Shown here: piece by piece, positions 1-62,507 of the stretch
Layout of the letters: every line of letters starts with the position of its first letter
How positions within the stretch are numbered: the stretch's first letter is position 1
Assembly: GCA_009839325.1 (NCBI GenBank)
Contig: VXPW01000089.1
Span: 1 to 62,507, forward strand
Direction: 5' to 3'
Origin: Rhodospirillales bacterium
GTDB taxonomy: Bacteria > Pseudomonadota > Alphaproteobacteria > TMED109
Length of the DNA: 62,507 bases
Translations under genes and position numbers: made by a program
The notes under the pieces: model-generated
Databases searched by the model: none
What the model was told of the DNA's origin: nothing
Seen by the model: only the letters and a program-made list of their open reading frames with translations

Positions 1-1
1 C

Positions 2-676
2 CAGCAGGAAGCAGTGCTCGAACGCTTGCGCGCAGCCGAAGCACGGAGCCGTCGGGCGTTGAGCGACACCCAGATCCGCGCCGCTTTCGATGGCTATCTC
101 GCTCAGGTGTCGGGTGACCTGGGCCAGCAGGTCAAGGCGGGAGAACGCATCGCTCGGCTGATCGACACGGCTGTGCTTGAAGTCCGGTTCTTCATTCCCG
201 AACGTCAGCTTGCCCGACTGGTCGAGATCGCCGACCAAGGCATTGGCGCCATCTGCGTGGTGTCGTGGCGAACGGAGGCGGGCGTCCGGACGTATTCGGC
301 GCGCGTGACCCGCATTGAGGGCGAAATCCAGTCCAACAGAGCCGGCGTCAACGTGTATGCCCGCATTTCCGATGCGGACCTGGACCAGGATCCGATCCGG
401 CCGGGGGCCTTCGTTGAAGTCGAACTCTTCGAGGAGACCCACGTACGAACATTCCGGGTCCCGTCGGAGGCGCTGCATCCGGGTCCAAGCCTGCTGGTCG
501 CGAAGGACGGGATCGCGGTTTCCCGGACGGTCACGGTGGTGGCCCGGGCAGGCAACACGGTGCTGCTGCGCGGCGACCTGCTCCCGGGCGAGGCGGTGAT
601 CGTGACCCGCTCCGGCGAACTTCACCCCGGGGATGCGATCGCGATCGTCGCGGACGAGACGCTACGTGGACAATAG
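2..676 (+). CDS. RND efflux periplasmic adaptor (membrane fusion) protein, 5'-truncated
   Basis: C-terminal part of a HlyD/AcrA-type adaptor; the reading frame is open to the window edge, so the N-terminus is missing. The visible part begins in the end of the coiled-coil hairpin, then a lipoyl-like half (AAFDGYLAQVSGDLGQQVKAG) followed by beta-barrel and membrane-proximal segments rich in short beta strands. Such adaptors bridge an inner-membrane RND pump to an outer-membrane channel. The pump gene follows directly and overlaps this gene's stop, so the two are co-translated. No regulator or outer-membrane channel is visible on this side. Substrate cannot be inferred. Confidence 0.85.
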   Translation, partial: QQEAVLERLRAAEARSRRALSDTQIRAAFDGYLAQVSGDLGQQVKAGERIARLIDTAVLEVRFFIPERQLARLVEIADQGIGAICVVSWRTEAGVRTYSARVTRIEGEIQSNRAGVNVYARISDADLDQDPIRPGAFVEVELFEETHVRTFRVPSEALHPGPSLLVAKDGIAVSRTVTVVARAGNTVLLRGDLLPGEAVIVTRSGELHPGDAIAIVADETLRGQ

Positions 677-3600
677 ATCGAGGCTGGTCCCGCGCCGGGG
701 CCTGATCGCCGCGTTTGCCCGCCACCCGACTGCGCCCAACATCCTGATGCTGATCCTGTTGGCGCTGGGCATCGCGTCGATGGATCGCCTCAATCGGCAG
801 TTTTTCCCCGACTACTCGATCGACTATGTGAACGTGGAGGTGGTCTGGCGGGGCGCCAGCGCCGATGAGGTCGAGCAATCGGTGGTGGCCGCCATCGAAC
901 CGGAGGTTCGTTTCCTCGATTCGGTCAAACGTGTCACCTCCACCGCCCAGGAGGGCTACGGCGGGGTGCTTGTCGAGTTCCTAGAAGGCACCGACATGCA
1001 GAAGGCGCTCGCTGATGTGGAGACGGCCGTGGCCAGGGTGACGACGCTGCCCGAGACGGCCGAGCGCGCGACCATCACGCGGATCATCCCGTTTGAGCAG
1101 GTGGCGCGGATTCGTGTCGCCGGGCCGTACGACGAGGCCCAGTTGCGGAGCTACGCCAAGATCCTTCGCGACGGCCTGCTTGCTGCCGGAGCCGACAAGG
1201 TCACCATCTCGGACCTTCGTTCACCGGAACTGGTGGTCGACGTGGAACCGGCCGCGCTCCTCGCGCTCGACCTCAGTCTGAACGACGTCGCCGACCGGAT
1301 CGCTGCCCAGTCGCGCGACATGCCCGGCGGCGACACCAGCGGTGCGGCCGAGCTGCAGGTGCGCATGCTTGGAGAGCGCGCCACCGCGCGGGAACTGGCG
1401 GCGCTCGAAATCGTGTCCGATTCGTCCGGCCGCACGTTCCGGGTCGACGACCTAGGGACGGTGTCCGATAGGTTCGCCGAAGGCATGGCGAGCGGCCGGG
1501 CGGGGGGCCGCCTGGCGCTGTCTCTCCTCGTGAGCCGTTCGGAGACCAGCGACATCCTGGATATCTGGAAGGACATCCAGACGTATCTCAACGGTGACCT
1601 GGAGGGGCTCCCCGACAACCTGGAACTGACGCTCTACCGGATCGAGGCTGACGGCGTGATGAGCCGGCTCAACATGCTGGTCCGGAACGGGCTGAGCGGC
1701 CTCGTGCTCGTCCTGATCATCCTGTTTGTGTTTCTCAGTCCCCGGACGGCGTTCTGGGTGGCCGTAGGAATCCCGACCGCCTTCGCGGCAACGTTGTTCG
1801 CGATGTACATCACCGGGCAATCCATCAACATGATCAGCATGTTCGCCATGATCATGATGCTGGGGATCGTGGTCGATGACGCGATCGTGGTTGCGGAACA
1901 CGGACAGATGCAGTGGGAGCGCGGCGTGCCGCCACTCAACGCGTCGGTCATGGGTGCCAGCGCCATGCTCTGGCCGGTGATAGCGGCATCGGCCACGACC
2001 GCGTGCGCCTTCATGCCCGTGTTCTTCACGACCGGCCTCGTCGGCCAGATCGTCGGCGCGATCCCCTTCGTGGTGATCGCGGTCCTCGCGGCCAGCCTGT
2101 TCGAGTGCTTCCTGGTGCTGCCGGGCCACCTGCGCCACGCCTTTACGCAAAGGTCCGGCCGGCCCCGCGAGGCCAGGGGGTTCCGGCGGTGGTTCGATCG
2201 GGGCTTCGCGGCCTTGCGCGACGGGGTCTACCGACGCTTCGTCGCCTGGGCCCTGACCCGCCGCTACCTCATGGTGGCGATCGTGGTGGCCTCGTTCCTC
2301 GCGGTCGGGGGGTTGCTGGCAGGGGGAAAGGTGAAGTTCGTCTTCTTCCCCCAGCTGGAGGCCAACGTTGCGGAAGTCACATTCTGGTTCCCGGCCGGTA
2401 CGCCGAGGAGCACCACGGTGGCCATGGTCGACGAGCTGGAACGCGCTGCCCACGTCATCGACGACGCCGGGTTCGTTGAGACCATCTACGGCTACGTCGG
2501 CCGGACGCCCACGCCACGGGCCGGACTCGCCGGTGACCATGTCGGCGGGATGACCCTGCAGCTGATTCCGATCGAGGACCGGAACATTCAGCTGCAGAAT
2601 GTCATGGACGCCTGGCGGGCCGAGATCCGCCCCCTGCCGGGGCTCGAGAATCTGGTGATCGCTCCGCCGCCGCGTGGCCCGCCGGGCAAGGAGATCGACA
2701 TCCGTCTCTCCGGCGCCGAGCCGGCGGCGCTGAAGGCGGCTGCGCTCGAGGTCCGGTCGGTGCTCGCCGGGTACGTCGGCGTGAACGACATTCGCGACAA
2801 CCTTCCGTACGGCAAGCGTGAACTCGCGCTCACCCTGACCCAGCGCGGCCGGGCGCTCGGGTTCACGACGGCCAGTGTCGCCCGCGAAGTACGGGGGGCG
2901 TTCGAAGGCATCATTGCGCAGCGCCTGGCGGCGGCGGACGAGGAGCTGGTGGTCCGGGTCCGGATGCGCCCGGACGCCATGGAAGCGCACGCGCTCGGGA
3001 CCCTGTTCGTGCGGAGCCCGGCCGGGCTTCAGGTGCCGCTGTCCGAGGTCGTGGACATCACGGAACAGCAGGGTTTCTCGGTATTCCGGCGCGAAAACGG
3101 CGTGCGCGAGGTTGCCATCACGGCCACCGTGGATTCGAGCCGCGCCAACGCGAACGAGGTGCTGATCCGGCTCGCGGACGGACCTCTCGCCGAGGCGGTC
3201 GAGCCGCACGGCGCCCGCTGGCGGCTGGCGGGCCGGAGCGAGGAGCAGCAGGAAACCCTCCGCGAGATGCGGCTGGGCGCCGCCCTGGGCCTGCTCGCGA
3301 TCTACCTGACGATCGCCCTCGTGTTCGGGTCGTACACCCGTCCGATCATCGTCATGGTGGTGATCCCGTTCGCCACCGTGGGAGCGATTCTCGGGCACTG
3401 GGTGATGGGCTACGACCTCACGATCATCTCCCTGCTCGGCCTGCTCGGCCTCTCCGGCATCGTGGTCAACGGGTCGATCATCGTGGTCAATACCATCGAC
3501 CGGCACGTGGGCGCGGGTGAAGACCTGCTGGAGGCGGTGGTCAACGGGAGCTGCGAGCGGTTCCGGGCGGTCATCCTGACCACGGCCTCCACGATCGGCG

Positions 3601-3809
3601 GTCTGGCGCCGCTGCTGCTGGAGACGAGCTTCCAGGCGCAGTTCATTCAGCCCATGGTGGTGACGATCATCTTCGGGCTCCTGGCGACGACGCCGCTGGT
3701 CCTGGTCATCGTGCCGAGCCTGTTCCTGGTCCAGAACGACGCCGGGAGGTTGATTCGGTGGCTGCTCAGCGCCGCCAGAATCCGGGAGCGAACATCACCA
3801 GCGCCGTGA
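666..3809 (+). CDS. RND family efflux pump, inner-membrane permease
   Basis: About 1047 residues, the usual length for AcrB/MexF-like proton-driven pumps. An N-terminal membrane helix (residues ~15-35) is followed by a large periplasmic porter region, then a multi-helix block with a central conserved segment (GIVVDDAIVVAEH) whose acidic pair is the proton-relay signature of RND transporters. A second periplasmic loop and second helix block follow, giving the expected internal duplication. I chose the GTG at 666, which overlaps the adaptor stop by 11 bases; an ATG at 633 is an alternative. It ends 44 bases inside the convergent trkH. Sequence type is closer to uncharacterised AcrB-like pumps than to metal exporters. 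Confidence 0.93.
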   Translation: MDNRSRLVPRRGLIAAFARHPTAPNILMLILLALGIASMDRLNRQFFPDYSIDYVNVEVVWRGASADEVEQSVVAAIEPEVRFLDSVKRVTSTAQEGYGGVLVEFLEGTDMQKALADVETAVARVTTLPETAERATITRIIPFEQVARIRVAGPYDEAQLRSYAKILRDGLLAAGADKVTISDLRSPELVVDVEPAALLALDLSLNDVADRIAAQSRDMPGGDTSGAAELQVRMLGERATARELAALEIVSDSSGRTFRVDDLGTVSDRFAEGMASGRAGGRLALSLLVSRSETSDILDIWKDIQTYLNGDLEGLPDNLELTLYRIEADGVMSRLNMLVRNGLSGLVLVLIILFVFLSPRTAFWVAVGIPTAFAATLFAMYITGQSINMISMFAMIMMLGIVVDDAIVVAEHGQMQWERGVPPLNASVMGASAMLWPVIAASATTACAFMPVFFTTGLVGQIVGAIPFVVIAVLAASLFECFLVLPGHLRHAFTQRSGRPREARGFRRWFDRGFAALRDGVYRRFVAWALTRRYLMVAIVVASFLAVGGLLAGGKVKFVFFPQLEANVAEVTFWFPAGTPRSTTVAMVDELERAAHVIDDAGFVETIYGYVGRTPTPRAGLAGDHVGGMTLQLIPIEDRNIQLQNVMDAWRAEIRPLPGLENLVIAPPPRGPPGKEIDIRLSGAEPAALKAAALEVRSVLAGYVGVNDIRDNLPYGKRELALTLTQRGRALGFTTASVAREVRGAFEGIIAQRLAAADEELVVRVRMRPDAMEAHALGTLFVRSPAGLQVPLSEVVDITEQQGFSVFRRENGVREVAITATVDSSRANANEVLIRLADGPLAEAVEPHGARWRLAGRSEEQQETLREMRLGAALGLLAIYLTIALVFGSYTRPIIVMVVIPFATVGAILGHWVMGYDLTIISLLGLLGLSGIVVNGSIIVVNTIDRHVGAGEDLLEAVVNGSCERFRAVILTTASTIGGLAPLLLETSFQAQFIQPMVVTIIFGLLATTPLVLVIVPSLFLVQNDAGRLIRWLLSAARIRERTSPAP

Positions 3810-5232
3810 GGAACTCGAGCCGGCCGAGGATCATGCCGACGGACAGCGCCCACTTGGCGGCATCCGGCAGGGGTGCGTAGGACCCGCCCGGGCCCACGAT
3901 CGGCCCGAGCCCGGGGCCCACGATGGCGACTGCCGAGGCGGCGGCCGACAACGACGTGAGGCGGTCTAGGCCGAGGACCGAAAGGAATCCGGCCAGCACC
4001 GTGACGGTCACCAGGAACAGCGCGGCAATGCTCAGGACGGGGCGCAGGTAGTCCTCGCTGATCGGCTTGCCGGCCAGCCGGGGCGTACTCACCAGTCGCG
4101 GCTGCGAGACCTTCCTCAACTGCGCCGCGACCAGCGCCAGCATGACCTGGATCCGGAAGATCCGCAGGCCGCCCGTGGTGCTCCCGCTGCACCCGCCGAC
4201 GAACATGAGAAGGAACAGCAAGGCGGTCGTGCCGCCCCCCCAGCCGGAGAAGTCCTCCGTCGCGTACCCCGTACCGGTCAGGACCGAGATCACGTTGAAG
4301 GCCGAGCGGCGCAGGGCGTCGAACGGCCCGGTCCCGGTGCCCAGCCACAGCCAGAGCATGACGACGCCGACCGCTGCGCCGACGACGGCGAAGAAGGCCC
4401 CGACCTCCGGATTGCCGGCAAAATGACGCCAGTTGCCCTGCGCAATCTGGCGGTAGCCGATGAACGGCAGGGACGCCGCCAGCATGCCCAGGATGACGAC
4501 CGTCTCGATCGCGGGACTGTGCCAGGCACCCACGGATCCGTCCCGCGTGGAATAGCCGCCGGTCGCAATGGTCGTCATGGCATGGCAGAGCGCGTCAAAC
4601 CAGTCCATGCCGGCGATGCGGAGCAGCACCACCCAGACCGCGGTGAGAATCAGGTAGATCCTGACCAGCAACAGCGCCAACCGCGCGTCGCTCAGTTTCC
4701 GCCCGCCGCTCAGGTTGTACTGGTCGATGCGGATGACCTCCATGCCGCCGATTTCCCGGAACGGCAGCATGACCAGCGCCATCACCACGATGCCGAGGCC
4801 GCCGAACCACTGCAGCATGGCCCGCCAGAGGAGGACGCCCGGCGGCCGGTCCTCGAGACCGGTGAACACCGATGCACCGGTGGTCGTGAGCCCGGATGCG
4901 GCCTCGAAGAACGCGTCCGTGTAGTTGATGCGCTGGTCGGCAAAGTAGAGCGGCAGCGCCGCCAGCACGATGGCGAGCAGCCACCAGAGCGTGATCAGCG
5001 CCAGGACCTGCCGCGGGTCATGGTTGCGGCCGAAGTTGCCGGCCAGCGTGCCGCTTCGGCAGGCGAGGGCCAGGGCCACCCCGACGAACGCGGTCGCGGC
5101 CCCGGTGCCGGCGAAGGCCAGGGACGACGGTTCGCCGGCCAGCAGGTCGGCCGCCGTGGGGATCAGCATCGCTGCCCCCACCGGGAGCATCAGGATCCCG
5201 GTGAGGTACAGAACCGGCCGGATTCGGAGCAT
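3766..5232 (-). CDS. trkH: Trk/Ktr-type potassium uptake membrane subunit TrkH
   Basis: Integral membrane K+ translocation subunit, 488 residues. The four pore-loop filter sequences of the SKT superfamily are visible: TTTGAS (~residue 116), ATGGYS, TGTGYA and GSTTGG, spaced by hydrophobic helices. The N-terminus starts directly with a membrane helix (MLRIRPVLYLTGILML). It is last in a minus-strand run radical SAM-apaG-folE-trkH, 15 bases after folE. The cytoplasmic NAD-binding partner TrkA is not in this window. Its 3' end overlaps the convergent RND pump gene by 44 bases, so the two transcripts are antisense at their ends. Confidence 0.93.
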   Translation of the reverse strand: MLRIRPVLYLTGILMLPVGAAMLIPTAADLLAGEPSSLAFAGTGAATAFVGVALALACRSGTLAGNFGRNHDPRQVLALITLWWLLAIVLAALPLYFADQRINYTDAFFEAASGLTTTGASVFTGLEDRPPGVLLWRAMLQWFGGLGIVVMALVMLPFREIGGMEVIRIDQYNLSGGRKLSDARLALLLVRIYLILTAVWVVLLRIAGMDWFDALCHAMTTIATGGYSTRDGSVGAWHSPAIETVVILGMLAASLPFIGYRQIAQGNWRHFAGNPEVGAFFAVVGAAVGVVMLWLWLGTGTGPFDALRRSAFNVISVLTGTGYATEDFSGWGGGTTALLFLLMFVGGCSGSTTGGLRIFRIQVMLALVAAQLRKVSQPRLVSTPRLAGKPISEDYLRPVLSIAALFLVTVTVLAGFLSVLGLDRLTSLSAAASAVAIVGPGLGPIVGPGGSYAPLPDAAKWALSVGMILGRLEFLTALVMFAPGFWRR

Positions 5233-5247
5233 TCGCTGTCCGGGGTC

Positions 5248-5832
5248 CTAGCGGGGTCCCCGATCGATCAGATACAGGAATTCCCGGCGCGTGGAGGGGT
5301 CGTCGCGGAAGGCTCCCGTCATGCGGCTGGTCACCATGATGGCGTTGCGCTTGTGCACGCCGCGCGTCGCGACGCAGAAGTGCTCCGCCTCGATCACCAC
5401 GCCGACGCCGCGCGGGCGCAGTTCCTCGGTGATCGTATCGGCGATCTGGGCCGTCATCTTTTCCTGGAGCTGCAGCCGCTTCGCGAACACGTCCACGAGG
5501 CGGGCGAGCTTGCTCAGCCCGACCACCCGGCGGTCCGGCAGGTAGCCGACGTGCGCATTGCCGATGATCGGGGTGAGGTGGTGTTCGCAGTGCGATGAGA
5601 AGGGGATCGACCGCAGGGCGACGATTTCGTCGTAGCCCTCGGTTTCCTCGAACGTTCGCCGCAGGACGGCGCCCGGATCCTGCGCATACCCGGCAAAGTG
5701 CTCGTCGTACGCGCGGATGACGCGGCCCGGCGTAGCGACGAGGCCCTCGCGATCGGGATCTTCGCCGATCCAGCGGATCAGGGTGCGTACCGCCGCCTCG
5801 GCCTCCGCCCGCGACGGGCGTTCACTGTCCAT
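5248..5832 (-). CDS. folE: GTP cyclohydrolase I (FolE)
   Basis: Converts GTP to 7,8-dihydroneopterin triphosphate, the first step of tetrahydrofolate (or queuosine) synthesis. 194 residues, typical for the compact type I enzyme. The zinc ligands are present: Cys82 and His85 in [11 protein letters not shown] and Cys153 in [11 protein letters not shown], with the same 71-residue spacing between the cysteines as in the E. coli enzyme. The start codon overlaps the apaG stop by one base (TAATG), so translation is coupled. The zinc-dependent IA type is clear; it is not the cambialistic IB type. Confidence 0.97.
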
Positions 5833-6281
5833 TAGTGGAGCGTGCGCTGGGACCAGGGACTCTCGAGCGGGAACGCCGGAATCTCGACTTCGAACGTCTG
5901 GCCGTCCTCACCCTGCATTGAGTACGTGCCGCTCATGATGCCCGACGGCTCGGACAACGGGGTGCCGGACGCGTATTCGAACGTCTCGCCGGGAGCCAGC
6001 ACCGGCTGCTCGCCGACGACGCCCTCGCCCTTCACCTCGATCGCCTGGCCGCGACCGTCGACGATCCGCCAGTGGCGCGTCATGAGCTGGACCTTGCCGG
6101 CGCCGCGGTTCTCGATGCGGACCTGGTAGGCCCACAGATAGCGTTCTTCGTGCGGCACGGACTGCTCTTCGAGATAGAACGGGCGAACCCGGACCGTGAT
6201 GCCGCAACTTTCCTTCTGGTACCAGTGTCCCTCGTCTTCGTCTTCTTCGGGCTCAGCCACGTCAAACGGGTCTTCATTCAT
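5832..6281 (-). CDS. apaG: ApaG family protein (CO2+/Mg2+ efflux-associated fold)
   Basis: 149 residues. Central ApaG/F-box-associated beta-sandwich: [38 protein letters not shown], a [15 protein letters not shown] turn, and GTYSMQ near the end, all hallmark ApaG strands. The biochemical role of ApaG is not settled. I chose the ATG at 6281, immediately after the radical SAM stop; an upstream in-frame start at 6479 would lie entirely inside that gene and adds only an Arg/Pro-rich shadow translation. It has an acidic N-terminal stretch (EPEEDEDEG) not typical of enterobacterial ApaG. Confidence 0.93.
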
Positions 6282-6283
6282 GA

Positions 6284-7243
6284 TCAGCTCGCCGAACAGT
6301 TGGCGCCGCCAAGGACGCAGAACTGCGCACAAAAGGGGTGGTTGAGCGCCACGCTCTGGTGGGCGTCGGAGAGTTTGGCGCCCAGCTCCAGGGCCTCGTC
6401 GTAGGGCAGCAATGTGCACGGGACGACCGCGGGGGCGGGCGCCCCCTTCCGCCGCACCACCATGCGGGACGAGGCGCACATCATGGTATCGGGGTCCACG
6501 TCGAGAATCTGCCAGCAGGACTGCGTGATCTCCGGTACATCGCGGCGACGGTCCATCACCGGAAACAGCACGAGGCGAGCCGGATCGAAGGCATCGACGC
6601 TGAGATCGAGTTCGCGGAACAGCCCGGCGAAGCCGGCGCGCATTTCGGTTTCGGTTTCGTCATCCAGCAGTCGGCACGCGATGTCGATGTGGAAGCCGTG
6701 GTCGCGCAGCCAGCCGAGACCCCGCATGGCCGGAGCCCACGACCGGGCGCCGCGGATAGCTTCGTGCAGTTCCGCGCGGTAATGGTCGAGGGAGACGCGA
6801 ATGATCAGGCTATTGCACCCGGCAAGGACGGCCAGGGCATCGGCCTGCTTCTCCATGGGTCGCATCGCATTGGTCAGCAGCAGCACCTGAAACCCGCGGT
6901 CGAGGCAGCTCCCCAGCATGCCGACCAGCTCCGGATTCATGAACGGTTCGCCGCCCGTGAAACCGATCTGCCGGGTCGCCAGACCGGTGGCCCGGATTTC
7001 GTCCAGATAGCCTTCGACTTCCTGCAGCGATAGATACTGCAGCCGGTCGTTGGTCGGGCTCGACTCGATGTAACAGCCCTGGCACGCAAGGTTGCAGAGG
7101 GTCCCCGTGTTGAACCACAGCGTATCCAGCCTGCGCAGCTTGACCCAAGCCCGCGGGCTGCCGTCGAGCGTGAAATCGGGGTCGACGTACTTGGCCGACT
7201 TCACGTCGATCATCTGCAGATCGGTGGGGGCGCAGTCGTCCAT
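6284..7243 (-). CDS. Radical SAM enzyme with an additional C-terminal cysteine cluster
   Basis: 319 residues. The radical SAM 4Fe-4S motif CxxxCxxC is at Cys50, Cys54, Cys57 (CNLACQGC), and the SAM-binding GGEPF is at ~residue 96. The C-terminus carries further cysteines, including C305, C309 and C316 (CAQFCVLGGANC), plus two more around residues 250-280, which could bind an auxiliary cluster in SPASM/Twitch fashion. The substrate is unknown. It is first of a coupled run with apaG, folE and trkH: apaG starts 2 bases after its stop. The family looks like an uncharacterised MoaA/NifB-related oxidoreductase; a peptide-modifying role is possible but no precursor lies beside it. Confidence 0.85.
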   Translation of the reverse strand: MDDCAPTDLQMIDVKSAKYVDPDFTLDGSPRAWVKLRRLDTLWFNTGTLCNLACQGCYIESSPTNDRLQYLSLQEVEGYLDEIRATGLATRQIGFTGGEPFMNPELVGMLGSCLDRGFQVLLLTNAMRPMEKQADALAVLAGCNSLIIRVSLDHYRAELHEAIRGARSWAPAMRGLGWLRDHGFHIDIACRLLDDETETEMRAGFAGLFRELDLSVDAFDPARLVLFPVMDRRRDVPEITQSCWQILDVDPDTMMCASSRMVVRRKGAPAPAVVPCTLLPYDEALELGAKLSDAHQSVALNHPFCAQFCVLGGANCSAS

Positions 7244-7451
7244 GGGCAGTTCCGAGCAGGGATTGCCCCGGGAACGGGCACCAGATCAAGATAGCGTAGG
7301 GGACTCGGGCATTCCACACCGGGAGCCGGTTTTCCCCTGCGCGCTTAGGGTGTTGCGGGCGCGTCCCGCGGGGCCTGCGGCGCGGGTCTTTGACCGTCGG
7401 CGGGGCGGCGGATACCTTCAACGCCAGCGTCGGATGGATGCTGTTGTTCGC

Positions 7452-7526
7452 GCGGGCGTAGTTCAGTGGTAGAACGTCAGCTTCCCAAGCTGAATGTCGC
7501 CGGTTCGATCCCGGCCGTCCGCTCCA
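7452..7526 (+). tRNA. tRNA-Gly, anticodon CCC
   Basis: A full cloverleaf can be folded. The acceptor 5' strand GCGGGCG pairs with CGTCCGC (one G-U). The D arm contains AGTGGTA, the anticodon stem TCAGC/GCTGA encloses loop TTCCCAA (anticodon CCC, reads GGG), and the T arm GCCGG-TTCGATC-CCGGC is canonical. Discriminator T and an encoded CCA end the gene. No other tRNA adjoins it, and no integrase or attachment repeat is visible beside it. Confidence 0.96.
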
Positions 7527-7556
7527 GTGCCGTCTGACGGCTTGGCGCCCTTTCGG

Positions 7557-8108
7557 GTGACCGTATCCGGCCTGCGCACGGTCCAGCGATCCCGCTTCGG
7601 CCGTCCCGGCCACGTGGTTTCCATTCTCGATCCCGGCAACCAAACGCCTGTGCCGCTCCGGCGCGGCAACGGCGGGCGGGTGACCCGGATGGCGTTTCAC
7701 GACGCGGTGCGGCCGACCCGGGGCAAGCGGCTGCCGTCGGCCGCGCACGTGCGCCGACTGGTCCGACTCGGGCAGCGGCTGGCGGTCGCAGGCTGCCGGC
7801 ACGTGCACGTGCACTGCTACCAGGGCGTCTCCCGATCCACGGCGGCAGCCTTGATCGTGATGGCAGCGGGCAGCGGCGGGGGGTCCGCCGATGGCCTGCT
7901 GGAGGAACTGGACCGGATCCGTCCGAAAAACTGGCCGAACAGCCGGATGGTGGCGCTCGCCGACCGGCAGATGGGTTATCGTGGACGGCTGACGGCAGCC
8001 CTGCGGGCACATCAGCGGCGCAAGGCGCATCGGGATCCGACGCTCGCGCGTTTGATCCGGTCGCATTCGTTCGGACACCGCCGCCACGAGGTCCCGGAAG
8101 GCGTGTAA
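7557..8108 (+). CDS. Tyrosine/dual-specificity phosphatase-like protein
   Basis: About 183 residues from the GTG at 7557. It carries the Cys-phosphatase P-loop HC-x5-R as HCYQGVSRS, with catalytic Cys87 and Arg93, preceded by VHV strand residues as usual. A general-acid Asp may lie in the upstream segment but cannot be pinned. Related small phosphatases are common in alphaproteobacteria and largely uncharacterised. The C-terminus is very basic (many Arg/His). The start is uncertain: the frame is open back into the tRNA, and no good ribosome binding site precedes the chosen GTG. The next gene, hrcA, begins 54 bases downstream. Confidence 0.75.
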   Translation: MTVSGLRTVQRSRFGRPGHVVSILDPGNQTPVPLRRGNGGRVTRMAFHDAVRPTRGKRLPSAAHVRRLVRLGQRLAVAGCRHVHVHCYQGVSRSTAAALIVMAAGSGGGSADGLLEELDRIRPKNWPNSRMVALADRQMGYRGRLTAALRAHQRRKAHRDPTLARLIRSHSFGHRRHEVPEGV

Positions 8109-8162
8109 GGCCGGCCGCCGTGGCGGTGTGGCAGGCGCGTTGGGCATGGCGGAGAGGGCGCG

Positions 8163-9239
8163 ATGCAGAAAGCGACAAGGGACGAGAGCATCAGCCCGCT
8201 GAGCGAACTCGACGAGCGCTCGCAGGAGATCTTCCGGCAGGTTGTCGAATCGTACCTCGAGGGCGGCGCTCCGGTGGGGTCGCAGACGGTGGCCAAGGAG
8301 CTCAACGGCACCCTGTCGCCCGCCTCCATCCGCGCGGTCATGGCGGAACTTGAGGGTCTGGGGCTGCTGTACGCGCCGCACGTCTCGGCGGGGCGGTTGC
8401 CGACCGAGCGCGGGCTCCGCCTGTTCATCGATGGGTTCCTCAAGGTCGGCGAGCTGCCGGTGTCCGACAGCAGCCGCATCGAGGCGCTCTGCGCCGGGGC
8501 CGGCCGCAATTTGCGGGAAGTGCTGCGCGAAGTCGGCGAAGGGCTGTCGGGCCTGTCGCAGTGCGCGTCCCTGGTGATTACCCCCACCCAGGAGCAGCGC
8601 GCGATCAAGCACATCGAATTCGTGCGGCTGGACCCCGGGCGGGCGCTGGTGGTCATTGTTGACACCCACGATCTCGTGGAAAACCGCCTGATCGATCTGC
8701 CGCCGGGGCTGCCGGCGCATGCGCTGATCGAGGCCTCGAACTACCTCAATGACCGCTTCGCCGGACGTTCGCTTGAGGACGCCAGCCGCGCGATCGAGGC
8801 GGACATGACCGTTGACCAGGCGGACCTTGACGCTGAGACCCAGAGGGTGATCGAGGCAGGACTGGCCGTCCGTACCGCGGCCGACGGCGATCCGTCGCTG
8901 ATCCTCACGGGTCGGGCCCGCACGCTGGAGGGGGTACAGGAACGGGCCGCCATGGAACGGGTTCGGCTGCTGTTCGAGGCGATCGAGCGCGGCCGTACGC
9001 TCCGCCGCCTACTGGAATCGACGCTGGACGGATCCGGCGTGCACGTGTTTATCGGGGCCGAGACCGAACTCTTTGCCCTGTCGGGATGTTCGATGATCGT
9101 CGCGCCGATCATGCAGCACGACGGCGGCACCGGACCCCTGGGCGCGATCGGCGTCATCGGGCCCACCAGGCTCAACTATGCCCGCATCATCCCGATGGTG
9201 GATTACACGGCGCGCGCCGTCGGCCGCCTGCTCGCCTGA
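8163..9239 (+). CDS. hrcA: Heat-inducible transcription repressor HrcA
   Basis: 358 residues, matching HrcA along its length: an N-terminal winged helix (residues ~15-80, SIRAVMAELEGLGLLYAPHVSAGRLPTERG split here into recognition helix and wing), then the GAF-like domain and a C-terminal segment with GPTRLNYARIIP near the end. HrcA represses chaperone operons by binding the CIRCE inverted repeat, with GroEL as co-effector. I see no CIRCE element in front of hrcA or grpE in this window, so its targets are probably groESL elsewhere. Unusually it is not next to grpE, which lies ~7 kb downstream. The sirtuin gene starts 3 bases after its stop. Confidence 0.96.
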   Translation: MQKATRDESISPLSELDERSQEIFRQVVESYLEGGAPVGSQTVAKELNGTLSPASIRAVMAELEGLGLLYAPHVSAGRLPTERGLRLFIDGFLKVGELPVSDSSRIEALCAGAGRNLREVLREVGEGLSGLSQCASLVITPTQEQRAIKHIEFVRLDPGRALVVIVDTHDLVENRLIDLPPGLPAHALIEASNYLNDRFAGRSLEDASRAIEADMTVDQADLDAETQRVIEAGLAVRTAADGDPSLILTGRARTLEGVQERAAMERVRLLFEAIERGRTLRRLLESTLDGSGVHVFIGAETELFALSGCSMIVAPIMQHDGGTGPLGAIGVIGPTRLNYARIIPMVDYTARAVGRLLA

Positions 9240-9242
9240 ACC

Positions 9243-10022
9243 ATGAAGAACGGGACAGCGACGGGTCCTGGCCCCGACTCGGCCACCCTCCTGCAAAGCG
9301 AACTGGACTCGGCCGGGCGCATCCTGATCTTCACCGGCGCCGGAATCAGCACCGAGTCGGGCATCCCGGACTTCCGCAGCCCGGGCGGCGTATGGGACCG
9401 CAATCAACCCATTCTCTTCGACGACTTCCTGCGTTCCGAAGCGATGCGGCGGGAAAGCTGGCGTCGGAAGCGCGAGACCGACCGGTCGATCGGGCAAGCC
9501 ACCCCCAACCGCGGGCACCGGGCGATCGCGGAGTTGATGCGGCGGCATTCGGCGTCCGTGGTCGTCACCCAGAACGTCGATGGCCTGCATCAGGCATCCG
9601 GGGTGTCAGCGGAGCAGCTCGTGGAACTGCACGGCAATGCCACCTATGCCGCCTGCTGCGACTGCGGACTGCGGCACGAACTGGAAGACATCTTTCGCGA
9701 GTTCGACCGCGACGAGACGTTGCCGACCTGCCGGGGTTGCGACAGCCCGTACGTCAAGAGCGCGACCATATCGTTCGGCCAGCCCATGCCCGTCGAGGCG
9801 ATGCGCCGGGCCGAGGAGGCAGCTCGGGCGTGCGATCTCGCGATCGCAATCGGGTCGTCGCTGGTCGTCTACCCGGCGGCGGACGTTCCCCTGATGGCGA
9901 AGCAGCACGGTGCGCGCTACGCGATTCTCAACCGCGAGCCCACTCCGCAGGACGGCTACGCCGACCTGGTGGTCCACGGTGAAATTGGCTCCGTGCTCGG
10001 GGATGCTGTCGGCATCGACTGA
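9243..10022 (+). CDS. NAD-dependent protein deacylase, Sir2 family
   Basis: Removes acyl groups from lysines using NAD+. 259 residues. NAD-binding GAGISTESGIPDFR begins at ~residue 32, TQNVDGLH at ~109, and catalytic His130 sits in LVELHGN. A zinc ribbon is formed by C138-x2-C141 and C163-x2-C166. The late motifs IGSSLVVYPAA and a closing Gly-rich segment are present. The typical Tyr/Arg pair of desuccinylases (CobB class III) is not evident, so deacetylase activity is more likely. It probably shares a transcript with hrcA, three bases upstream, which places acylation control beside a heat-shock repressor. Confidence 0.93.
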   Translation: MKNGTATGPGPDSATLLQSELDSAGRILIFTGAGISTESGIPDFRSPGGVWDRNQPILFDDFLRSEAMRRESWRRKRETDRSIGQATPNRGHRAIAELMRRHSASVVVTQNVDGLHQASGVSAEQLVELHGNATYAACCDCGLRHELEDIFREFDRDETLPTCRGCDSPYVKSATISFGQPMPVEAMRRAEEAARACDLAIAIGSSLVVYPAADVPLMAKQHGARYAILNREPTPQDGYADLVVHGEIGSVLGDAVGID

Positions 10023-10429
10023 CCCGGGACCGGCCTTGAGCTCGATGACGTTGCGGTCGCGGCCGTGAACGAGAAGCGGGAAGGACCCGGACACTCCCCG
10101 TCCGCGCCCATCAGAATGTGCGCATCCGGTGGATGTCGGCCGGCCCCTGCGGGTTGAGCTGGCGCCGGAGGGAGGGCGCGTGTTGCGCGGGTGGCGCCGC
10201 GGGCGACCAGTGTCGGAGAGGGCCCAGGAATCGAGCCGCTCCTGATCCGCGACGGACCCCCCGTGGCGGACCCGGATGCCGAGCGGCTCCGCCGCCTCGA
10301 TGACGAGCACGCCCGCGCGGCGGCCCCGTGCTGCGAGACGGTTCGACCGACAGGGAAGGTCCCCGGTTTTGCGGTGGCAAGATCGGGAGCAGCGGGCACT
10401 GTTTGAAGAGAAGGGAAAGGGGGCGTCGC
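10023..10429. other. Intergenic, no convincing gene
   Basis: GC-rich stretch between the sirtuin and the K+/H+ antiporter. Short open frames exist on both strands but they are Arg/Ala/Gly-rich and share no recognisable family. A purine-rich ribosome binding site (AAGGGGG) closes the region ahead of the antiporter ATG. I see no strong hairpin or promoter. Confidence 0.6.
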
Positions 10430-12214
10430 ATGGCGTTTCTTGCACAGGTTGCGATTTTCCTCGCCGCCGCCGTGGTTGTCGTCCCGCTGGTGAGGCGGGC
10501 CGGGCTGGGCGCGGTCCTGGGTTACTTGCTGGCGGGCGTCATCGTCGGGCCGTGGGTGCTGGACGTGGTTCTGGACGAACAGGAGGTCCTTCACTTTGCG
10601 GAGTTCGGCGTCGTTCTTCTGCTCTTTGTCATCGGCCTCGAACTTCAGCCGCGCCGCCTTTGGGCGATGCGCCGGGCGGTGTTCGGGCTGGGCGGCGGAC
10701 AGTTCGTGCTGACCGCCGCGGCGATTGGCGGCCTCGCCCTCGCGTTCGGCCTGCCGCTCGAAGGCGCCGTGGCTGCGGGGCTCGCGCTGGCGCTTTCGTC
10801 GACGGCCTTCGCCTTGCAGGCGCTCGCGGAGCGCAACGAGCTCACCACCCGCCACGGCCGGTTGTCGTTCTCGATCCTGCTGCTGCAGGACCTCGCAGTG
10901 ATCCCGATCCTGGCCCTCCTGCCCCTGCTGGCGCCCGCATCCGGCAGCGCCGATGGCGAACTCCTCGGGCTCGGCATTGCCAAGGCGATCGGGATGATTG
11001 CGCTCGTTGCCTTCGGCGGGCGTTACCTCCTGCGCTACCTCCTTCGCCTCGTGGCGCGGTTCGGCACGCATGAAGTGTTCACGGCCACGGCCCTCTTCAC
11101 GGTAGTGGGCGTGGCGCTGCTGATGGAGCTCGTCGGCCTGTCGATGGCGCTTGGTGCGTTCCTGGCCGGCGTACTGCTTGCTGATTCCCAGTATCGGCAC
11201 CAGCTCGAAGCCGATATCGAACCCTTCAAAGGATTGTTTCTCGGCCTGTTCTTCATGGCCGTCGGCATGAGCGTCAACATCGGGCTGGTGATCGAGACGC
11301 CGCTCATGGTGCTCGGTCTCACCCTCGGTCTGATCCTCGTCAAGATGCTTTGTCTGGTCGTCGTCGCGCGCGCCGGCACGCCGAATTGGCGGACCGTCCG
11401 CGGTACGGCCGTGGCGCTCTCGCAAGGCGGCGAGTTCGCCTTCGTCATTCTTGCGCTGGCAGTGTCTTCCTCGCTGATGGACGAGCCCACTGCCGACATG
11501 CTGATCGTCGCGGTGACGCTTTCGATGGCCGTGACGCCGCTCGCATTCAAGGCGGGCGACTGGATCAATGCGCGCTTCGACCGGGAGCCGGAACCGGAGT
11601 ACGAACGGCACTTCGAAGAGGAGAACCAGGTGATCATCGCCGGGTTCGGCCGGATCGGCCAGATCGTGGGCCGCATCCTCCGGCTGCGGCGCATCGGCTT
11701 CACCGCCCTCGAGAGCAGTGCCGAGCAGGTCGATTTCGTGCGCCGATTCGGCAACAAGATCCATTACGGCGACGCGAGCCGGGTTGAGCTGTTGCGCGCC
11801 GCGAAGGCCGACAAGGCCGTACTCTTCGTTCTTGCGATCGAGGATGTCGAGCGCTCGCTCGCGACGGCGCGAGCGGTGCGCCGGCACTTCCCCCAGCTCA
11901 CGGTCTTCGCCCGGGCGCGCAATCGCCAGCACGCCTACGCGCTGATGGACCTCGGCATCGACCACATCGTGCGCGACACCTTCCATTCGAGCCTTGAGCT
12001 CGCCCGCGATGTCCTGATGGAGCTGGGCCTCGGCGACTTCGAAAGCCGGCACACCGTCGAGACCTTCCGCGACCACGACACCGCGCGGCTGATTCACCAG
12101 CACCAGATCGCGCACGACACCGACCGCCTGATCGAAGAGGCGAAGCATTGGACGCGCGAGCTGGAAGAGATGTTCGCCGAGGACGAACGCGAGGCCGCAG
12201 GGGAACGGCCCTAG
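10430..12214 (+). CDS. Kef-type monovalent cation:proton antiporter (CPA2) with RCK domain
   Basis: 594 residues. Residues 1 to ~390 form about 12 membrane helices of the CPA2 Na+/H+ exchanger fold, including FVIGLELQP and the later ALSQGGEFAFVILAL. From ~residue 401 there is a TrkA-N/RCK Rossmann domain (IIAGFGRIGQIVGRIL, YGDASRVELL). The region ETFRDHDTARL near the end resembles KefB/KefC closely. KefB/C are glutathione-gated K+ efflux systems protecting against electrophiles; whether this one is glutathione-gated cannot be read from sequence. The ATG at 10430 has a good AAGGGGG site 8 bases upstream; the frame stays open to 10328 but without such a site. Confidence 0.92.
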   Translation: MAFLAQVAIFLAAAVVVVPLVRRAGLGAVLGYLLAGVIVGPWVLDVVLDEQEVLHFAEFGVVLLLFVIGLELQPRRLWAMRRAVFGLGGGQFVLTAAAIGGLALAFGLPLEGAVAAGLALALSSTAFALQALAERNELTTRHGRLSFSILLLQDLAVIPILALLPLLAPASGSADGELLGLGIAKAIGMIALVAFGGRYLLRYLLRLVARFGTHEVFTATALFTVVGVALLMELVGLSMALGAFLAGVLLADSQYRHQLEADIEPFKGLFLGLFFMAVGMSVNIGLVIETPLMVLGLTLGLILVKMLCLVVVARAGTPNWRTVRGTAVALSQGGEFAFVILALAVSSSLMDEPTADMLIVAVTLSMAVTPLAFKAGDWINARFDREPEPEYERHFEEENQVIIAGFGRIGQIVGRILRLRRIGFTALESSAEQVDFVRRFGNKIHYGDASRVELLRAAKADKAVLFVLAIEDVERSLATARAVRRHFPQLTVFARARNRQHAYALMDLGIDHIVRDTFHSSLELARDVLMELGLGDFESRHTVETFRDHDTARLIHQHQIAHDTDRLIEEAKHWTRELEEMFAEDEREAAGERP

Positions 12215-12344
12215 CCTCGAGGATCGACCTGCTCTCTCCGTGAAGCCGTGGGTTCCCTCCCCGGTCGAGACCGGGTGGGCAGTATCCCCTCAAGGAGGGC
12301 AGGTCATGGGCAAGCGTGACTCGCGGGCAATGCCAGGCTGACGG

Positions 12345-13247
12345 TCACGCGACGCCGCCCGGTCGGCGCAGCACGCTCGCAAACATCTGGAATTCCTTCG
12401 CTCGCAACGACGTCCGGCGCCATGCCAGTCCGATCTGTCGCGACGCGGGCGCAGCGAGCCGGGAGAGCGAGATGTCCGCTCCCAGCGCAATCCGGGCGTC
12501 GACTGCGAGCCGGGGCACCAGGGTGACGCCGATGCCGGCCGCCACCATCTGCACCAGCGTGTGCAGGCTGCTGGCCTCGAACTGTGCCCGCGCCCTCCGG
12601 TCGCCTAGCCGGCAGGCATCAAGCGCGTGGCCGCGCAGACAGTGGCCCTCCTCCAGCAGCAGGAGCCGTTCGCCGGCAAGCGCGTCGAGCGACACCTCGC
12701 GTGCGCCGGCCAGCCCGTGGGCGCGGTCACAGGCGAACAGGAACTCGTCCTCGAGGATGACCTCGGTGGTGAGGTCGCCGACATCGTAGGGCAATGCGAT
12801 CAGTGCCACGTCCAGCTCCCCGTCCTCCAACCGGGCGAGCAGCGGGGCAGTCTGCTCCTCCCTGAGGTAAAGGGTCAGCTCCGGGAACCGCTCGCGCAGC
12901 GCCGGCAGGACGCGCGGAAGATAGAATGGGCCGATCGTCGGAATCACTCCGAGCCGCATTTCCCCCGTCATCGGCGAGTGACCGGCTCTCGCCATCTCCA
13001 TGACCTCTTCGGCGTCGCGCAACAGCGCCTTTGCCCTCTCGGCAATTTGCGTGCCGACACGCGTGATCAGCACGCGCCGGTTCGATCGCTCCGCGACGGC
13101 CGTGCCCAGCACCGATTCAAGGTCGCGAATGCCCGCGCTTAGCGTCGACTGGGTGACGTGACAGCGCTCGGATGCGCGGCCGAAATGTCGGGTGTCCGCC
13201 AGCGCCGCGAGATATTCGAGCTGTTTCATCGTGGGCAGGCGCTTCAC
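12345..13247 (-). CDS. oxyR: Peroxide-sensing LysR-type regulator OxyR
   Basis: 300 residues. N-terminal LysR winged HTH (residues ~8-66, QSTLSAGIRDLE) and a C-terminal periplasmic-binding-like sensor domain. The redox pair of OxyR is conserved: Cys203 and Cys212 in GHCLRGHALDAC, nine apart as in E. coli Cys199/Cys208, followed by SSLHTLVQMVAAGIGVTLVP. Peroxide oxidises the pair and switches on antioxidant genes. It is divergent from katG across a 408-base region, the classical regulator-target layout. I chose the GTG at 13247, with an AGGGGC site just upstream; an ATG at 13229 is the alternative. Confidence 0.95.
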   Translation of the reverse strand: MKRLPTMKQLEYLAALADTRHFGRASERCHVTQSTLSAGIRDLESVLGTAVAERSNRRVLITRVGTQIAERAKALLRDAEEVMEMARAGHSPMTGEMRLGVIPTIGPFYLPRVLPALRERFPELTLYLREEQTAPLLARLEDGELDVALIALPYDVGDLTTEVILEDEFLFACDRAHGLAGAREVSLDALAGERLLLLEEGHCLRGHALDACRLGDRRARAQFEASSLHTLVQMVAAGIGVTLVPRLAVDARIALGADISLSRLAAPASRQIGLAWRRTSLRAKEFQMFASVLRRPGGVA

Positions 13248-15848
<2,601 letters not shown>

Positions 15849-15853
15849 TCGCT

Positions 15854-15892
15854 GGAAAAGGTCCACGGCGGGACACGCCGTGGACCTTTTCC
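15854..15892 (+). terminator. Perfect 17-bp stem-loop after katG
   Basis: GGAAAAGGTCCACGGCG (15854-15870) pairs with CGCCGTGGACCTTTTCC (15876-15892) without a mismatch around a GGACA loop, starting six bases after the katG stop. The A-run/T-run at the stem base gives a bidirectional terminator-like structure, although a long U tail is absent. Confidence 0.85.
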
Positions 15893-16299
15893 GCCCCCGG
15901 CCCATCGGATCCGGTTTCCGCGCGGTCGACGGCCGGTGAGTCGGGGCCCGGCGCGGGTTGCAGCGGCACGGTTCGCTCCGCTGAGCCGCGCCGCGGTCGA
16001 ACGCCAGGACCCGATCCTCGCACGCGCCTCGGAGCGTAATGATGGCGGTGCAGTCACGCGGCCGTGGCAGGATTCGCCGACCGGCATCAGCTGCGCGTGT
16101 CGGCGGTTCCTGACCGCAGGAGACGGCTGACCGAGGGATCTATTGTCGACGAACCGCGTAGACTTGGGGCGCGTTGCCATTCGGCCTCGATGCATTCGTG
16201 CATACGCCCGTGCAGCCGCACCCGACCGAGCGAGGGAAGCCCTTGCATCGGAACACAGGTACCACCATCTGCTCCACCTGCCTGCATGGGGGACCGGCC
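15893..16299. other. Intergenic upstream of grpE
   Basis: No convincing gene. The grpE frame is open upward to 16174, but those extra residues do not resemble GrpE. A CTTG at 16163-16166 is followed 18 bases later by CCTCGATG (from 16185), the same spacing as the better heat-shock promoter candidate before dnaK but with a poorer downstream element. No CIRCE inverted repeat (TTAGCACTC-N9-GAGTGCTAA) is present. Confidence 0.5.
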
Positions 16300-17058
16300 T
16301 TGACCGACCAGGACGACGCTAAGCCGACCGCGACTGACACACCGCCAGGTCCCGATGTAACGGCCGAACCCCCGGCCGAGGGTGCGCCCGAGCAGGATTC
16401 TGAAGGGGCGCCGCCGCCCGAGCCGGAGTCTGAGACTGCCGACATCGAGGCCAGGATCGCCGCGCTCGAGGAAGAGGTGGCTGCCGAACGGGACCGCGCG
16501 CTTCGTGCACGAGCCGACGCCGAAAACACCTCGAAACGCTCGGCCCGCGAACGCGCAGAGGCCGTCAAGTACGGGGCGTCGGGCCTAGCCCGCGATCTGC
16601 TGGAGATCGTTGACAACCTGGAGCGCGCCCTAGCGAGCATCCCCGAAGACCGGCCGGCCAAGGCGAAGGACGTGGGGACGCTGCGGGAGGGTGTCAAGCT
16701 GACGCTGCAGGAGCTCAACGCAAAGTTTCGCCGCCACGACATCCAGCGCATCGCTCCAGCTCCAGGGGATCCGTTCGATCCCCACTACCACCAGGCCGTG
16801 ACCCAGTTGGCTCGACCAGATTTGCCGGGCGGGGCGGTGGCCGAACTCCTGCAACCCGGATACCGGCACCATGATCGCCTGCTGCGCGCGGCGGTCGTGG
16901 CGACCGTCCTGAAGGAGGCCGCTGCTGCGGCGCCTGAAGCCACGTCCAACGGTGCCGACGACGCAGGGCCCGAGGAACCGGGTGACGGGGACCAACCGGC
17001 CGAGCCGGACCCGGACGTCACCGACGCGACGGCCGACACAGCACGAGCCGACGCATGA
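16300..17058 (+). CDS. grpE: GrpE, nucleotide exchange factor for DnaK
   Basis: About 252 residues from a TTG start at 16300 that has a GGGGGA site 6 bases upstream; the frame is open to 16174 and the true start is uncertain. An acidic, Pro-rich disordered N-terminus (to ~residue 45) leads into a long coiled coil (IEARIAALEEEVAAERDRALRARADAEN divided over residues ~47-75), then the family core DLLEIVDNLERAL, GVKLTLQEL and the beta-wing FDPHYHQAV and LLQPGY. The acidic Pro/Ala-rich C-terminal tail (~45 residues) is longer than usual. It overlaps the next gene by 4 bases (ATGA). Confidence 0.93.
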   Translation: MTDQDDAKPTATDTPPGPDVTAEPPAEGAPEQDSEGAPPPEPESETADIEARIAALEEEVAAERDRALRARADAENTSKRSARERAEAVKYGASGLARDLLEIVDNLERALASIPEDRPAKAKDVGTLREGVKLTLQELNAKFRRHDIQRIAPAPGDPFDPHYHQAVTQLARPDLPGGAVAELLQPGYRHHDRLLRAAVVATVLKEAAAAAPEATSNGADDAGPEEPGDGDQPAEPDPDVTDATADTARADA

Positions 17059-18035
17059 CGGACGGGCAGCCCCTGGCGCTCGGCGACGGGGCGGCCCAAC
17101 TGACGCTGCCGGCGGACTGGCGTCTTCGCGAGGTCGAACGGGATCGGGCCAAGGCGACCTTTCCGTTCGGCGACTATCCGGTACTCGGAATCAGCGTGGT
17201 GTCTGTGGACGACCCCGACGCGGTGGCCCAGGGCGAGCCCGGCGAGTACCTGCACGGCGGTGACGCCGGACTGATCGCCGCCGGCAACCCTGCCGCCGGC
17301 TGGAGTCTGGGTTACCGGGCAGTTCTTGACGACACCGAAGAGGTCCGGATCTGGCGCCGGGCAGCTGTCTTCGGTACGCGCCATTTCCGGATCGTCACGC
17401 TGGCGCTGGCCCATCCGGCCACCGACGAGGCCCGGGCCGTTGTGGACGGGGTGGTTGATGACATCGAAGCGGTCGCCGCCGGCGTCTCCTTCGGTGCCTC
17501 CGAGACGGCGCTCGACCGGGAAGCTCGGGCGGAACGCCGGGCCAGCGCGGTTGTGCTGGACCGTACGACACCCTGGCCGGGCGTCGCCATCAGCCTCCCG
17601 GCCGCCTGGACGAAGCATCCGGAAACAGGCGAGCGGGTGCTGGTGCTGGAAGCGCCGGACCTCCCGGGCACCTGCTTCGTGCTCGAGGGCGACGAGCGAA
17701 GTCTCTCCCAGACCCCCCCGGACGCCGAGGCGATGGTGCAGCTCATGCACTCGATCGCGGAGTCGAAGCAGGCGGGCGACATTCTGATCCGGAGCGGTCG
17801 CGAGGGTGAGTACATGCTGTCGTGCAACCGGATCAACGAGGATCACCCGGAGGCGGGCCCTCTTCGCGAACGCTTCTGGCACCGTTTCCTGTTCACGCCG
17901 GGGCGGCTCACGACGCTCAACGCGACCTTCGTCTACCCGGAAGCCACCGACGAGCCGGAATACCACGCCGCCCTGGCCCGGGTGCTGTCGCGCGCCATGA
18001 CCGAAGCCGAGGTCGCGATCCCGGTTTCGGACTGA
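17055..18035 (+). CDS. Uncharacterised two-repeat protein between grpE and dnaK
   Basis: 326 residues, family not recognised. No signal peptide or membrane segment, so probably cytosolic. It appears to be an internal duplication. Residues ~14-135 begin with LTLPADWRLREVE and contain FRIVTLALAHPATDEARAVVDGV. Residues ~182-320 begin with ISLPAAWTKHPETGER and contain LTTLNATFVYPEATDEPEYHAAL. This layout (amphipathic strands, LPxxW start, a closing helix after a short acidic turn) is reminiscent of DcrB/PsbP-like folds, but that is inference. It overlaps grpE by 4 bases (ATGA) and precedes dnaK by 113 bases, so it is translated with the chaperone cofactor. Confidence 0.8.
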   Translation: MTDGQPLALGDGAAQLTLPADWRLREVERDRAKATFPFGDYPVLGISVVSVDDPDAVAQGEPGEYLHGGDAGLIAAGNPAAGWSLGYRAVLDDTEEVRIWRRAAVFGTRHFRIVTLALAHPATDEARAVVDGVVDDIEAVAAGVSFGASETALDREARAERRASAVVLDRTTPWPGVAISLPAAWTKHPETGERVLVLEAPDLPGTCFVLEGDERSLSQTPPDAEAMVQLMHSIAESKQAGDILIRSGREGEYMLSCNRINEDHPEAGPLRERFWHRFLFTPGRLTTLNATFVYPEATDEPEYHAALARVLSRAMTEAEVAIPVSD

Positions 18036-18054
18036 ATTTCACCGGCCGTGCCGT

Positions 18055-18084
18055 CTTGCAGGGGGCGCGCCTCGTTCCCATATA
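18055..18084 (+). promoter_or_regulatory. Putative RpoH (heat-shock sigma) promoter before dnaK
   Basis: CTTGCA at 18055-18060 followed, with 18 bases after the CTTG, by CCCATATA at 18077-18084. This resembles the alphaproteobacterial RpoH pattern CTTG-N17/18-CYTAT and the enteric CCCAT element. It lies 65 bases upstream of the dnaK start. Assignment is from pattern only. Confidence 0.5.
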
Positions 18085-18148
18085 CCGTTCCTTGCCCAAT
18101 AAGAATGTCCGCCGCCGCTGAGGGCCGCGGGTCCCCAGGGAGAATGCA

Positions 18149-20101
<1,953 letters not shown>

Positions 20102-20166
20102 GAGAAGGCGCCGGCAGGCCGCGGGGCCGTCCGTGTTCATTCCGCCGCTAGCCGGCAGGGGTCCGC

Positions 20167-21273
20167 ATGCCTGACTTCTACGAAGTGCTCGGCGTCGAGC
20201 GCAATGCCGACGCCCAGGCCATCAAGAGCGCGTACCGACGCCTAGCCAAGGAGCACCACCCCGACCGCAATCCGGGCGACAGCAAGGCCGAGCAGACATT
20301 CAAGGACGTCAACCGCGCCTACGAGGTCCTGAAAGACCCGGAACGGCGCAGTGCATATGACCAGATGGGGCATGCGGCCTTCGAGGAGGGACTCCAGGCC
20401 GGCTCGGCTGGCGCCGGCGGGTTCGGCGGCTTTGGCGACATCTTCGACAGCATCTTCAGGGATTTCATGGGTGGTGGCCGACGTACTACCCGCTCGGCCC
20501 GTGGCGCCGACCTCCAGTACGCCTTGGCGGTGACCCTCGAAGAGGCCTACCACGGCGCGAACAAGACGATTCGTTTCTCGGCCGAGGAAACCTGCGAACG
20601 CTGCGGTGGTTCAGGGGCGGAGGGCAACCGCCTGGCGACCTGCAGTACGTGTAACGGTTCCGGCGAAATGTCGGCGCGGCGAGGCATGATGATCTTTCAG
20701 CAGACCTGCCCGTCATGCCGCGGCCGGGGCCAGGTCATCGAAGTCCCCTGCAGCGCCTGCCATGGCGGCGGGCGGATTCGCCGCTCCCGGTCCGTCGAAG
20801 TCAAGATCCCGCCGGGTGTCGATGACGGCACCCGCCTCCGGCTTACCGGCAAGGGCGAGGCAGGTGCCCCCGGGGGTCGCGCGGGCGACCTCTATGTCTT
20901 CATGGAGATCGAGCCGGATCCGCTCTTCGAGCGCGACCGCGAACACCTCCAGATGATCGTTCCAATTTCATTCGAAACGGCGGTGCTGGGCGACGAAGTG
21001 GTCGTGCCTTCGCTGGATGGGGGGCGCGTGAAACTGGCGATTCCGCCTGGCGCACAGAACGGCCAGAAGTTCCGGCTCCGCGGCAAGGGCATGCCCCGTC
21101 TGCAGCGTTCCGGACACGGCGACCTCTACGTGCAGATCAGCGTCGAGATACCTTCGAAGCTGACGCGTAAGCAGAAGCAGGCGCTGGAGGCATTCGCCAA
21201 CGACATGACGGACAGCAACTACCCATCGATCGCCAAGTTCCGGGCTGCCGTCCGTCGCAGCGCAGCTTCGTGA
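20167..21273 (+). CDS. dnaJ: Hsp40 co-chaperone DnaJ
   Basis: 368 residues, full-length type I. J domain at residues 3-68 with the HPD motif in KEHHPDRNPGD, then a Gly/Phe-rich linker (GAGGFGGFGDIFDSIF). Four CxxCxGxG zinc repeats follow at ~residues 136-205: CERCGGSG, CSTCNGSG, CPSCRGRG and CSACHGGG. Two beta-barrel client-binding domains complete it. DnaJ stimulates DnaK ATPase and delivers clients. It lies 65 bases after dnaK and its stop overlaps the dapB GTG start by 4 bases, tying lysine/cell-wall synthesis to the chaperone transcript, as in many alphaproteobacteria. Confidence 0.99.
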   Translation: MPDFYEVLGVERNADAQAIKSAYRRLAKEHHPDRNPGDSKAEQTFKDVNRAYEVLKDPERRSAYDQMGHAAFEEGLQAGSAGAGGFGGFGDIFDSIFRDFMGGGRRTTRSARGADLQYALAVTLEEAYHGANKTIRFSAEETCERCGGSGAEGNRLATCSTCNGSGEMSARRGMMIFQQTCPSCRGRGQVIEVPCSACHGGGRIRRSRSVEVKIPPGVDDGTRLRLTGKGEAGAPGGRAGDLYVFMEIEPDPLFERDREHLQMIVPISFETAVLGDEVVVPSLDGGRVKLAIPPGAQNGQKFRLRGKGMPRLQRSGHGDLYVQISVEIPSKLTRKQKQALEAFANDMTDSNYPSIAKFRAAVRRSAAS

Positions 21274-22082
21274 CCGCCCCCGTCCGTATCGGAGTCATCG
21301 GCGCCGCCGGCCGCATGGGGCAGGCCTTGGTGCGCGCGGTGGCCTCGGGGAGCGGTGTGCTGACCGGTGCGCTCGAACAAACGGGTCATGCGTCGGTCGG
21401 GACGGACGCGGGACGCATCGCCGGCCTGGACGACGTGGGAGTTGCGATCACCGACGTGGCCGACGCGTTCTTTGCGAAGGTCGATGTCGCCATCGAATTC
21501 ACCATTCCCGAAGCCACGGTTCGACACGCGTCCGCCGCCGCCGAAGCCGGCACCGGCATGGTGATTGGAACGACCGGCTTGGATCGCGCACAGATGGAGG
21601 CGCTACGCCACGCGAGCACGCGCGTGCCAGTGGTGTGGTCCGCCAACATGAGCCTCGGTGTCAATTTGCTGTCCCATCTGGTGGAAACTGCTGCGACGGC
21701 GCTCGGACCCGAATGGGATATCGAGATCATGGAAATGCACCATGGGGCCAAGCGCGACGCACCGTCAGGGACGGCGTTGGCCCTCGGCCAGGCTGCCGCG
21801 GCCGGTCGAGGAGTCGATCCCGAGGCATCCGCGGTACGTGGACGGGATGGCGATACCGGCCCTCGGCAACGTGGCACGATCGGTTACGGCGTGCTCCGTG
21901 GCGGCGACGTCGTCGGTGACCATACGGTGGTATTTGCCGGCGCCGGCGAACGGCTGGAGCTCGGGCACCGGGCGCATGAGCGCGCCATCTTCGCGCGCGG
22001 TGCAGTGCATGCCGCTGCGTGGGCAGTGCGCCAGCCGCCTGGCTTTTACGGTATGCGGGATGTCTTGGACCTGCCCAAGTGA
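21270..22082 (+). CDS. dapB: 4-hydroxy-tetrahydrodipicolinate reductase DapB
   Basis: NAD(P)H-dependent step of the diaminopimelate/lysine pathway. 270 residues. N-terminal Rossmann motif VIGAAGRMGQ, the nucleotide-contact segment EFTIPEATVRHA and GTTGL, and the catalytic region EMHHGAKRDAPSGTAL with the His-His and Lys of the active site. It starts with GTG inside the dnaJ stop (GTGA) and its own stop overlaps the next gene's GTG in the same way, so three genes are translationally chained. Confidence 0.97.
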   Translation: MTAPVRIGVIGAAGRMGQALVRAVASGSGVLTGALEQTGHASVGTDAGRIAGLDDVGVAITDVADAFFAKVDVAIEFTIPEATVRHASAAAEAGTGMVIGTTGLDRAQMEALRHASTRVPVVWSANMSLGVNLLSHLVETAATALGPEWDIEIMEMHHGAKRDAPSGTALALGQAAAAGRGVDPEASAVRGRDGDTGPRQRGTIGYGVLRGGDVVGDHTVVFAGAGERLELGHRAHERAIFARGAVHAAAWAVRQPPGFYGMRDVLDLPK

Positions 22083-23062
22083 GCGGGGACGGGTCCCCCG
22101 TCCATGTTGCGTTCAACGGGGTCATGGGTGAGGGCTATGCGGAGTTGCTGCACGCGAGCCTGACACTGCCGCATGTGCTGCGGTGTGCGGGTTCCGACCC
22201 GGATGCCTGGGCGGAGGCGCTCGCAACCGCTGAAGTCGTCGTCACCATGGATTGGCCGGCGACCAACCCACCGGCGCCCAAGCTGCGCTTGCTGCACCTG
22301 CCGGGCGCCGGCACCGATTCCGTCGATGTGTCTGCGCTTCCGGCCGGTTGTGCCGCCTGCAACGTATTCGAACACGAAGTTCCGATTGCCGAGTACTGCA
22401 TGCGGGCGATGCTCGAGCATGCGATCGGGGTGACCGCGACCGACCGGCGATTCCGATCCGGGGACTGGTCCGACAGCCTGGTTGCCGGCGGGCCTACGCA
22501 TGGGGAATTGCAGGGCCGAGTGCTTGGAATCCTTGGCTACGGCCGGATCGGGAGAGCCTTGGCGAAGCGTGCCGACGCCTTTGGCATGGAAGTCCGGACG
22601 GTGACGGCACATCCTGCTCTCGAACCTCCGCTCACCCAAGCGGTCACGCCCGATGGCCTAGTTGAGGACGCCTCCCGGTACGATTACCTGGTGGTTGCCT
22701 GCCCGCTGACCGCGGCGACGCACGGGATGGTCGATGCCCGGGTCTTCGCGGCGATGAAGGCAGAAGCCGTGTTGATCAACGTCGGGCGAGGACTGGTGGT
22801 CGACGAGGAAGCGCTGTTCCGGGCCCTGGAAAACAATGCCATCGGCGGCGCGGTCATCGACGTCTGGTACCAGTACCCAGGTCCTGATGGACCATCGGAT
22901 GTACGGCCCTCGCGATTCGACTTCGAGGGCCTCCCCAACGTCTGGATGACCCCGCACACATCGGCCTGGAGCACCCCGATGCTGGAGCGGCGGTTCGCCG
23001 TCATTGCGGACAATATTGTCCGGATGCGTGAAGGCCGGCCTCTTCTAAACCGTTTCGCCTGA
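22079..23062 (+). CDS. D-2-hydroxyacid dehydrogenase family protein
   Basis: 327 residues. NAD-binding motif LGYGRIGRALAKRADAFG at ~residue 155; the catalytic Arg is in INVGRGLVVDE and the His in MTPHTSAWS near the end, as in phosphoglycerate/glyoxylate dehydrogenase relatives. No regulatory ACT domain. The substrate is unknown; candidates are glyoxylate, hydroxypyruvate or another 2-ketoacid. I chose the GTG at 22079 that overlaps the dapB TGA (GTGA); the frame is open further up but only inside dapB. Last gene of the grpE-to-here chain. Confidence 0.88.
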   Translation: MSGDGSPVHVAFNGVMGEGYAELLHASLTLPHVLRCAGSDPDAWAEALATAEVVVTMDWPATNPPAPKLRLLHLPGAGTDSVDVSALPAGCAACNVFEHEVPIAEYCMRAMLEHAIGVTATDRRFRSGDWSDSLVAGGPTHGELQGRVLGILGYGRIGRALAKRADAFGMEVRTVTAHPALEPPLTQAVTPDGLVEDASRYDYLVVACPLTAATHGMVDARVFAAMKAEAVLINVGRGLVVDEEALFRALENNAIGGAVIDVWYQYPGPDGPSDVRPSRFDFEGLPNVWMTPHTSAWSTPMLERRFAVIADNIVRMREGRPLLNRFA

Positions 23063-23445
23063 CGGCTGGTCAAGCATCACCGCGACGGCGCAGGGATTGT
23101 CCGGGATCGACTGCAAGTCAAGGGTGGCTTGGCCCCGGACGCTCTCCCCGACGAAGCCTGAAAGATGAAGACCACGGATCCAGCCGCCCGGCGCTGAGCT
23201 CCGGTACCGCGCCCGTCGCCCGAAGGACGTTGATCCGTCGGCGCGCAACTCAAGCCCGTGGTTGTTGAACTGTCGGGCCTGGGCCCGGTCCGAGGCGATC
23301 AAGGATTCGAAGGCTGGCCCGCGTTTCCTGGCGACGGCCATTGAATGCCCAACCAAGCTCATTTGCCGTTGCAGCCGCAATCCGCGCGGGTTCCCCGCAA
23401 ACGTGTATTAATAAGAATATCTGATGATGACTATTATTAATCGGT
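23063..23445. other. Intergenic; weak minus-strand reading frame, then AT-rich DNA
   Basis: A 111-codon minus-strand frame (23380 to 23045) is open and contains some ordinary-looking stretches (ARYRSSAPGGWIRGLHLSGF), but no family is recognised and it overlaps the end of the dehydrogenase gene, so I do not call it. From ~23400 composition changes sharply to AT-rich up to ~23490, consistent with a promoter region for the small peptide gene. Confidence 0.45.
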
Positions 23446-23483
23446 ATTGGCCATTATCGATAACTATAGCCAATATTATTGGC
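23446..23483 (+). promoter_or_regulatory. Triple ATTGGC/GCCAAT operator-like repeat in AT-rich DNA
   Basis: ATTGGC at 23446-23451, GCCAAT at 23469-23474 and ATTGGC at 23478-23483. The first two form a dyad around the palindrome TTATCGATAA (23454-23463); the last two form a compact GCCAAT-ATT-ATTGGC palindrome. This spacing suits a dimeric/tetrameric regulator such as the LysR protein encoded ~440 bases downstream. It sits 64 bases before the small peptide start. Confidence 0.55.
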
Positions 23484-23546
23484 AGCACCGATTAGGCAGG
23501 TGCTCTGAAGTCAGCCGGCTTCGGGATGTTGGAACAGGAGACGATC

Positions 23547-23726
23547 ATGGGTGATCAAGCAATGACGGTAGTCGACGACAGCATGCCTTCCTTGGATCAG
23601 GCGGACGTGCTCGAAGAGGCCGAACAGGGCGAAGTCGCGGGCGGCATCGGGGCCAATTGCGAACAGGGACCGCAGAACACGTCTGACGGTTCGGGTTCCG
23701 GTTGGTGGAACGGTCCCAGCTGCTGA
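23547..23726 (+). CDS. 59-residue acidic peptide with Gly-Gly leader-like junction (candidate RiPP/bacteriocin precursor)
   Basis: Starts at an ATG with a GGAG site 6 bases upstream; an ATG at 23526 is possible but lacks one. The product has no Lys or Arg. Residues 1-33 form an acidic leader-like region ending LEEAEQGEVAGG, which resembles the EL..V.GG end of double-glycine leaders. Residues 34-59 are a Gly/Ser/Asn-rich tail with one Cys near its start (Cys38), a Trp-Trp pair (53-54) and a terminal Cys59. No modification enzyme or C39-peptidase transporter lies beside it. AT-rich control DNA precedes it, a stem-loop follows, and an OxyR-like regulator is downstream. It could also be a small redox-active or zinc-binding protein. 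Function is unknown. Confidence 0.6.
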   Translation: MGDQAMTVVDDSMPSLDQADVLEEAEQGEVAGGIGANCEQGPQNTSDGSGSGWWNGPSC

Positions 23727-23764
23727 AGCCAAGTTTCCGGTCGCCGAACGCCCACGAAGACGGG

Positions 23765-23820
23765 CACATAGCGCGGCGGGGACGCTGGCGGAGCCACCGG
23801 TAGTGGCCGCGCGTTATGTG
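23765..23820 (+). terminator. Large imperfect stem-loop after the small peptide gene
   Basis: The 5' arm CACATAGCGCGGC (23765-23777) pairs with GCCGCGCGTTATGTG (23806-23820) with a two-base bulge, and an inner TGGC-GGA-GCCA hairpin sits in the loop. It lies 38 bases after the peptide stop and ~100 before the regulator start. It may terminate or attenuate transcription; no U tract follows, so Rho-independent termination is not certain. Confidence 0.5.
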
Positions 23821-23917
23821 CGGCGAGGGCCCGAAACCGTATTCGCGGACGGGCTGAAATAAGAGCTTTGCGGCGGACTGTGAGAGCGGCGCCGCCGCGA
23901 TGGGAAAGGAAGAGGAC

Positions 23918-24883
23918 GTGAGGGTAACGTTACGCCAGTTGCGGTATTTCCGAGCACTTGTCGAGCATGGCTCGTTTAGTCGCGCGGCCGAAAGCGTGTT
24001 TGTTTCACAGCCAGCGCTGTCACTGCAGATTCAGGAACTGGAAGGCATCCTCGGCGGTCCACTGGTCGAACGTGACCGCCGCGGAATCATTCTCACGCAG
24101 CTGGGCCGCGATGTGCATCAGCAGGCGTTGAGAGTCCTGGACGAGACGTTGTTGCTGGAAACCTTGGGAAAGCGGTTCGCGGAGACTTCGCTCAGGGTCT
24201 CTGTCGGCATGGTTTCGACGTTGGCGCCCTACCTGCTGCCGGGAGTCCTTGAGCGTCTCCAGTCCGCGTCACCGCGGATCGAGCTTGACCTCAGGGAGGC
24301 TTCGGGTCAGACCCTGGTGTCCGATCTTCTCGCCGGCCGCCTCGACGCCGCCGTCGTATCGCTGCCGCTGGGGGTACTCGAACTGCCGGAGCGGGAGCTG
24401 TTCGAGGATCGCTTCCTGCTGGCCGGGCGCCCTGAGCGCCTGGCTGCCGTCACGCACGCGTTTGAGGGCGCGCCCCGCCCGCCGGACCTGTCTCGAGCCG
24501 ACCTCGGTCCGTTGCTCACGCTTGACGAGGGGCACTGTCTGGGCGAACAGATCCGTGGGGTCTGTGCAACCTGGCGACTGCAGGAGGTGCGTCGCGGCGC
24601 CGGGTCGTTGGCCACCCTGAGCAGGCTCGTGGCAAGCGGTGCCGGACTGACTTTGCTTCCGGAGACGGCAATCATCACCGAGCGCAAGAATTCTCCGGAA
24701 CTGGGCCTCTTCCGTTTCGCCGCTCCGGAGCCCTCGCGGCGTATTGGTCTGGTGCACCGCGTGGCATCACACGGTCAGCACTGGATCGACGTGTTGGGAG
24801 ACGCGGTAGCTGAGGCCGGCCAGGCGCTCGTCAACGATACCCGCGCGATGATCCAGTCCGGTACTACAGCGAAGGCGGCATGA
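23918..24883 (+). CDS. LysR-type regulator with OxyR-like cysteine pair
   Basis: About 321 residues. LysR winged HTH at residues ~4-62 (QPALSLQIQELEGILGG) and a sensor domain with the OxyR redox signature GHCLGEQIRGVC: Cys207 and Cys216, nine apart, followed by SLATLSRLVASGAGLTLLPE. It is a second peroxide/thiol-sensor candidate beside the true oxyR at 12.3 kb, clearly diverged from it. I prefer the GTG at 23918, which has AAGGA 6 bases upstream, over the ATG at 23900. Its neighbour is the small Cys-containing peptide gene, which it may control. Confidence 0.88.
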   Translation: MRVTLRQLRYFRALVEHGSFSRAAESVFVSQPALSLQIQELEGILGGPLVERDRRGIILTQLGRDVHQQALRVLDETLLLETLGKRFAETSLRVSVGMVSTLAPYLLPGVLERLQSASPRIELDLREASGQTLVSDLLAGRLDAAVVSLPLGVLELPERELFEDRFLLAGRPERLAAVTHAFEGAPRPPDLSRADLGPLLTLDEGHCLGEQIRGVCATWRLQEVRRGAGSLATLSRLVASGAGLTLLPETAIITERKNSPELGLFRFAAPEPSRRIGLVHRVASHGQHWIDVLGDAVAEAGQALVNDTRAMIQSGTTAKAA

Positions 24884-25396
24884 TGCAATTGGTCCGGACC
24901 GGGCAGTTGCTGGCCGGTCCGGAAGGGGCGGTGCGCCGCGCTGTCCGGAAAGACGGTGGCGGGCGACGAGGACTGCCGGTCCGCCGTGAGCGATGCGGTG
25001 GTGGACGAGATCCTCGCGGCGATCGGCCGCGGTGGGGTATGGGCCAGGCCGGCCATACGCCTTGACAAACGCCCCAATGGCGCCTGCGGCGATGGGGCAC
25101 ACCCCGTAAACGAGGCAGGACTGAACTCCGTCTTCCGGCCCTGCCCCGCCCGCCGTGTCGACGTGCCCGCGACCGATTCAAGGGCACGCCACTGAGAATC
25201 GTCCCACCCGCCTGGCGCGGACCGCGCTGGCTGAGGCCGACGACAGTGGTAGCGTATCGGGATAGGTGCCGGCCGAGAGACAGCCTGATGACGGGCAGAC
25301 GGCGAACGGCCTTGATGCTCTTCTGCACGAGATCTCCAACGTCAAGATGGATGTGATGATCGACGGTGTAACGGCGGCATGGAAGGATGCGCACGT
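24884..25396. other. Intergenic, possible decayed coding DNA
   Basis: No frame is convincing. On the plus strand, 24956-25195 contains a plausible helix-like stretch (SAVSDAVVDEILAAIGRG) that then loses protein character. A 47-codon frame from a GTG at 25266 to a TGA at 25407-25409 (LDALLHEISNVKMDVMIDG) runs into the exonuclease start and has normal-looking composition. These may be remnants or small proteins; I cannot decide. Confidence 0.4.
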
Positions 25397-26182
25397 ATGC
25401 GGATCGTGAGCTGGAACGTAAACGGGATTCGCGCGTGCGTTCGGCGCGGCTTCATGGATTTCCTGGCGAGATCGGATGCCGCGATAGTGGGGATCCAGGA
25501 AGTCCGGGCGCTACCCGAACAGGTCCCCGAGGCTGCCCGGTCACCCTCCGGCTGGAACGCCGTGTTCGTACCGGCGGAGCGCCGGGGCTACAGCGGCGTC
25601 GGGATGTATTCCCGCATCGAGCCGGATCGCGTGGACACCTCGCTCGGTGAACGCCGCTTCGACGTCGAAGGCCGGTACATGGCTGCCCACTTCCGGAGCC
25701 GCGGCAGCAGGTTTGCCGTGGTCAACGCCTACTTCCCGAAAGGCAGCGGGAAAGATCGCGACAACAGCCGGGTTCCCTACAAACTCGATTTCTATGAGGC
25801 GGTGTTCGAGCGCATTCAGCGCATGCGGCGCCGGGGCCCCGTGTTCGTGGTCGGCGATTACAACACGGCCCACTGCGAAATCGACCTGGCCCGCCCGAAG
25901 ACCAACGTGAACAACAGCGGCTTCCTGCCCGAGGAACGGGCAGAACTCGATCGCTGGGTGGATGCCGGTTGGGTGGACACGTTTCGTGCGCTGCATCCCG
26001 ACCTCCCGGGGCACTACACCTGGTGGCGCCAATGGGGCGGCGCGCGCGAGCGGAACGTCGGCTGGAGAATCGACTATGTGCTGGCGTCGCCAACGGCGAT
26101 GAAGCGGGTCCGCAAAGCATTCATCTGGCCCGACGAGCACGGCTCCGACCATTGCCCGGTCGGTGTGGATATCGACATCTAG
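25397..26182 (+). CDS. xth: Exodeoxyribonuclease III (AP endonuclease)
   Basis: Mg2+-dependent AP endonuclease/3'-phosphatase of base excision repair. 261 residues from the ATG at 25397; an in-frame ATG at 25379 adds six. Family motifs in order: SWNVNGIRA (metal Asn), GIQEVRA (metal Glu), NAYFPKG, GDYNTAH (Asp/Asn) and GSDHCPV (Asp-His) at the C-terminus. It lies on the same strand as the regulator but after a 500-base gap, so probably has its own promoter. Its position near two OxyR-type genes fits oxidative DNA repair, though no link is proven. Confidence 0.95.
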   Translation: MRIVSWNVNGIRACVRRGFMDFLARSDAAIVGIQEVRALPEQVPEAARSPSGWNAVFVPAERRGYSGVGMYSRIEPDRVDTSLGERRFDVEGRYMAAHFRSRGSRFAVVNAYFPKGSGKDRDNSRVPYKLDFYEAVFERIQRMRRRGPVFVVGDYNTAHCEIDLARPKTNVNNSGFLPEERAELDRWVDAGWVDTFRALHPDLPGHYTWWRQWGGARERNVGWRIDYVLASPTAMKRVRKAFIWPDEHGSDHCPVGVDIDI

Positions 26183-26201
26183 CGTTTGGTCGGGATGGCG
26201 T

Positions 26202-26738
26202 TCAGAAGGAGGAGCCTTCGGTCTTGAGGAAGGCGATCTCCTCCGGTGTGGAGGGACGCGAAAGCACAGCGTTCCGATGCGGATAACGCCCGAAACGATC
26301 GATGATCGCCTTGTGCTGAAATTCGTAGTCCAGACTGTTCGCGTCTCCGAGAGCTTCGAATAGCGGTACGGCGGCCTCGTGGACGCGTGCCGATTCGCTG
26401 TGCTGATAGGGCATGTAGAAGAACACCCGCCGGTCCAGCGGGACCGCCTGGTCAGCACTGGCGCGCACCGCCTCCTGCGCCAGCACCAGCGCCATGCCGT
26501 CGTACGCGAAGGCACGTGCGTCGTCGCGGTAGAGATTGCGGGCGAACTGGTCCAGCAAGATAATTTCAGCGAGACGGCCATCGGGCGTGGCCCGCCAATG
26601 GTCGAGTTCAGCACGGGCGGCGCGCTCGTGGAGCGTACCGAACTTCGTGCGGATCGTTTCGTCGAACGCGACATCCTTGGCCCACCACTGATCGGGGCCG
26701 TGGAGCTCGAACCAGAAATCGAGTACCTGCTGGATCAT
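26202..26738 (-). CDS. DUF924 family protein
   Basis: 178 residues, typical length of the family. Characteristic segments are IQQVLDFWFELHGPDQWW at the start, EIILLDQFARNLYRDDARAFAYD in the middle and FFYMPYQHSE toward the end. Members have a TPR-like all-helical fold and no established function. I chose the ATG at 26738, with a GGAGG site 5 bases upstream; the frame is open to 26972 but the added residues are not family-like. It is convergent with xth and divergent from the ABC transporter operon. Confidence 0.92.
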   Translation of the reverse strand: MIQQVLDFWFELHGPDQWWAKDVAFDETIRTKFGTLHERAARAELDHWRATPDGRLAEIILLDQFARNLYRDDARAFAYDGMALVLAQEAVRASADQAVPLDRRVFFYMPYQHSESARVHEAAVPLFEALGDANSLDYEFQHKAIIDRFGRYPHRNAVLSRPSTPEEIAFLKTEGSSF

Positions 26739-26971
26739 CCGTTCCTCCGCAGTTGCCGTCGACACCACCATAGGGTCGCCGCAGGCGTTCCAACCGACCA
26801 TATTCGATGACGCTGTCGCGTGGCCGGCGTTGTCGCCATTGCCGCGAACCAGTGCCTCGATTCTGCACACGACCGCTGTACGCTTGTGCGGTGCCTGGAC
26901 GGCACTTGGCCTCAAGTGGCGTCGCCGTGAGGCCACGTCAGTGCTCGCGTACGCGGGAGCCGGAGCCGGCA

Positions 26972-28000
26972 ATGCGAAACGCGGTGATCCTCGTGACCAT
27001 GGTGGCGCTTGCAGGCTCCGTTGGTGCTGCCCAGGCCCGCTCGGTTACCGATTCCGCTGGCCGGACGGTGACAATCCCGGACACGGTCCAGAGGGTCTAC
27101 GCGGCCGGGCCGCCCGCGGCCGTTCTGCTGTACGTCCTCGCGCCGGACCGCCTCATCGGCTGGCCGAGAGCGCCTTCGCCGGAAGACGAGCGCTACCTGC
27201 CGGAAGCGTACCGGGGACTGCCCGAGACCGGCCGTCTCACGGGTCGCGGAAATACTGCGAATCTCGAAGTCGTGCTTCGCACCAAACCCGATCTGATCTT
27301 TGACTTCGGGGCGGTACGGCGCGCGCACATCTCGCTGGCCGACCGCCTGCAGGCGCAGACCGGCATCCCGTACCTGCTGATCGACGGACGGTTCGAACAC
27401 ACGGCATCCGCGTTGCGGTTAATGGGCGACGTGCTCGGGGTCCCGGAGCGGGCCGAGGCGCTGGCAGCGCACGTGGAAACACTGCTTGCCGACCTCGAAT
27501 CCGTCCTCGCGGATATGCCGGAGAGCGGCCGTCCGCGGGTCTATCTTGCGCGGACGCCCTCGGGGCTGGAGACCGGCTTGCAGGGATCGATCAACACGGA
27601 AATCATCGAGCGGGCGGGCGGGCGGAACGTGGCCGGCGTCAACTCCGACGAGGCGAGCCGGCGCGGACTCACGCAGATGTCCGTCGAGCAGCTGATTCTC
27701 GCCAATCCTGACACGATCATCACATGGGACCGGACGTTCTACGCACAGGTGTGGTCGAGTCGGCTCTGGGAACCCATCGACGCCGTGCGGCAGGGTCGCG
27801 TGTTCCTGGCGCCGACGTCCCCGTTCGGCTGGATCGACCGGCCGCCGTCCGTCAACCGCATCATCGGACTGCGATGGCTGAGCGGGCTGTTCTATCCAGA
27901 TCGGATGCGATCCGACTGGCAGGAAGATGCCCGATCGTTTTACCGCCTGTTCTATCATGTCGATCTGACGGATGAGTTGCTAACCCGATTGACCGATTGA
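26972..28000 (+). CDS. Iron-complex/cobalamin-type ABC transporter, periplasmic binding protein
   Basis: 342 residues with a clear signal peptide (MRNAVILVTMVALAGSVGAAQA). BtuF/FecB-like helical-backbone fold: VTDSAGRTVTIPDTVQRV at the start, LEVVLRTKPDLIFDFG, and a C-terminal GWIDRPPSVNRIIGLRWL. The last motif is shared with binding proteins for siderophore, haem or oxyanion (MolA-like) uptake, so the ligand is undecided. GGAG lies 8 bases before the ATG. Its stop overlaps the TTG of the permease gene (TTGA). I looked for a cobalamin riboswitch in the 233 bases upstream and found none. Confidence 0.9.
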   Translation: MRNAVILVTMVALAGSVGAAQARSVTDSAGRTVTIPDTVQRVYAAGPPAAVLLYVLAPDRLIGWPRAPSPEDERYLPEAYRGLPETGRLTGRGNTANLEVVLRTKPDLIFDFGAVRRAHISLADRLQAQTGIPYLLIDGRFEHTASALRLMGDVLGVPERAEALAAHVETLLADLESVLADMPESGRPRVYLARTPSGLETGLQGSINTEIIERAGGRNVAGVNSDEASRRGLTQMSVEQLILANPDTIITWDRTFYAQVWSSRLWEPIDAVRQGRVFLAPTSPFGWIDRPPSVNRIIGLRWLSGLFYPDRMRSDWQEDARSFYRLFYHVDLTDELLTRLTD

Positions 28001-29037
28001 ACCCGCCCGGCAATCCGGAACGACCGCGCGCGCGAGCCGCCGGTCCGATCGTTGGCGGCATGGCCGCCGGTCTGCTGCTGCTTACCCTCCTAGCCATCAC
28101 GGTCGGGCCGTATCCCGTCTCGGTCGTCCAGGTCCTCGACGCGTTGCTCGATTACGCCGGGGGATCGGTGGGCGAAACGGATGCCCAGCTCGAGACCGTG
28201 TTGTTCTCGGTGCGCATTCCGCGCGTGCTGGCAGCCTTGCTGGTAGGCGCCGCCCTGGCGGCTGCCGGGACGGTCTATCAGGGCCTGTTCCGGAATCCGC
28301 TGGTGTCGCCGGACATCCTCGGCGTGTCTACCGGAGCCGGATTGGGCGCCGCAGTGGGCATCTTGATGTCGATGCCCGTGGTCGTGACTCAGGGCTTCGC
28401 TTTCGCGGGAGGGCTGGGGACGGTCGCACTGGTGTACGCCGTCGCAACGGCGGTCCGCGGCCACGATCCGATGCTGGTCTTGGTGCTTGCGGGCGTCGTG
28501 CTCGGAGCACTGGCGGGTGCGTGCATTTCGCTGGTGAAGATCCTGGCCGATCCGTACGATCAGCTTCCCGCGATCACGTTTTGGCTGCTGGGCTCGCTGG
28601 CCGGCACGCAACCGGGTGACGTCTGGTCGGTATTGCCCTTCGTGGCGGTCGGCCTGGTGCCGCTGGTCCTGCTGCGCTGGCAGATGAACCTGATGACGCT
28701 GGGCGACGAGGAAGCAACCGCGCTCGGCATCGACCCGCGCCGGCTTCGCGTGCTGTTGGTCGCGGCTGCAACATTGATGACCGCAAGCGTGGTGGCGATT
28801 TCGGGCGTGGTCGGGTGGGTTGGTCTGGTGATGCCCCATATCGCCCGCCTGGTCGTCGGGCCGAACTTCGATCGTCTGCTTCCGGCCGCGATGATCATGG
28901 GGGCAGGTTTCCTCCTGATTGTGGACACGATCGCCCGGACTATGGCGGCGACCGAAACGCCTCTGGGGATTCTGACCGCATTCGTGGGAGCCCCAGTGTT
29001 TCTCTGGCTGCTCGCGACCGGACGGCGCAGCTGGTGA
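27997..29037 (+). CDS. FecCD-family ABC transporter permease
   Basis: 346 residues with about 9-10 membrane helices. The family hallmark RIPRVLAALLVGAALAAAG is at ~residue 70, and GxxxQxxxRNPLxxPDILGVSxGA follows as QGLFRNPLVSPDILGVSTGA. The cytoplasmic coupling region near ALGIDPRRLR and VVGWVGLVMPHIAR are typical. It forms the membrane channel with the ATPase encoded next. The TTG start at 27997 overlaps the binding-protein stop; an internal ATG at 28060 is possible. Its TGA overlaps the ATPase GTG by 4 bases. Confidence 0.95.
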   Translation: MNPPGNPERPRARAAGPIVGGMAAGLLLLTLLAITVGPYPVSVVQVLDALLDYAGGSVGETDAQLETVLFSVRIPRVLAALLVGAALAAAGTVYQGLFRNPLVSPDILGVSTGAGLGAAVGILMSMPVVVTQGFAFAGGLGTVALVYAVATAVRGHDPMLVLVLAGVVLGALAGACISLVKILADPYDQLPAITFWLLGSLAGTQPGDVWSVLPFVAVGLVPLVLLRWQMNLMTLGDEEATALGIDPRRLRVLLVAAATLMTASVVAISGVVGWVGLVMPHIARLVVGPNFDRLLPAAMIMGAGFLLIVDTIARTMAATETPLGILTAFVGAPVFLWLLATGRRSW

Positions 29038-29819
29038 GCGTGTTGCGGGCCGAGGGACTGGGGTTCGGCTATCCCCGGTTCCCCGTCGGGCGGGCGGTCG
29101 ACCTGACGCTGCAGGCAGGCGAAATCATGTGTCTGCTCGGACCGAACGGCTGCGGCAAGACCACGCTGTTCAAGACCCTGCTTGGGCTGATCCCGCGCCA
29201 GGCCGGACGGGTCCTGGTCGATGATCGCGACATTCTTTCGCTTGACCGCCGGCACATCGCCCGAGCAATGGCGTACGTTCCGCAAGCCCACGCGACGGTC
29301 TTCCCGTACGCCGTGGGCGACATGGTCCTGATGGGACGGACCTCCCACCGCGGCACGTTCTCCGGTCCGACCCGGGAGGACCGGGATCGCGCGACCGCCG
29401 CGCTCGCCCAGTTGGGAATCGATGATCTGTCCGAGCGGGACTACACGCAGATTTCCGGGGGCCAGCGGCAGCTGGTCCTGATTGCCAGGGCGCTGGCCCA
29501 GGACGCTCAGCTGATTGTCATGGATGAGCCGACCGCCAGTCTCGATTTCGGCAATCAGATTCTGGTGTTGAACGAGGTAAGGAAGCTGGCAGCGGCCGGT
29601 CTGGGCGTCGTGCTTTCGACCCACAATCCCGATCACGCGTTCACATACGCGACCAGCGTCCACCTGCTGGGCGATGGTACCACCCAAGCCGCGGGTCACC
29701 CCATCGAGGTGCTGACGCCGGAGGTCCTGTCCAGGGTCTACGGTGCGCCGATTGCCGTCGAACGCCTGCCGAGTGGTTACAACGTTTGCGTGCCGACTAG
29801 CCTCGCATCCGCGTCCTAG
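29034..29819 (+). CDS. FecE/BtuD-type ABC transporter ATP-binding protein
   Basis: 261 residues. Walker A GPNGCGKTT at ~residue 34, the Q-loop in YVPQAH, signature SGGQRQLVLIARALAQ, Walker B LIVMDEPTASLD and the H-loop STHNPDH. It energises the preceding permease and binding protein. GTG start inside the permease stop (GTGA). The last ~48 codons (29671-29813) have a diverged, frameshifted second copy at 30977-31120, beyond a toxin-antitoxin pair, showing that a related ATPase gene once lay there. Confidence 0.95.
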   Translation: MSVLRAEGLGFGYPRFPVGRAVDLTLQAGEIMCLLGPNGCGKTTLFKTLLGLIPRQAGRVLVDDRDILSLDRRHIARAMAYVPQAHATVFPYAVGDMVLMGRTSHRGTFSGPTREDRDRATAALAQLGIDDLSERDYTQISGGQRQLVLIARALAQDAQLIVMDEPTASLDFGNQILVLNEVRKLAAAGLGVVLSTHNPDHAFTYATSVHLLGDGTTQAAGHPIEVLTPEVLSRVYGAPIAVERLPSGYNVCVPTSLASAS

Positions 29820-29996
29820 TATCTTGGATGGACCTGCCCTCGAGGTAGCGCTGCCAATCTCGTCTCCGCGGGCGGTGGCAGCCAATTCACAGTGAGTGCG
29901 GGCAGGACCGCCACTTTCGCGCTACGGGGCTCGCCGCGGTCTTGGGCCGGCGCGGACAGCCCCGTGGCGCCAAGGAACACCGAAACGCACTTGCAC

Positions 29997-30042
29997 TTGA
30001 CATACGACCGGGCGATGCTCCAATATCCGGTAACGTTACCGG
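29997..30042 (+). promoter_or_regulatory. Promoter and perfect 16-bp operator of the toxin-antitoxin pair
   Basis: TTGACA at 29997-30002 makes a consensus -35 element; CAATAT at 30021-30026, 18 bases later, is a weak -10. Directly after it lies CCGGTAACGTTACCGG (30027-30042), a perfect palindrome 15 bases before the antitoxin GTG. Antitoxin-toxin complexes normally repress their own promoter through such a site. Confidence 0.65.
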
Positions 30043-30057
30043 AAGAAAGGGGCTGCC

Positions 30058-30378
30058 GTGAACCCGGCAAACCTGAAGACTCAAGGGGCTTCCCGCGTCT
30101 CTCGTCACCGAAAGAGGATCAGGACCAGTGGCGCCAAACGCGTGGAAGTCACGGTTCCCTCCCGAGACGCCCCACTAGTCAAGGCGATAGCCAGTGCCCT
30201 GCGTTCAGATGGCCAGGAAGCAGAACGCATTCGTGAATCTCTCCAGTCGATGCTAGCCGTCCCGAGGGCGAAGACTGGCTCCGAGTTGGTTGCCTTCTTT
30301 CGTGCCTCGCCTCTGACCGACGCGGAACTGTCGATCGAGCGCGACCGCTCCTCCGGCCGTTCTGCCGATCTCGACTGA
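30058..30378 (+). CDS. Antitoxin of a type II toxin-antitoxin system
   Basis: 106 residues, GTG start with a GGGG site upstream. The middle contains KRVEVTVPSRDAPLVKAIASAL followed by helical RIRESLQSML and a C-terminal segment TGSELVAFFRASPL that probably wraps the toxin. The type is the antitoxin usually found with FitB/VapC PIN toxins. Its TGA overlaps the toxin ATG by one base (TGATG). A perfect palindrome upstream is the likely autoregulatory operator. Confidence 0.8.
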   Translation: MNPANLKTQGASRVSRHRKRIRTSGAKRVEVTVPSRDAPLVKAIASALRSDGQEAERIRESLQSMLAVPRAKTGSELVAFFRASPLTDAELSIERDRSSGRSADLD

Positions 30379-30815
30379 TGGCCTTTCTACTCGACACCAA
30401 CATTGTCAGCGAAACCGTCAGGCCAAACCCCGAGAAGGCAGTACTCGACTGGATCGGCGCCCGGGTTCCGACAGATCTCTTTCTTGCTGCCCAAACCCTG
30501 GGAGAACTGGTTCGAGGCGCACGGAAGGTTAGAGACCAGGCGCGCCGCGAACGATTTGAAAAATGGATAGAGCAGGATCTCGCCCGCCAATTTGATGGAC
30601 GCGTCTTGCCATTCGATGGTCGGACGGCTTCGGTGTGGGGGCGCCTTATGGGAGATGGCGACCGTGTTGGGCGGCGGCCTGCCGCAGCCGATGCTCACAT
30701 CGCGGCATTGGCCCTTCAACATGACCTGATCCTTGTGACCAGAAACGTGAAGGACTTCGTGAATTTCGATGTTCGATTACTCGATCCGTGGCAAAACCCA
30801 GGGGGCGACGGATAG
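30378..30815 (+). CDS. vapC: VapC/FitB-type PIN-domain ribonuclease toxin
   Basis: 145 residues, PIN fold. The acidic metal-binding residues are visible: Asp6 in FLLDTNIVSE, Glu43 in LGELVRGAR, Asp105 in AAADAHIAA, and an Asn/Asp pair in TRNVKDF. Such toxins cleave tRNA or rRNA in a Mg2+-dependent way and are neutralised by the adjacent antitoxin. The catalytic residues appear intact, so the toxin is probably functional. The gene is coupled to the antitoxin by a one-base stop/start overlap. Confidence 0.9.
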   Translation: MAFLLDTNIVSETVRPNPEKAVLDWIGARVPTDLFLAAQTLGELVRGARKVRDQARRERFEKWIEQDLARQFDGRVLPFDGRTASVWGRLMGDGDRVGRRPAAADAHIAALALQHDLILVTRNVKDFVNFDVRLLDPWQNPGGDG

Positions 30816-30976
30816 GTATCCTAGTAGCCTCACACCGACCCAAGCCCGGAAGCTGCGATCAAGCTTTGACCGGCCTGTCGCCGTCAACCGCCAGCCGAAG
30901 CTTGAAATCCTTCAGAGGCGATGTCAGCCCGGCCGGGTACCGAGACGGGGTGTGCCGCTGCGCGAGCTTCTCCCAG

Positions 30977-31120
30977 GCGATGGCACCGTCCAAGCCGCGA
31001 GCCGCCCCATCGAGGTGCTGACGCCGGGGGCCCTGTTCCAGGGTCTACGGCGCGCCGATTGCCGTCGAGCGACTGCCAAACGGCTACAACGTGTGCGTTC
31101 CGACCGGCCTGTCATCCGCA
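30977..31120 (+). pseudogene. Frameshifted 3' remnant of a second FecE-type ATPase gene
   Basis: By hand alignment ~85% identical to the last 143 bases of the functional ATPase gene (29671-29813). The encoded peptide (GDGTVQAASRPIEVLTP ... APIAVERLPNGYNVCVPTGL) is clearly homologous, and most differences are at third codon positions, so the copy diverged under selection before decaying. One extra T around 31036-31037 shifts the frame. No start, Walker or signature motifs remain. It marks the end of a lost or replaced transporter gene, with the toxin-antitoxin pair between the two copies. Confidence 0.85.
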
Positions 31121-31202
31121 CACGAGACCTGGCGGCCGGAGACGGGGCCGGCGCCGATCTGCGCCGTGTTGAACGAGGGCTCGACCGCGCATGAGCGCGG
31201 GT

Positions 31203-31625
31203 TCAGGGGCTTCGTCGGGCGGCCACAGCCTCCACTTCGATAAGGAATTCCTTCCGGACCAGTCCGTCGATGATCAGCAGTGTGTTGGGAGGATAGTCGG
31301 GCCCGCTGAACAGACTCGGAAAGACCTTTGCGCGGACCTCCATGAAGGTCGGGAGCAGGTTTGCGTCGACCAGATAGGTCCGCATGGAAACGATGCTGTC
31401 GCAGCTCTCGCCGATGCCGTTCAATACCGATGCCAGGTTTTCGTAGACTTGGCGGACCTGGGCGGCGAAGTCGTCGCTACCGACGATGGCTCCGTCGCTA
31501 TCGACGGCGACCTGACCGGCGATGTGGTAGGTGCCAAGCCCGGCCGGCATGAACGCGGCTTGGGAATAGAGGCCCTGCGCCGGAGCGGCGGCGGGCGGGT
31601 TGAGAAGTTCGATCTGGTCGGCCAC
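31203..31625 (-). CDS. RidA/YjgF/UK114 family protein lacking the catalytic arginine
   Basis: 140 residues, the common length for this trimeric family. GTG start with GGAGG 5 bases upstream. Family segments are GLYSQAAFMPAGLGTYHIAGQ, VYENLASVLNGIGES and VSMRTYLVDANLLPTFMEVRAKVF. At the position where RidA imine deaminases carry Arg105 (PARSCV), this protein reads YPPNTLLII, with Asn instead. It therefore likely belongs to a Rid subgroup without 2-aminoacrylate deaminase activity. It stands alone on the minus strand in the accessory patch. Confidence 0.88.
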   Translation of the reverse strand: MADQIELLNPPAAAPAQGLYSQAAFMPAGLGTYHIAGQVAVDSDGAIVGSDDFAAQVRQVYENLASVLNGIGESCDSIVSMRTYLVDANLLPTFMEVRAKVFPSLFSGPDYPPNTLLIIDGLVRKEFLIEVEAVAARRSP

Positions 31626-31750
31626 GGTTGCCTCCTGTGCAGGGCGGGATTGTGGAAGATTCAGAGAGTAGATGAGAGCTCCGGGCATTCCGAGTTGACG
31701 AAGCCCGGAGATGCCTACCCATGCTCACTGGTATGGCCAATAGGGGTCAT

Positions 31751-31951
31751 ATGAAGACGACCCTCGATATTCACGATGAACTTCTCTGCCGCGCCAGGCG
31801 CCACGCCCTGGATACCGGTTCCACGCTGCGTGCCGTGGTCGAGGACGGGCTCTGGCAGGTGCTGGACAGGGCGAATCCGCTTCGCGAGCACGTACTTCCC
31901 GACCTGCGGGTGGGCGGCCCCGGGAGGCCAAGGGCTCAGCCTCCCGGTTGA
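31751..31951 (+). CDS. Orphan antitoxin-like ribbon-helix-helix protein
   Basis: 66 residues. MKTTLDIHDELLCRARRHAL is a typical beta strand plus helix of VapB-like ribbon-helix-helix antitoxins, and STLRAVVEDGLWQVL is the second helix. The C-terminal end (GGPGRPRAQPPG) looks out of frame compared with relatives, which usually end in a longer acidic toxin-binding tail. No toxin gene follows; the next gene is on the other strand 81 bases on. Probably a decaying or solitary antitoxin. Confidence 0.6.
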   Translation: MKTTLDIHDELLCRARRHALDTGSTLRAVVEDGLWQVLDRANPLREHVLPDLRVGGPGRPRAQPPG

Positions 31952-32032
31952 CACACGCATCTGCGTAAGGCGCGGCGACGAGCGAAGCCGATTGCCCGCC
32001 GTCGCCCGGACAGCCGCCGGCAGTGTCTCAGT

Positions 32033-33184
32033 TCACTGGAGTCGGGCGAGTTCCTTCCACTGTCCGCCTTCGATCACCGAGAGAATGACCTCGTCCGAGC
32101 CTTGATGGTCGTCGGCCGAATAGTCGACGTGAGCGTCGAGGATGGAGTCGTAGTAGTCGACGCTCTCCATGGCGTTCAGAAAGCTGTCGACGGTGAGATC
32201 GCGCCCTGCCTTCTCGAGCGCCCGGGTCAGCCCGGTCGCCGCGGCGTAGCCGAGCAAGGCGCCGGTTCCCGGAAATTCCCCGTGCGCTTCCGTGTAGGCC
32301 GCGATGAAGGCCGCCGGTCCGGGCTGGTCGGCCCGCGCAGCCAGATCGGCCCAGCCAGCGGCGGCGTACATGCCCTCGGTCAGACCGCCGGGCACCTTGG
32401 CGAGAAGGGTATGGAAGGTGGCCGACGAACCGACGAACCTGATGTCATCGAAGCCGAGCTTCTTCGCGGTCCCGAGGACCGTAATGGTCTGACGAATGCC
32501 GAGCGCCAGCGCCACCATCTCGCAGCCTTCCGCGTTCAGCTTCTGAAGGGATCCGGCAAAGTCGGTCTCATCCGGCTTGTGGGTGGTCTCGGTGACATAG
32601 CTCACTGCGCCGTTCGCGGCGGCTTCGTCGCTGACGGCTTCCTGGATCTCGATCCCGAAGTCGGACGGGATGTACATGGTGCAGACGGTCGCGACGTCGT
32701 GGTGCTCCACCATGTACTGTGTGGCGAGTCGCAGCTGGTCGTAGTACGTGCTGGAGCCGACGAAGCGCAGGCGAATAGGCTCGTCCAGCAGCTGCCGCGC
32801 CGCGGACAGGGGCGAAATGTTCGGAATGTTCTTGGGCGTCGTCAGCTTGTAACCGGCGAGGTTCATGGGTGTGCCCAGCGACAGCAGCATCGCGAACACC
32901 TGGTCTCGGTTCACGAGCTTGTTGTACCCCTGCATCGCTTTCTGCATCTGGTAGCTGCTGTCCTCGACGACGAATCGGATGGTCCGGCCGTGAATGCCGC
33001 CAGCGGCGTTGACCACGTCGAAATGCATCTGCGCGGCGGTGACCGCGGGCGCGCCGAAGGCCGCAAAGATTCCGGACAGGTCGTTCACGGAACCGATGAC
33101 GACCTCGTCATCACTGACGCCCTGCTCGGCGAAGGCGGGTGTCGCGACGATCAGCGTTGCCGCCAGAAATTTCAGGAACCTCAT
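32033..33184 (-). CDS. LivK-type branched-chain amino acid/amide ABC binding protein
   Basis: 383 residues with a signal peptide (MRFLKFLAATLIVATPAFA). Type I periplasmic binding fold: GVSDDEVVIGSVNDLSGIFAAFG at the mature start, RTIRFVVEDSSYQ, and a long C-terminal half with GTGALLGYAAATGLTRAL. Ligand not determinable; this HAAT family binds Leu/Ile/Val, amides, urea or aromatic compounds. Last gene of the minus-strand livH-M-G-F/acyl-CoA synthetase run. Linkage to an acyl-CoA synthetase suggests an aromatic or organic-acid ligand rather than simple amino acids (inference). Confidence 0.92.
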   Translation of the reverse strand: MRFLKFLAATLIVATPAFAEQGVSDDEVVIGSVNDLSGIFAAFGAPAVTAAQMHFDVVNAAGGIHGRTIRFVVEDSSYQMQKAMQGYNKLVNRDQVFAMLLSLGTPMNLAGYKLTTPKNIPNISPLSAARQLLDEPIRLRFVGSSTYYDQLRLATQYMVEHHDVATVCTMYIPSDFGIEIQEAVSDEAAANGAVSYVTETTHKPDETDFAGSLQKLNAEGCEMVALALGIRQTITVLGTAKKLGFDDIRFVGSSATFHTLLAKVPGGLTEGMYAAAGWADLAARADQPGPAAFIAAYTEAHGEFPGTGALLGYAAATGLTRALEKAGRDLTVDSFLNAMESVDYYDSILDAHVDYSADDHQGSDEVILSVIEGGQWKELARLQ

Positions 33185-33204
33185 GTTCGTCCTCCTTGAC
33201 GAAG

Positions 33205-35088
33205 TCAGTACATTTCCGCGATCAACGCCTCGTGCTTGCGCTGCACGAAGTCGCGGCGAAGCTTCATTGTCGGTGTCAGCTCATCGTCCTCAGCTGTGAG
33301 CAGGCAGTCGATCAGGCGGAAGTCCTTCACCTGCTCGACCCGCGCGAACCGGTTGTTGACGGCTTCGACTTCCGTACGGATCAGCGCCTGCACGGGTTCC
33401 GCAGCGCACAGCGAAGCGAAATCCGAGAACGGCACGCGGCGCTCCTGCGCGAAGCGTTCCACGTTTTCCTGATCAATCATGATCAGCGCCGTGAGGTACT
33501 TCCGGCGATCGCCGACCACGACAGCGTCCGCGATGTACGGAGAGAACTTCATCTGGTTCTCCATCGTCGCTGGCGTGATGTTCTTCCCCCCGGCCGTGAT
33601 GATGATGTCCTTGATGCGCCCGGTGATCCAGAAGAATCCCCGGTTGTCGACCCGCCCCACATCGCCCGTATGCAACCATCCGTCACGAATGGTCTCCGCG
33701 GTCTTGTCGGGATTGTTCCAGTACCCCTGAAACACGAGGGGCCCCTTGGCCACGATCTCGCCGTCTTCCGCGATCCGCATTTCCACGCCCGGGACCGCAA
33801 CGCCGATCGAGCCGGTCTCGTTGCGGTCCGGCAGGTTGACCGAAAGCACGCCCGAGCTCTCGGTCTGCCCGTAGCCCTCAAGCATGACCAGCCCGATCGC
33901 CCAGTACCACTTCACCAGGTCCGGCGAAATGGGGGCGGCTCCCGTCGCGACGCGACGCGCGCGGTCAAGTCCGATCATCCGCCGCACGTTGGCCAGCACC
34001 AGCCAGTCCCAGAGCCGGTAGCGCGCCTCAAGCCAGTCCGGAACCCGGCGGCCCGTCATCCGGAATTCGGCCCGCTGCATGCCGCAGGCGACCGCCCGGC
34101 CGAACGCCCACCGGCCGAGCGGCGTTGCCTCTTCGTTCAGCAGCATGATGCGCGAATAGATCTTTTCCCAGAGTCGCGGCACCGCGGTGAAGAACGATGG
34201 CGAGACCTCGCGCAGGTTGTCGAAGACGGTGTCGGGACTCTCGGCGAAGTTGACCACCGATTTCGCGGCCAGCGGCACGAAGGCGGACAGCAGACGTTCG
34301 AGCACGTGGCAGAGCGGCAGAAAGCACAACTGCTCGTCCCCATCCTCGACGGGGAGCATGCGGAGGCCCGACTGCACGGAAAAGACGATGTTCTCGTGGG
34401 AGATCATCGCCCCCTTCGGCTGTCCGGTCGTCCCGGAGGTGTAAATCAGAATGGCGGTGTCATCGGGACGCGACGCGGCGATTTCGCGTTCAAAGCGCCC
34501 CGGGTCCGCGGAGTGGGCGCGGGCGCCCAGCTCGTACAGCTCGTCGAGAAACATCACGGATTCGTCGGCGAATCCGCGCAATCCGTCCCGCTCGACCACG
34601 ATGCACTTGAGCACGTTCGGGACGCGGTCGCGGATCTCGAGGAACTTGTCGAGCTGCTCGTCATTCTCGACGATCAGGAACCGGCTCTTCGAATCGGCGA
34701 GCAGGAACGCCACCTGCTCGGCGCTGTCCGTCGGATAGATGCCGTTCGTGATCCCGCCCATGCACTGGACCCCGAGATCGGCATACAGCCATTCCTTGTT
34801 GTCTTCGGAGAGAACGGACACCACGTCGCCTCGCTTGAGGCCGAGCGACGCAAGCCCCATGCCGATTGCCCGGGCGGCGTCGAGGAACCGCGCCCAAGTA
34901 TGGCTCCGCCAGATCCCCAGCGTCTTTTCCCGGTGGGCGATCCGTTCCTCCAACGTCCGGCAGCGGTGCAGGAACAGCTTCGGCACCGTGTCGCACCCGT
35001 CGATCAGGTACGGGGCACTGGGCGCGGCCTGGTCGGCGGGGACCGCCTGGCCGGCCTCCGGCGGCAGGGTTGACACGGAGGAGCTCAC
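33205..35088 (-). CDS. Long-chain acyl-CoA synthetase (AMP-forming)
   Basis: 627 residues. AMP-binding P-loop ILIYTSGTTGQPKGAMISH at ~residue 215, YGQTESSG at ~385 and the hinge/lysine region TGDVGRVDNRGFFWITGR with IKDIIITAGGKNI. The length and the C-terminal LRRDFVQRKHEALI match the FadD15-like long-chain type rather than short acetyl-CoA synthetases. It activates carboxylates as CoA thioesters through acyl-AMP. GTG start overlaps the livF stop by 4 bases (GTGA), and the binding protein follows 20 bases later, so it is embedded in the transporter operon. Confidence 0.93.
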   Translation of the reverse strand: MSSSVSTLPPEAGQAVPADQAAPSAPYLIDGCDTVPKLFLHRCRTLEERIAHREKTLGIWRSHTWARFLDAARAIGMGLASLGLKRGDVVSVLSEDNKEWLYADLGVQCMGGITNGIYPTDSAEQVAFLLADSKSRFLIVENDEQLDKFLEIRDRVPNVLKCIVVERDGLRGFADESVMFLDELYELGARAHSADPGRFEREIAASRPDDTAILIYTSGTTGQPKGAMISHENIVFSVQSGLRMLPVEDGDEQLCFLPLCHVLERLLSAFVPLAAKSVVNFAESPDTVFDNLREVSPSFFTAVPRLWEKIYSRIMLLNEEATPLGRWAFGRAVACGMQRAEFRMTGRRVPDWLEARYRLWDWLVLANVRRMIGLDRARRVATGAAPISPDLVKWYWAIGLVMLEGYGQTESSGVLSVNLPDRNETGSIGVAVPGVEMRIAEDGEIVAKGPLVFQGYWNNPDKTAETIRDGWLHTGDVGRVDNRGFFWITGRIKDIIITAGGKNITPATMENQMKFSPYIADAVVVGDRRKYLTALIMIDQENVERFAQERRVPFSDFASLCAAEPVQALIRTEVEAVNNRFARVEQVKDFRLIDCLLTAEDDELTPTMKLRRDFVQRKHEALIAEMY

Positions 35089-35855
35089 CTCCAGGACTTC
35101 CGGCGTTTCCAGCGTCGGTCGCCACGCGCGCTGTTCTGGTGGCCGCCAAGGTAGAACTCCTGGATGTCCCGACTTTCCTTGAGGGCCTCCGTGGAGCCGT
35201 CCAACACGATGCGGCCGGTCTCCATCACGTAGCCGAAATCCGCGACCTCGAGCGCCAGCCGGGCGTTTTGCTCCACGAGCAGCACGCTGATCCCGCGTTC
35301 CTGGTTGAGGCGTCGGATGACGTTGAAGATGCCGCGCACCAGCAGGGGCGAAAGACCGAGGGACGGCTCGTCGAGCAGCATCAGCTTCGGACGCGCCATC
35401 AGCCCGCGCGCGACGGCGAGCATCTGCTGCTGGCCGCCTGACAGCGTGCCGGCAGGCTGCGCCATCCGTTCCTGAAGGATCGGAAAATAGTCGACGACCC
35501 TGCTGATATCCGCGGCGATGCCGCGGTCTGCACGGCAGTAGGCGCCCATCTCGAGATTTTGGGCCACGGTCAGCAACGGAAAGATCTCGCGTCCCTCGGG
35601 TACGTGCACGATACCCCGCCGCACAATCGCGTCGGGCTCTTTGCGGGCGATGGCTTCACCAGCGAACCGCACCGCCCCTTTCTCCGGATTCAGTACGCCC
35701 GAAATCGTTTTCAGAAGGGTGGTCTTGCCGGCTCCGTTGGCGCCGAGCACGGTCACAATGGTCCCCTCCTGCACGTCGAGGCTGATGCCACGGATGGCCA
35801 GCACGGGTCCGTAGTAGCTCTCCAGGTTGCGGACCTCGAGGAGGGCGCCGCTCAT
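35085..35855 (-). CDS. livF: ABC transporter ATP-binding protein LivF type
   Basis: 256 residues. Walker A GANGAGKTT at ~residue 38, signature LSGGQQQMLAVARGL, Walker B KLMLLDEPSLGLSP and H-loop LLVEQNARLAL. One of the two nucleotide-binding subunits of the branched-chain type importer. It overlaps livG by 4 bases (ATGA) at its start and the acyl-CoA synthetase by 4 bases at its end. Confidence 0.95.
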   Translation of the reverse strand: MSGALLEVRNLESYYGPVLAIRGISLDVQEGTIVTVLGANGAGKTTLLKTISGVLNPEKGAVRFAGEAIARKEPDAIVRRGIVHVPEGREIFPLLTVAQNLEMGAYCRADRGIAADISRVVDYFPILQERMAQPAGTLSGGQQQMLAVARGLMARPKLMLLDEPSLGLSPLLVRGIFNVIRRLNQERGISVLLVEQNARLALEVADFGYVMETGRIVLDGSTEALKESRDIQEFYLGGHQNSARGDRRWKRRKSWR

Positions 35856-36628
35856 GCCTCGGGCTCCCGGTCAATTCCGAGGAACGCATGCAGGACCTCG
35901 GGATGCGACTGCACCTCCGCCGGGGTGCCGAGCGCGATCACCCGGCCTTCGGCCAGCACCAGCACCCGGTCCGAAACGGCGGAAACCAGCCCCATGTCGT
36001 GCTCGACCATGAGGATGGTGATGCCGAGCTCCGCGCGGATATCGCTGATCCAGAACTGCATGTCCCGCGATTCCTCTGTGGACAGCCCGGAAGCCGGCTC
36101 GTCCAGAAGGACGATCCGGGGCTCCATGGCGAGCGCCCGACCGACTTCCACCACCTTGCGGGTGCCGTACGGGAGCCCGGCGATCCGCTGTTCGCGGGAA
36201 GCGTGCAGATCGAGGAAGTCGATGACCCGCTCGACCGCTTCCCGATGGGCGATTTCTTCCCGCCGTGCAGCCGGGCTGAAGACCGCTTGCGACGCGAACG
36301 AGGCCCGGCGGCGGGTATGGCGGCCGATCAGCAGGTTCTGCAATACCGTCGACGTTTCGAACAGGTCGATGTTCTGAAACGTGCGGGCGATACCGAGCGA
36401 GGCCATGTCGGCGGGGCGCCGGTCCAGAATGCTGGCTCCGTCGAGACGCACTTCCCCGGCTTCCGGTTCGCAGAAGCGGGAGATCAGGTTGAAGAGCGTC
36501 GACTTGCCCGCGCCGTTCGGCCCCACGATGGCGAAGATCTCGCCGGGCTCAACGCTGAACGAGACGTTGGCGAGCGCCGTGACGCCGCCGAAACGGATGG
36601 TGACGTCGCGCACATCGAGCAGGCTCAC
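35852..36628 (-). CDS. livG: ABC transporter ATP-binding protein LivG type
   Basis: 258 residues from the GTG at 36628, which overlaps the livM stop (GTGA). The frame is open to 37288, but only as a shadow of livM. Walker A GPNGAGKST at ~residue 36, the livG-type signature LPYGTRKVVEVGRAL in place of LSGGQ, Walker B RIVLLDEPASGLS and the H-loop MVEHDMGLV. The usual LivG insert ARTFQNIDLFETSTVLQNLLIG is present. Pairs with LivF. Confidence 0.95.
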   Translation of the reverse strand: MSLLDVRDVTIRFGGVTALANVSFSVEPGEIFAIVGPNGAGKSTLFNLISRFCEPEAGEVRLDGASILDRRPADMASLGIARTFQNIDLFETSTVLQNLLIGRHTRRRASFASQAVFSPAARREEIAHREAVERVIDFLDLHASREQRIAGLPYGTRKVVEVGRALAMEPRIVLLDEPASGLSTEESRDMQFWISDIRAELGITILMVEHDMGLVSAVSDRVLVLAEGRVIALGTPAEVQSHPEVLHAFLGIDREPEA

Positions 36629-37725
36629 CGGATGCGCTCCGTCTTCAGATACGACCGCTGGCGACGGAACAGGTCGCGGCGGTAGAACGGAAACAGCTCG
36701 AAGTAGATCCTCCACTTCGTGATTCTGCCGTGGACACCCTGCGGCTCGAAGAGAATGAAGAGGACCAGGATCAGGCCGAACACCCCGGTCTCGAGCCCGG
36801 GAATCGCAACCCCGCCGGTACCGATGACTTGCGTGATCCAGTCCCGCCCGATGTTGATGGCTTGGGGAATCATGCCCACCACCAGCGCACCGTAGAAGGC
36901 GCCGTGAATCGATCCGATCCCGCCAATGACGATCATGAGCAGCAGCTGGATCGAGACCACCACCGTGAAGACTTCGTGGTTGAAGGTGTAGAAGAAATGC
37001 CCGAGCAGGGCGCCGGCCCAGCCCGTGATCAAGCACGACAGTCCGAACGCGGCCGCCTTCGTCCATGCCAGCCGGACCCCCATCGCCTGGGCGGACACCT
37101 CGGAATCGCGGATCGCGACAAAGGCTCTTCCGAGCGGCGCACGGAGGATGTTGCGATATCCAAGCGTGATCAGCAGCACGACCGCAAGGCACAGCCAGTA
37201 GAACCGGTCCGGGGAACCGAACCGGTCCATGTCGATCCCGCCGATGGTGATGGTCGGCGCGGTCAGACCGATTACCCCTCCCGTCCACGGCTCGGCCAGG
37301 ACAATGATGTCCTCGACCAGCATCGACAGGGCGAGCGTCGCGATGGCGAGGTAGATGCCGTGCAGCCGGAACACGGGAATTGCGATCAGCACGCCGACGA
37401 TTCCCGTAAGGACGCCGGCGAGCGCGAACGAGGCCAGGAACGGGAGGCCGAAGCGGTCCATCAGGATGGCATGGGCGTAACAGCCGACGGCGAGAAAGGC
37501 GGCGTGGCCGAGGCTCACCTGGCCTGCGTGGCCGGTCAGCAGCATGAGGCCCATGCCAGCGATGGCCCAGATGAGGACGCCCGTGACCTCCCCGATGAGG
37601 AAGTCGTCCAGCACGAACGGCAGCCCCACGGCGAGCACGACGAGAGCGGCGTAGCGACTGGCCTGATAGCCGTCGGCGAACAGCCGGATGTCGTGGTTGT
37701 AGCTGGTCTTGAAGGAAACGCGCAT
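36625..37725 (-). CDS. livM: Branched-chain type ABC permease LivM
   Basis: 366 residues from the ATG at 37725, 4 bases after the livH stop; the frame is open to 37758. Around ten membrane helices. The LivM hallmark GHAGQVSLGHAAFLAVGCYAHA is split here as LTGHAGQVSLGHAAF and YAHAIL; the loop RAFVAIRDSEVSAQAMGV with the EAA-like coupling segment follows, then GGIGSIHGAFYGALVVG. The cytoplasmic C-terminal tail (~40 residues, Arg/Phe-rich) is longer than in E. coli. Confidence 0.94.
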   Translation of the reverse strand: MRVSFKTSYNHDIRLFADGYQASRYAALVVLAVGLPFVLDDFLIGEVTGVLIWAIAGMGLMLLTGHAGQVSLGHAAFLAVGCYAHAILMDRFGLPFLASFALAGVLTGIVGVLIAIPVFRLHGIYLAIATLALSMLVEDIIVLAEPWTGGVIGLTAPTITIGGIDMDRFGSPDRFYWLCLAVVLLITLGYRNILRAPLGRAFVAIRDSEVSAQAMGVRLAWTKAAAFGLSCLITGWAGALLGHFFYTFNHEVFTVVVSIQLLLMIVIGGIGSIHGAFYGALVVGMIPQAINIGRDWITQVIGTGGVAIPGLETGVFGLILVLFILFEPQGVHGRITKWRIYFELFPFYRRDLFRRQRSYLKTERIR

Positions 37726-37729
37726 CGCT

Positions 37730-38605
37730 TCAGAGCTTCTTGCCGCTGACCTGGGCAAACAGGCCGTGCGGACGGAAGATCAGGACGAGGATCAGGACGG
37801 CATACGGCGCAATCTGCGCATAGCCGGCCGCGACGTATCGAGCGGCGAAGGGCTCCACCAGGCCGATGATCAGGCCGCCCAGCAATGCTCCCGGCAGCGA
37901 CCCAAACCCTCCGATGACCGCCGCCGCAAACGCCTTGATCCCGAGCAGACCAGCGCTGGGGTCCACCGATCCCTTGGCAGCAAACAGGATTCCTGCAGCG
38001 GCGGCGGTAGCGCCGGCCAGCATCCAGGTCAATCCGTGAATCCGCTTGACGGGAATGCCCATGTAATAGGCTGCCAGCTGGTTCTGGCTTGCTGCCTGCA
38101 TGGCAATGCCAAGCTTGGTGCGGCTGAAGAACAGGTACAGCAGGCCGGTCAGCAGAACGGTCACGGCGATCACCGCGATTTCGTCGGCACTCAGGACGAC
38201 TGGGCCGAACGTGACGTGGGTTCCCGCGATCGGATGGTCCATGACTAGTGGATCGTGGCCCCAGATGGCGCCGGCGATAAACCGCAGCACGAAACCGAAC
38301 GCAATCGTCAGGATGACGACGGCGATCTGTGACTGGCCGAACAGTGGGCGTAGCAGCGTCCGCTCCATCGCCATGCCGAACGCGGCCATGATCACGACGG
38401 CACCGACGCAGGCCAGCCAGAACGGCAGGCCGCCGTGGGATTCGTTGCCCAGACCGATCGCGATGAAGGCGCCGAGCATCATCATGTCGCCCTGCGCAAA
38501 ATTGACCTGCTCGGTGGCTTTGTAGATCAGCACGAAGCCGAGGGCGATCAGGCCGTACACGCAACCGTTGGCAAGACCGCCCACCATGAGCTGAAGATCT
38601 TCCAA
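37730..38605 (-). CDS. livH: Branched-chain type ABC permease LivH
   Basis: 291 residues with eight or so membrane helices. Hallmarks are GCVYGLIALGFVLIYKATEQVNFAQGD, divided at residues ~15-40, and LGIKAFAAAVIGGFGSLPGALLGG near the C-terminus. First gene of the transporter operon livH-livM-livG-livF-acyl-CoA synthetase-livK. The 291 bases upstream to the DUF2244 gene hold the operon promoter; I cannot identify its elements. Confidence 0.95.
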   Translation of the reverse strand: MEDLQLMVGGLANGCVYGLIALGFVLIYKATEQVNFAQGDMMMLGAFIAIGLGNESHGGLPFWLACVGAVVIMAAFGMAMERTLLRPLFGQSQIAVVILTIAFGFVLRFIAGAIWGHDPLVMDHPIAGTHVTFGPVVLSADEIAVIAVTVLLTGLLYLFFSRTKLGIAMQAASQNQLAAYYMGIPVKRIHGLTWMLAGATAAAAGILFAAKGSVDPSAGLLGIKAFAAAVIGGFGSLPGALLGGLIIGLVEPFAARYVAAGYAQIAPYAVLILVLIFRPHGLFAQVSGKKL

Positions 38606-38896
38606 GCGCCCACTCCGATAGCACGTCCGCCGATTGACATGGATGTGCCCCCGATAGTTTCACCGGCAGCCGGGTGTGGTCAACTGCTTGCGTCGTCGGG
38701 CGGCAAGGATGGAAGAGCCGATGCCGCGCTGACTTCGCGTGTCGCGCCGGCCCGGCGGTGATCAGTGCGTCTGGCGCAACCCTCAGCCCATACTGCGTTC
38801 GTCAGGAACCATGCGCCTCAGGGGCCGCTGCCGCGTGTCAAGGTCCCGGTGCGGGATACTTTCCGGGGTATCCGAACGAGGATATTGGGGGGCGGT

Positions 38897-39415
38897 CTAG
38901 GACGGGGAGACGACACTCGGCGGCAGCGACCGCCAACGCTGGATGCCGTCGCGGAGGAGCTCCGCGCACTTGGCGCGCTCCTCGGGTGCAAGGAATGCGC
39001 CGATCACGAGGCTGCGGCCGTGCGACGACAGCCGAAGCTGGTCGGCGCTGTCGCCGGAATCGTCGAAGTCGATCCGCAGCCAATGGGGCTGGAACGTCCA
39101 GGACCGGGCCCGGCCGTCCGGGCGCGTTTGCACGATCTGGAGTGCCTCCGTGTCGAGCCGTATCCGTTCACGTTCGCGCGCGCTCCGGTAGCTCCACCGG
39201 AACGCCATGTAGACGAGGACCACGTCGAGCCCGAGAAACGCGAAGACGGGCCACGCTCCCAGCGAGGCGAAAAAGATTCCGATTGTGAGGCAGAACGCCG
39301 CGACCGTGCCCATGAGCAGACGGAAACCGGTCGGTCCAAGCGAGCGGTGCGGCAGGAGCACGGTGTCGAGGAGGACCGTTCGCTCGCGGACGGCAAGTGT
39401 TTGGACCGGTGCCAT
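38897..39415 (-). CDS. DUF2244 domain membrane protein
   Basis: 172 residues from the ATG at 39415. Two adjacent membrane helices (residues ~25-70: LMGTVAAFCLTIGIFFASLG, AFLGLDVVLVYMAF) are followed by a cytosolic beta-rich domain typical of DUF2244 (WSYRSARERERIRLD, WTFQPHWLRIDF, LVIGAFLAPEERAK). In alphaproteobacteria it is often found near cytochrome oxidase genes, but function is unknown. Here it stands between the liv operon and the divergent waaA. Confidence 0.9.
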   Translation of the reverse strand: MAPVQTLAVRERTVLLDTVLLPHRSLGPTGFRLLMGTVAAFCLTIGIFFASLGAWPVFAFLGLDVVLVYMAFRWSYRSARERERIRLDTEALQIVQTRPDGRARSWTFQPHWLRIDFDDSGDSADQLRLSSHGRSLVIGAFLAPEERAKCAELLRDGIQRWRSLPPSVVSPS

Positions 39416-39552
39416 GACGGAAGAATAGGAGAGTTTCGGCGCCGGGGCAGCGACTTGCCGCAATTTCCGGGCACCGTGCCCGATCATCGTGCGCCCCGGA
39501 CTTCCGAACTGTTCTGCAGTTTCGCTTGTTGATCCTTCCGGTTTCCCCTTGT

Positions 39553-40869
39553 ATGTCCTCGCAAATGGTGACGTTCAGCGGCGCATCGGCGGTCCTGCTT
39601 GCCAGCCGGATGGCTTGGGCAGCCGCGACTCCCGCGGTTGGGCCGGTCCTACGCGCACGCGTCCGAAGCGGGCGCGAGGATCCCAACCGCCTCGGCGAGC
39701 GGCTCGGCTACCCGTCCGTGGCGCGCCCACTGGGTCCGTTGTGCTGGGTGCACGCGGCAAGCCTAGGCGAAGCGCGTTCGGTGGAGCCGATCATCCGCCG
39801 CCTAGTGGACGATCACGGGATGGACGTGCTGATGACCACGGTGACCGTGACGTCCGCCCGCGTCATGGCGCAGGCGCTACCGCCCCGGGCCCGCCACCAG
39901 TTTGCCCCCCTGGACCGGCGTTCGGCCGTGGACCGATTCCTCGAGCATTGGCGACCGGACTGCGCGCTGCGCGTGGAATCGGAGATCTGGCCGGAAACGC
40001 TCAGCGCGCTCACCCGTCGGCGCATACCCCGGGCGATCGTGCAGGCGCGCCTGTCCGCTCGTTCCGCGACCCGCTGGCGTTGGCTGGGCGGAGCGCTCCG
40101 ACAGCTGCTGGACGGGTTTGATCCCGTAATCGCCCAAACCACGGTCGACCGGAAGCGTCTCGCGAACCTCGGCGTGGCCCATCTGCAGGGGCCTTTCAAC
40201 CTGAAGGCCGACGCGGGCGTCCCGGAATCGGATCCGGCGTCGCTGGCGGCCCTGCGGAACGATCTCGGTCAGCGCCCGCTCTGGCTGGCGGCAAGCACGC
40301 ACCCAGGCGAAGAGACCATTGCCCTGGACGCGCACGCCCGGCTTTCGCGGCGCTGGCCGGACCTGCTGACCATTCTGCTGCCGCGCCATCCCGACCGGGG
40401 CGATTCGATCGAAGCCCAGGTGCGAAAATGCGGACTCACGGTCCGGCGCCGAAGTCTTGGGGTAATGCCAGGTGACGCGAACGTCTACGTTGCTGACACG
40501 CTGGGGGAGACCGGGCTCTTCTACCGGCTGGCGCCAGTTGCCCTGGTCGGCGGCACGCTGGCCCCCAGGGGAGGCCACAACCTGCTCGAACCCGCGCAAC
40601 TGGATTGCGCCATCTTGCACGGACCTGACGTCGCGAATGTCGTCGACGTGGCCACGGAACTCAAACAGGCGGGCGCGGCGACCGAGGTGGTGGACGCCGA
40701 TACGCTGGCCGGCGCGCTATCGCACCTACTTGAACAGCCGGCGGCGGCCGAGCGCATGGCCTCCGCCGCGAAACAGGTGGCGGCCCGGTCGCGTGGCGTC
40801 ACCACGCAGGTGACCGAGCTGCTCGGACCGATGATTGCGGCAGCCAAGGTGGCGCATGCGCGCACCTGA
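39553..40869 (+). CDS. waaA: Kdo transferase WaaA
   Basis: Adds 3-deoxy-D-manno-octulosonic acid to lipid IVA. About 438 residues from the ATG at 39553; a TTG at 39526 is also in frame. An N-terminal membrane anchor precedes REDPNRLGERLG; WVHAASLGEARSVEPII contains the catalytic Glu region, and VESEIWPE and the GT-B C-terminal half with GGTLAPRGGHNLLEPAQ are family hallmarks. It overlaps lpxK by 14 bases and is first of a waaA-lpxK-acyltransferase run for LPS synthesis. Confidence 0.94.
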   Translation: MSSQMVTFSGASAVLLASRMAWAAATPAVGPVLRARVRSGREDPNRLGERLGYPSVARPLGPLCWVHAASLGEARSVEPIIRRLVDDHGMDVLMTTVTVTSARVMAQALPPRARHQFAPLDRRSAVDRFLEHWRPDCALRVESEIWPETLSALTRRRIPRAIVQARLSARSATRWRWLGGALRQLLDGFDPVIAQTTVDRKRLANLGVAHLQGPFNLKADAGVPESDPASLAALRNDLGQRPLWLAASTHPGEETIALDAHARLSRRWPDLLTILLPRHPDRGDSIEAQVRKCGLTVRRRSLGVMPGDANVYVADTLGETGLFYRLAPVALVGGTLAPRGGHNLLEPAQLDCAILHGPDVANVVDVATELKQAGAATEVVDADTLAGALSHLLEQPAAAERMASAAKQVAARSRGVTTQVTELLGPMIAAAKVAHART

Positions 40870-41842
40870 ATTCTGGGCCCGCCAGGACAGTGTCGCGATG
40901 CGGGCCCTGGCACCCTTGGCGGCTTTTTGGGCATGGGGGGCTAGGCGGCGCCAGCGCCGCGGGCAACCGCGGTCCTGTGGCGTACCGGTCCTCTGCGTCG
41001 GCAACCTGGTGCTTGGCGGAAGCGGCAAGACGCCGGTGGTGCTGGCTTTGGCCGAGCGACTGCAAAACTCGGGCATCGAGGTCCACATCCTGTCCCACGG
41101 GTACCGCGGCCGGCTCAAGGGTCCGGTTCGGGTGGACCCGCGCCGGCACACGGTCGGCGACGTCGGCGACGAGGCATTGGTGGCCGCCCGCACGGCGCCG
41201 ACTTGGGTGGCCCGGGATCGGGTTGAGGGTGGCGCCGCGATCGCTGCGGCCGGTGCTGACTGCCTGGTCCTGGACGACGGTTTTCAGGATCCGGCGCTGG
41301 CGAAAGACCTGGCCCTCCTGGTATTCGACGGCGGGCTCGGCGTGGGGAACGGCCGTACCCTGCCAGCCGGCCCACTGCGGGAGCCGTCCGACGACGGCTT
41401 TCGGCGCGCCCACGCTGCCGTCCTGATCGGCGAGGACACGGTGAACGTGAGAGCGGTGCTACCCGCAGCGCTCCCCTGCATACGGGCTTCCATGCGACCT
41501 GCGCCGGAACTCGACGCGCTGCGGAATCGGCGCGTCTTTGCGTTCGCCGGAATCGGGCGTCCCGAGAAATTCTTCCGGTCCCTGCGGGAGCTTGGTGCCG
41601 ACGTCGTTGGGACCCGTCCGTTTCCCGATCATCATCGATACCGACCGCGCGATCTGGAGCAGGTGCTGGAAGCCGCCAGGGCGGCGGCCGCGGTACCGGT
41701 GACGACGACCAAGGACGAGGTTCGCCTGCCCGGAGAGTTCGCCGCGCGGGTGATGGTGGCGGAAGTGCGCCTGCGCTTCGATGACGGCGGCGCGTTGGAC
41801 GGACTTCTGGCCCGGGTGGTCGGCGTCAGGGAGCCAGGATGA
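40856..41842 (+). CDS. lpxK: Tetraacyldisaccharide 4'-kinase LpxK
   Basis: Phosphorylates the lipid A precursor at the 4' position, at the inner-membrane face. 328 residues from the ATG at 40856, which gives the family N-terminus MRAPEFWARQ; an earlier ATG at 40835 is less likely. P-loop GNLVLGGSGKTPVVLAL at ~residue 49, then LSHGYRGRLKG, VGDEALVAA, LVLDDGFQDPAL with the catalytic Asp pair, and VTTTKDEVRLP near the C-terminus. Its TGA overlaps the acyltransferase ATG (ATGA). Confidence 0.96.
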   Translation: MRAPEFWARQDSVAMRALAPLAAFWAWGARRRQRRGQPRSCGVPVLCVGNLVLGGSGKTPVVLALAERLQNSGIEVHILSHGYRGRLKGPVRVDPRRHTVGDVGDEALVAARTAPTWVARDRVEGGAAIAAAGADCLVLDDGFQDPALAKDLALLVFDGGLGVGNGRTLPAGPLREPSDDGFRRAHAAVLIGEDTVNVRAVLPAALPCIRASMRPAPELDALRNRRVFAFAGIGRPEKFFRSLRELGADVVGTRPFPDHHRYRPRDLEQVLEAARAAAAVPVTTTKDEVRLPGEFAARVMVAEVRLRFDDGGALDGLLARVVGVREPG

Positions 41843-42750
41843 GGCGCCGCACGCCGCTCCGGCGATTCCGCCACGCCGTGGAGGCGATCGGTCTGCACTC
41901 CGCAATGGCGGCTTCGCGCGCCCTGGACATCGACCGGGCGTCGGCCCTGGGAAGCCGGCTGCTCCGGACGCTGGGCCCGCGTATGCCGCTGCACGCAACG
42001 GCGGAGGACAATCTCCGTCGTATCCTGCCGGAACTGGATGCGGCGGGACGCGACCGCGTGCTGTCCGGCATGTGGGACAACCTGGGTCGGCTGGTATTCG
42101 AGTTTCCTCATCTGCACCGGCTGGACCCGTTCCGCCCCCAAGTCGCGCCCCTTCCGGATGGAACTCCGCGGTTTCAACTGGAGGGTCTGGAGGTGGTCGA
42201 AGGGCTGCGCGCGCGTGGCCAATGCGCGGTATTTGCAAGCGCCCATCTCGCGAACTGGGAAATTGGGGCGCTGGTGCTCACCCGGGCAGGGATGCCGATG
42301 ACCTACGTCTATCGACAGGCGGACAATCCCTGGGCGGACGACGTCATCCAGAGCTACCGGCTGGAAGACGCTGAGTTTGTCCGCAAACGCCACGCAGGTA
42401 GGGCCCTGCTCGATGCGCTGCGGCGGGGCCGCTCGGTCGGCGTCGTCAACGACCAGAAGCTCACCGAGGGGCCGTTGGTCGATTTTCTCGGAGTCCCGGC
42501 CGGTACGGCGCCTATGGCCGCATCGCTGGCCCTGCGGGCCAGTCTTCCGGTCTTCCCACTACGCGTTCAGCGGACCGGCGGCGCGGCTTTCCGGGTGACC
42601 ATTGAGCCAGCCCTCCCGACGCCTGCTGAGCGCGGGACGCAACGGGAACGTAGGCTGGCCCTGCTCCGGTCGCTCAACGAGCGGTACAGCGATTGGATCC
42701 GCGATTGCCCCGAACAATGGCTCTGGATTCACCGGCGCTGGCCCGCCTGA
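41839..42750 (+). CDS. Lipid A biosynthesis acyltransferase, LpxL/HtrB family
   Basis: 303 residues. The acyltransferase HxxxxE motif lies in FASAHLANWEIGALVL, followed by YVYRQADNPWADD, the conserved VGVVNDQKLTEGPLVDFLG and a C-terminal PEQWLWIHRRWP, which is diagnostic for the LpxL/LpxM family. Likely transfers a secondary acyl chain to Kdo2-lipid IVA. It overlaps lpxK by 4 bases and is last in the LPS run; the convergent NUDIX gene ends 2 bases away. Confidence 0.94.
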   Translation: MRRRTPLRRFRHAVEAIGLHSAMAASRALDIDRASALGSRLLRTLGPRMPLHATAEDNLRRILPELDAAGRDRVLSGMWDNLGRLVFEFPHLHRLDPFRPQVAPLPDGTPRFQLEGLEVVEGLRARGQCAVFASAHLANWEIGALVLTRAGMPMTYVYRQADNPWADDVIQSYRLEDAEFVRKRHAGRALLDALRRGRSVGVVNDQKLTEGPLVDFLGVPAGTAPMAASLALRASLPVFPLRVQRTGGAAFRVTIEPALPTPAERGTQRERRLALLRSLNERYSDWIRDCPEQWLWIHRRWPA

Positions 42751-42752
42751 TT

Positions 42753-43298
42753 CTAGCCCTGGGTCAGGTCGACACGGTCAAACGGTCCGAATGCGGCTGC
42801 CGCTGTTCCCGTGGTACGCCCATGTTTCCAGTCTTCGAGTGCCCATCGGACGGACGGGAAGGCGAGATCGTCCCACGGCACTTCGCCCCAGGAGAACAGT
42901 CGGACCTCGAGGCTCTCGGCTCCCGGCGCAATGTCGGGATCCATGAGCTGAGCGGCAAAGATGAGCTGGATCAGCGAGATGCGGGGAAGCGAATAGATGC
43001 CCAACGGCCGCTCGATGGCGATGACCGCGCCGGCTTCCTCCTCGGCCTCCCGCCTGGCTCCCGCCGCCGCAGTCTCGCCGGTTTCCAGGTAGCCTGCCGG
43101 CAAGGTCCAGAAACCCGTGCGGGGCGGAATGGCGCGCCGGCACAGCAGCACCTGCTCGTCGTACTGAACGACCGCTCCCACCACGATCCGCGGATTCAGA
43201 TAGTGGATGAATCCGCAGTCGGTACAGACGTTTCGCTCGCGGTTGTCACCCTCCGGCACCATGCGGACGACGGGACCACGAAGCGGCGCGTCGCTCAC
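42753..43298 (-). CDS. NUDIX hydrolase with zinc-ribbon half
   Basis: 181 residues from the GTG at 43298, inside the stop of the upstream hydroxylase gene (GTGA). A CxxC (VCTDCGFIHYLNP) at ~residue 25 precedes the NUDIX fold. The NUDIX box GX5EX7REUXEEXGU is complete from Gly69 (GYLETGETAAAGARREAEEE). Related proteins hydrolyse ADP-ribose or NADH-like nucleotides, but the substrate here is not known. Coupling to the desaturase-like gene is by overlap only. Confidence 0.9.
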   Translation of the reverse strand: MSDAPLRGPVVRMVPEGDNRERNVCTDCGFIHYLNPRIVVGAVVQYDEQVLLCRRAIPPRTGFWTLPAGYLETGETAAAGARREAEEEAGAVIAIERPLGIYSLPRISLIQLIFAAQLMDPDIAPGAESLEVRLFSWGEVPWDDLAFPSVRWALEDWKHGRTTGTAAAAFGPFDRVDLTQG

Positions 43299-44113
43299 CG
43301 GCTGGCCGGGGGAGGATTCTGATAGGCCGGAAGAGCGCACACCCAGAGGAGTCCCTGCTGGGCCGGCACGCGATACTCGGCAAGCCCGATTTCCATCCCG
43401 GTGTGACCGGCGCTGGGCTCGGCGCGGAACGTGCCGAACAACCGGTCCCACCATGTGACGCTGAACCCGAAATTCGAATCGGTTTCGGCCCGGATCGTCG
43501 AATGATGCACCCGGTGCACGTCGGGGGTCACGATTGCCAGTCGGAGCACCCGGTCTACGGCCCGAGGGAGAGCCAGGTTCGCGTGGTGGAAGAGGGAAGT
43601 GGCATTCAGCAGCACTTCGAAGGCCACGACGGCCGCTGCCGGTACGCCAAGCAACGTGATGGTGGCGAACTTGATCAACATGGACAGCACGATTTCACCG
43701 GGATGAAACCGGACTCCGGTGGTCACATCGACCTCGAGGTCGGCATGATGGACCCGGTGGAAGCGCCACAGAAACGGGATGTGGTGGAAGGCTGCGTGCT
43801 GGGCGTAGATGACCAGATCCAGCAGGGCAATTCCGACCAGGCACGCGGCCCAATAAGGAACGCCGAGGATCGGTGCGAGGCCGATGCCGTGGGTGGTCAT
43901 CAAGGCTGCCCACTCGACTGCGAGCAGCGGAAAGAGCAGGCGGAGTGTCACCGTGTTGATGGCGGTCAGCGCCAGGTTCACCCCCCACCTTCGGGCCGTC
44001 GGTGCACGCCGCTGCCGCCGTGGAAACAGGTTCTCGAGAAGCGCCATGACGGCAAGTACGCCGGCGAAGGAAAAGAGGCGTACCTGATCTTCGTACAGGA
44101 TCAGAAATTCCAA
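43295..44113 (-). CDS. Sterol desaturase/fatty acid hydroxylase superfamily protein
   Basis: 272 residues with about four membrane helices. The di-iron histidine motifs are visible in order: QHAAFHH, FHRVHHAD, HHANLALP and VHRVHHS. Such enzymes hydroxylate or desaturate membrane lipids, carotenoids, hopanoids or sterols using O2. The substrate cannot be deduced. Both ends are tight: the NUDIX gene overlaps its stop, and the quinone oxidoreductase is divergent 63 bases away. Confidence 0.92.
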   Translation of the reverse strand: MEFLILYEDQVRLFSFAGVLAVMALLENLFPRRQRRAPTARRWGVNLALTAINTVTLRLLFPLLAVEWAALMTTHGIGLAPILGVPYWAACLVGIALLDLVIYAQHAAFHHIPFLWRFHRVHHADLEVDVTTGVRFHPGEIVLSMLIKFATITLLGVPAAAVVAFEVLLNATSLFHHANLALPRAVDRVLRLAIVTPDVHRVHHSTIRAETDSNFGFSVTWWDRLFGTFRAEPSAGHTGMEIGLAEYRVPAQQGLLWVCALPAYQNPPPASR

Positions 44114-44176
44114 CGCGGTATGTCCCCGGTCATGCGCTATCCAGTATAAGGGGCTGTCCGTTTCCGGGAATCGGCG

Positions 44177-45154
44177 ATGCGAAGCATGGTGGTCTCAACA
44201 CTTGGCGGCCCCGAGGTCCTGCGCCTCGAGGAGGGGCCAGGTCCGGCGCTTGAGCCGGAGGCCGTCCGGATCGAGGTGCACGCGGCCGGGGTCAACTTTG
44301 CGGACTCCCTGTTGCTACGCGGCCGATACCAGGTGCGCCCGCGGCCGCCCTTCGTTCCCGGTCTCGAGATCGCTGGTGTTGTGCGGGAGATAGGTGCCGG
44401 AGTCCGGGCTCGCACCGTCGGAGAGCGGGTACTCGGCGTCATGCGCTACGGGGGTTTTGCCGACGAGGTGGTGATGCCCGAGGAAAACACGTACCCGCTG
44501 CCGGCTGGAATGGATTTCACGACAGGCGCCGCGTTCCCGGTCGCCTACGGAACCGCGCACGGCGCGCTTTCGTGGAAGGCGGCGCTTGCGGCCGGCGAAA
44601 CGTGCCTCGTGCTCGGGGCGGCCGGCGGTGTGGGGCTGGCGGGCGTGGAAATCGCCGCGGCCATGGGGGCGCAGGTCGTCGCGGCCGCCGGCAGCGACGA
44701 GAAGCTGGCGATCTGCCGCGAACACGGCGCGACGGCGGGCATCAATTACCGGACCGACCGGGTGCGGGCCCGGTTGCCAGACCTGGCGCCCGGCGGCGTC
44801 GATGTGGTGTTGGACACCGTGGGAGGAGACGCTGGCGACGATGCCCTGCGGCGACTCGCATGGGACGGCAGGATGGTGACCGTGGGGTTCACTGCAGGGC
44901 GGATTCCGACCTTTCCTGCCAACCGGTTGCTCCTGCAGAACGCCGCGGTGCACGGCCTCTACTGGGGTGAAGTCGCTGCACGCGATCCGCAGCGGGTCGG
45001 AAGGTCGTTCGAGCGTCTCGGCGAGTGGTATGGCGAGGGACGCCTGCGCCCGAGGGTGGCGACCGTGTTGCCCCTCGACGAAGCGGCGCATGCGATCGAA
45101 CTGCTCTTGTCGCGAGCTGTCACCGGTAAGGTCGTGCTCGACTGTCGACGTTGA
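44177..45154 (+). CDS. Zinc-independent NADPH:quinone oxidoreductase (MDR family)
   Basis: 325 residues. GroES-like N-terminal half (VHAAGVNFADSLLLRGRYQ, PFVPGLEIAGVV) and a Rossmann half with LGAAGGVGLAGVEIAAAMGA and DTVGGD. The zinc-ligand cysteines of alcohol dehydrogenases are missing, as expected for quinone oxidoreductases and enoyl reductases. Physiological substrate unknown. It stands alone between two divergent/unrelated genes. Confidence 0.92.
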   Translation: MRSMVVSTLGGPEVLRLEEGPGPALEPEAVRIEVHAAGVNFADSLLLRGRYQVRPRPPFVPGLEIAGVVREIGAGVRARTVGERVLGVMRYGGFADEVVMPEENTYPLPAGMDFTTGAAFPVAYGTAHGALSWKAALAAGETCLVLGAAGGVGLAGVEIAAAMGAQVVAAAGSDEKLAICREHGATAGINYRTDRVRARLPDLAPGGVDVVLDTVGGDAGDDALRRLAWDGRMVTVGFTAGRIPTFPANRLLLQNAAVHGLYWGEVAARDPQRVGRSFERLGEWYGEGRLRPRVATVLPLDEAAHAIELLLSRAVTGKVVLDCRR

Positions 45155-45286
45155 GCGCACTCGCTGCGGCCCGGCAACTCGACCCGGCAATCGGACGATG
45201 AATCCCGACAGCCTCGGTGCTTAAGGCACGGACATGCTTGAACCGCGCCTACTGACGGAGGCCCTAGGCAGCGGGGCCGCGTCCCG

Positions 45287-46603
45287 ATGACGTCGCGGCC
45301 GTTGCCGCGGGACCTGCCGATGTGGCGGCTGGCCCTGCCGATGATTCTGTCCAATCTCACGGTGCCATTGGTCGGCATGGTCGACACCGCTGTCGTGGGC
45401 CGCATCAGCGTTGCGGACATTGGCGCGGTGGCAGTTGGCGCCACGGTGTTCTCCTTCCTGTTCTGGACGTTCGCGTTCGTCCGCATGGGAACGACGGGTT
45501 TCGCGGCTCAGGCGCACGGGGCGGGCGATTCCCAGGGATTGGCTGGCGCTGGCGTTCGCGCCTACGCGATGGCGATCGTGATCGGCTGCGGGATGTTGAT
45601 CCTGTCGATGCCCATCCGCTGGCTCGGGCTTTTGGTCGTTGGGCCTTCGGAGGCAGTCGCCCCGTTGGCCGACACGTACATAGGCATCCGCATCTGGTCG
45701 GCTCCCGCGACATTGGTGAACTTCGTGGCCGCCGGTTGGCTCCTCGGCGTGCAGCGAGCGGACCTCGTCCTCGTCCTCCAGGTGTTCATCAATCTGCTCA
45801 ACGTGGCGCTCGACCTGTTGCTGGGGGTCGTCTTGGGATGGGGGCTGGTCGGCGTCGCATGGGCGACGGTGATCGCCGAGCTGAGTGGCTCCGGGATCAG
45901 CCTTGCACTGACCGCTCGCCTGGCGGCCAAGCGAGGGGCTCCATTTCGGTTGGCGGCCGTGCGGGATCTGCAGGCCTTTCGACGGATTGCCTCGGTCAAC
46001 ACCGACATTTTCCTGCGCACCCTGATCGCGGTTTGCACGATCACGTCGTTCACGGCGGTGGGTGCCCGCATGGGCGAACTGGTCCTGGCTGCGAACGGCA
46101 TCCTGATGTTGCTCCAGACCTTTGTCGCCTACGGGCTCGACGGTTTCGCACATGCTGCCGAGGCTCTGGTAGGCGGTGCGGTCGGGCGACGCGACCGGCG
46201 GGCGTTTCGGGCGGCCGTGGCCGCGACCAGCCGATGGGCAGTCCTGGTCTCGGGGTTTTACGTGGCCGGGTACGCGCTGTTCGGAAATCAGATCGTGGGC
46301 CTTATCTCGGACCTCCCGGAAGTACGCCAAATGGCGAGCATCTATCTGCCCTGGTCGATCGTGCTGCCCGTCGTCTCGGTCTGGAGTTTCCAGCTTGACG
46401 GCATCTTCATCGGAGCGACCCGAACGCGGGCCATGCTTGTGGGCATGGCGATCAGCGGCGCCACGTTCTTCCTGGCGATGGCAGTGCTTGTGCCGCTGTA
46501 CGGCAATCACGGGCTTTGGGCCGCCTATCTGGTGTTCATGGTGGCCCGGGCGGTCACGCTTGGCGCAGCGTATCCGGCGCTGGAGCGCACGCTGCACAAC
46601 TGA
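45287..46603 (+). CDS. MATE family multidrug/Na+-H+ efflux transporter
   Basis: 438 residues, twelve predicted membrane helices in two homologous halves. The first helix carries LPMILSNLTVPLVGMVDTAVVGR, split at residues ~17-40, which is the DinF-like MATE N-terminus; the second half has GLDGFAHAAEALVGGAVG. DinF-type MATEs are sometimes linked to oxidative stress or SOS responses. No regulator adjoins it. A short GC hairpin (TCCCCC-TGTC-GGGGGA, 46731-46746) follows ~130 bases after the stop. Confidence 0.93.
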   Translation: MTSRPLPRDLPMWRLALPMILSNLTVPLVGMVDTAVVGRISVADIGAVAVGATVFSFLFWTFAFVRMGTTGFAAQAHGAGDSQGLAGAGVRAYAMAIVIGCGMLILSMPIRWLGLLVVGPSEAVAPLADTYIGIRIWSAPATLVNFVAAGWLLGVQRADLVLVLQVFINLLNVALDLLLGVVLGWGLVGVAWATVIAELSGSGISLALTARLAAKRGAPFRLAAVRDLQAFRRIASVNTDIFLRTLIAVCTITSFTAVGARMGELVLAANGILMLLQTFVAYGLDGFAHAAEALVGGAVGRRDRRAFRAAVAATSRWAVLVSGFYVAGYALFGNQIVGLISDLPEVRQMASIYLPWSIVLPVVSVWSFQLDGIFIGATRTRAMLVGMAISGATFFLAMAVLVPLYGNHGLWAAYLVFMVARAVTLGAAYPALERTLHN

Positions 46604-46966
46604 CAACCGCATATCCGTGACCCGGGGCCGGGCCATAGCCGGCCGAATGCCGTGGAGGCGGCCAACACCAGCTGGGACCTTCGGGGGCGTCCGTCTGCTG
46701 CGGCGATCCGGGTCGGCAAGTGCCAAACTGTCCCCCTGTCGGGGGAAGCGACCCCGTTAAGGAGGCGGCAGGGACTTAGACGTGCGAGGAGGCGCTTGGC
46801 CGCATCCGAGGGGCACAGGATCGCGCGGCCCCAATCTTGTGGATGGCGATTTCGGAACTTGAGCGCAGTGCCATACGTTGCTGAATGCGTGGTGAAGACG
46901 TGGAAAACTGGCTGGGCGCGTCCGAGCGTCCAGTTGCGTGCTTTGTCCGGTGAACCGCGGCTCTGA
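46604..46966. other. Intergenic flank of the accessory island
   Basis: No supported gene. Contains a 6-bp hairpin TCCCCC-TGTC-GGGGGA at 46731-46746 and short minus-strand frames downstream of the HTH gene that do not resemble known families. It may hold decayed remnants of the element that brought the HTH gene. Confidence 0.5.
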
Positions 46967-47632
46967 TCACGGAGTCTCTTGGGACAGGCCGTCGTCGGAA
47001 GTTGAACGCCGCCGTCGCTTGGAGGCCCACGCTTCGACATCGGCACGCAGATAACGCACCCGGTTGCCGAACTTGTGAAACTCCGGGCCGTCTCCGCTCA
47101 CGCGGTATCGGTCCAGCGTGCGCGGGGAAAGGCCCAGCAGGGCCGCCACCTCGCGCGTGCTCATATACTGATGGGGGGTGTCCGTCATGCCGTGACCTCC
47201 ATTGGCTGCACCTTGCGGCTTCGATTCCTGTCCGGACGATGCAGCGCGAACCGCCCGACGTTCCGCCTCATTTGAGTGCTTTCTCATCCATGCACGCGCC
47301 TTGTCTACCGTTGCGAGACGAGGCGACGCGCCGTGGCGAAGCTGTGTGACGAAGGAAGGACTACCGGTTACGCCTCGACCAAACTCCGACGACTTGACCC
47401 GGGTGACTGACAGGAAAGCCTCGACCTCGCGTCGAAACGCAGGTCCCATGGGTTCAAGACCCATGAATTCCAACACTCTGTCGGCGGTGTTGAGCTGCGG
47501 TGACCGCCCGAGTTCCAAGTCAGCGACGAACGACGGATCGCCCACTGCTGCCTCGCCGAACGCCGTGCGCGTCATGCCGCGTCGTCGGATGAATGCGTCG
47601 ATAGCGAAACGGAGTGTCTTCTCCCAATTCAT
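46967..47632 (-). CDS. DNA-binding protein: two tandem N-terminal repeats fused to an excisionase-like HTH
   Basis: 221 residues from the ATG at 47632; earlier starts up to 47740 are in frame but lie in AT-rich DNA. Residues ~24-57 (AFGEAAVGDPSFVADLELG) and ~83-116 (EFGRGVTGSPSFVTQLRHG) are an internal repeat, each followed by SP-L-T-D, resembling XRE-like mini-domains. A linker (~125-152) leads to a MerR/AlpA-like HTH at 157-205 (MSTREVAALLGLSPRTLDRY, GNRVRYLRADVEAWASKR). Such C-terminal domains are typical of excisionases and phage/plasmid regulators. It borders the most AT-rich DNA of the window, so it was probably acquired. Confidence 0.75.
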   Translation of the reverse strand: MNWEKTLRFAIDAFIRRRGMTRTAFGEAAVGDPSFVADLELGRSPQLNTADRVLEFMGLEPMGPAFRREVEAFLSVTRVKSSEFGRGVTGSPSFVTQLRHGASPRLATVDKARAWMRKHSNEAERRAVRAASSGQESKPQGAANGGHGMTDTPHQYMSTREVAALLGLSPRTLDRYRVSGDGPEFHKFGNRVRYLRADVEAWASKRRRRSTSDDGLSQETP

Positions 47633-47667
47633 TGTTGCCACAAGTAGTTGGATTAACCTCATTTGAC

Positions 47668-47683
47668 AATAACTTTTGTTATT
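47668..47683 (-). promoter_or_regulatory. Inverted repeat AATAAC-TTTT-GTTATT upstream of the HTH gene
   Basis: A perfect 6-bp inverted repeat (AATAACTTTTGTTATT) lies 36 bases upstream of the chosen start of the HTH-fusion gene, within AT-rich DNA where a promoter is expected. It is a candidate autoregulatory operator. Confidence 0.45.
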
Positions 47684-48441
47684 TAATTGACTAGTCATGA
47701 CGACAAAAACGCGAGAACATGCGAGAAAGCGCGACTGCATATGAGAAAAAAGTCCGCAATTTTCCGAATGTTAGGTGACCCCTGTCGGTGATTGGGTAGG
47801 ACCGCGCTCACCAGCGGAGTACTAGGGCGTAGGAGGCGTCCGTGAACCGGCCCGGACCGATTCAACTCGGTATTTACATTCGTACCAGATAAGTAATGAT
47901 ATTGTAATGTTTGTTCACTATCGGTTCAACTTGATAACGGATGCGTAATCGTCCAAAAGATGGCTGCAAAGCAATTGAGCGAGATTTATTCTTAACTTGC
48001 TAACGATTTTATAGGCTTTCTAAGTTAGATCACAGTCAATGCTGAAGTCTGCTTGCAAGGTGCCGACTTGCAGTTCTCTTAGGGGCGGCTGCACCGGTGG
48101 TGAACCCTGCGGGTTGGGCCCTGGGCCATCGTGCTTCCGGTCCTGTCAACCTGGCTGATCCCGAAGCGCCACCCGTGATGCTTCCAGACTGGAGGCTAAG
48201 CGCGCCCTTGCTCGCGCAGGCCCAAACTGGGCGAGCAGTTTCGGGGGTGACGCTTGCTGTCACCTTGGGCCGGATGGCAAGCCAGTCGGTTTCGGGACCG
48301 GAGGGAGCAGCTTCATCATCCGGCGGAGGTAACCTGTACGGAAAGGTTTGCCGTCGCGATCTGCCTGCCGGTTCGCCGTTCGGCATCAGGATGCGAGTCC
48401 GTCCGCGCCGCCTGACATCCGCACTCCCTGGTAAGCCTCGG
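47684..48441. other. AT-rich segment followed by hairpin-rich GC block, no gene called
   Basis: From ~47640 to ~48060 the composition is well below half G+C, unlike the rest of the window; it includes near-repeats GATTCAACTCGG (~47859) and GGTTCAACTTGA (~47927). From ~48070 the sequence is GC-rich and holds successive hairpins: AACCC-TGC-GGGTT (48103-48115), TGCTCGC/GCGAGCA (48209-48237) and GGTGAC-GCTTGCT-GTCACC (48246-48264). Open frames exist on both strands (48036-48386 minus, 48097-48483 plus) but neither looks like a protein family. An uncharacterised structured RNA or decayed DNA are both possible. Confidence 0.45.
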
Positions 48442-49737
48442 TCAGGCGGACGATGGGCCGTGCGAAGGGTCCGGTACCCGTAGCAATAGAAGCGCGCCGA
48501 CGACCAGGAACGGAATTACCGTTGCCAGGCCCCACCGCTCGCTGTCCGTGGCGAGGGTGACGACACCGACCAGCCAAGGCCCGACGAATGCGGTGACCTT
48601 GCCCGACAGCGCGTACAGACCAAAGGCTTCGGCTTCTTCCCCGACCGGGACCAGACGAGCCATCAGGGATCGGCTGGCCGACTGGACAGGACCGAAAAAG
48701 ATCCCCAGAACCGCTCCGACGGCGTAGAAGAGGACCTGGGTGCTGATGAACAGGATGCATGTACTGAGGACGACGATTGCCGCAAGTCCAATCAGAATCG
48801 TCGGTTTTGCGCCCAGCCGATCGTCCACCCGACCGAACACAAAGGCGCCGATACCCGCAGTGACGTTGATCAGGATCGCAAATTGGACGACTTCGCCGAC
48901 GGTCATCCCGATGACGGCGGCAGCGTAGATTCCGCCGAACGCGAAGACCGTGTTGATTCCGTCGGTGTAGACCATGCGGGCGACGAGGTAACGGCCGACC
49001 ACCCGCCGTTCCGGATCCGCCAACATGCCCGAGAGATCCCGGTAGAGCTTGCCGAGTCCCGTCCTGATGGCCGCGGGTACCGACATGCGACCTGCCGGGA
49101 CATCTCGCGTCCAGAGAAACAGGGGGATGCAGAAGACTCCCATCCAGATGGCAACGAGTGGTCCGGTAATGCGGACGTGCTCGCCCTGTTGCGGATCAAG
49201 GCCGAGCGGTGGGGGATCGGCAAGGACGATTCCGAAGAGTGCCAGCGCCAGGCAGGCCATGCCGCCCATGTAGCCGGTCGCCCAGGCTGTACCCGAGATC
49301 CGGCCAAGGCGATCGCGGGGTCCCAGGCTAGGAAGCAGAGCGTTGTAGAACACCAGCCCGAGTTCGAAGGCCACCACGCCGACGCCGGAGCACCACAGGA
49401 TCCAGGCTGCCGATTCGGGTCCCGGTTTTCCCCACCACAATAGTGCGGTCGCGACGATCAGGACGGCGGCGCAGATGGCGATCCAGGCTTTCCGTCGTCC
49501 AGTCCGATCGGCGACGGAGCCGAGAATGGGGCTCAGGACCGCCACCACGAACGATGCCGTTCCGACCATGAAGCCCCATTCGGCCTGCGCGGCGGCATCG
49601 TCGGAGAGGATTGCACTCGCAAAGTAGGCCGGGATGACGAACGTCAGGATGATCGCGGCGAACGGCGAATTTGCCCAATCGTACAGGCACCAGCCAGCGA
49701 TGCTTGCCCGGGTGGTGGCGGGTGAGGTCTGTGGCAC
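48442..49737 (-). CDS. UMF1/Atg22-type MFS transporter
   Basis: 431 residues with twelve helices. The N-terminal WCLYDWANSPFAAIILTFVIPAYFASAI (residues ~17-44) is diagnostic of the UMF1 family related to yeast vacuolar effluxer Atg22. VADRTGRRKAW is the MFS loop 2-3 motif, and GPVQSASRSLMARLVP in the second half is typical. Bacterial members have no firm substrate; amino-acid efflux is assumed from the yeast homologue. Divergent from irr across 125 bases. Confidence 0.92.
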   Translation of the reverse strand: MPQTSPATTRASIAGWCLYDWANSPFAAIILTFVIPAYFASAILSDDAAAQAEWGFMVGTASFVVAVLSPILGSVADRTGRRKAWIAICAAVLIVATALLWWGKPGPESAAWILWCSGVGVVAFELGLVFYNALLPSLGPRDRLGRISGTAWATGYMGGMACLALALFGIVLADPPPLGLDPQQGEHVRITGPLVAIWMGVFCIPLFLWTRDVPAGRMSVPAAIRTGLGKLYRDLSGMLADPERRVVGRYLVARMVYTDGINTVFAFGGIYAAAVIGMTVGEVVQFAILINVTAGIGAFVFGRVDDRLGAKPTILIGLAAIVVLSTCILFISTQVLFYAVGAVLGIFFGPVQSASRSLMARLVPVGEEAEAFGLYALSGKVTAFVGPWLVGVVTLATDSERWGLATVIPFLVVGALLLLRVPDPSHGPSSA

Positions 49738-49862
49738 GAACTGGATTCCAGCGGCTCGGGAACGGTTTCGAGTCCGATATCACACTAGCTGGTATTCTCG
49801 GAGCGAGTGCTGGCTTGAGGAGGCCGAACGACGCCGACTACTAGCGGAGTGGGGAGTCTGCC

Positions 49863-50291
49863 ATGTCGAGATCGCAAATGGATCTGGACCTTCGGCATCG
49901 GTTGCGCGCGGCCGGTGTCCGCTTGACACGACAGCGTCTGCAATTGGCACGAATATTGTTCACAGGCGGAAACCGGCACGTTACTGCGGAGGTCCTGCGT
50001 CACGAAGCCGAGCAGGCCGGAACACCGGTCGCAACCGGCACGGTCTACAACACCCTGCATTGTTTTGCCCGAGCTGGGCTGCTGCGCGAGATCACCGTCG
50101 ATTCGGCGTGCAACTGGTTTGATACCAACACCGATTCCCATCATCACTTCCTGCACCAAGGAAGCGGCGAACTCGAGGACATTCCGGAGGAGGACATTCG
50201 CGTCGCCGAGGTGCCGGAGCCACCCGCCGGAACCCGGGTGGCTGGTCTTCACGTACTGGTGCGGCTGGAGGAGGATCGCAGCGTCCGTTGA
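49863..50291 (+). CDS. irr: Iron response regulator Irr (Fur family)
   Basis: 142 residues. Fur-type winged helix with VRLTRQRLQLARILFTGGNRHVTAEVL and TGTVYNTLHCFARAGLLREI, and the Irr hallmark DTNTDSHHHF with His93-95, followed by the Irr-type C-terminus IPEEDIRVAEVPEPPAG. The Cys-rich zinc sites of true Fur are absent. In alphaproteobacteria Irr senses haem and controls iron uptake and haem synthesis. A haem-regulatory Cys-Pro motif is not seen, as in most Irr proteins. Possible target here: the iron-complex-type ABC operon at 27-29.8 kb. Confidence 0.93.
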   Translation: MSRSQMDLDLRHRLRAAGVRLTRQRLQLARILFTGGNRHVTAEVLRHEAEQAGTPVATGTVYNTLHCFARAGLLREITVDSACNWFDTNTDSHHHFLHQGSGELEDIPEEDIRVAEVPEPPAGTRVAGLHVLVRLEEDRSVR

Positions 50292-50608
50292 ATCTCAGCC
50301 CGTTCCTGGTCTTTGTGACACCTTCGACTCCGTCGGAAACCCGTGCAGGTGGTTTTTGTGTCCCTGTCAGCCGGATGCGGCCAGCCAGGCCCGTCGGTGA
50401 GCGGAGCGTGTCCCTGAGCGACAGCCGGACCGGACTGAAATTCGCCGTTGCGTTTGCCCGTGAATCACAGGCGGACCACCGCAGAACTGAAGTCCAGAGT
50501 CGCTTGGGCGACTTCGATGAAACCGCGCGGATGGCAGTCGGCGGGCATGCCGAGTATCAGCACAAGGCGGTACTGTAGGAATCGCCGGGGCGGCCCTCAG
50601 CGGGGACT
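50292..50608. other. Intergenic between irr and the SH3 protein gene
   Basis: A plus-strand frame begins with a TTG overlapping the irr stop and runs to 50578 (~96 codons), but it shows no family features and no ribosome binding site. I see no terminator hairpin with a U tract. Confidence 0.45.
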
Positions 50609-51088
50609 TCACTCGGGATCCGTAGGTCCCCACAGGGTGGTCCGCGCGATGTAACCCTTCCAACCTCCAGCGGTCACCCGGCACCAGGTGGCCCCACAGG
50701 TGTCAAGCAGGTCGACGACGGCGCCGGCCCTGACCTCGGCGAGCACTCCGCTGTTTTCGCTCGGACGCCGCCGCAGCACCGTGTTCTTCTCGGCCAGTGC
50801 GGTTCGTCGCCAGGACAGCAGGCTGTGATGCATCCAGCCTGATTCCCCATGGGGCAGGGTTACCGCACGCCAGTTGTCGTGCCGATCCGTGATCATGACT
50901 GGCAGGCTTGGCGCGGTGAACACCCATTCGATCGGGAAGCGCTTGCCGGGTCCGGCGCGCAGGTGTGCACGGCTGGCGGCGATGCTGCCCCAGGCCGGAG
51001 CGACTTCCTGGGCGGCAGCGATTGGCGCCGTGAGGACAGGATGCAGGAGCATTGCACCCACAAGTAGCGGAATGGTTGCGCGCTTCAC
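50609..51088 (-). CDS. Exported tandem SH3-domain protein
   Basis: 159 residues from the GTG at 51088; upstream frame extension to 51322 is not protein-like. A signal peptide (KRATIPLLVGAMLLHPVLTAPIAAA, residues 2-26) is followed by two bacterial SH3 repeats: first ASRAHLRAGPGKRFPIEWVF and WRAVTLPHGESGWMHHSLL, second NTVLRRRPSENSGVLAEVRAG and WCRVTAGGWKGYIART. Such periplasmic SH3 proteins bind peptidoglycan or partner proteins; this alphaproteobacterial type is uncharacterised. Confidence 0.87.
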   Translation of the reverse strand: MKRATIPLLVGAMLLHPVLTAPIAAAQEVAPAWGSIAASRAHLRAGPGKRFPIEWVFTAPSLPVMITDRHDNWRAVTLPHGESGWMHHSLLSWRRTALAEKNTVLRRRPSENSGVLAEVRAGAVVDLLDTCGATWCRVTAGGWKGYIARTTLWGPTDPE

Positions 51089-51539
51089 GGGTCCAATCCC
51101 GGCCGGCCGGCCCTCGAATCGCTTTCCGCCGCCTGCCGTGGCTCGAGAAACGGTGGGGCAGGGCAGGCCACGTTCGAACCTGCGGACGCCGCGAAGTCGC
51201 CGGCATGACCATTCGCGATTGGGGTGGTCGGGCAATTCTCCCTCAATTCCATCTGCCTGGCTTGGAAGTTCCTGTGTCCGCCCGTCCGGGATCGTTTTCC
51301 GGTCTTCTGCTCGAGGTGGCACATTGCGGAACCGAATTCACGGCGGGTGTCTACGGGCAATTCAGGCCAAGCCGGAGAAATCCCGAGCGTCGGTCCCGGA
51401 CACCGATTGTAGGCGCAGTGAGCCCCGCGGCGTGTTCTCGTGCTTGACGAGAACGCCACACCATGTGCAATGCCGGCAGGCCGACAACGACCCGGCCCGT
51501 TTCGTGCTCAGGCCTGCTGCCACGGCCTCTGCAGGAGAA
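51089..51539. other. Intergenic, no supported gene
   Basis: GC-rich. Open frames on both strands lack family features or ribosome binding sites. The last 60 bases approach the 3' end of the peptide-binding protein gene without a clear terminator hairpin. Confidence 0.5.
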
Positions 51540-53162
51540 TCAGGGCTCCACTTTCTCGATGTTCCAGAAGAACTGGACCGGGGACTTGATCAGCCCGCGC
51601 AACGAATCGCGGTACGCGACCGGGTTTGACCATTGCCCGTAAAGCCCGTGCGTGACGACCTCGAACGCCCGGGCCTGGATCTCCTGGGCCAGGGTCTTCC
51701 GGCTGTCGGGGTCGGACGTGCGGGCAAATGTGTCGCGCAGGCGTTCGATCTTCCCGTCGCACGGCCATCCGAACCAAGCCCGTTCGCGGCAGCCTCCGGA
51801 AATCGCGATGTTGGCGACCGGGTTGGCGACGTCCACGGCGAGCGCCCAGGTGTGGAACAGGTTCCAGCCGCCTTGCGACGGCGGGTCGGTGATGGGGCGA
51901 CGCGAAGTCAGCGTGCTCCAGTCCATGGCCTGGAGATCGACCACGAAGCCGGCATCGCGCAGCGCCTGCGCCGTGACCAGGGATGCGCTGTTGAGGATGG
52001 CTATATCGGTGGGCTGCAGGATCGTCACCGGCGCACCTTCGTAGCCGGCGGCAGCGATCAGCTCCCTAGCCTTGTCGATGTCGTGGCCCACAAGCGCCTC
52101 GCTGCCCACGGTCGACTCGAAGGGCGTGCCGCACGCCAGCATCGCCGGACAGGTCTGGTAGTAGGTCGGGTTTCCGACCGCTGCCCGCATGTAGTGTTCC
52201 TGGTCGATCAGCCACAGGACGGCTTCACGAACGCGCGGGTCGTCGAACGGCGGATGGAGATGGTTCATCCGCAGCCAGCCCTGGACCCCGAGCGGATCCA
52301 GGTTCTCGATGACAACCCCCGATGCCGTCTCCAGGATCGGCAGCAGGTCGTGCGGCGGCAGTTCGAAATAGTCGACCTCACCCGCCATCAGCGCATTCAT
52401 TGCCGTCGCTGAGTCCGGGATGTAGTGCCACTCGACACGATCGACATTGGCACGCTTGGCGCCTGCCGCGAAGCTCGAAGGCTCGGCGCGGGGCACGTAG
52501 TCCGGATTGCGGACATAGACCACCCTCGCTCCCGGGACCCACTCGTCCTTCACGAAAATGAACGGTCCGGAGCCCAGCGCGTCGGGAATCTGCTCGAACG
52601 GATCCATCGAGGCGTGACGCTCGGGCATCATGAACGGCACGTTGGAGCTGATCTTTCCCAGCGATTCGAGCACGAGGCCGTATGGTGCGCCCAGCTCCAG
52701 CTCAAAGGTCTTGGCATCGACGACCCGAAGTTCGCGCGTCGCGTCGGCGAGCTTCTGGCCCATGCCGTCGCGTGCGCTCCAGCGCCGGATCGACGCCACG
52801 CAGTCGGCTGCGGTCACCGGCGCGCCGTCATGCCATTGAAGCCCGTCGCGAAGCACGAACCGCCAGATCAGGCCGTCGTCGCTGACGGACCAGCGATCTA
52901 CCATCTGCGGCTGAACTTCAAGGTTCTCATCCAGAGCGAACAGCGTGTCGTAGACCATGTAGCCGTGGTTGCGCGTGATGTACGCGGTCGTCCAGATCGG
53001 ATCGATGTTCTTCAGGTCGGCATGCGGGACGATCCGCAGGATCGACTCAGATCGTGCAGGTGACGCCAGTGACACTGCCAACAGCAGGCCGGAGACGATG
53101 CCAGCGAAAACCGCCCGTACGATCAGGCGTGGCGCCATCGGGCTGTCGTCCGCCGTGGCCAT
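51540..53162 (-). CDS. Peptide/nickel-type ABC periplasmic binding protein (SBP_bac_5)
   Basis: 540 residues, Sec-exported (hydrophobic LIVRAVFAGIVSGLLLAVSLA, residues ~13-33, ending at an ASPARS cleavage region). Family 5 features: WTTAYITRNHGYMVYDTLF, VADRWSVS-like VDRWSVSDDGLIWRFVLRDGL, QWHDGAPVTAADCV, and LSSNVPFM-like KISSNVPFMMPER. Binds peptides, Ni or other solutes. No permease or ATPase gene adjoins it, so it must share membrane components or work alone. It starts 3 bases after the D-aminoacylase stop, so the two are co-transcribed and a D-amino-acid peptide ligand is plausible. Confidence 0.9.
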   Translation of the reverse strand: MATADDSPMAPRLIVRAVFAGIVSGLLLAVSLASPARSESILRIVPHADLKNIDPIWTTAYITRNHGYMVYDTLFALDENLEVQPQMVDRWSVSDDGLIWRFVLRDGLQWHDGAPVTAADCVASIRRWSARDGMGQKLADATRELRVVDAKTFELELGAPYGLVLESLGKISSNVPFMMPERHASMDPFEQIPDALGSGPFIFVKDEWVPGARVVYVRNPDYVPRAEPSSFAAGAKRANVDRVEWHYIPDSATAMNALMAGEVDYFELPPHDLLPILETASGVVIENLDPLGVQGWLRMNHLHPPFDDPRVREAVLWLIDQEHYMRAAVGNPTYYQTCPAMLACGTPFESTVGSEALVGHDIDKARELIAAAGYEGAPVTILQPTDIAILNSASLVTAQALRDAGFVVDLQAMDWSTLTSRRPITDPPSQGGWNLFHTWALAVDVANPVANIAISGGCRERAWFGWPCDGKIERLRDTFARTSDPDSRKTLAQEIQARAFEVVTHGLYGQWSNPVAYRDSLRGLIKSPVQFFWNIEKVEP

Positions 53163-53165
53163 TCT

Positions 53166-54650
53166 CTAGACCGGTGCCTCCCGGTCGCGCCCCTTGGGGC
53201 CCAGTTCCTGAAGCCGAAGCGCCCGCCCGGGCCGCGCACCGGTGCCGGCGCCCGCCTGCCAGACCGCCCGGCCATTCACCATGACCAGCTCGATTCCGGA
53301 AGCGGGGCGGGCGGGTTCCTCCCACGTGGAGCAGTCGGCCACGGTTCTCGGGTCGAACACGACGAGGTCCGCATACGCCCCGGCCCGCAGGACACCGCGG
53401 TCGGTCAGACCGAACTGGGCGGCGGACAGGCCTGTCATCCGGCGCACGGCCTCTTCCAGGGGGAAGAGGCCCACGTCGCGCGCATAGTGGCCAAGCACGC
53501 GGGGAAAGGTGCCCCACAAGCGCGGATGCGGATGTTGGTCGTGCGGCAGGCCGTCTGACCCGATCATGGCGTGCGGGTAGCTCAGCACGCGCCGGACGTC
53601 CTCCTCATCCATGATGAAGTAGATTGCGCCGGCGGGCTGGAGCCTCTCGGCAGCGGTGGTTTCAGTGCACCCCCAAGCGGCGGCAATCTCCGACAGGTCG
53701 CGCCCCGCTGCCTCCGGCACTGACTTCGACCAGGTCACGATCACTCGGCTCGCGCTCATCATTCGATGCGGGTTCAGCACGGTCGAGCCCGCGACGTACG
53801 GATAGACATCGAGGGCAATCGGCTGCGTTTCCCGGGCAGCGTCGATTTTGGGAAGACTTTCGAGCGTCCGCCCGTGATTGGGCGTACCGGCGCACTTATG
53901 GTGGGAGATCACCACCGGGACATGCGCCTTCCGACCGATTTCGAAGGTCTCATCGAGCGATTCGAGAACGTGGGCGGTTTCGTCCCGCATGTGAGTGGAA
54001 TGGATGGCTCCCGCCGGCGCCAGTGCTGCCGCGAGTTCGACAACCTCTTCCGTCGGGGCCGCGTTCGCGGGCGGGTAGAACAGCCCCGTGCTCATGCCCA
54101 CGGCGCCGGCCGCCAGCGAGTCCTCCAGTCGCCCTCGCATCCGAGCGATCTCGCTCGGCGTGGCCGCGCGATCGAGCCCGTCCATGGCGCCGATTCGCAG
54201 CGTCGAGTGGCCGACCTGGGCAACGACGTTGACGGCCGGCGGATCGCGGTCCAGCGCTGACAGGTAGGCACCGAAGTCAGCGAAATAGTGTTCGGGCCGG
54301 TCACCGATCAGATCTGATGGCGGAGGCGGAGCGGTGGCGGGTTTGAGGGGCGCCAGGCTGATCCCGCAGTTCCCGGTGACGACGGTGGTGACGCCCTGGC
54401 TCACCTTGCAGGTCATGTCCGGATCGCTCAGGACCGCGCGGTCGTCGTGCGTGTGCACGTCGATGAAACCCGGTGCCCCGGCCCGCCCGCCGACGTCCAG
54501 TTCCGCTGCACCCGACAGGTGGGCAAGGGCCCCGATTGCCGAGACCCGGTCACCGGCGATCGCGATGTCGCCGGAGCGTGCCGGCGCTCCGGAACCGTCG
54601 ATGATGCTGGCGTTGCGGATCACCAGGTCCGGTTTCGGTGCCGTGGTCAC
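53166..54650 (-). CDS. N-acyl-D-amino-acid deacylase (D-aminoacylase, amidohydrolase family)
   Basis: 494 residues, GTG start 9 bases after the propeller gene. Metal residues of the amidohydrolase TIM barrel are visible: HTHDD (His66, His68), the D-aminoacylase-specific Cys95 in VTGNCGIS, HHKCAG with His, and GSDGLPHDQHPHPRLWGTFPR with the catalytic Asp, split at residues ~366-385. Removes N-acyl groups from D-amino acids, or related dihydropyrimidinase-like substrates. The neighbouring peptide-binding protein and propeller suggest a catabolic cassette for modified or D-configured peptides. Confidence 0.92.
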   Translation of the reverse strand: MTTAPKPDLVIRNASIIDGSGAPARSGDIAIAGDRVSAIGALAHLSGAAELDVGGRAGAPGFIDVHTHDDRAVLSDPDMTCKVSQGVTTVVTGNCGISLAPLKPATAPPPPSDLIGDRPEHYFADFGAYLSALDRDPPAVNVVAQVGHSTLRIGAMDGLDRAATPSEIARMRGRLEDSLAAGAVGMSTGLFYPPANAAPTEEVVELAAALAPAGAIHSTHMRDETAHVLESLDETFEIGRKAHVPVVISHHKCAGTPNHGRTLESLPKIDAARETQPIALDVYPYVAGSTVLNPHRMMSASRVIVTWSKSVPEAAGRDLSEIAAAWGCTETTAAERLQPAGAIYFIMDEEDVRRVLSYPHAMIGSDGLPHDQHPHPRLWGTFPRVLGHYARDVGLFPLEEAVRRMTGLSAAQFGLTDRGVLRAGAYADLVVFDPRTVADCSTWEEPARPASGIELVMVNGRAVWQAGAGTGARPGRALRLQELGPKGRDREAPV

Positions 54651-54659
54651 GGTTCCTGG

Positions 54660-55658
54660 CTAGCCGGCCCGGACAAATTTCTGGAATGCATGGCAGGTGA
54701 GCGGCGCGAAGTGCTCGATCGCCCCGGATGCCTTGACGACCTCGCCGACGTACAGGTCCCCGCGCGAGTCGGCCCAGATGCCGTGCGGAACGATGAAGTT
54801 ACCGGGCAGCAGCGCGTCCGTGCCGCCGAGCTGGGCCTGAATGTTGCCGTCGAGATCGCAGACCGTGACCCTCGCGATCGGCGAATGGCCGGTCGGCGGA
54901 TGCTGCATGAAGGGAAAGTGGGGTCGGGCGGGCACGGGCACCGCCCAGCCGAGCTCGGCGATGTAGAGGTTTTCCTGCTCATCCAGAAACAGGTCGTCGG
55001 GTCGATTCACCCAGTCCCAGCTGTCCAGGTAATCGCCGGTCGGAGAAAAGATCTGAATTCGCGAGTTTTCGCGATCGGCAACGAACACTCGTCCTGACCG
55101 GTCCACCGCGATGCCGTGCGGGAGGTTGAACTGGCCCTCGGCGCTGCCGGGCCCGCCCCAGGATGCCACGAGCTCACCGTCGCCGGTGAAGTGATGTACC
55201 CGCGCGTTGCCGTAGCCGTCGGCGATGAACAGGTCGCCCGACCGCGTGACCGCCACGTTGGTCACCATGTTGAAGGGGCCGCCCGCGTGCTGCACCGGTG
55301 TTTCGCCGAGCACGAACCCGGTGTCCGCGGGCTGGTTCACCTCGCCCAGCGTCATGAGCAGTGCTCCGTCCGTGGTGAACTTTCGCACCGTGTGGTCGAA
55401 GTTGTCGGCGCACCAGACATGGTCGTTGTGGTCGATGAAGATCCCGTGGGCGCTCGAGAACACGCCCTCTCCCCAGGCGTTGAGGAACTTGCCTTCCTTG
55501 TCGAAGACGATGACCGGGTGCGCACCGCGGTTGAAGACGTAAACACGGTCCTGCGAGTCGACGGCGACGCCAGCGACCTCGACAAAGGACCAGTCTTCGG
55601 GCAGCTGTTCCCAGCCCTCAAGCACCTCGTATTCGAGTTTGTGTGGGCCAATGGCCAT
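54660..55658 (-). CDS. NHL-repeat six-bladed beta-propeller protein
   Basis: 332 residues from the ATG at 55658 with GGGAG 6 bases upstream; the open frame above it is a shadow of the GST gene. At least five NHL blades: VAGVAVDSQDRVYVFNRG, SAHGIFIDHNDHVWCADN, MVTNVAVTRSGDLFIADG, LPHGIAVDRSGRVFVADRENSRIQIF and VPHGIWADSRGDLYVGEV. The layout resembles peptidyl-alpha-hydroxyglycine amidating lyase (PAL) and related lactonase-type propellers, but enzyme activity is not certain. No signal peptide is seen. Coupled to the D-aminoacylase gene, nine bases downstream. Confidence 0.87.
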   Translation of the reverse strand: MAIGPHKLEYEVLEGWEQLPEDWSFVEVAGVAVDSQDRVYVFNRGAHPVIVFDKEGKFLNAWGEGVFSSAHGIFIDHNDHVWCADNFDHTVRKFTTDGALLMTLGEVNQPADTGFVLGETPVQHAGGPFNMVTNVAVTRSGDLFIADGYGNARVHHFTGDGELVASWGGPGSAEGQFNLPHGIAVDRSGRVFVADRENSRIQIFSPTGDYLDSWDWVNRPDDLFLDEQENLYIAELGWAVPVPARPHFPFMQHPPTGHSPIARVTVCDLDGNIQAQLGGTDALLPGNFIVPHGIWADSRGDLYVGEVVKASGAIEHFAPLTCHAFQKFVRAG

Positions 55659-55786
55659 GTCGGCTCCCGTTTCTCCCCGCGGCTGCTTCGGCGAGCATAA
55701 CGAAGGCTTCCAGACGGGGCGTGCGCGCGTTCGCGACGGCAGCAGGCCCGCCCGCGTGCAACGATCAGGCGCCGACGCGAGTCGGA

Positions 55787-56776
55787 TCAGCTCGCCGTCA
55801 GTCGGTCCCGGTCGTGCGGCGCGTCGAAGCGGATGTCCGGACCCGCCGGTACGATCCCGTGCGGGTTGATCGATTCGTGACTGGCATGGTAGTGGTGCCG
55901 GATGTGGTCCATGTCCACCGTGGCGGCTACTCCCGGCCACTGGTGGAGTTCGCGCGTGTAGGCCCACAACGCGGGATAGTCGACCAGGCGCCGGACGTTG
56001 CACTTGAAGTGCCCGACGTAGACCGCGTCGAAACGAGCCAGAGTGGGGAACAGCCTCCAGTCGGCTTCCGTGATGGCGTCGCCGGCTAGGTAACGTTGCC
56101 TCGACAGGCGGTGCTCCAGCCGGTCGAGTTCGGTGAACACGTTTCGGACAGCGGTGTCGTACGCGGATTGGGTGGTCGCAAAGCCCGCCTTGTAGACGCC
56201 GTTGTTGACGTTCTCGTACACCGACGCGTTCACGGCGTCGATCTCCGAGCGCAACCCGGTCGGATAGAAGTCCTGCCGGTCTCCGGTGATCGCATTGAAC
56301 GCCTTGTTGAACATCCGGATGATTTCGGAGCTCTCGTTGGAGACGATCGTCCGCCGTTTCCTGTCCCACAGGACCGGCACCGTCGCACGCGTGGTCACAT
56401 TGGGCGCGGCTGCCGTGTAGACCTGGTGCAGGAACTGCTTGCCGAGGACGGTGTCGCCGGTGGCACCGGGGTAGGCGTCCGACAGGACCCAGCCGTGCTC
56501 CTTCATCAACGGATGCACGACGTCGACCGAGACATGCTCTTCCAGCCGCTTCAGCTTCCGGAAGATCAACGTCCGGTGCGCCCAGGGGCAGGCGAGCGAA
56601 ACGTACAAGTGATACCGCCTGCCCTCGGCCTGGAAGCCGCCCTCGCCGGTGGGCCCCGGCGCGCCGTCTGCGGTAATCCAGTTCCGGAAACCTGCGTCCT
56701 GACGTTGGAAGCTGCCGTCCGTTGCCGTCGATGCCGGCGGCCGGTTCCGCCAGGTACCGTTTGCCAGAAATCCCAT
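55787..56776 (-). CDS. Glutathionyl-hydroquinone reductase (Xi-class GST, YqjG type)
   Basis: 329 residues. Catalytic Cys63 lies in SLACPWAHRTL, the diagnostic Xi-class motif. FYPTGLRSEIDAVNASVYENVNNGVYKAG and ALWAYTRELHQWPGVA are family signatures. Such enzymes remove glutathione from glutathionyl-hydroquinones, detoxifying quinones. 128 bases separate it from the propeller gene, so it is probably transcribed separately; a tie to the deacylase cassette is not supported. Confidence 0.94.
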   Translation of the reverse strand: MGFLANGTWRNRPPASTATDGSFQRQDAGFRNWITADGAPGPTGEGGFQAEGRRYHLYVSLACPWAHRTLIFRKLKRLEEHVSVDVVHPLMKEHGWVLSDAYPGATGDTVLGKQFLHQVYTAAAPNVTTRATVPVLWDRKRRTIVSNESSEIIRMFNKAFNAITGDRQDFYPTGLRSEIDAVNASVYENVNNGVYKAGFATTQSAYDTAVRNVFTELDRLEHRLSRQRYLAGDAITEADWRLFPTLARFDAVYVGHFKCNVRRLVDYPALWAYTRELHQWPGVAATVDMDHIRHHYHASHESINPHGIVPAGPDIRFDAPHDRDRLTAS

Positions 56777-56933
56777 GCCCGCTCCCTACCGGGCGGCGTT
56801 CCCCGTCGCCCGCAAGTCAGATTCCCTGTGCCGCGCGGCGACCCCGTGGCAGCCGCCGGCTCGCTGCGCGCAGCCGGGGTCCCGCTCCGGGCGTGACACG
56901 TGGTCGTCCTGGCGTGACCGGATGGCCGAGTCC

Positions 56934-57350
56934 CTAGACAAACAGCAGTTGCGCATCCGCACCGTCGCCGGACAACAGTGAGAAGAGGCCGCCGATCTCG
57001 ACGTCGAGGTCCGGGTCCAGCTGGTCCTTCGAAAGGTCGCCCGCCCGCAGTCCCATCTCGCAGGCGATCAGCGTGACGCCCAGTTCCCGGCATGCGCCCA
57101 GCAGTTCATCGAACCCGCCGATGCCCCGCTCCCGCAGCTTCGTGTCGGCGGTGGGGGCGTCGCTTCCGGTCGAGCGAAGCTGGTGCCAGCCTCGGTCCCG
57201 CTGCAGCGCCACGCACGCATCCATCGTGAAGAACAGGGTGACCGCGCGATCGGCGGCTGCTGCTGCTGCAGCCGTCGCGAGCACGAACCGAACGCGTTCG
57301 TAGTCGCCGGAGTGCACGATGCAGATCAGGGAGCGATCAGGCCGCGGCAT
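56934..57350 (-). CDS. DsrE-family protein downstream of MoeB-like gene
   Basis: 138 residues from the ATG at 57350, overlapping the MoeB-like gene by 14 bases; the longer open frame is a shadow. DsrE/F-like Rossmannoid: SLICIVHSGDYERVRFVLATAAAAAA split at its start, ADRAVTLFFTMDACVAL and GVTLIACEMGLRAG, with one conserved-looking Cys (in LIACEMG). The family handles sulfur transfer or thiol chemistry, and a MoeB/ThiF partner next door suits persulfide or sulfur-carrier work. Function is inferred. Confidence 0.82.
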   Translation of the reverse strand: MPRPDRSLICIVHSGDYERVRFVLATAAAAAAADRAVTLFFTMDACVALQRDRGWHQLRSTGSDAPTADTKLRERGIGGFDELLGACRELGVTLIACEMGLRAGDLSKDQLDPDLDVEIGGLFSLLSGDGADAQLLFV

Positions 57351-58137
57351 GGACCGTGAGATCGGTGATCGTCGGCTTGGTGCCGCACAGCGGGCAGTCC
57401 GGGTCCGGCCGTACTCGGACCTTTCGGGACTCGCCGTCCAGGGCGTCGATGAGAACCAGCCAGCCGGCAAGGCTGGTGCCGATCCCCAGAATTTCCTTGA
57501 TGACCTCGATGGTCTGGAATGATCCGGCCTGCCCGGCGAGAGCGCCGAACACGCCGCCCTGCGCGCAGGTCGGCACCGTTCCCGCCGGCGGCGGCTCGGG
57601 AAAGAGGCAGCGGTAACACGGATGTTCCGCAGCGTATCCCTTCCAGGTGGCGAGCTGGGCCTCGAATCGCAGCAACGCGGCCGACACCAGCGGCTTCGAG
57701 GCCAGCACGCAGGCGTCGTTAACCAGAAAACGGGTCGCGAAGTTGTCGCTGCCATCGGCGATCACGTCGTAGCCGGCGACGAGATCGGCAGCATTGGCCG
57801 GCGCGAAGCGCTCGGCGTGCGGCTCGACAGTGATCGTGGGATTGATTCTGCGCGCGGCGGCCGCGGCGCTCTCGGCCTTCGGGGCGCCTAGGTCAGCGGT
57901 GCCGTGGGCGATCTGGCGCTGCAGGTTCGAGAGGTCGACCGCATCGTCGTCAACGATCCCGATGCGCCCGACACCAGCCGCCGCCAGGTACAGCACAAGC
58001 GGCGATCCGAGCCCGCCGGCGCCCACCACGAGGACGCTGGCCGCCAACAGCTGTTGCTGACCGGTACTGCCGACCTGCGGCAAGACGATGTGGCGGGCAT
58101 AGCGCTGGATCTGTTCTTCGGTGAAGTCGGCAGTCAT
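57337..58137 (-). CDS. MoeB/ThiF-type sulfur-carrier adenylyltransferase
   Basis: 266 residues, E1-like fold. GAGGLGSPLVLYLAAAGVGRIGIVDDD at residues ~36-62 is the ATP-binding Rossmann; DLSNLQRQI contributes the catalytic Arg. Zinc cysteines appear in CYRCLFPE and CPLCGTKP (two CxxC). It activates a C-terminal Gly-Gly of a small sulfur carrier (MoaD or ThiS) by adenylation. No carrier gene is seen in the window. Stop overlaps the DsrE start; its start lies 4 bases inside the dut gene end. Confidence 0.92.
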   Translation of the reverse strand: MTADFTEEQIQRYARHIVLPQVGSTGQQQLLAASVLVVGAGGLGSPLVLYLAAAGVGRIGIVDDDAVDLSNLQRQIAHGTADLGAPKAESAAAAARRINPTITVEPHAERFAPANAADLVAGYDVIADGSDNFATRFLVNDACVLASKPLVSAALLRFEAQLATWKGYAAEHPCYRCLFPEPPPAGTVPTCAQGGVFGALAGQAGSFQTIEVIKEILGIGTSLAGWLVLIDALDGESRKVRVRPDPDCPLCGTKPTITDLTVHAAA

Positions 58138-58613
58138 GCGGCCGGCTGTCCGCGGCCGGTCCCGGTCGACCCGAAGCCGTCCGAGCCCCGGTGGGTCGCT
58201 GACAGTTGCTGAACCTCCTCGAAGCGGATGGCTGTCAATCGCTGGATCACGAGCTGCGCGACCCGTGCGCCGCGCTCGATGATGTGCGGTTCCGGCCCGT
58301 GGTTGATCAGGATGACCGCGACTTCGCCCCGGTAGTCGGCGTCGATCGTCCCGGGACCGTTGAGCACCGTAATCCCGTGCCGGAGAGCCAGTCCCGACCG
58401 CGGCCGTACCTGCCCCTCGTATCCCTCGGGGATCTCGAGCGTCAGCCCGGTCGGGACCACGACGGACGCTCCGGGGGCGAGCGTCATGGCTTCCGGGATC
58501 GCGGCGGGGAGATCGAAGCCGGAGCTCCCTTCGGTCATCCTGGCAGGCAGTTCTTCGACTGCGTGCGGAAGTCGGCGAATTCGGACTGTCAAAGATGTCT
58601 CGCCGACCGTCAT
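58134..58613 (-). CDS. dut: dUTP diphosphatase Dut
   Basis: 159 residues from the ATG at 58613, which overlaps the coaBC stop (ATGA); an upstream open frame is a coaBC shadow. All five trimeric dUTPase motifs are present: GSSGFDLPAA (1), RPRSGLALRHG (2), GPGTIDADYRGEV with the catalytic Asp (3), RVAQLVIQ (4) and RGSDGFGSTG (5, nucleotide-closing P-loop). Hydrolyses dUTP to dUMP, keeping uracil out of DNA. Gene order coaBC-dut is widespread in proteobacteria. Confidence 0.97.
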   Translation of the reverse strand: MTVGETSLTVRIRRLPHAVEELPARMTEGSSGFDLPAAIPEAMTLAPGASVVVPTGLTLEIPEGYEGQVRPRSGLALRHGITVLNGPGTIDADYRGEVAVILINHGPEPHIIERGARVAQLVIQRLTAIRFEEVQQLSATHRGSDGFGSTGTGRGQPAA

Positions 58614-59824
58614 GGGCGGGCTGTCGGTTCGACCAGAGCGTCTGCGATGCGTTCGGCGAGTCGGTCCGCCACCTCCTCCTTGCTGAGGCGGGGCCACGTT
58701 TCGGTCGCCTGGGAAGTGATCAGGTGGACGGTGTTGCTGTCTCCTCCGAACACGTTGCTGTCGTCGGAAACATCGTTGGCGACGATCCAGTCGCATTGCT
58801 TGCGTTCCAGCTTGGCGCGGGCGCGGTCGACGACGTCCTCGGTTTCCGCGGCAAACCCGACGACCAATCGCGGACGATCGTTCGCCGTCTGGGACAGCTG
58901 CGCGAGAATGTCGGGATTTTCCTCCATCTCGTAGCGAGGCGGCTGCCCGTTGCGGCGCGACAGCTTCTGTTTGTGAACGGCCTTGACCCGCCAGTCGGCG
59001 ACGGCGGCCACGCAAACCGCGATGTCCGCGGGCAGCGCCTCCCGGCATGCGGCGAGCATTTCCTCCGCGGTTTCCACCTGCGTGAGGCAGGCCACCGGAG
59101 GCGGAGGCTGGACGCTCGGGCCCGTCACCAACGTCACCTCCGCACCGCGCCGGGCGAGGGCGCCGGCGATGGCGTGGCCCTGTTTGCCGGACGATCGGTT
59201 GCCGAAGTAGCGGACCGGATCGATGGGCTCGATGGTGGGACCGCTGGTGACCAGGGCCCGGATGTTGTGGAGGGGCTTTGGCTGAGCCAGCAGCGTTTCT
59301 ATGGCTCCAATGATGTCGACCGGCTCGGCGAGGCGGCCTGGCCCCTCTTCGCCGCAGGCCAGGTCGCCGGAACCCGGATCGATGAAGCGTATGCCGTCTC
59401 CGCGCAGCCGCTTGACGTTCCGCTGCGTCGCGGGATGCGCCCACATCTGCACGTTCATCGCCGGTGCCACCAGTACCGGGGCGGTGGTGGCGAGGAGGAC
59501 CGTGGTCGCGAGGTCGTCGGCAAGGCCGGTCGCCATCTTCGCCAGGAAGTCGGCGGTCGCCGGTGCCACGACCACCAGGTCGGCATCGCGTGCCAGCCGA
59601 ATATGCCCCATCTCGCTCTCATCGGTGAGCGAGAACAGGTCCTGGTAGACCTTCTCGCCGGAGAGCGCGGCCAAAGCCAGCGGCGTGACCATCTCGCTCC
59701 CGCCGGCGGTGAGGATGGAACGCACGCTTGCGCCCCGTTCGCGCAGCCGGCGGACGAGGTCGAGACTCTTGTAGGCGGCGATGCCGCCGGTCACGATCAG
59801 GAGGATGCGGGTGGGTTCAGTCAT
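58610..59824 (-). CDS. coaBC: Bifunctional phosphopantothenoylcysteine decarboxylase/ligase CoaBC
   Basis: 404 residues from the ATG at 59824; a TTG at 59839 is also in frame. N-terminal flavin decarboxylase: LLIVTGGIAAYKSLDLVRRL, VVVAPATADFLAKMATGLADDL and catalytic PAMNVQMW. C-terminal synthetase from ~residue 190: VTSGPTIEPIDPVRYFGNRSSG, and the FAAETED and KQCDWIVANDV region. Adds cysteine to 4'-phosphopantothenate and decarboxylates it in CoA synthesis. Downstream dut overlaps its stop. Confidence 0.97.
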   Translation of the reverse strand: MTEPTRILLIVTGGIAAYKSLDLVRRLRERGASVRSILTAGGSEMVTPLALAALSGEKVYQDLFSLTDESEMGHIRLARDADLVVVAPATADFLAKMATGLADDLATTVLLATTAPVLVAPAMNVQMWAHPATQRNVKRLRGDGIRFIDPGSGDLACGEEGPGRLAEPVDIIGAIETLLAQPKPLHNIRALVTSGPTIEPIDPVRYFGNRSSGKQGHAIAGALARRGAEVTLVTGPSVQPPPPVACLTQVETAEEMLAACREALPADIAVCVAAVADWRVKAVHKQKLSRRNGQPPRYEMEENPDILAQLSQTANDRPRLVVGFAAETEDVVDRARAKLERKQCDWIVANDVSDDSNVFGGDSNTVHLITSQATETWPRLSKEEVADRLAERIADALVEPTARP

Positions 59825-59987
59825 GGGCACTACGGGCAAGCGTGGTGCGGCCCCGCCGAGCGCGCGGTTCAGGCTCCGACGCGCGGAACGATGACGGCGG
59901 GTCCGGTCGCAACAACCGAAGCATAAGGGAACTCACCGGGCCCGTGCGTCCATGCGTGTTCTGGCTGCAGCGCGGGAGGTATGGCGC

Positions 59988-61448
59988 TCAGGTCTCCTCC
60001 AGGAGCAGCGGCAGCTCCACGTGCATGTCATCGATCAGTTCGATGGGGTAATCGCCCGTGAAGCAGGCGGCGCAGTAGGGCATGCGTTTGCCGTTCGGCC
60101 GGCCCCCGTGCACCGCTTCAAACAGGCTCTCGAGCTTGACGAACCGGAGGCTGTCGGCACCGATCTTGGCGGCGATCGCGCTTTCGTCCATCTGCGCCGC
60201 AATGAGCTCCTTGCGTTCGGGCGTGTCCACGCCGTAGTAGCAGGGATGCGTGGTCGGCGGGCTCGCGATCCGCATGTGCACTTCGCGGGCCCCGTTCGTG
60301 CGGAGCATTTCCACGATCTTGGTCGATGTGGTGCCGCGCACGATGCTGTCGTCCACCAGCACGATTCGCTTCCCGTCGACGGCATCGGCATTCACGTTGT
60401 GCTTGAGACGGACACCGAGATGGCGAATCTCGTCGGTCGGTTCGATGAAGGTACGCCCCACGTAGTGGTTGCGAATGATCCCGAGTTCGAAGGGCAGGCC
60501 GGCCTGGTCGGCGTAGCCGAGGCCGGCCGGAACGCCTGAGTCCGGGACCGGAACGACGATGTCGGCGTCGGCGGGCGCATCGCGCGCGAGCAGCCGCCCG
60601 ATCTGCTGGCGGACGGCGTACACGTTCTTGCCTTCGACCACGCTGTCGGGGCGGGCAAAGTAGATGTACTCGAAGATGCAGAACGTCCGTGGTGCCCGGC
60701 CCAGGGCGCCGGGGAGGGTCCGCACGCCATCCTCACCAATGTGCACGATTTCGCCGGGCGCGACGGACCGCTTGAACTTGGCCCCGATGATGTCGAACGC
60801 GCAGGTCTCGGAAGCGAGAACGGCCTGGCCGTGCAGTTCTCCCAGCACCAGGGGCCGGACGCCGTTGGGATCGCGCGCGCCGATCACGCCGGTTTCCGAG
60901 AGCGCGATCAGCGAGTAGGCGCCCTCGACCTGGTGGAGCGCCTCGATCAGGCGGTCGAGAAACGTCGGCCCGCCGGCGGTCGCGATCAGGTGGACGATGA
61001 CTTCGGTGTCCATGGTTGACTGGAAGATGCATCCCCGCTGAACGAGCTCCCGCTTGAGGGTGCGTGCATTGGTGAGGTTGCCGTTGTGGGCAATCGCGAC
61101 GCCGCCCTGGGCAATCTCGGCGAAGATCGGCTGGATGTCCCGAAGCTGGGTCTTGGTGCCGCTGGTCGAGTACCGGTTGTGGCCGATCGCCGCATTGCCC
61201 GGCAGCATGCCGATCACCTTTCCCGAACCGAACGAGTCGCCTACCCGTCCCTGCGCCCGGTGGGCAAAGAACTGGTTGCCGTCGAAACTGACGATCCCGG
61301 CCGCCTCCTGGCCGCGGTGCTGGAGGGCGTGCAGTCCCAGCGCGGCAATGGCCGACGCGTTTTCCGTCCCGAACACGCCAAAGATCCCGCACTCTTCGCG
61401 GAAGCCGTCGATCAGTGGTCGGGAGTCGTCAAGGGCAGTGCGGATCAT
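59988..61448 (-). CDS. purF: Amidophosphoribosyltransferase PurF
   Basis: 486 residues from the ATG at 61448, overlapping the cvpA stop (ATGA); a longer upstream frame is a cvpA shadow. Catalytic Cys20 (EECGIFGVFG) implies removal of a 19-residue propeptide. PRPP loop is IVLVDDSIVRGTT. Cysteines in SETCAFDIIG and the C-terminal PYCAACFTGDYP match the 4Fe-4S type of Bacillus PurF, not the E. coli type. First committed step of purine synthesis. The order cvpA-purF is conserved across proteobacteria. Confidence 0.97.
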   Translation of the reverse strand: MIRTALDDSRPLIDGFREECGIFGVFGTENASAIAALGLHALQHRGQEAAGIVSFDGNQFFAHRAQGRVGDSFGSGKVIGMLPGNAAIGHNRYSTSGTKTQLRDIQPIFAEIAQGGVAIAHNGNLTNARTLKRELVQRGCIFQSTMDTEVIVHLIATAGGPTFLDRLIEALHQVEGAYSLIALSETGVIGARDPNGVRPLVLGELHGQAVLASETCAFDIIGAKFKRSVAPGEIVHIGEDGVRTLPGALGRAPRTFCIFEYIYFARPDSVVEGKNVYAVRQQIGRLLARDAPADADIVVPVPDSGVPAGLGYADQAGLPFELGIIRNHYVGRTFIEPTDEIRHLGVRLKHNVNADAVDGKRIVLVDDSIVRGTTSTKIVEMLRTNGAREVHMRIASPPTTHPCYYGVDTPERKELIAAQMDESAIAAKIGADSLRFVKLESLFEAVHGGRPNGKRMPYCAACFTGDYPIELIDDMHVELPLLLEET

Positions 61449-62113
61449 GGATCGCTGCCTCCTTCGCCGCTGCCGGATTCGATCTGGATCAGGCGGTCGA
61501 ATTCCTTGCGGTCCTGACCCGGATAGCCGACCTCGGCCTGCGGCTCCGTCGTCTCGGGCGCCGGGGTCTCCATGCGCCGGAGGAGATCGGCCGCGTCGGT
61601 CGCGTTGCCGGTCGAGCAACTGTGGTTGACCATCAAGGCGGGTCCGGGGACCAGTACGGCGAGCATGTGTGCGCCATACAGTACCACGGGCAGGGTTCGG
61701 GCCTCGCGCACGAATTGCGGGCAATCGGTGAAGACCAGGCCGGACGCGAACAGACCGATGTACAGCGCGGAAATGATGACCAGGCCGCGCACCGCCCCGA
61801 AGATGAACCCCAGTGCCCGGTCCAGCGGCGCCAGCACGCTTGCGGCGATCGCGCTGGCGAGCGGGACAATGGCGAACGTGAGGATGACGATGGCCGCCAC
61901 AAAGATGCCCAGGGCGCCGACCCCGCGCGCGATGACCGAATCGCCGACCAGCGGCATGACGAGATCGCCGGCCCAGTCGAGCAGCCACAGCGATGCCATG
62001 CCCGAGACGATCCAGGCCGCGAGCGAGAGCGCGCTCTGCACGAAGCCGCGCGCGTACGCCATCGCGCCTGAGAACAGCACCGTACCAACGACCACGAAGT
62101 CAGCGATGGTCAT
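61445..62113 (-). CDS. cvpA: CvpA family membrane protein
   Basis: 222 residues from the ATG at 62113 (overlaps the ATPase stop, ATGA). Four membrane helices: TIADFVVVGTVLFSGAMAYARG, LAAWIVSGMASLWLL, ALGIFVAAIVILTFAIVPLA and FGAVRGLVIISALYIGLFA. The helix-loop RGFVQSALSLAAWI is a CvpA hallmark. A cytosolic acidic C-terminal tail follows. Named for colicin V production, it is implicated in envelope homeostasis; its exact role is unknown. Upstream of purF, as usual. Confidence 0.93.
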   Translation of the reverse strand: MTIADFVVVGTVLFSGAMAYARGFVQSALSLAAWIVSGMASLWLLDWAGDLVMPLVGDSVIARGVGALGIFVAAIVILTFAIVPLASAIAASVLAPLDRALGFIFGAVRGLVIISALYIGLFASGLVFTDCPQFVREARTLPVVLYGAHMLAVLVPGPALMVNHSCSTGNATDAADLLRRMETPAPETTEPQAEVGYPGQDRKEFDRLIQIESGSGEGGSDP

Positions 62114-62507
62114 GTCGGTGGTTCCGCGGTCACCGGGCCGTCGGCGCGGCCGTGAACGAACTGTTCGACGTGGGCGGAACCGCTCCGGTCGAGTTCGCCG
62201 ACCGGGCCTTCCCAGACGATGCGCCCCCCGTGCAGCATGGCGACGCGGTTCGCGATCTGGCGCGCGCTGGCGAGGTCGTGGGTGATGGTGACGGTGGTGG
62301 CCCGAAGCCGTGTGACGCAATCCTCGATCAGCCGGTTGATCGTGGCGGCCGTGATGGGGTCGAGGCCTGATGTCGGTTCGTCGAAGAACAGGAACTCCGG
62401 GTCGGCGGGGCAAGACCGCGCCGAAGCCCCACCGAACACGAAAACCCCACCCCAGTAAGAGGCGAGAAAAAAATGAGCCCCCGCGGCACTCCCCAACCAC
62501 GGCAAAA
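62110..62507 (-). CDS. ABC transporter ATP-binding protein, Mla/Ttg2A type (partial, 5' end damaged)
   Basis: C-terminal part only. Walker B LFFDEPTSGLDPITAATINRLI, split at the Asp-Glu, and H-loop VTITHDLASARQIANRVAMLHGGRIVWEGP match MlaF-like ATPases of phospholipid/organic-solvent transport. Upstream of the Walker B motif, where LSGGM-R--RAR should be, the sequence reads as unrelated residues with A- and C-runs (62410-62507), so the frame is corrupted at the contig end rather than truly different. Overlaps cvpA by 4 bases. Confidence 0.85.
   Translation of the reverse strand, partial: LPWLGSAAGAHFFLASYWGGVFVFGGASARSCPADPEFLFFDEPTSGLDPITAATINRLIEDCVTRLRATTVTITHDLASARQIANRVAMLHGGRIVWEGPVGELDRSGSAHVEQFVHGRADGPVTAEPPT

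Follow-up and report, generated by a model that had tools for sequence, protein, structure and literature searches.

A 59-residue peptide gene that precedes an OxyR-like regulator appears to be the most intact copy left of a small peptide gene which is being lost across its genus. We put the odds slightly above even (roughly 0.5) that it is the remnant of a double-glycine-type, probably secreted peptide gene, the first cistron of the operon of the OxyR-like regulator. Counted for this reading were the homology of the core with a Nitrospira sequence, an orthologue in one other genome (G003), the loss of the core in five relatives, a degenerate second copy, the contrast in dN/dS and codon positions with the neighbouring LysR gene, the retention of operator, ribosome binding site and ATG by 7/7 genus genomes and the presence of one NHLM exporter. 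Counted against it were the nearly unchanged core in the window genome (p 0.01), an ORF divergence below that of the flanks (p 0.004) and a Gln at leader position -7. The window, meaning the whole stretch of 62,507 nucleotides that was analysed, is contig VXPW01000089.1 of assembly GCA_009839325.1, from a Rhodospirillales bacterium, labelled G000 in a comparison of seven genomes of the genus (G000 to G006).

The peptide gene and the coding history of its tail

The gene lies on the + strand at 23547..23726, stop included, with its ATG at 23547 and a stop codon ending at 23726, and encodes MGDQAMTVVDDSMPSLDQADVLEEAEQGEVAGG|IGANCEQGPQNTSDGSGSGWWNGPSC. Its ribosome binding site AGGAG (23536..23540, +) is found as GGAGACGAYCATG in 7/7 genus genomes. 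The leader half, residues 1-33 (23547..23645, +), ends in EVAGG. The core or tail, residues 34-59 (23646..23723, +; IGANCEQGPQNTSDGSGSGWWNGPSC), is rich in Gly, Ser and Asn and contains Cys38, a WW pair and the terminal Cys59. The peptide has neither Lys nor Arg. All these features, on which the earlier note had based its proposal, are indeed present in the sequence. The neighbours of the gene encode a 2-hydroxyacid dehydrogenase and the LysR regulator, and searches of Pfam, NCBIfam and Rfam with the peptide gave no match.

Codon statistics in favour of the antisense frames had been named beforehand as a reason to drop the gene. This objection does not apply, since codon usage slightly favours the sense frame (0.205 bits/codon, with 0.069 in the best of the antisense frames), and the sense score lies inside the range of 59-codon pieces of the genes nearby, which average 0.37 (sd 0.17) with a minimum of 0.07.

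Further evidence came from outside the genus. Among the matches listed in a scan of genome contigs, at least one such relative was present, in a Nitrospira MAG (L003, E-value 4e-8), where the last 19-21 residues of the peptide recur with the stop aligned and 17 of 19 residues identical. The shared stretch reads EQxPQNTSDGSGSGWWNxP, followed by two residues and the stop (about 8015-8077 of L003, stop included). On the DNA level 49 of 57 nucleotides are identical, 5.5 of the changes being synonymous and 2.5 nonsynonymous; identity drops to background on either side of the shared tail. The chance expectation for such a match in a 257-Gb collection, both strands considered, is about 5e-8. The profile E-value of 1e-11 obtained for the Nitrospira copy is circular since this sequence is part of the profile; 4e-8 is the independent value. 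The match keeps the reading frame, its differences are mostly synonymous and it runs up to the stop codon; from this we conclude that the tail has been protein-coding. Judged by its sequence, the 59-residue ORF is not a product of chance and represents a real gene, present or former. One could still argue that the stretch is non-coding, or a dispersed DNA element left open by chance, and that the operator DNA or an mRNA leader is what is conserved. The changes between G000 and G003, which show no third-position excess, and the empty searches of Pfam, NCBIfam and Rfam would agree with this; the in-frame Nitrospira match and a gene-like codon score in the sense frame, however, make it very unlikely.

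In the Nitrospira MAG in-frame stops precede the tail, which lacks its own start, so this copy too is a remnant. Immediately 5' of it is a double-glycine peptide gene that is intact (MDEK...DLDELEKIAGG...) and present in 10/60 related genomes; no LysR gene was seen next to the tail. This Nitrospira double-glycine peptide (L003 7807-7959 and L049-L058) has a textbook leader, LDLDELEKIAGG, and a tail conserved as YAPDG-ILP, and it matched nothing above cut-off in Pfam or NCBIfam. Similarity found 3' of the Nitrospira double-glycine peptides in G101, G102 and G107 was too short to count. A terminator-like hairpin, CGCCTCTTCACCC...GGGTGAAGAGGCG, is common to intergenic regions of two Nitrospira genomes (L003 8200-8260 and L055).

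No further convincing member was found in 385 class, 398 phylum and 28 order genomes, nor, on the Nitrospira side, in 147 relatives and 396 phylum genomes of the MAG. Plasmids yielded two weak Streptomyces matches only, none of them convincing, and viral contigs, searched by profile and by pattern, no convincing member. Pattern matches with one mismatch in G000:C67, G003:C8, G002:C17, G001 and G006 were discarded: they were as frequent as those of a reversed-pattern control or less so, and carried none of the remaining core.

Loss of the core across the genus

The LysR gene, the operator-like repeat, the ribosome binding site and the ATG are kept in 7/7 genus genomes, the intact peptide in two, the window genome and G003. 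The full-length G003 orthologue is 71% identical and occupies the same place with the same spacing as in the window; its cleavage site reads VVCGS, and the GG is accordingly lost in the sole full orthologue. Of the leader, residues 1-20 are kept in G002 and G005, where a deletion at the same position starts at about residue 22 and reaches the DNA immediately 5' of LysR. The core is absent from G004, and G001 and G006 retain at most a weak out-of-frame trace of it (in G006 AGPQRATDGARSG, with an alignment score of 40, within the background range). The search for homologues that the earlier note had called for gave, at the least, the G003 orthologue and the Nitrospira tail, and adjacency to LysR, the second check it proposed, held throughout: the start and leader remnant of the peptide, or more of it, stands before the OxyR-like gene in 7/7 genomes. 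A second copy of the peptide gene has degenerated in G000, G002 and G003; it lies between TRAP-type solute-binding and carboxyltransferase-like genes, both named from their translations.

In the five coreless genomes the remaining ORF, despite lengths from 37 to 92 codons, ends at most 4 nt from the GTG of LysR or overlaps it. An upstream ORF that couples translation to LysR, for which the ribosome binding site, the ATG and the first codons would matter and the tail would not, could account for these endings and for the retention of GGAGACGAYCATG and the ORF start in 7/7 genomes. We consider this unlikely: in G000 and G003 the stop lies about 190 nt before LysR, the core is homologous at the protein level in Nitrospira with no LysR seen beside it there, and two of three frames in GC-rich DNA would in any case close near the LysR start.

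As for selection, the changes between G000 and G003 are distributed over the three codon positions as 5/12/5 in the peptide ORF, as against 9/1/55 in LysR (p 2e-7), and dN/dS is 1.3 for the peptide and 0.046 for LysR. This full-length comparison, which rests on one full orthologue, suggests little recent protein-level selection on the peptide between the window and G003. The ORF diverged by 0.122 between the two genomes, versus 0.218 for the flanking DNA (sides 0.226 and 0.202; p 0.004). The changes were polarised with the Nitrospira tail for the core and the G002 leader for the leader. Of the six changes in residues 39-59, five belong to the G003 branch; the window branch has one, against about 6.6 expected (p about 0.01, on few sites). 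For residues 1-22, 4/8 changes fell on the window branch and 2 on the G003 branch; the four on the window branch were all nonsynonymous, with no synonymous one. These numbers are small, but they suggest that the core is drifting in G003 and conserved in the window, the window leader being less so. Since its core is nearly unchanged and its ORF less diverged than the flanks, the window copy may still be functional and not a relic.

The two cysteines of the tail do not form a conserved pair, as residue 59 is Arg in G003 and in Nitrospira and Nitrospira has Ser at the position of Cys38. Cys59 probably arose recently in the window genome. A link between these two residues, as a disulfide or a lanthionine, was considered and rejected as a conserved trait.

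The leader and a C39 exporter on another contig

The recognition consensus of C39 peptidases is L(-12)xxxE(-8)L(-7) with a hydrophobic residue at -4 (PMC6363468, PMC6959990). The window leader fits it at L-12, E-8, V-4, A-3, G-2 and G-1, and has Gln at -7. In work on LahT, cleavage was strongly reduced when Lys or Asp replaced Leu-7 (PMC6363468). Processing of the peptide is uncertain because Gln occupies this position, where Leu is important. Double-glycine peptides are marked by Gly-Gly, or else Gly-Ala or Gly-Ser, at -2/-1; the window has Gly-Gly there, and G003 at best Gly-Ser. With class II microcins, ComC, LahA and CtA the peptide shares a short acidic leader with Leu-12, Glu-8, Val-4 and Gly-Gly, a short tail rich in Gly, Ser and Asn and a C39 exporter in the genome. 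Unlike these, it has Gln for Leu at -7, has an orthologue that lost GG and lacks an adjoining exporter, immunity or modifying gene.

The genome was searched for C39 transporters, as had been recommended, and contained exactly one C39 protein, in trans: the peptidase/permease of an NHLM exporter on contig C67 (TIGR03796, 838 bits, cut-off 853). A partner ABC protein (TIGR03797, 679 bits, cut-off 709), a protein with an NHLP leader and a SagD-type YcaO follow 3' of it. Outside the window, G000:C67:65682-77019 (L073, L109) holds a proteusin cluster resembling srp, with the NHLM exporter, the SagD-type YcaO and an LCCCW precursor; the NHLP-leader protein of the cluster has 442 residues and a weak match to squalene-hopene cyclases. 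The precursor near the exporter in G000 is of the NHLP type, and its core LCCCW is the one described for SrpE of sponge microbiomes (PMC10858898). In G003 a tryptophan-halogenase-like gene follows the cluster. The same exporter and an LCCCW precursor are also carried by the Nitrospira MAG, which makes an origin of both bacteria as sponge symbionts likely.

The peptide itself differs from the precursors of this cluster. No NHLP leader domain (TIGR03793) was found in it, although true NHLP precursors were found elsewhere in the genome. The genus shares with the proteusin system of SrpE the NHLM exporter, the only C39 protein found in G000, and LCCCW precursors of the NHLP type, whereas the 59-residue peptide lacks the leader, is about two thirds as long and is encoded on a different contig. 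Bromination of the WW pair by SrpI was also considered; SrpI needs a leader motif of the LxxxxL type (PMC10858898), which the peptide leader does not have. In the case of prochlorosins (PMC10783134), a single promiscuous enzyme acts in trans on the precursors, and small precursor copies there likewise stand apart from export and modification genes. The window peptide differs in having two copies only, one of them degenerate, and no match to a Nif11 leader.

The earlier statement that no modifying or export gene stands beside the peptide is correct locally, where no cluster of modifying enzymes surrounds it, but the genome does have its one NHLM C39 exporter on the other contig. The peptide is alone at its locus, as the term "unusual solitary precursor" implied, but this is better explained by an exporter elsewhere and gene loss in relatives. 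Export in trans by the NHLM exporter is possible on the basis of the leader motif, but not secure.

A working peptide would have a core under selection, export in trans by this C39 protein, possible modification by the srp YcaO or a halogenase and control by the OxyR-like protein. The nearly unchanged core on the window branch, an ORF less diverged than intergenic DNA, the GG, Leu-12, Glu-8 and Val-4 of the leader, and the exporter and modifying enzymes in the genome, with a halogenase-like gene seen in G003, argue for it. Against it stand the drifting leader with its nonsynonymous window-branch changes, the GG lost in the sole orthologue, the Gln at -7, the lack of an NHLP domain and of an SrpI-type LxxxxL motif (PMC10858898) and the core lost in 5/7 genomes. 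We regard such a peptide as doubtful. That the tail, beyond this, is a functional secreted peptide of an unnamed family, under OxyR-type control, exported in trans by NHLM and shared, probably by horizontal transfer, by Nitrospira and alphaproteobacterial-like symbionts of the same type of host, appears quite unlikely.

The operator-like region and the OxyR-like regulator

Upstream of the peptide gene, a putative AT-rich operator or promoter with the 5' leader of the predicted peptide-LysR operon spans 23405..23546 (+) and is present in 7/7 genus genomes. The AT-rich stretch proper, 23405-23480, had been recognised before as operator-like DNA, and it holds a repeat kept in 7/7 genomes. Between G000 and G003 this region is 8.5% divergent, versus 20-23% for flanking intergenic DNA (p 1.6e-4). 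The repeat, an inverted one, GTATTGG-n18-GCCAAT around TTATCGATAA at 23444..23474 (no strand assigned), is a candidate LysR-type operator; its arms lie at 23445-23454 and 23466-23475, and it is absent before a paralogue in G001. That paralogue (G001:C60:76889-77860, L062) is a second OxyR-like LysR, 71% identical, which keeps the GHC...C pair and has neither the operator nor the peptide start upstream.

The regulator gene (23918..24883, +) likely starts at GTG 23918, an upstream ATG at 23900 not being kept in G001, G003, G004 and G006. Its product has the HTH_1 domain PF00126 and the LysR_substrate domain PF03466. The motif TLDEGHC-LGEQIRGV-C (GHC-x8-C) places two cysteines nine apart, as had been reported; this GHC...C pair occurs in all seven genus orthologues and aligns with that of GHC-containing OxyR in the PDB. 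The best PDB matches are OxyR structures and the best NCBIfam model is OxyR, at 168 bits, below the equivalog cut-off of 329. The regulator thus shares with OxyR its fold, best matches and cysteine pair, but reaches only about half of the required equivalog score; a redox response may be presumed by analogy with the family. Elsewhere in the window, genes at 26960-29819 for a periplasmic binding protein, a permease and an ATPase look, from their translations only, like those of an ABC system for uptake, seemingly of the iron/haem/cobalamin type.

Autoregulation, and hence co-expression of the peptide, is suggested since the conserved upstream repeat and the co-directional layout fit it. The LysR-type protein would probably bind the inverted repeat at 23444-23474 and control its own operon, and the peptide would be co-transcribed and hence produced at the same time as its regulator. 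In a cell that still uses the peptide, cleavage after Gly33 would remove the leader, and the single NHLM-type C39 exporter of the genome, encoded on the other contig, would secrete the 26-residue tail, which might have some activity. Of the secreted or redox-responsive peptide that the earlier note envisaged, there remain a real gene before an OxyR-like gene, an operator-like sequence and an exporter in the genome. That such a peptide is maintained is not supported, in view of the core intact in 2/7 genomes, the GG lost in G003, codon changes that look unselected, the Gln at -7 and the unconserved cysteines.

Small precursor genes are seldom annotated and have mostly been looked for beside their enzymes. 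At this one locus, in seven related genomes, the loss of such a gene can be traced while its core survives in another phylum. Should the peptide be functional, it would be a secreted peptide tied to a redox-type regulator, and a proteusin exporter would serve an unlinked precursor.
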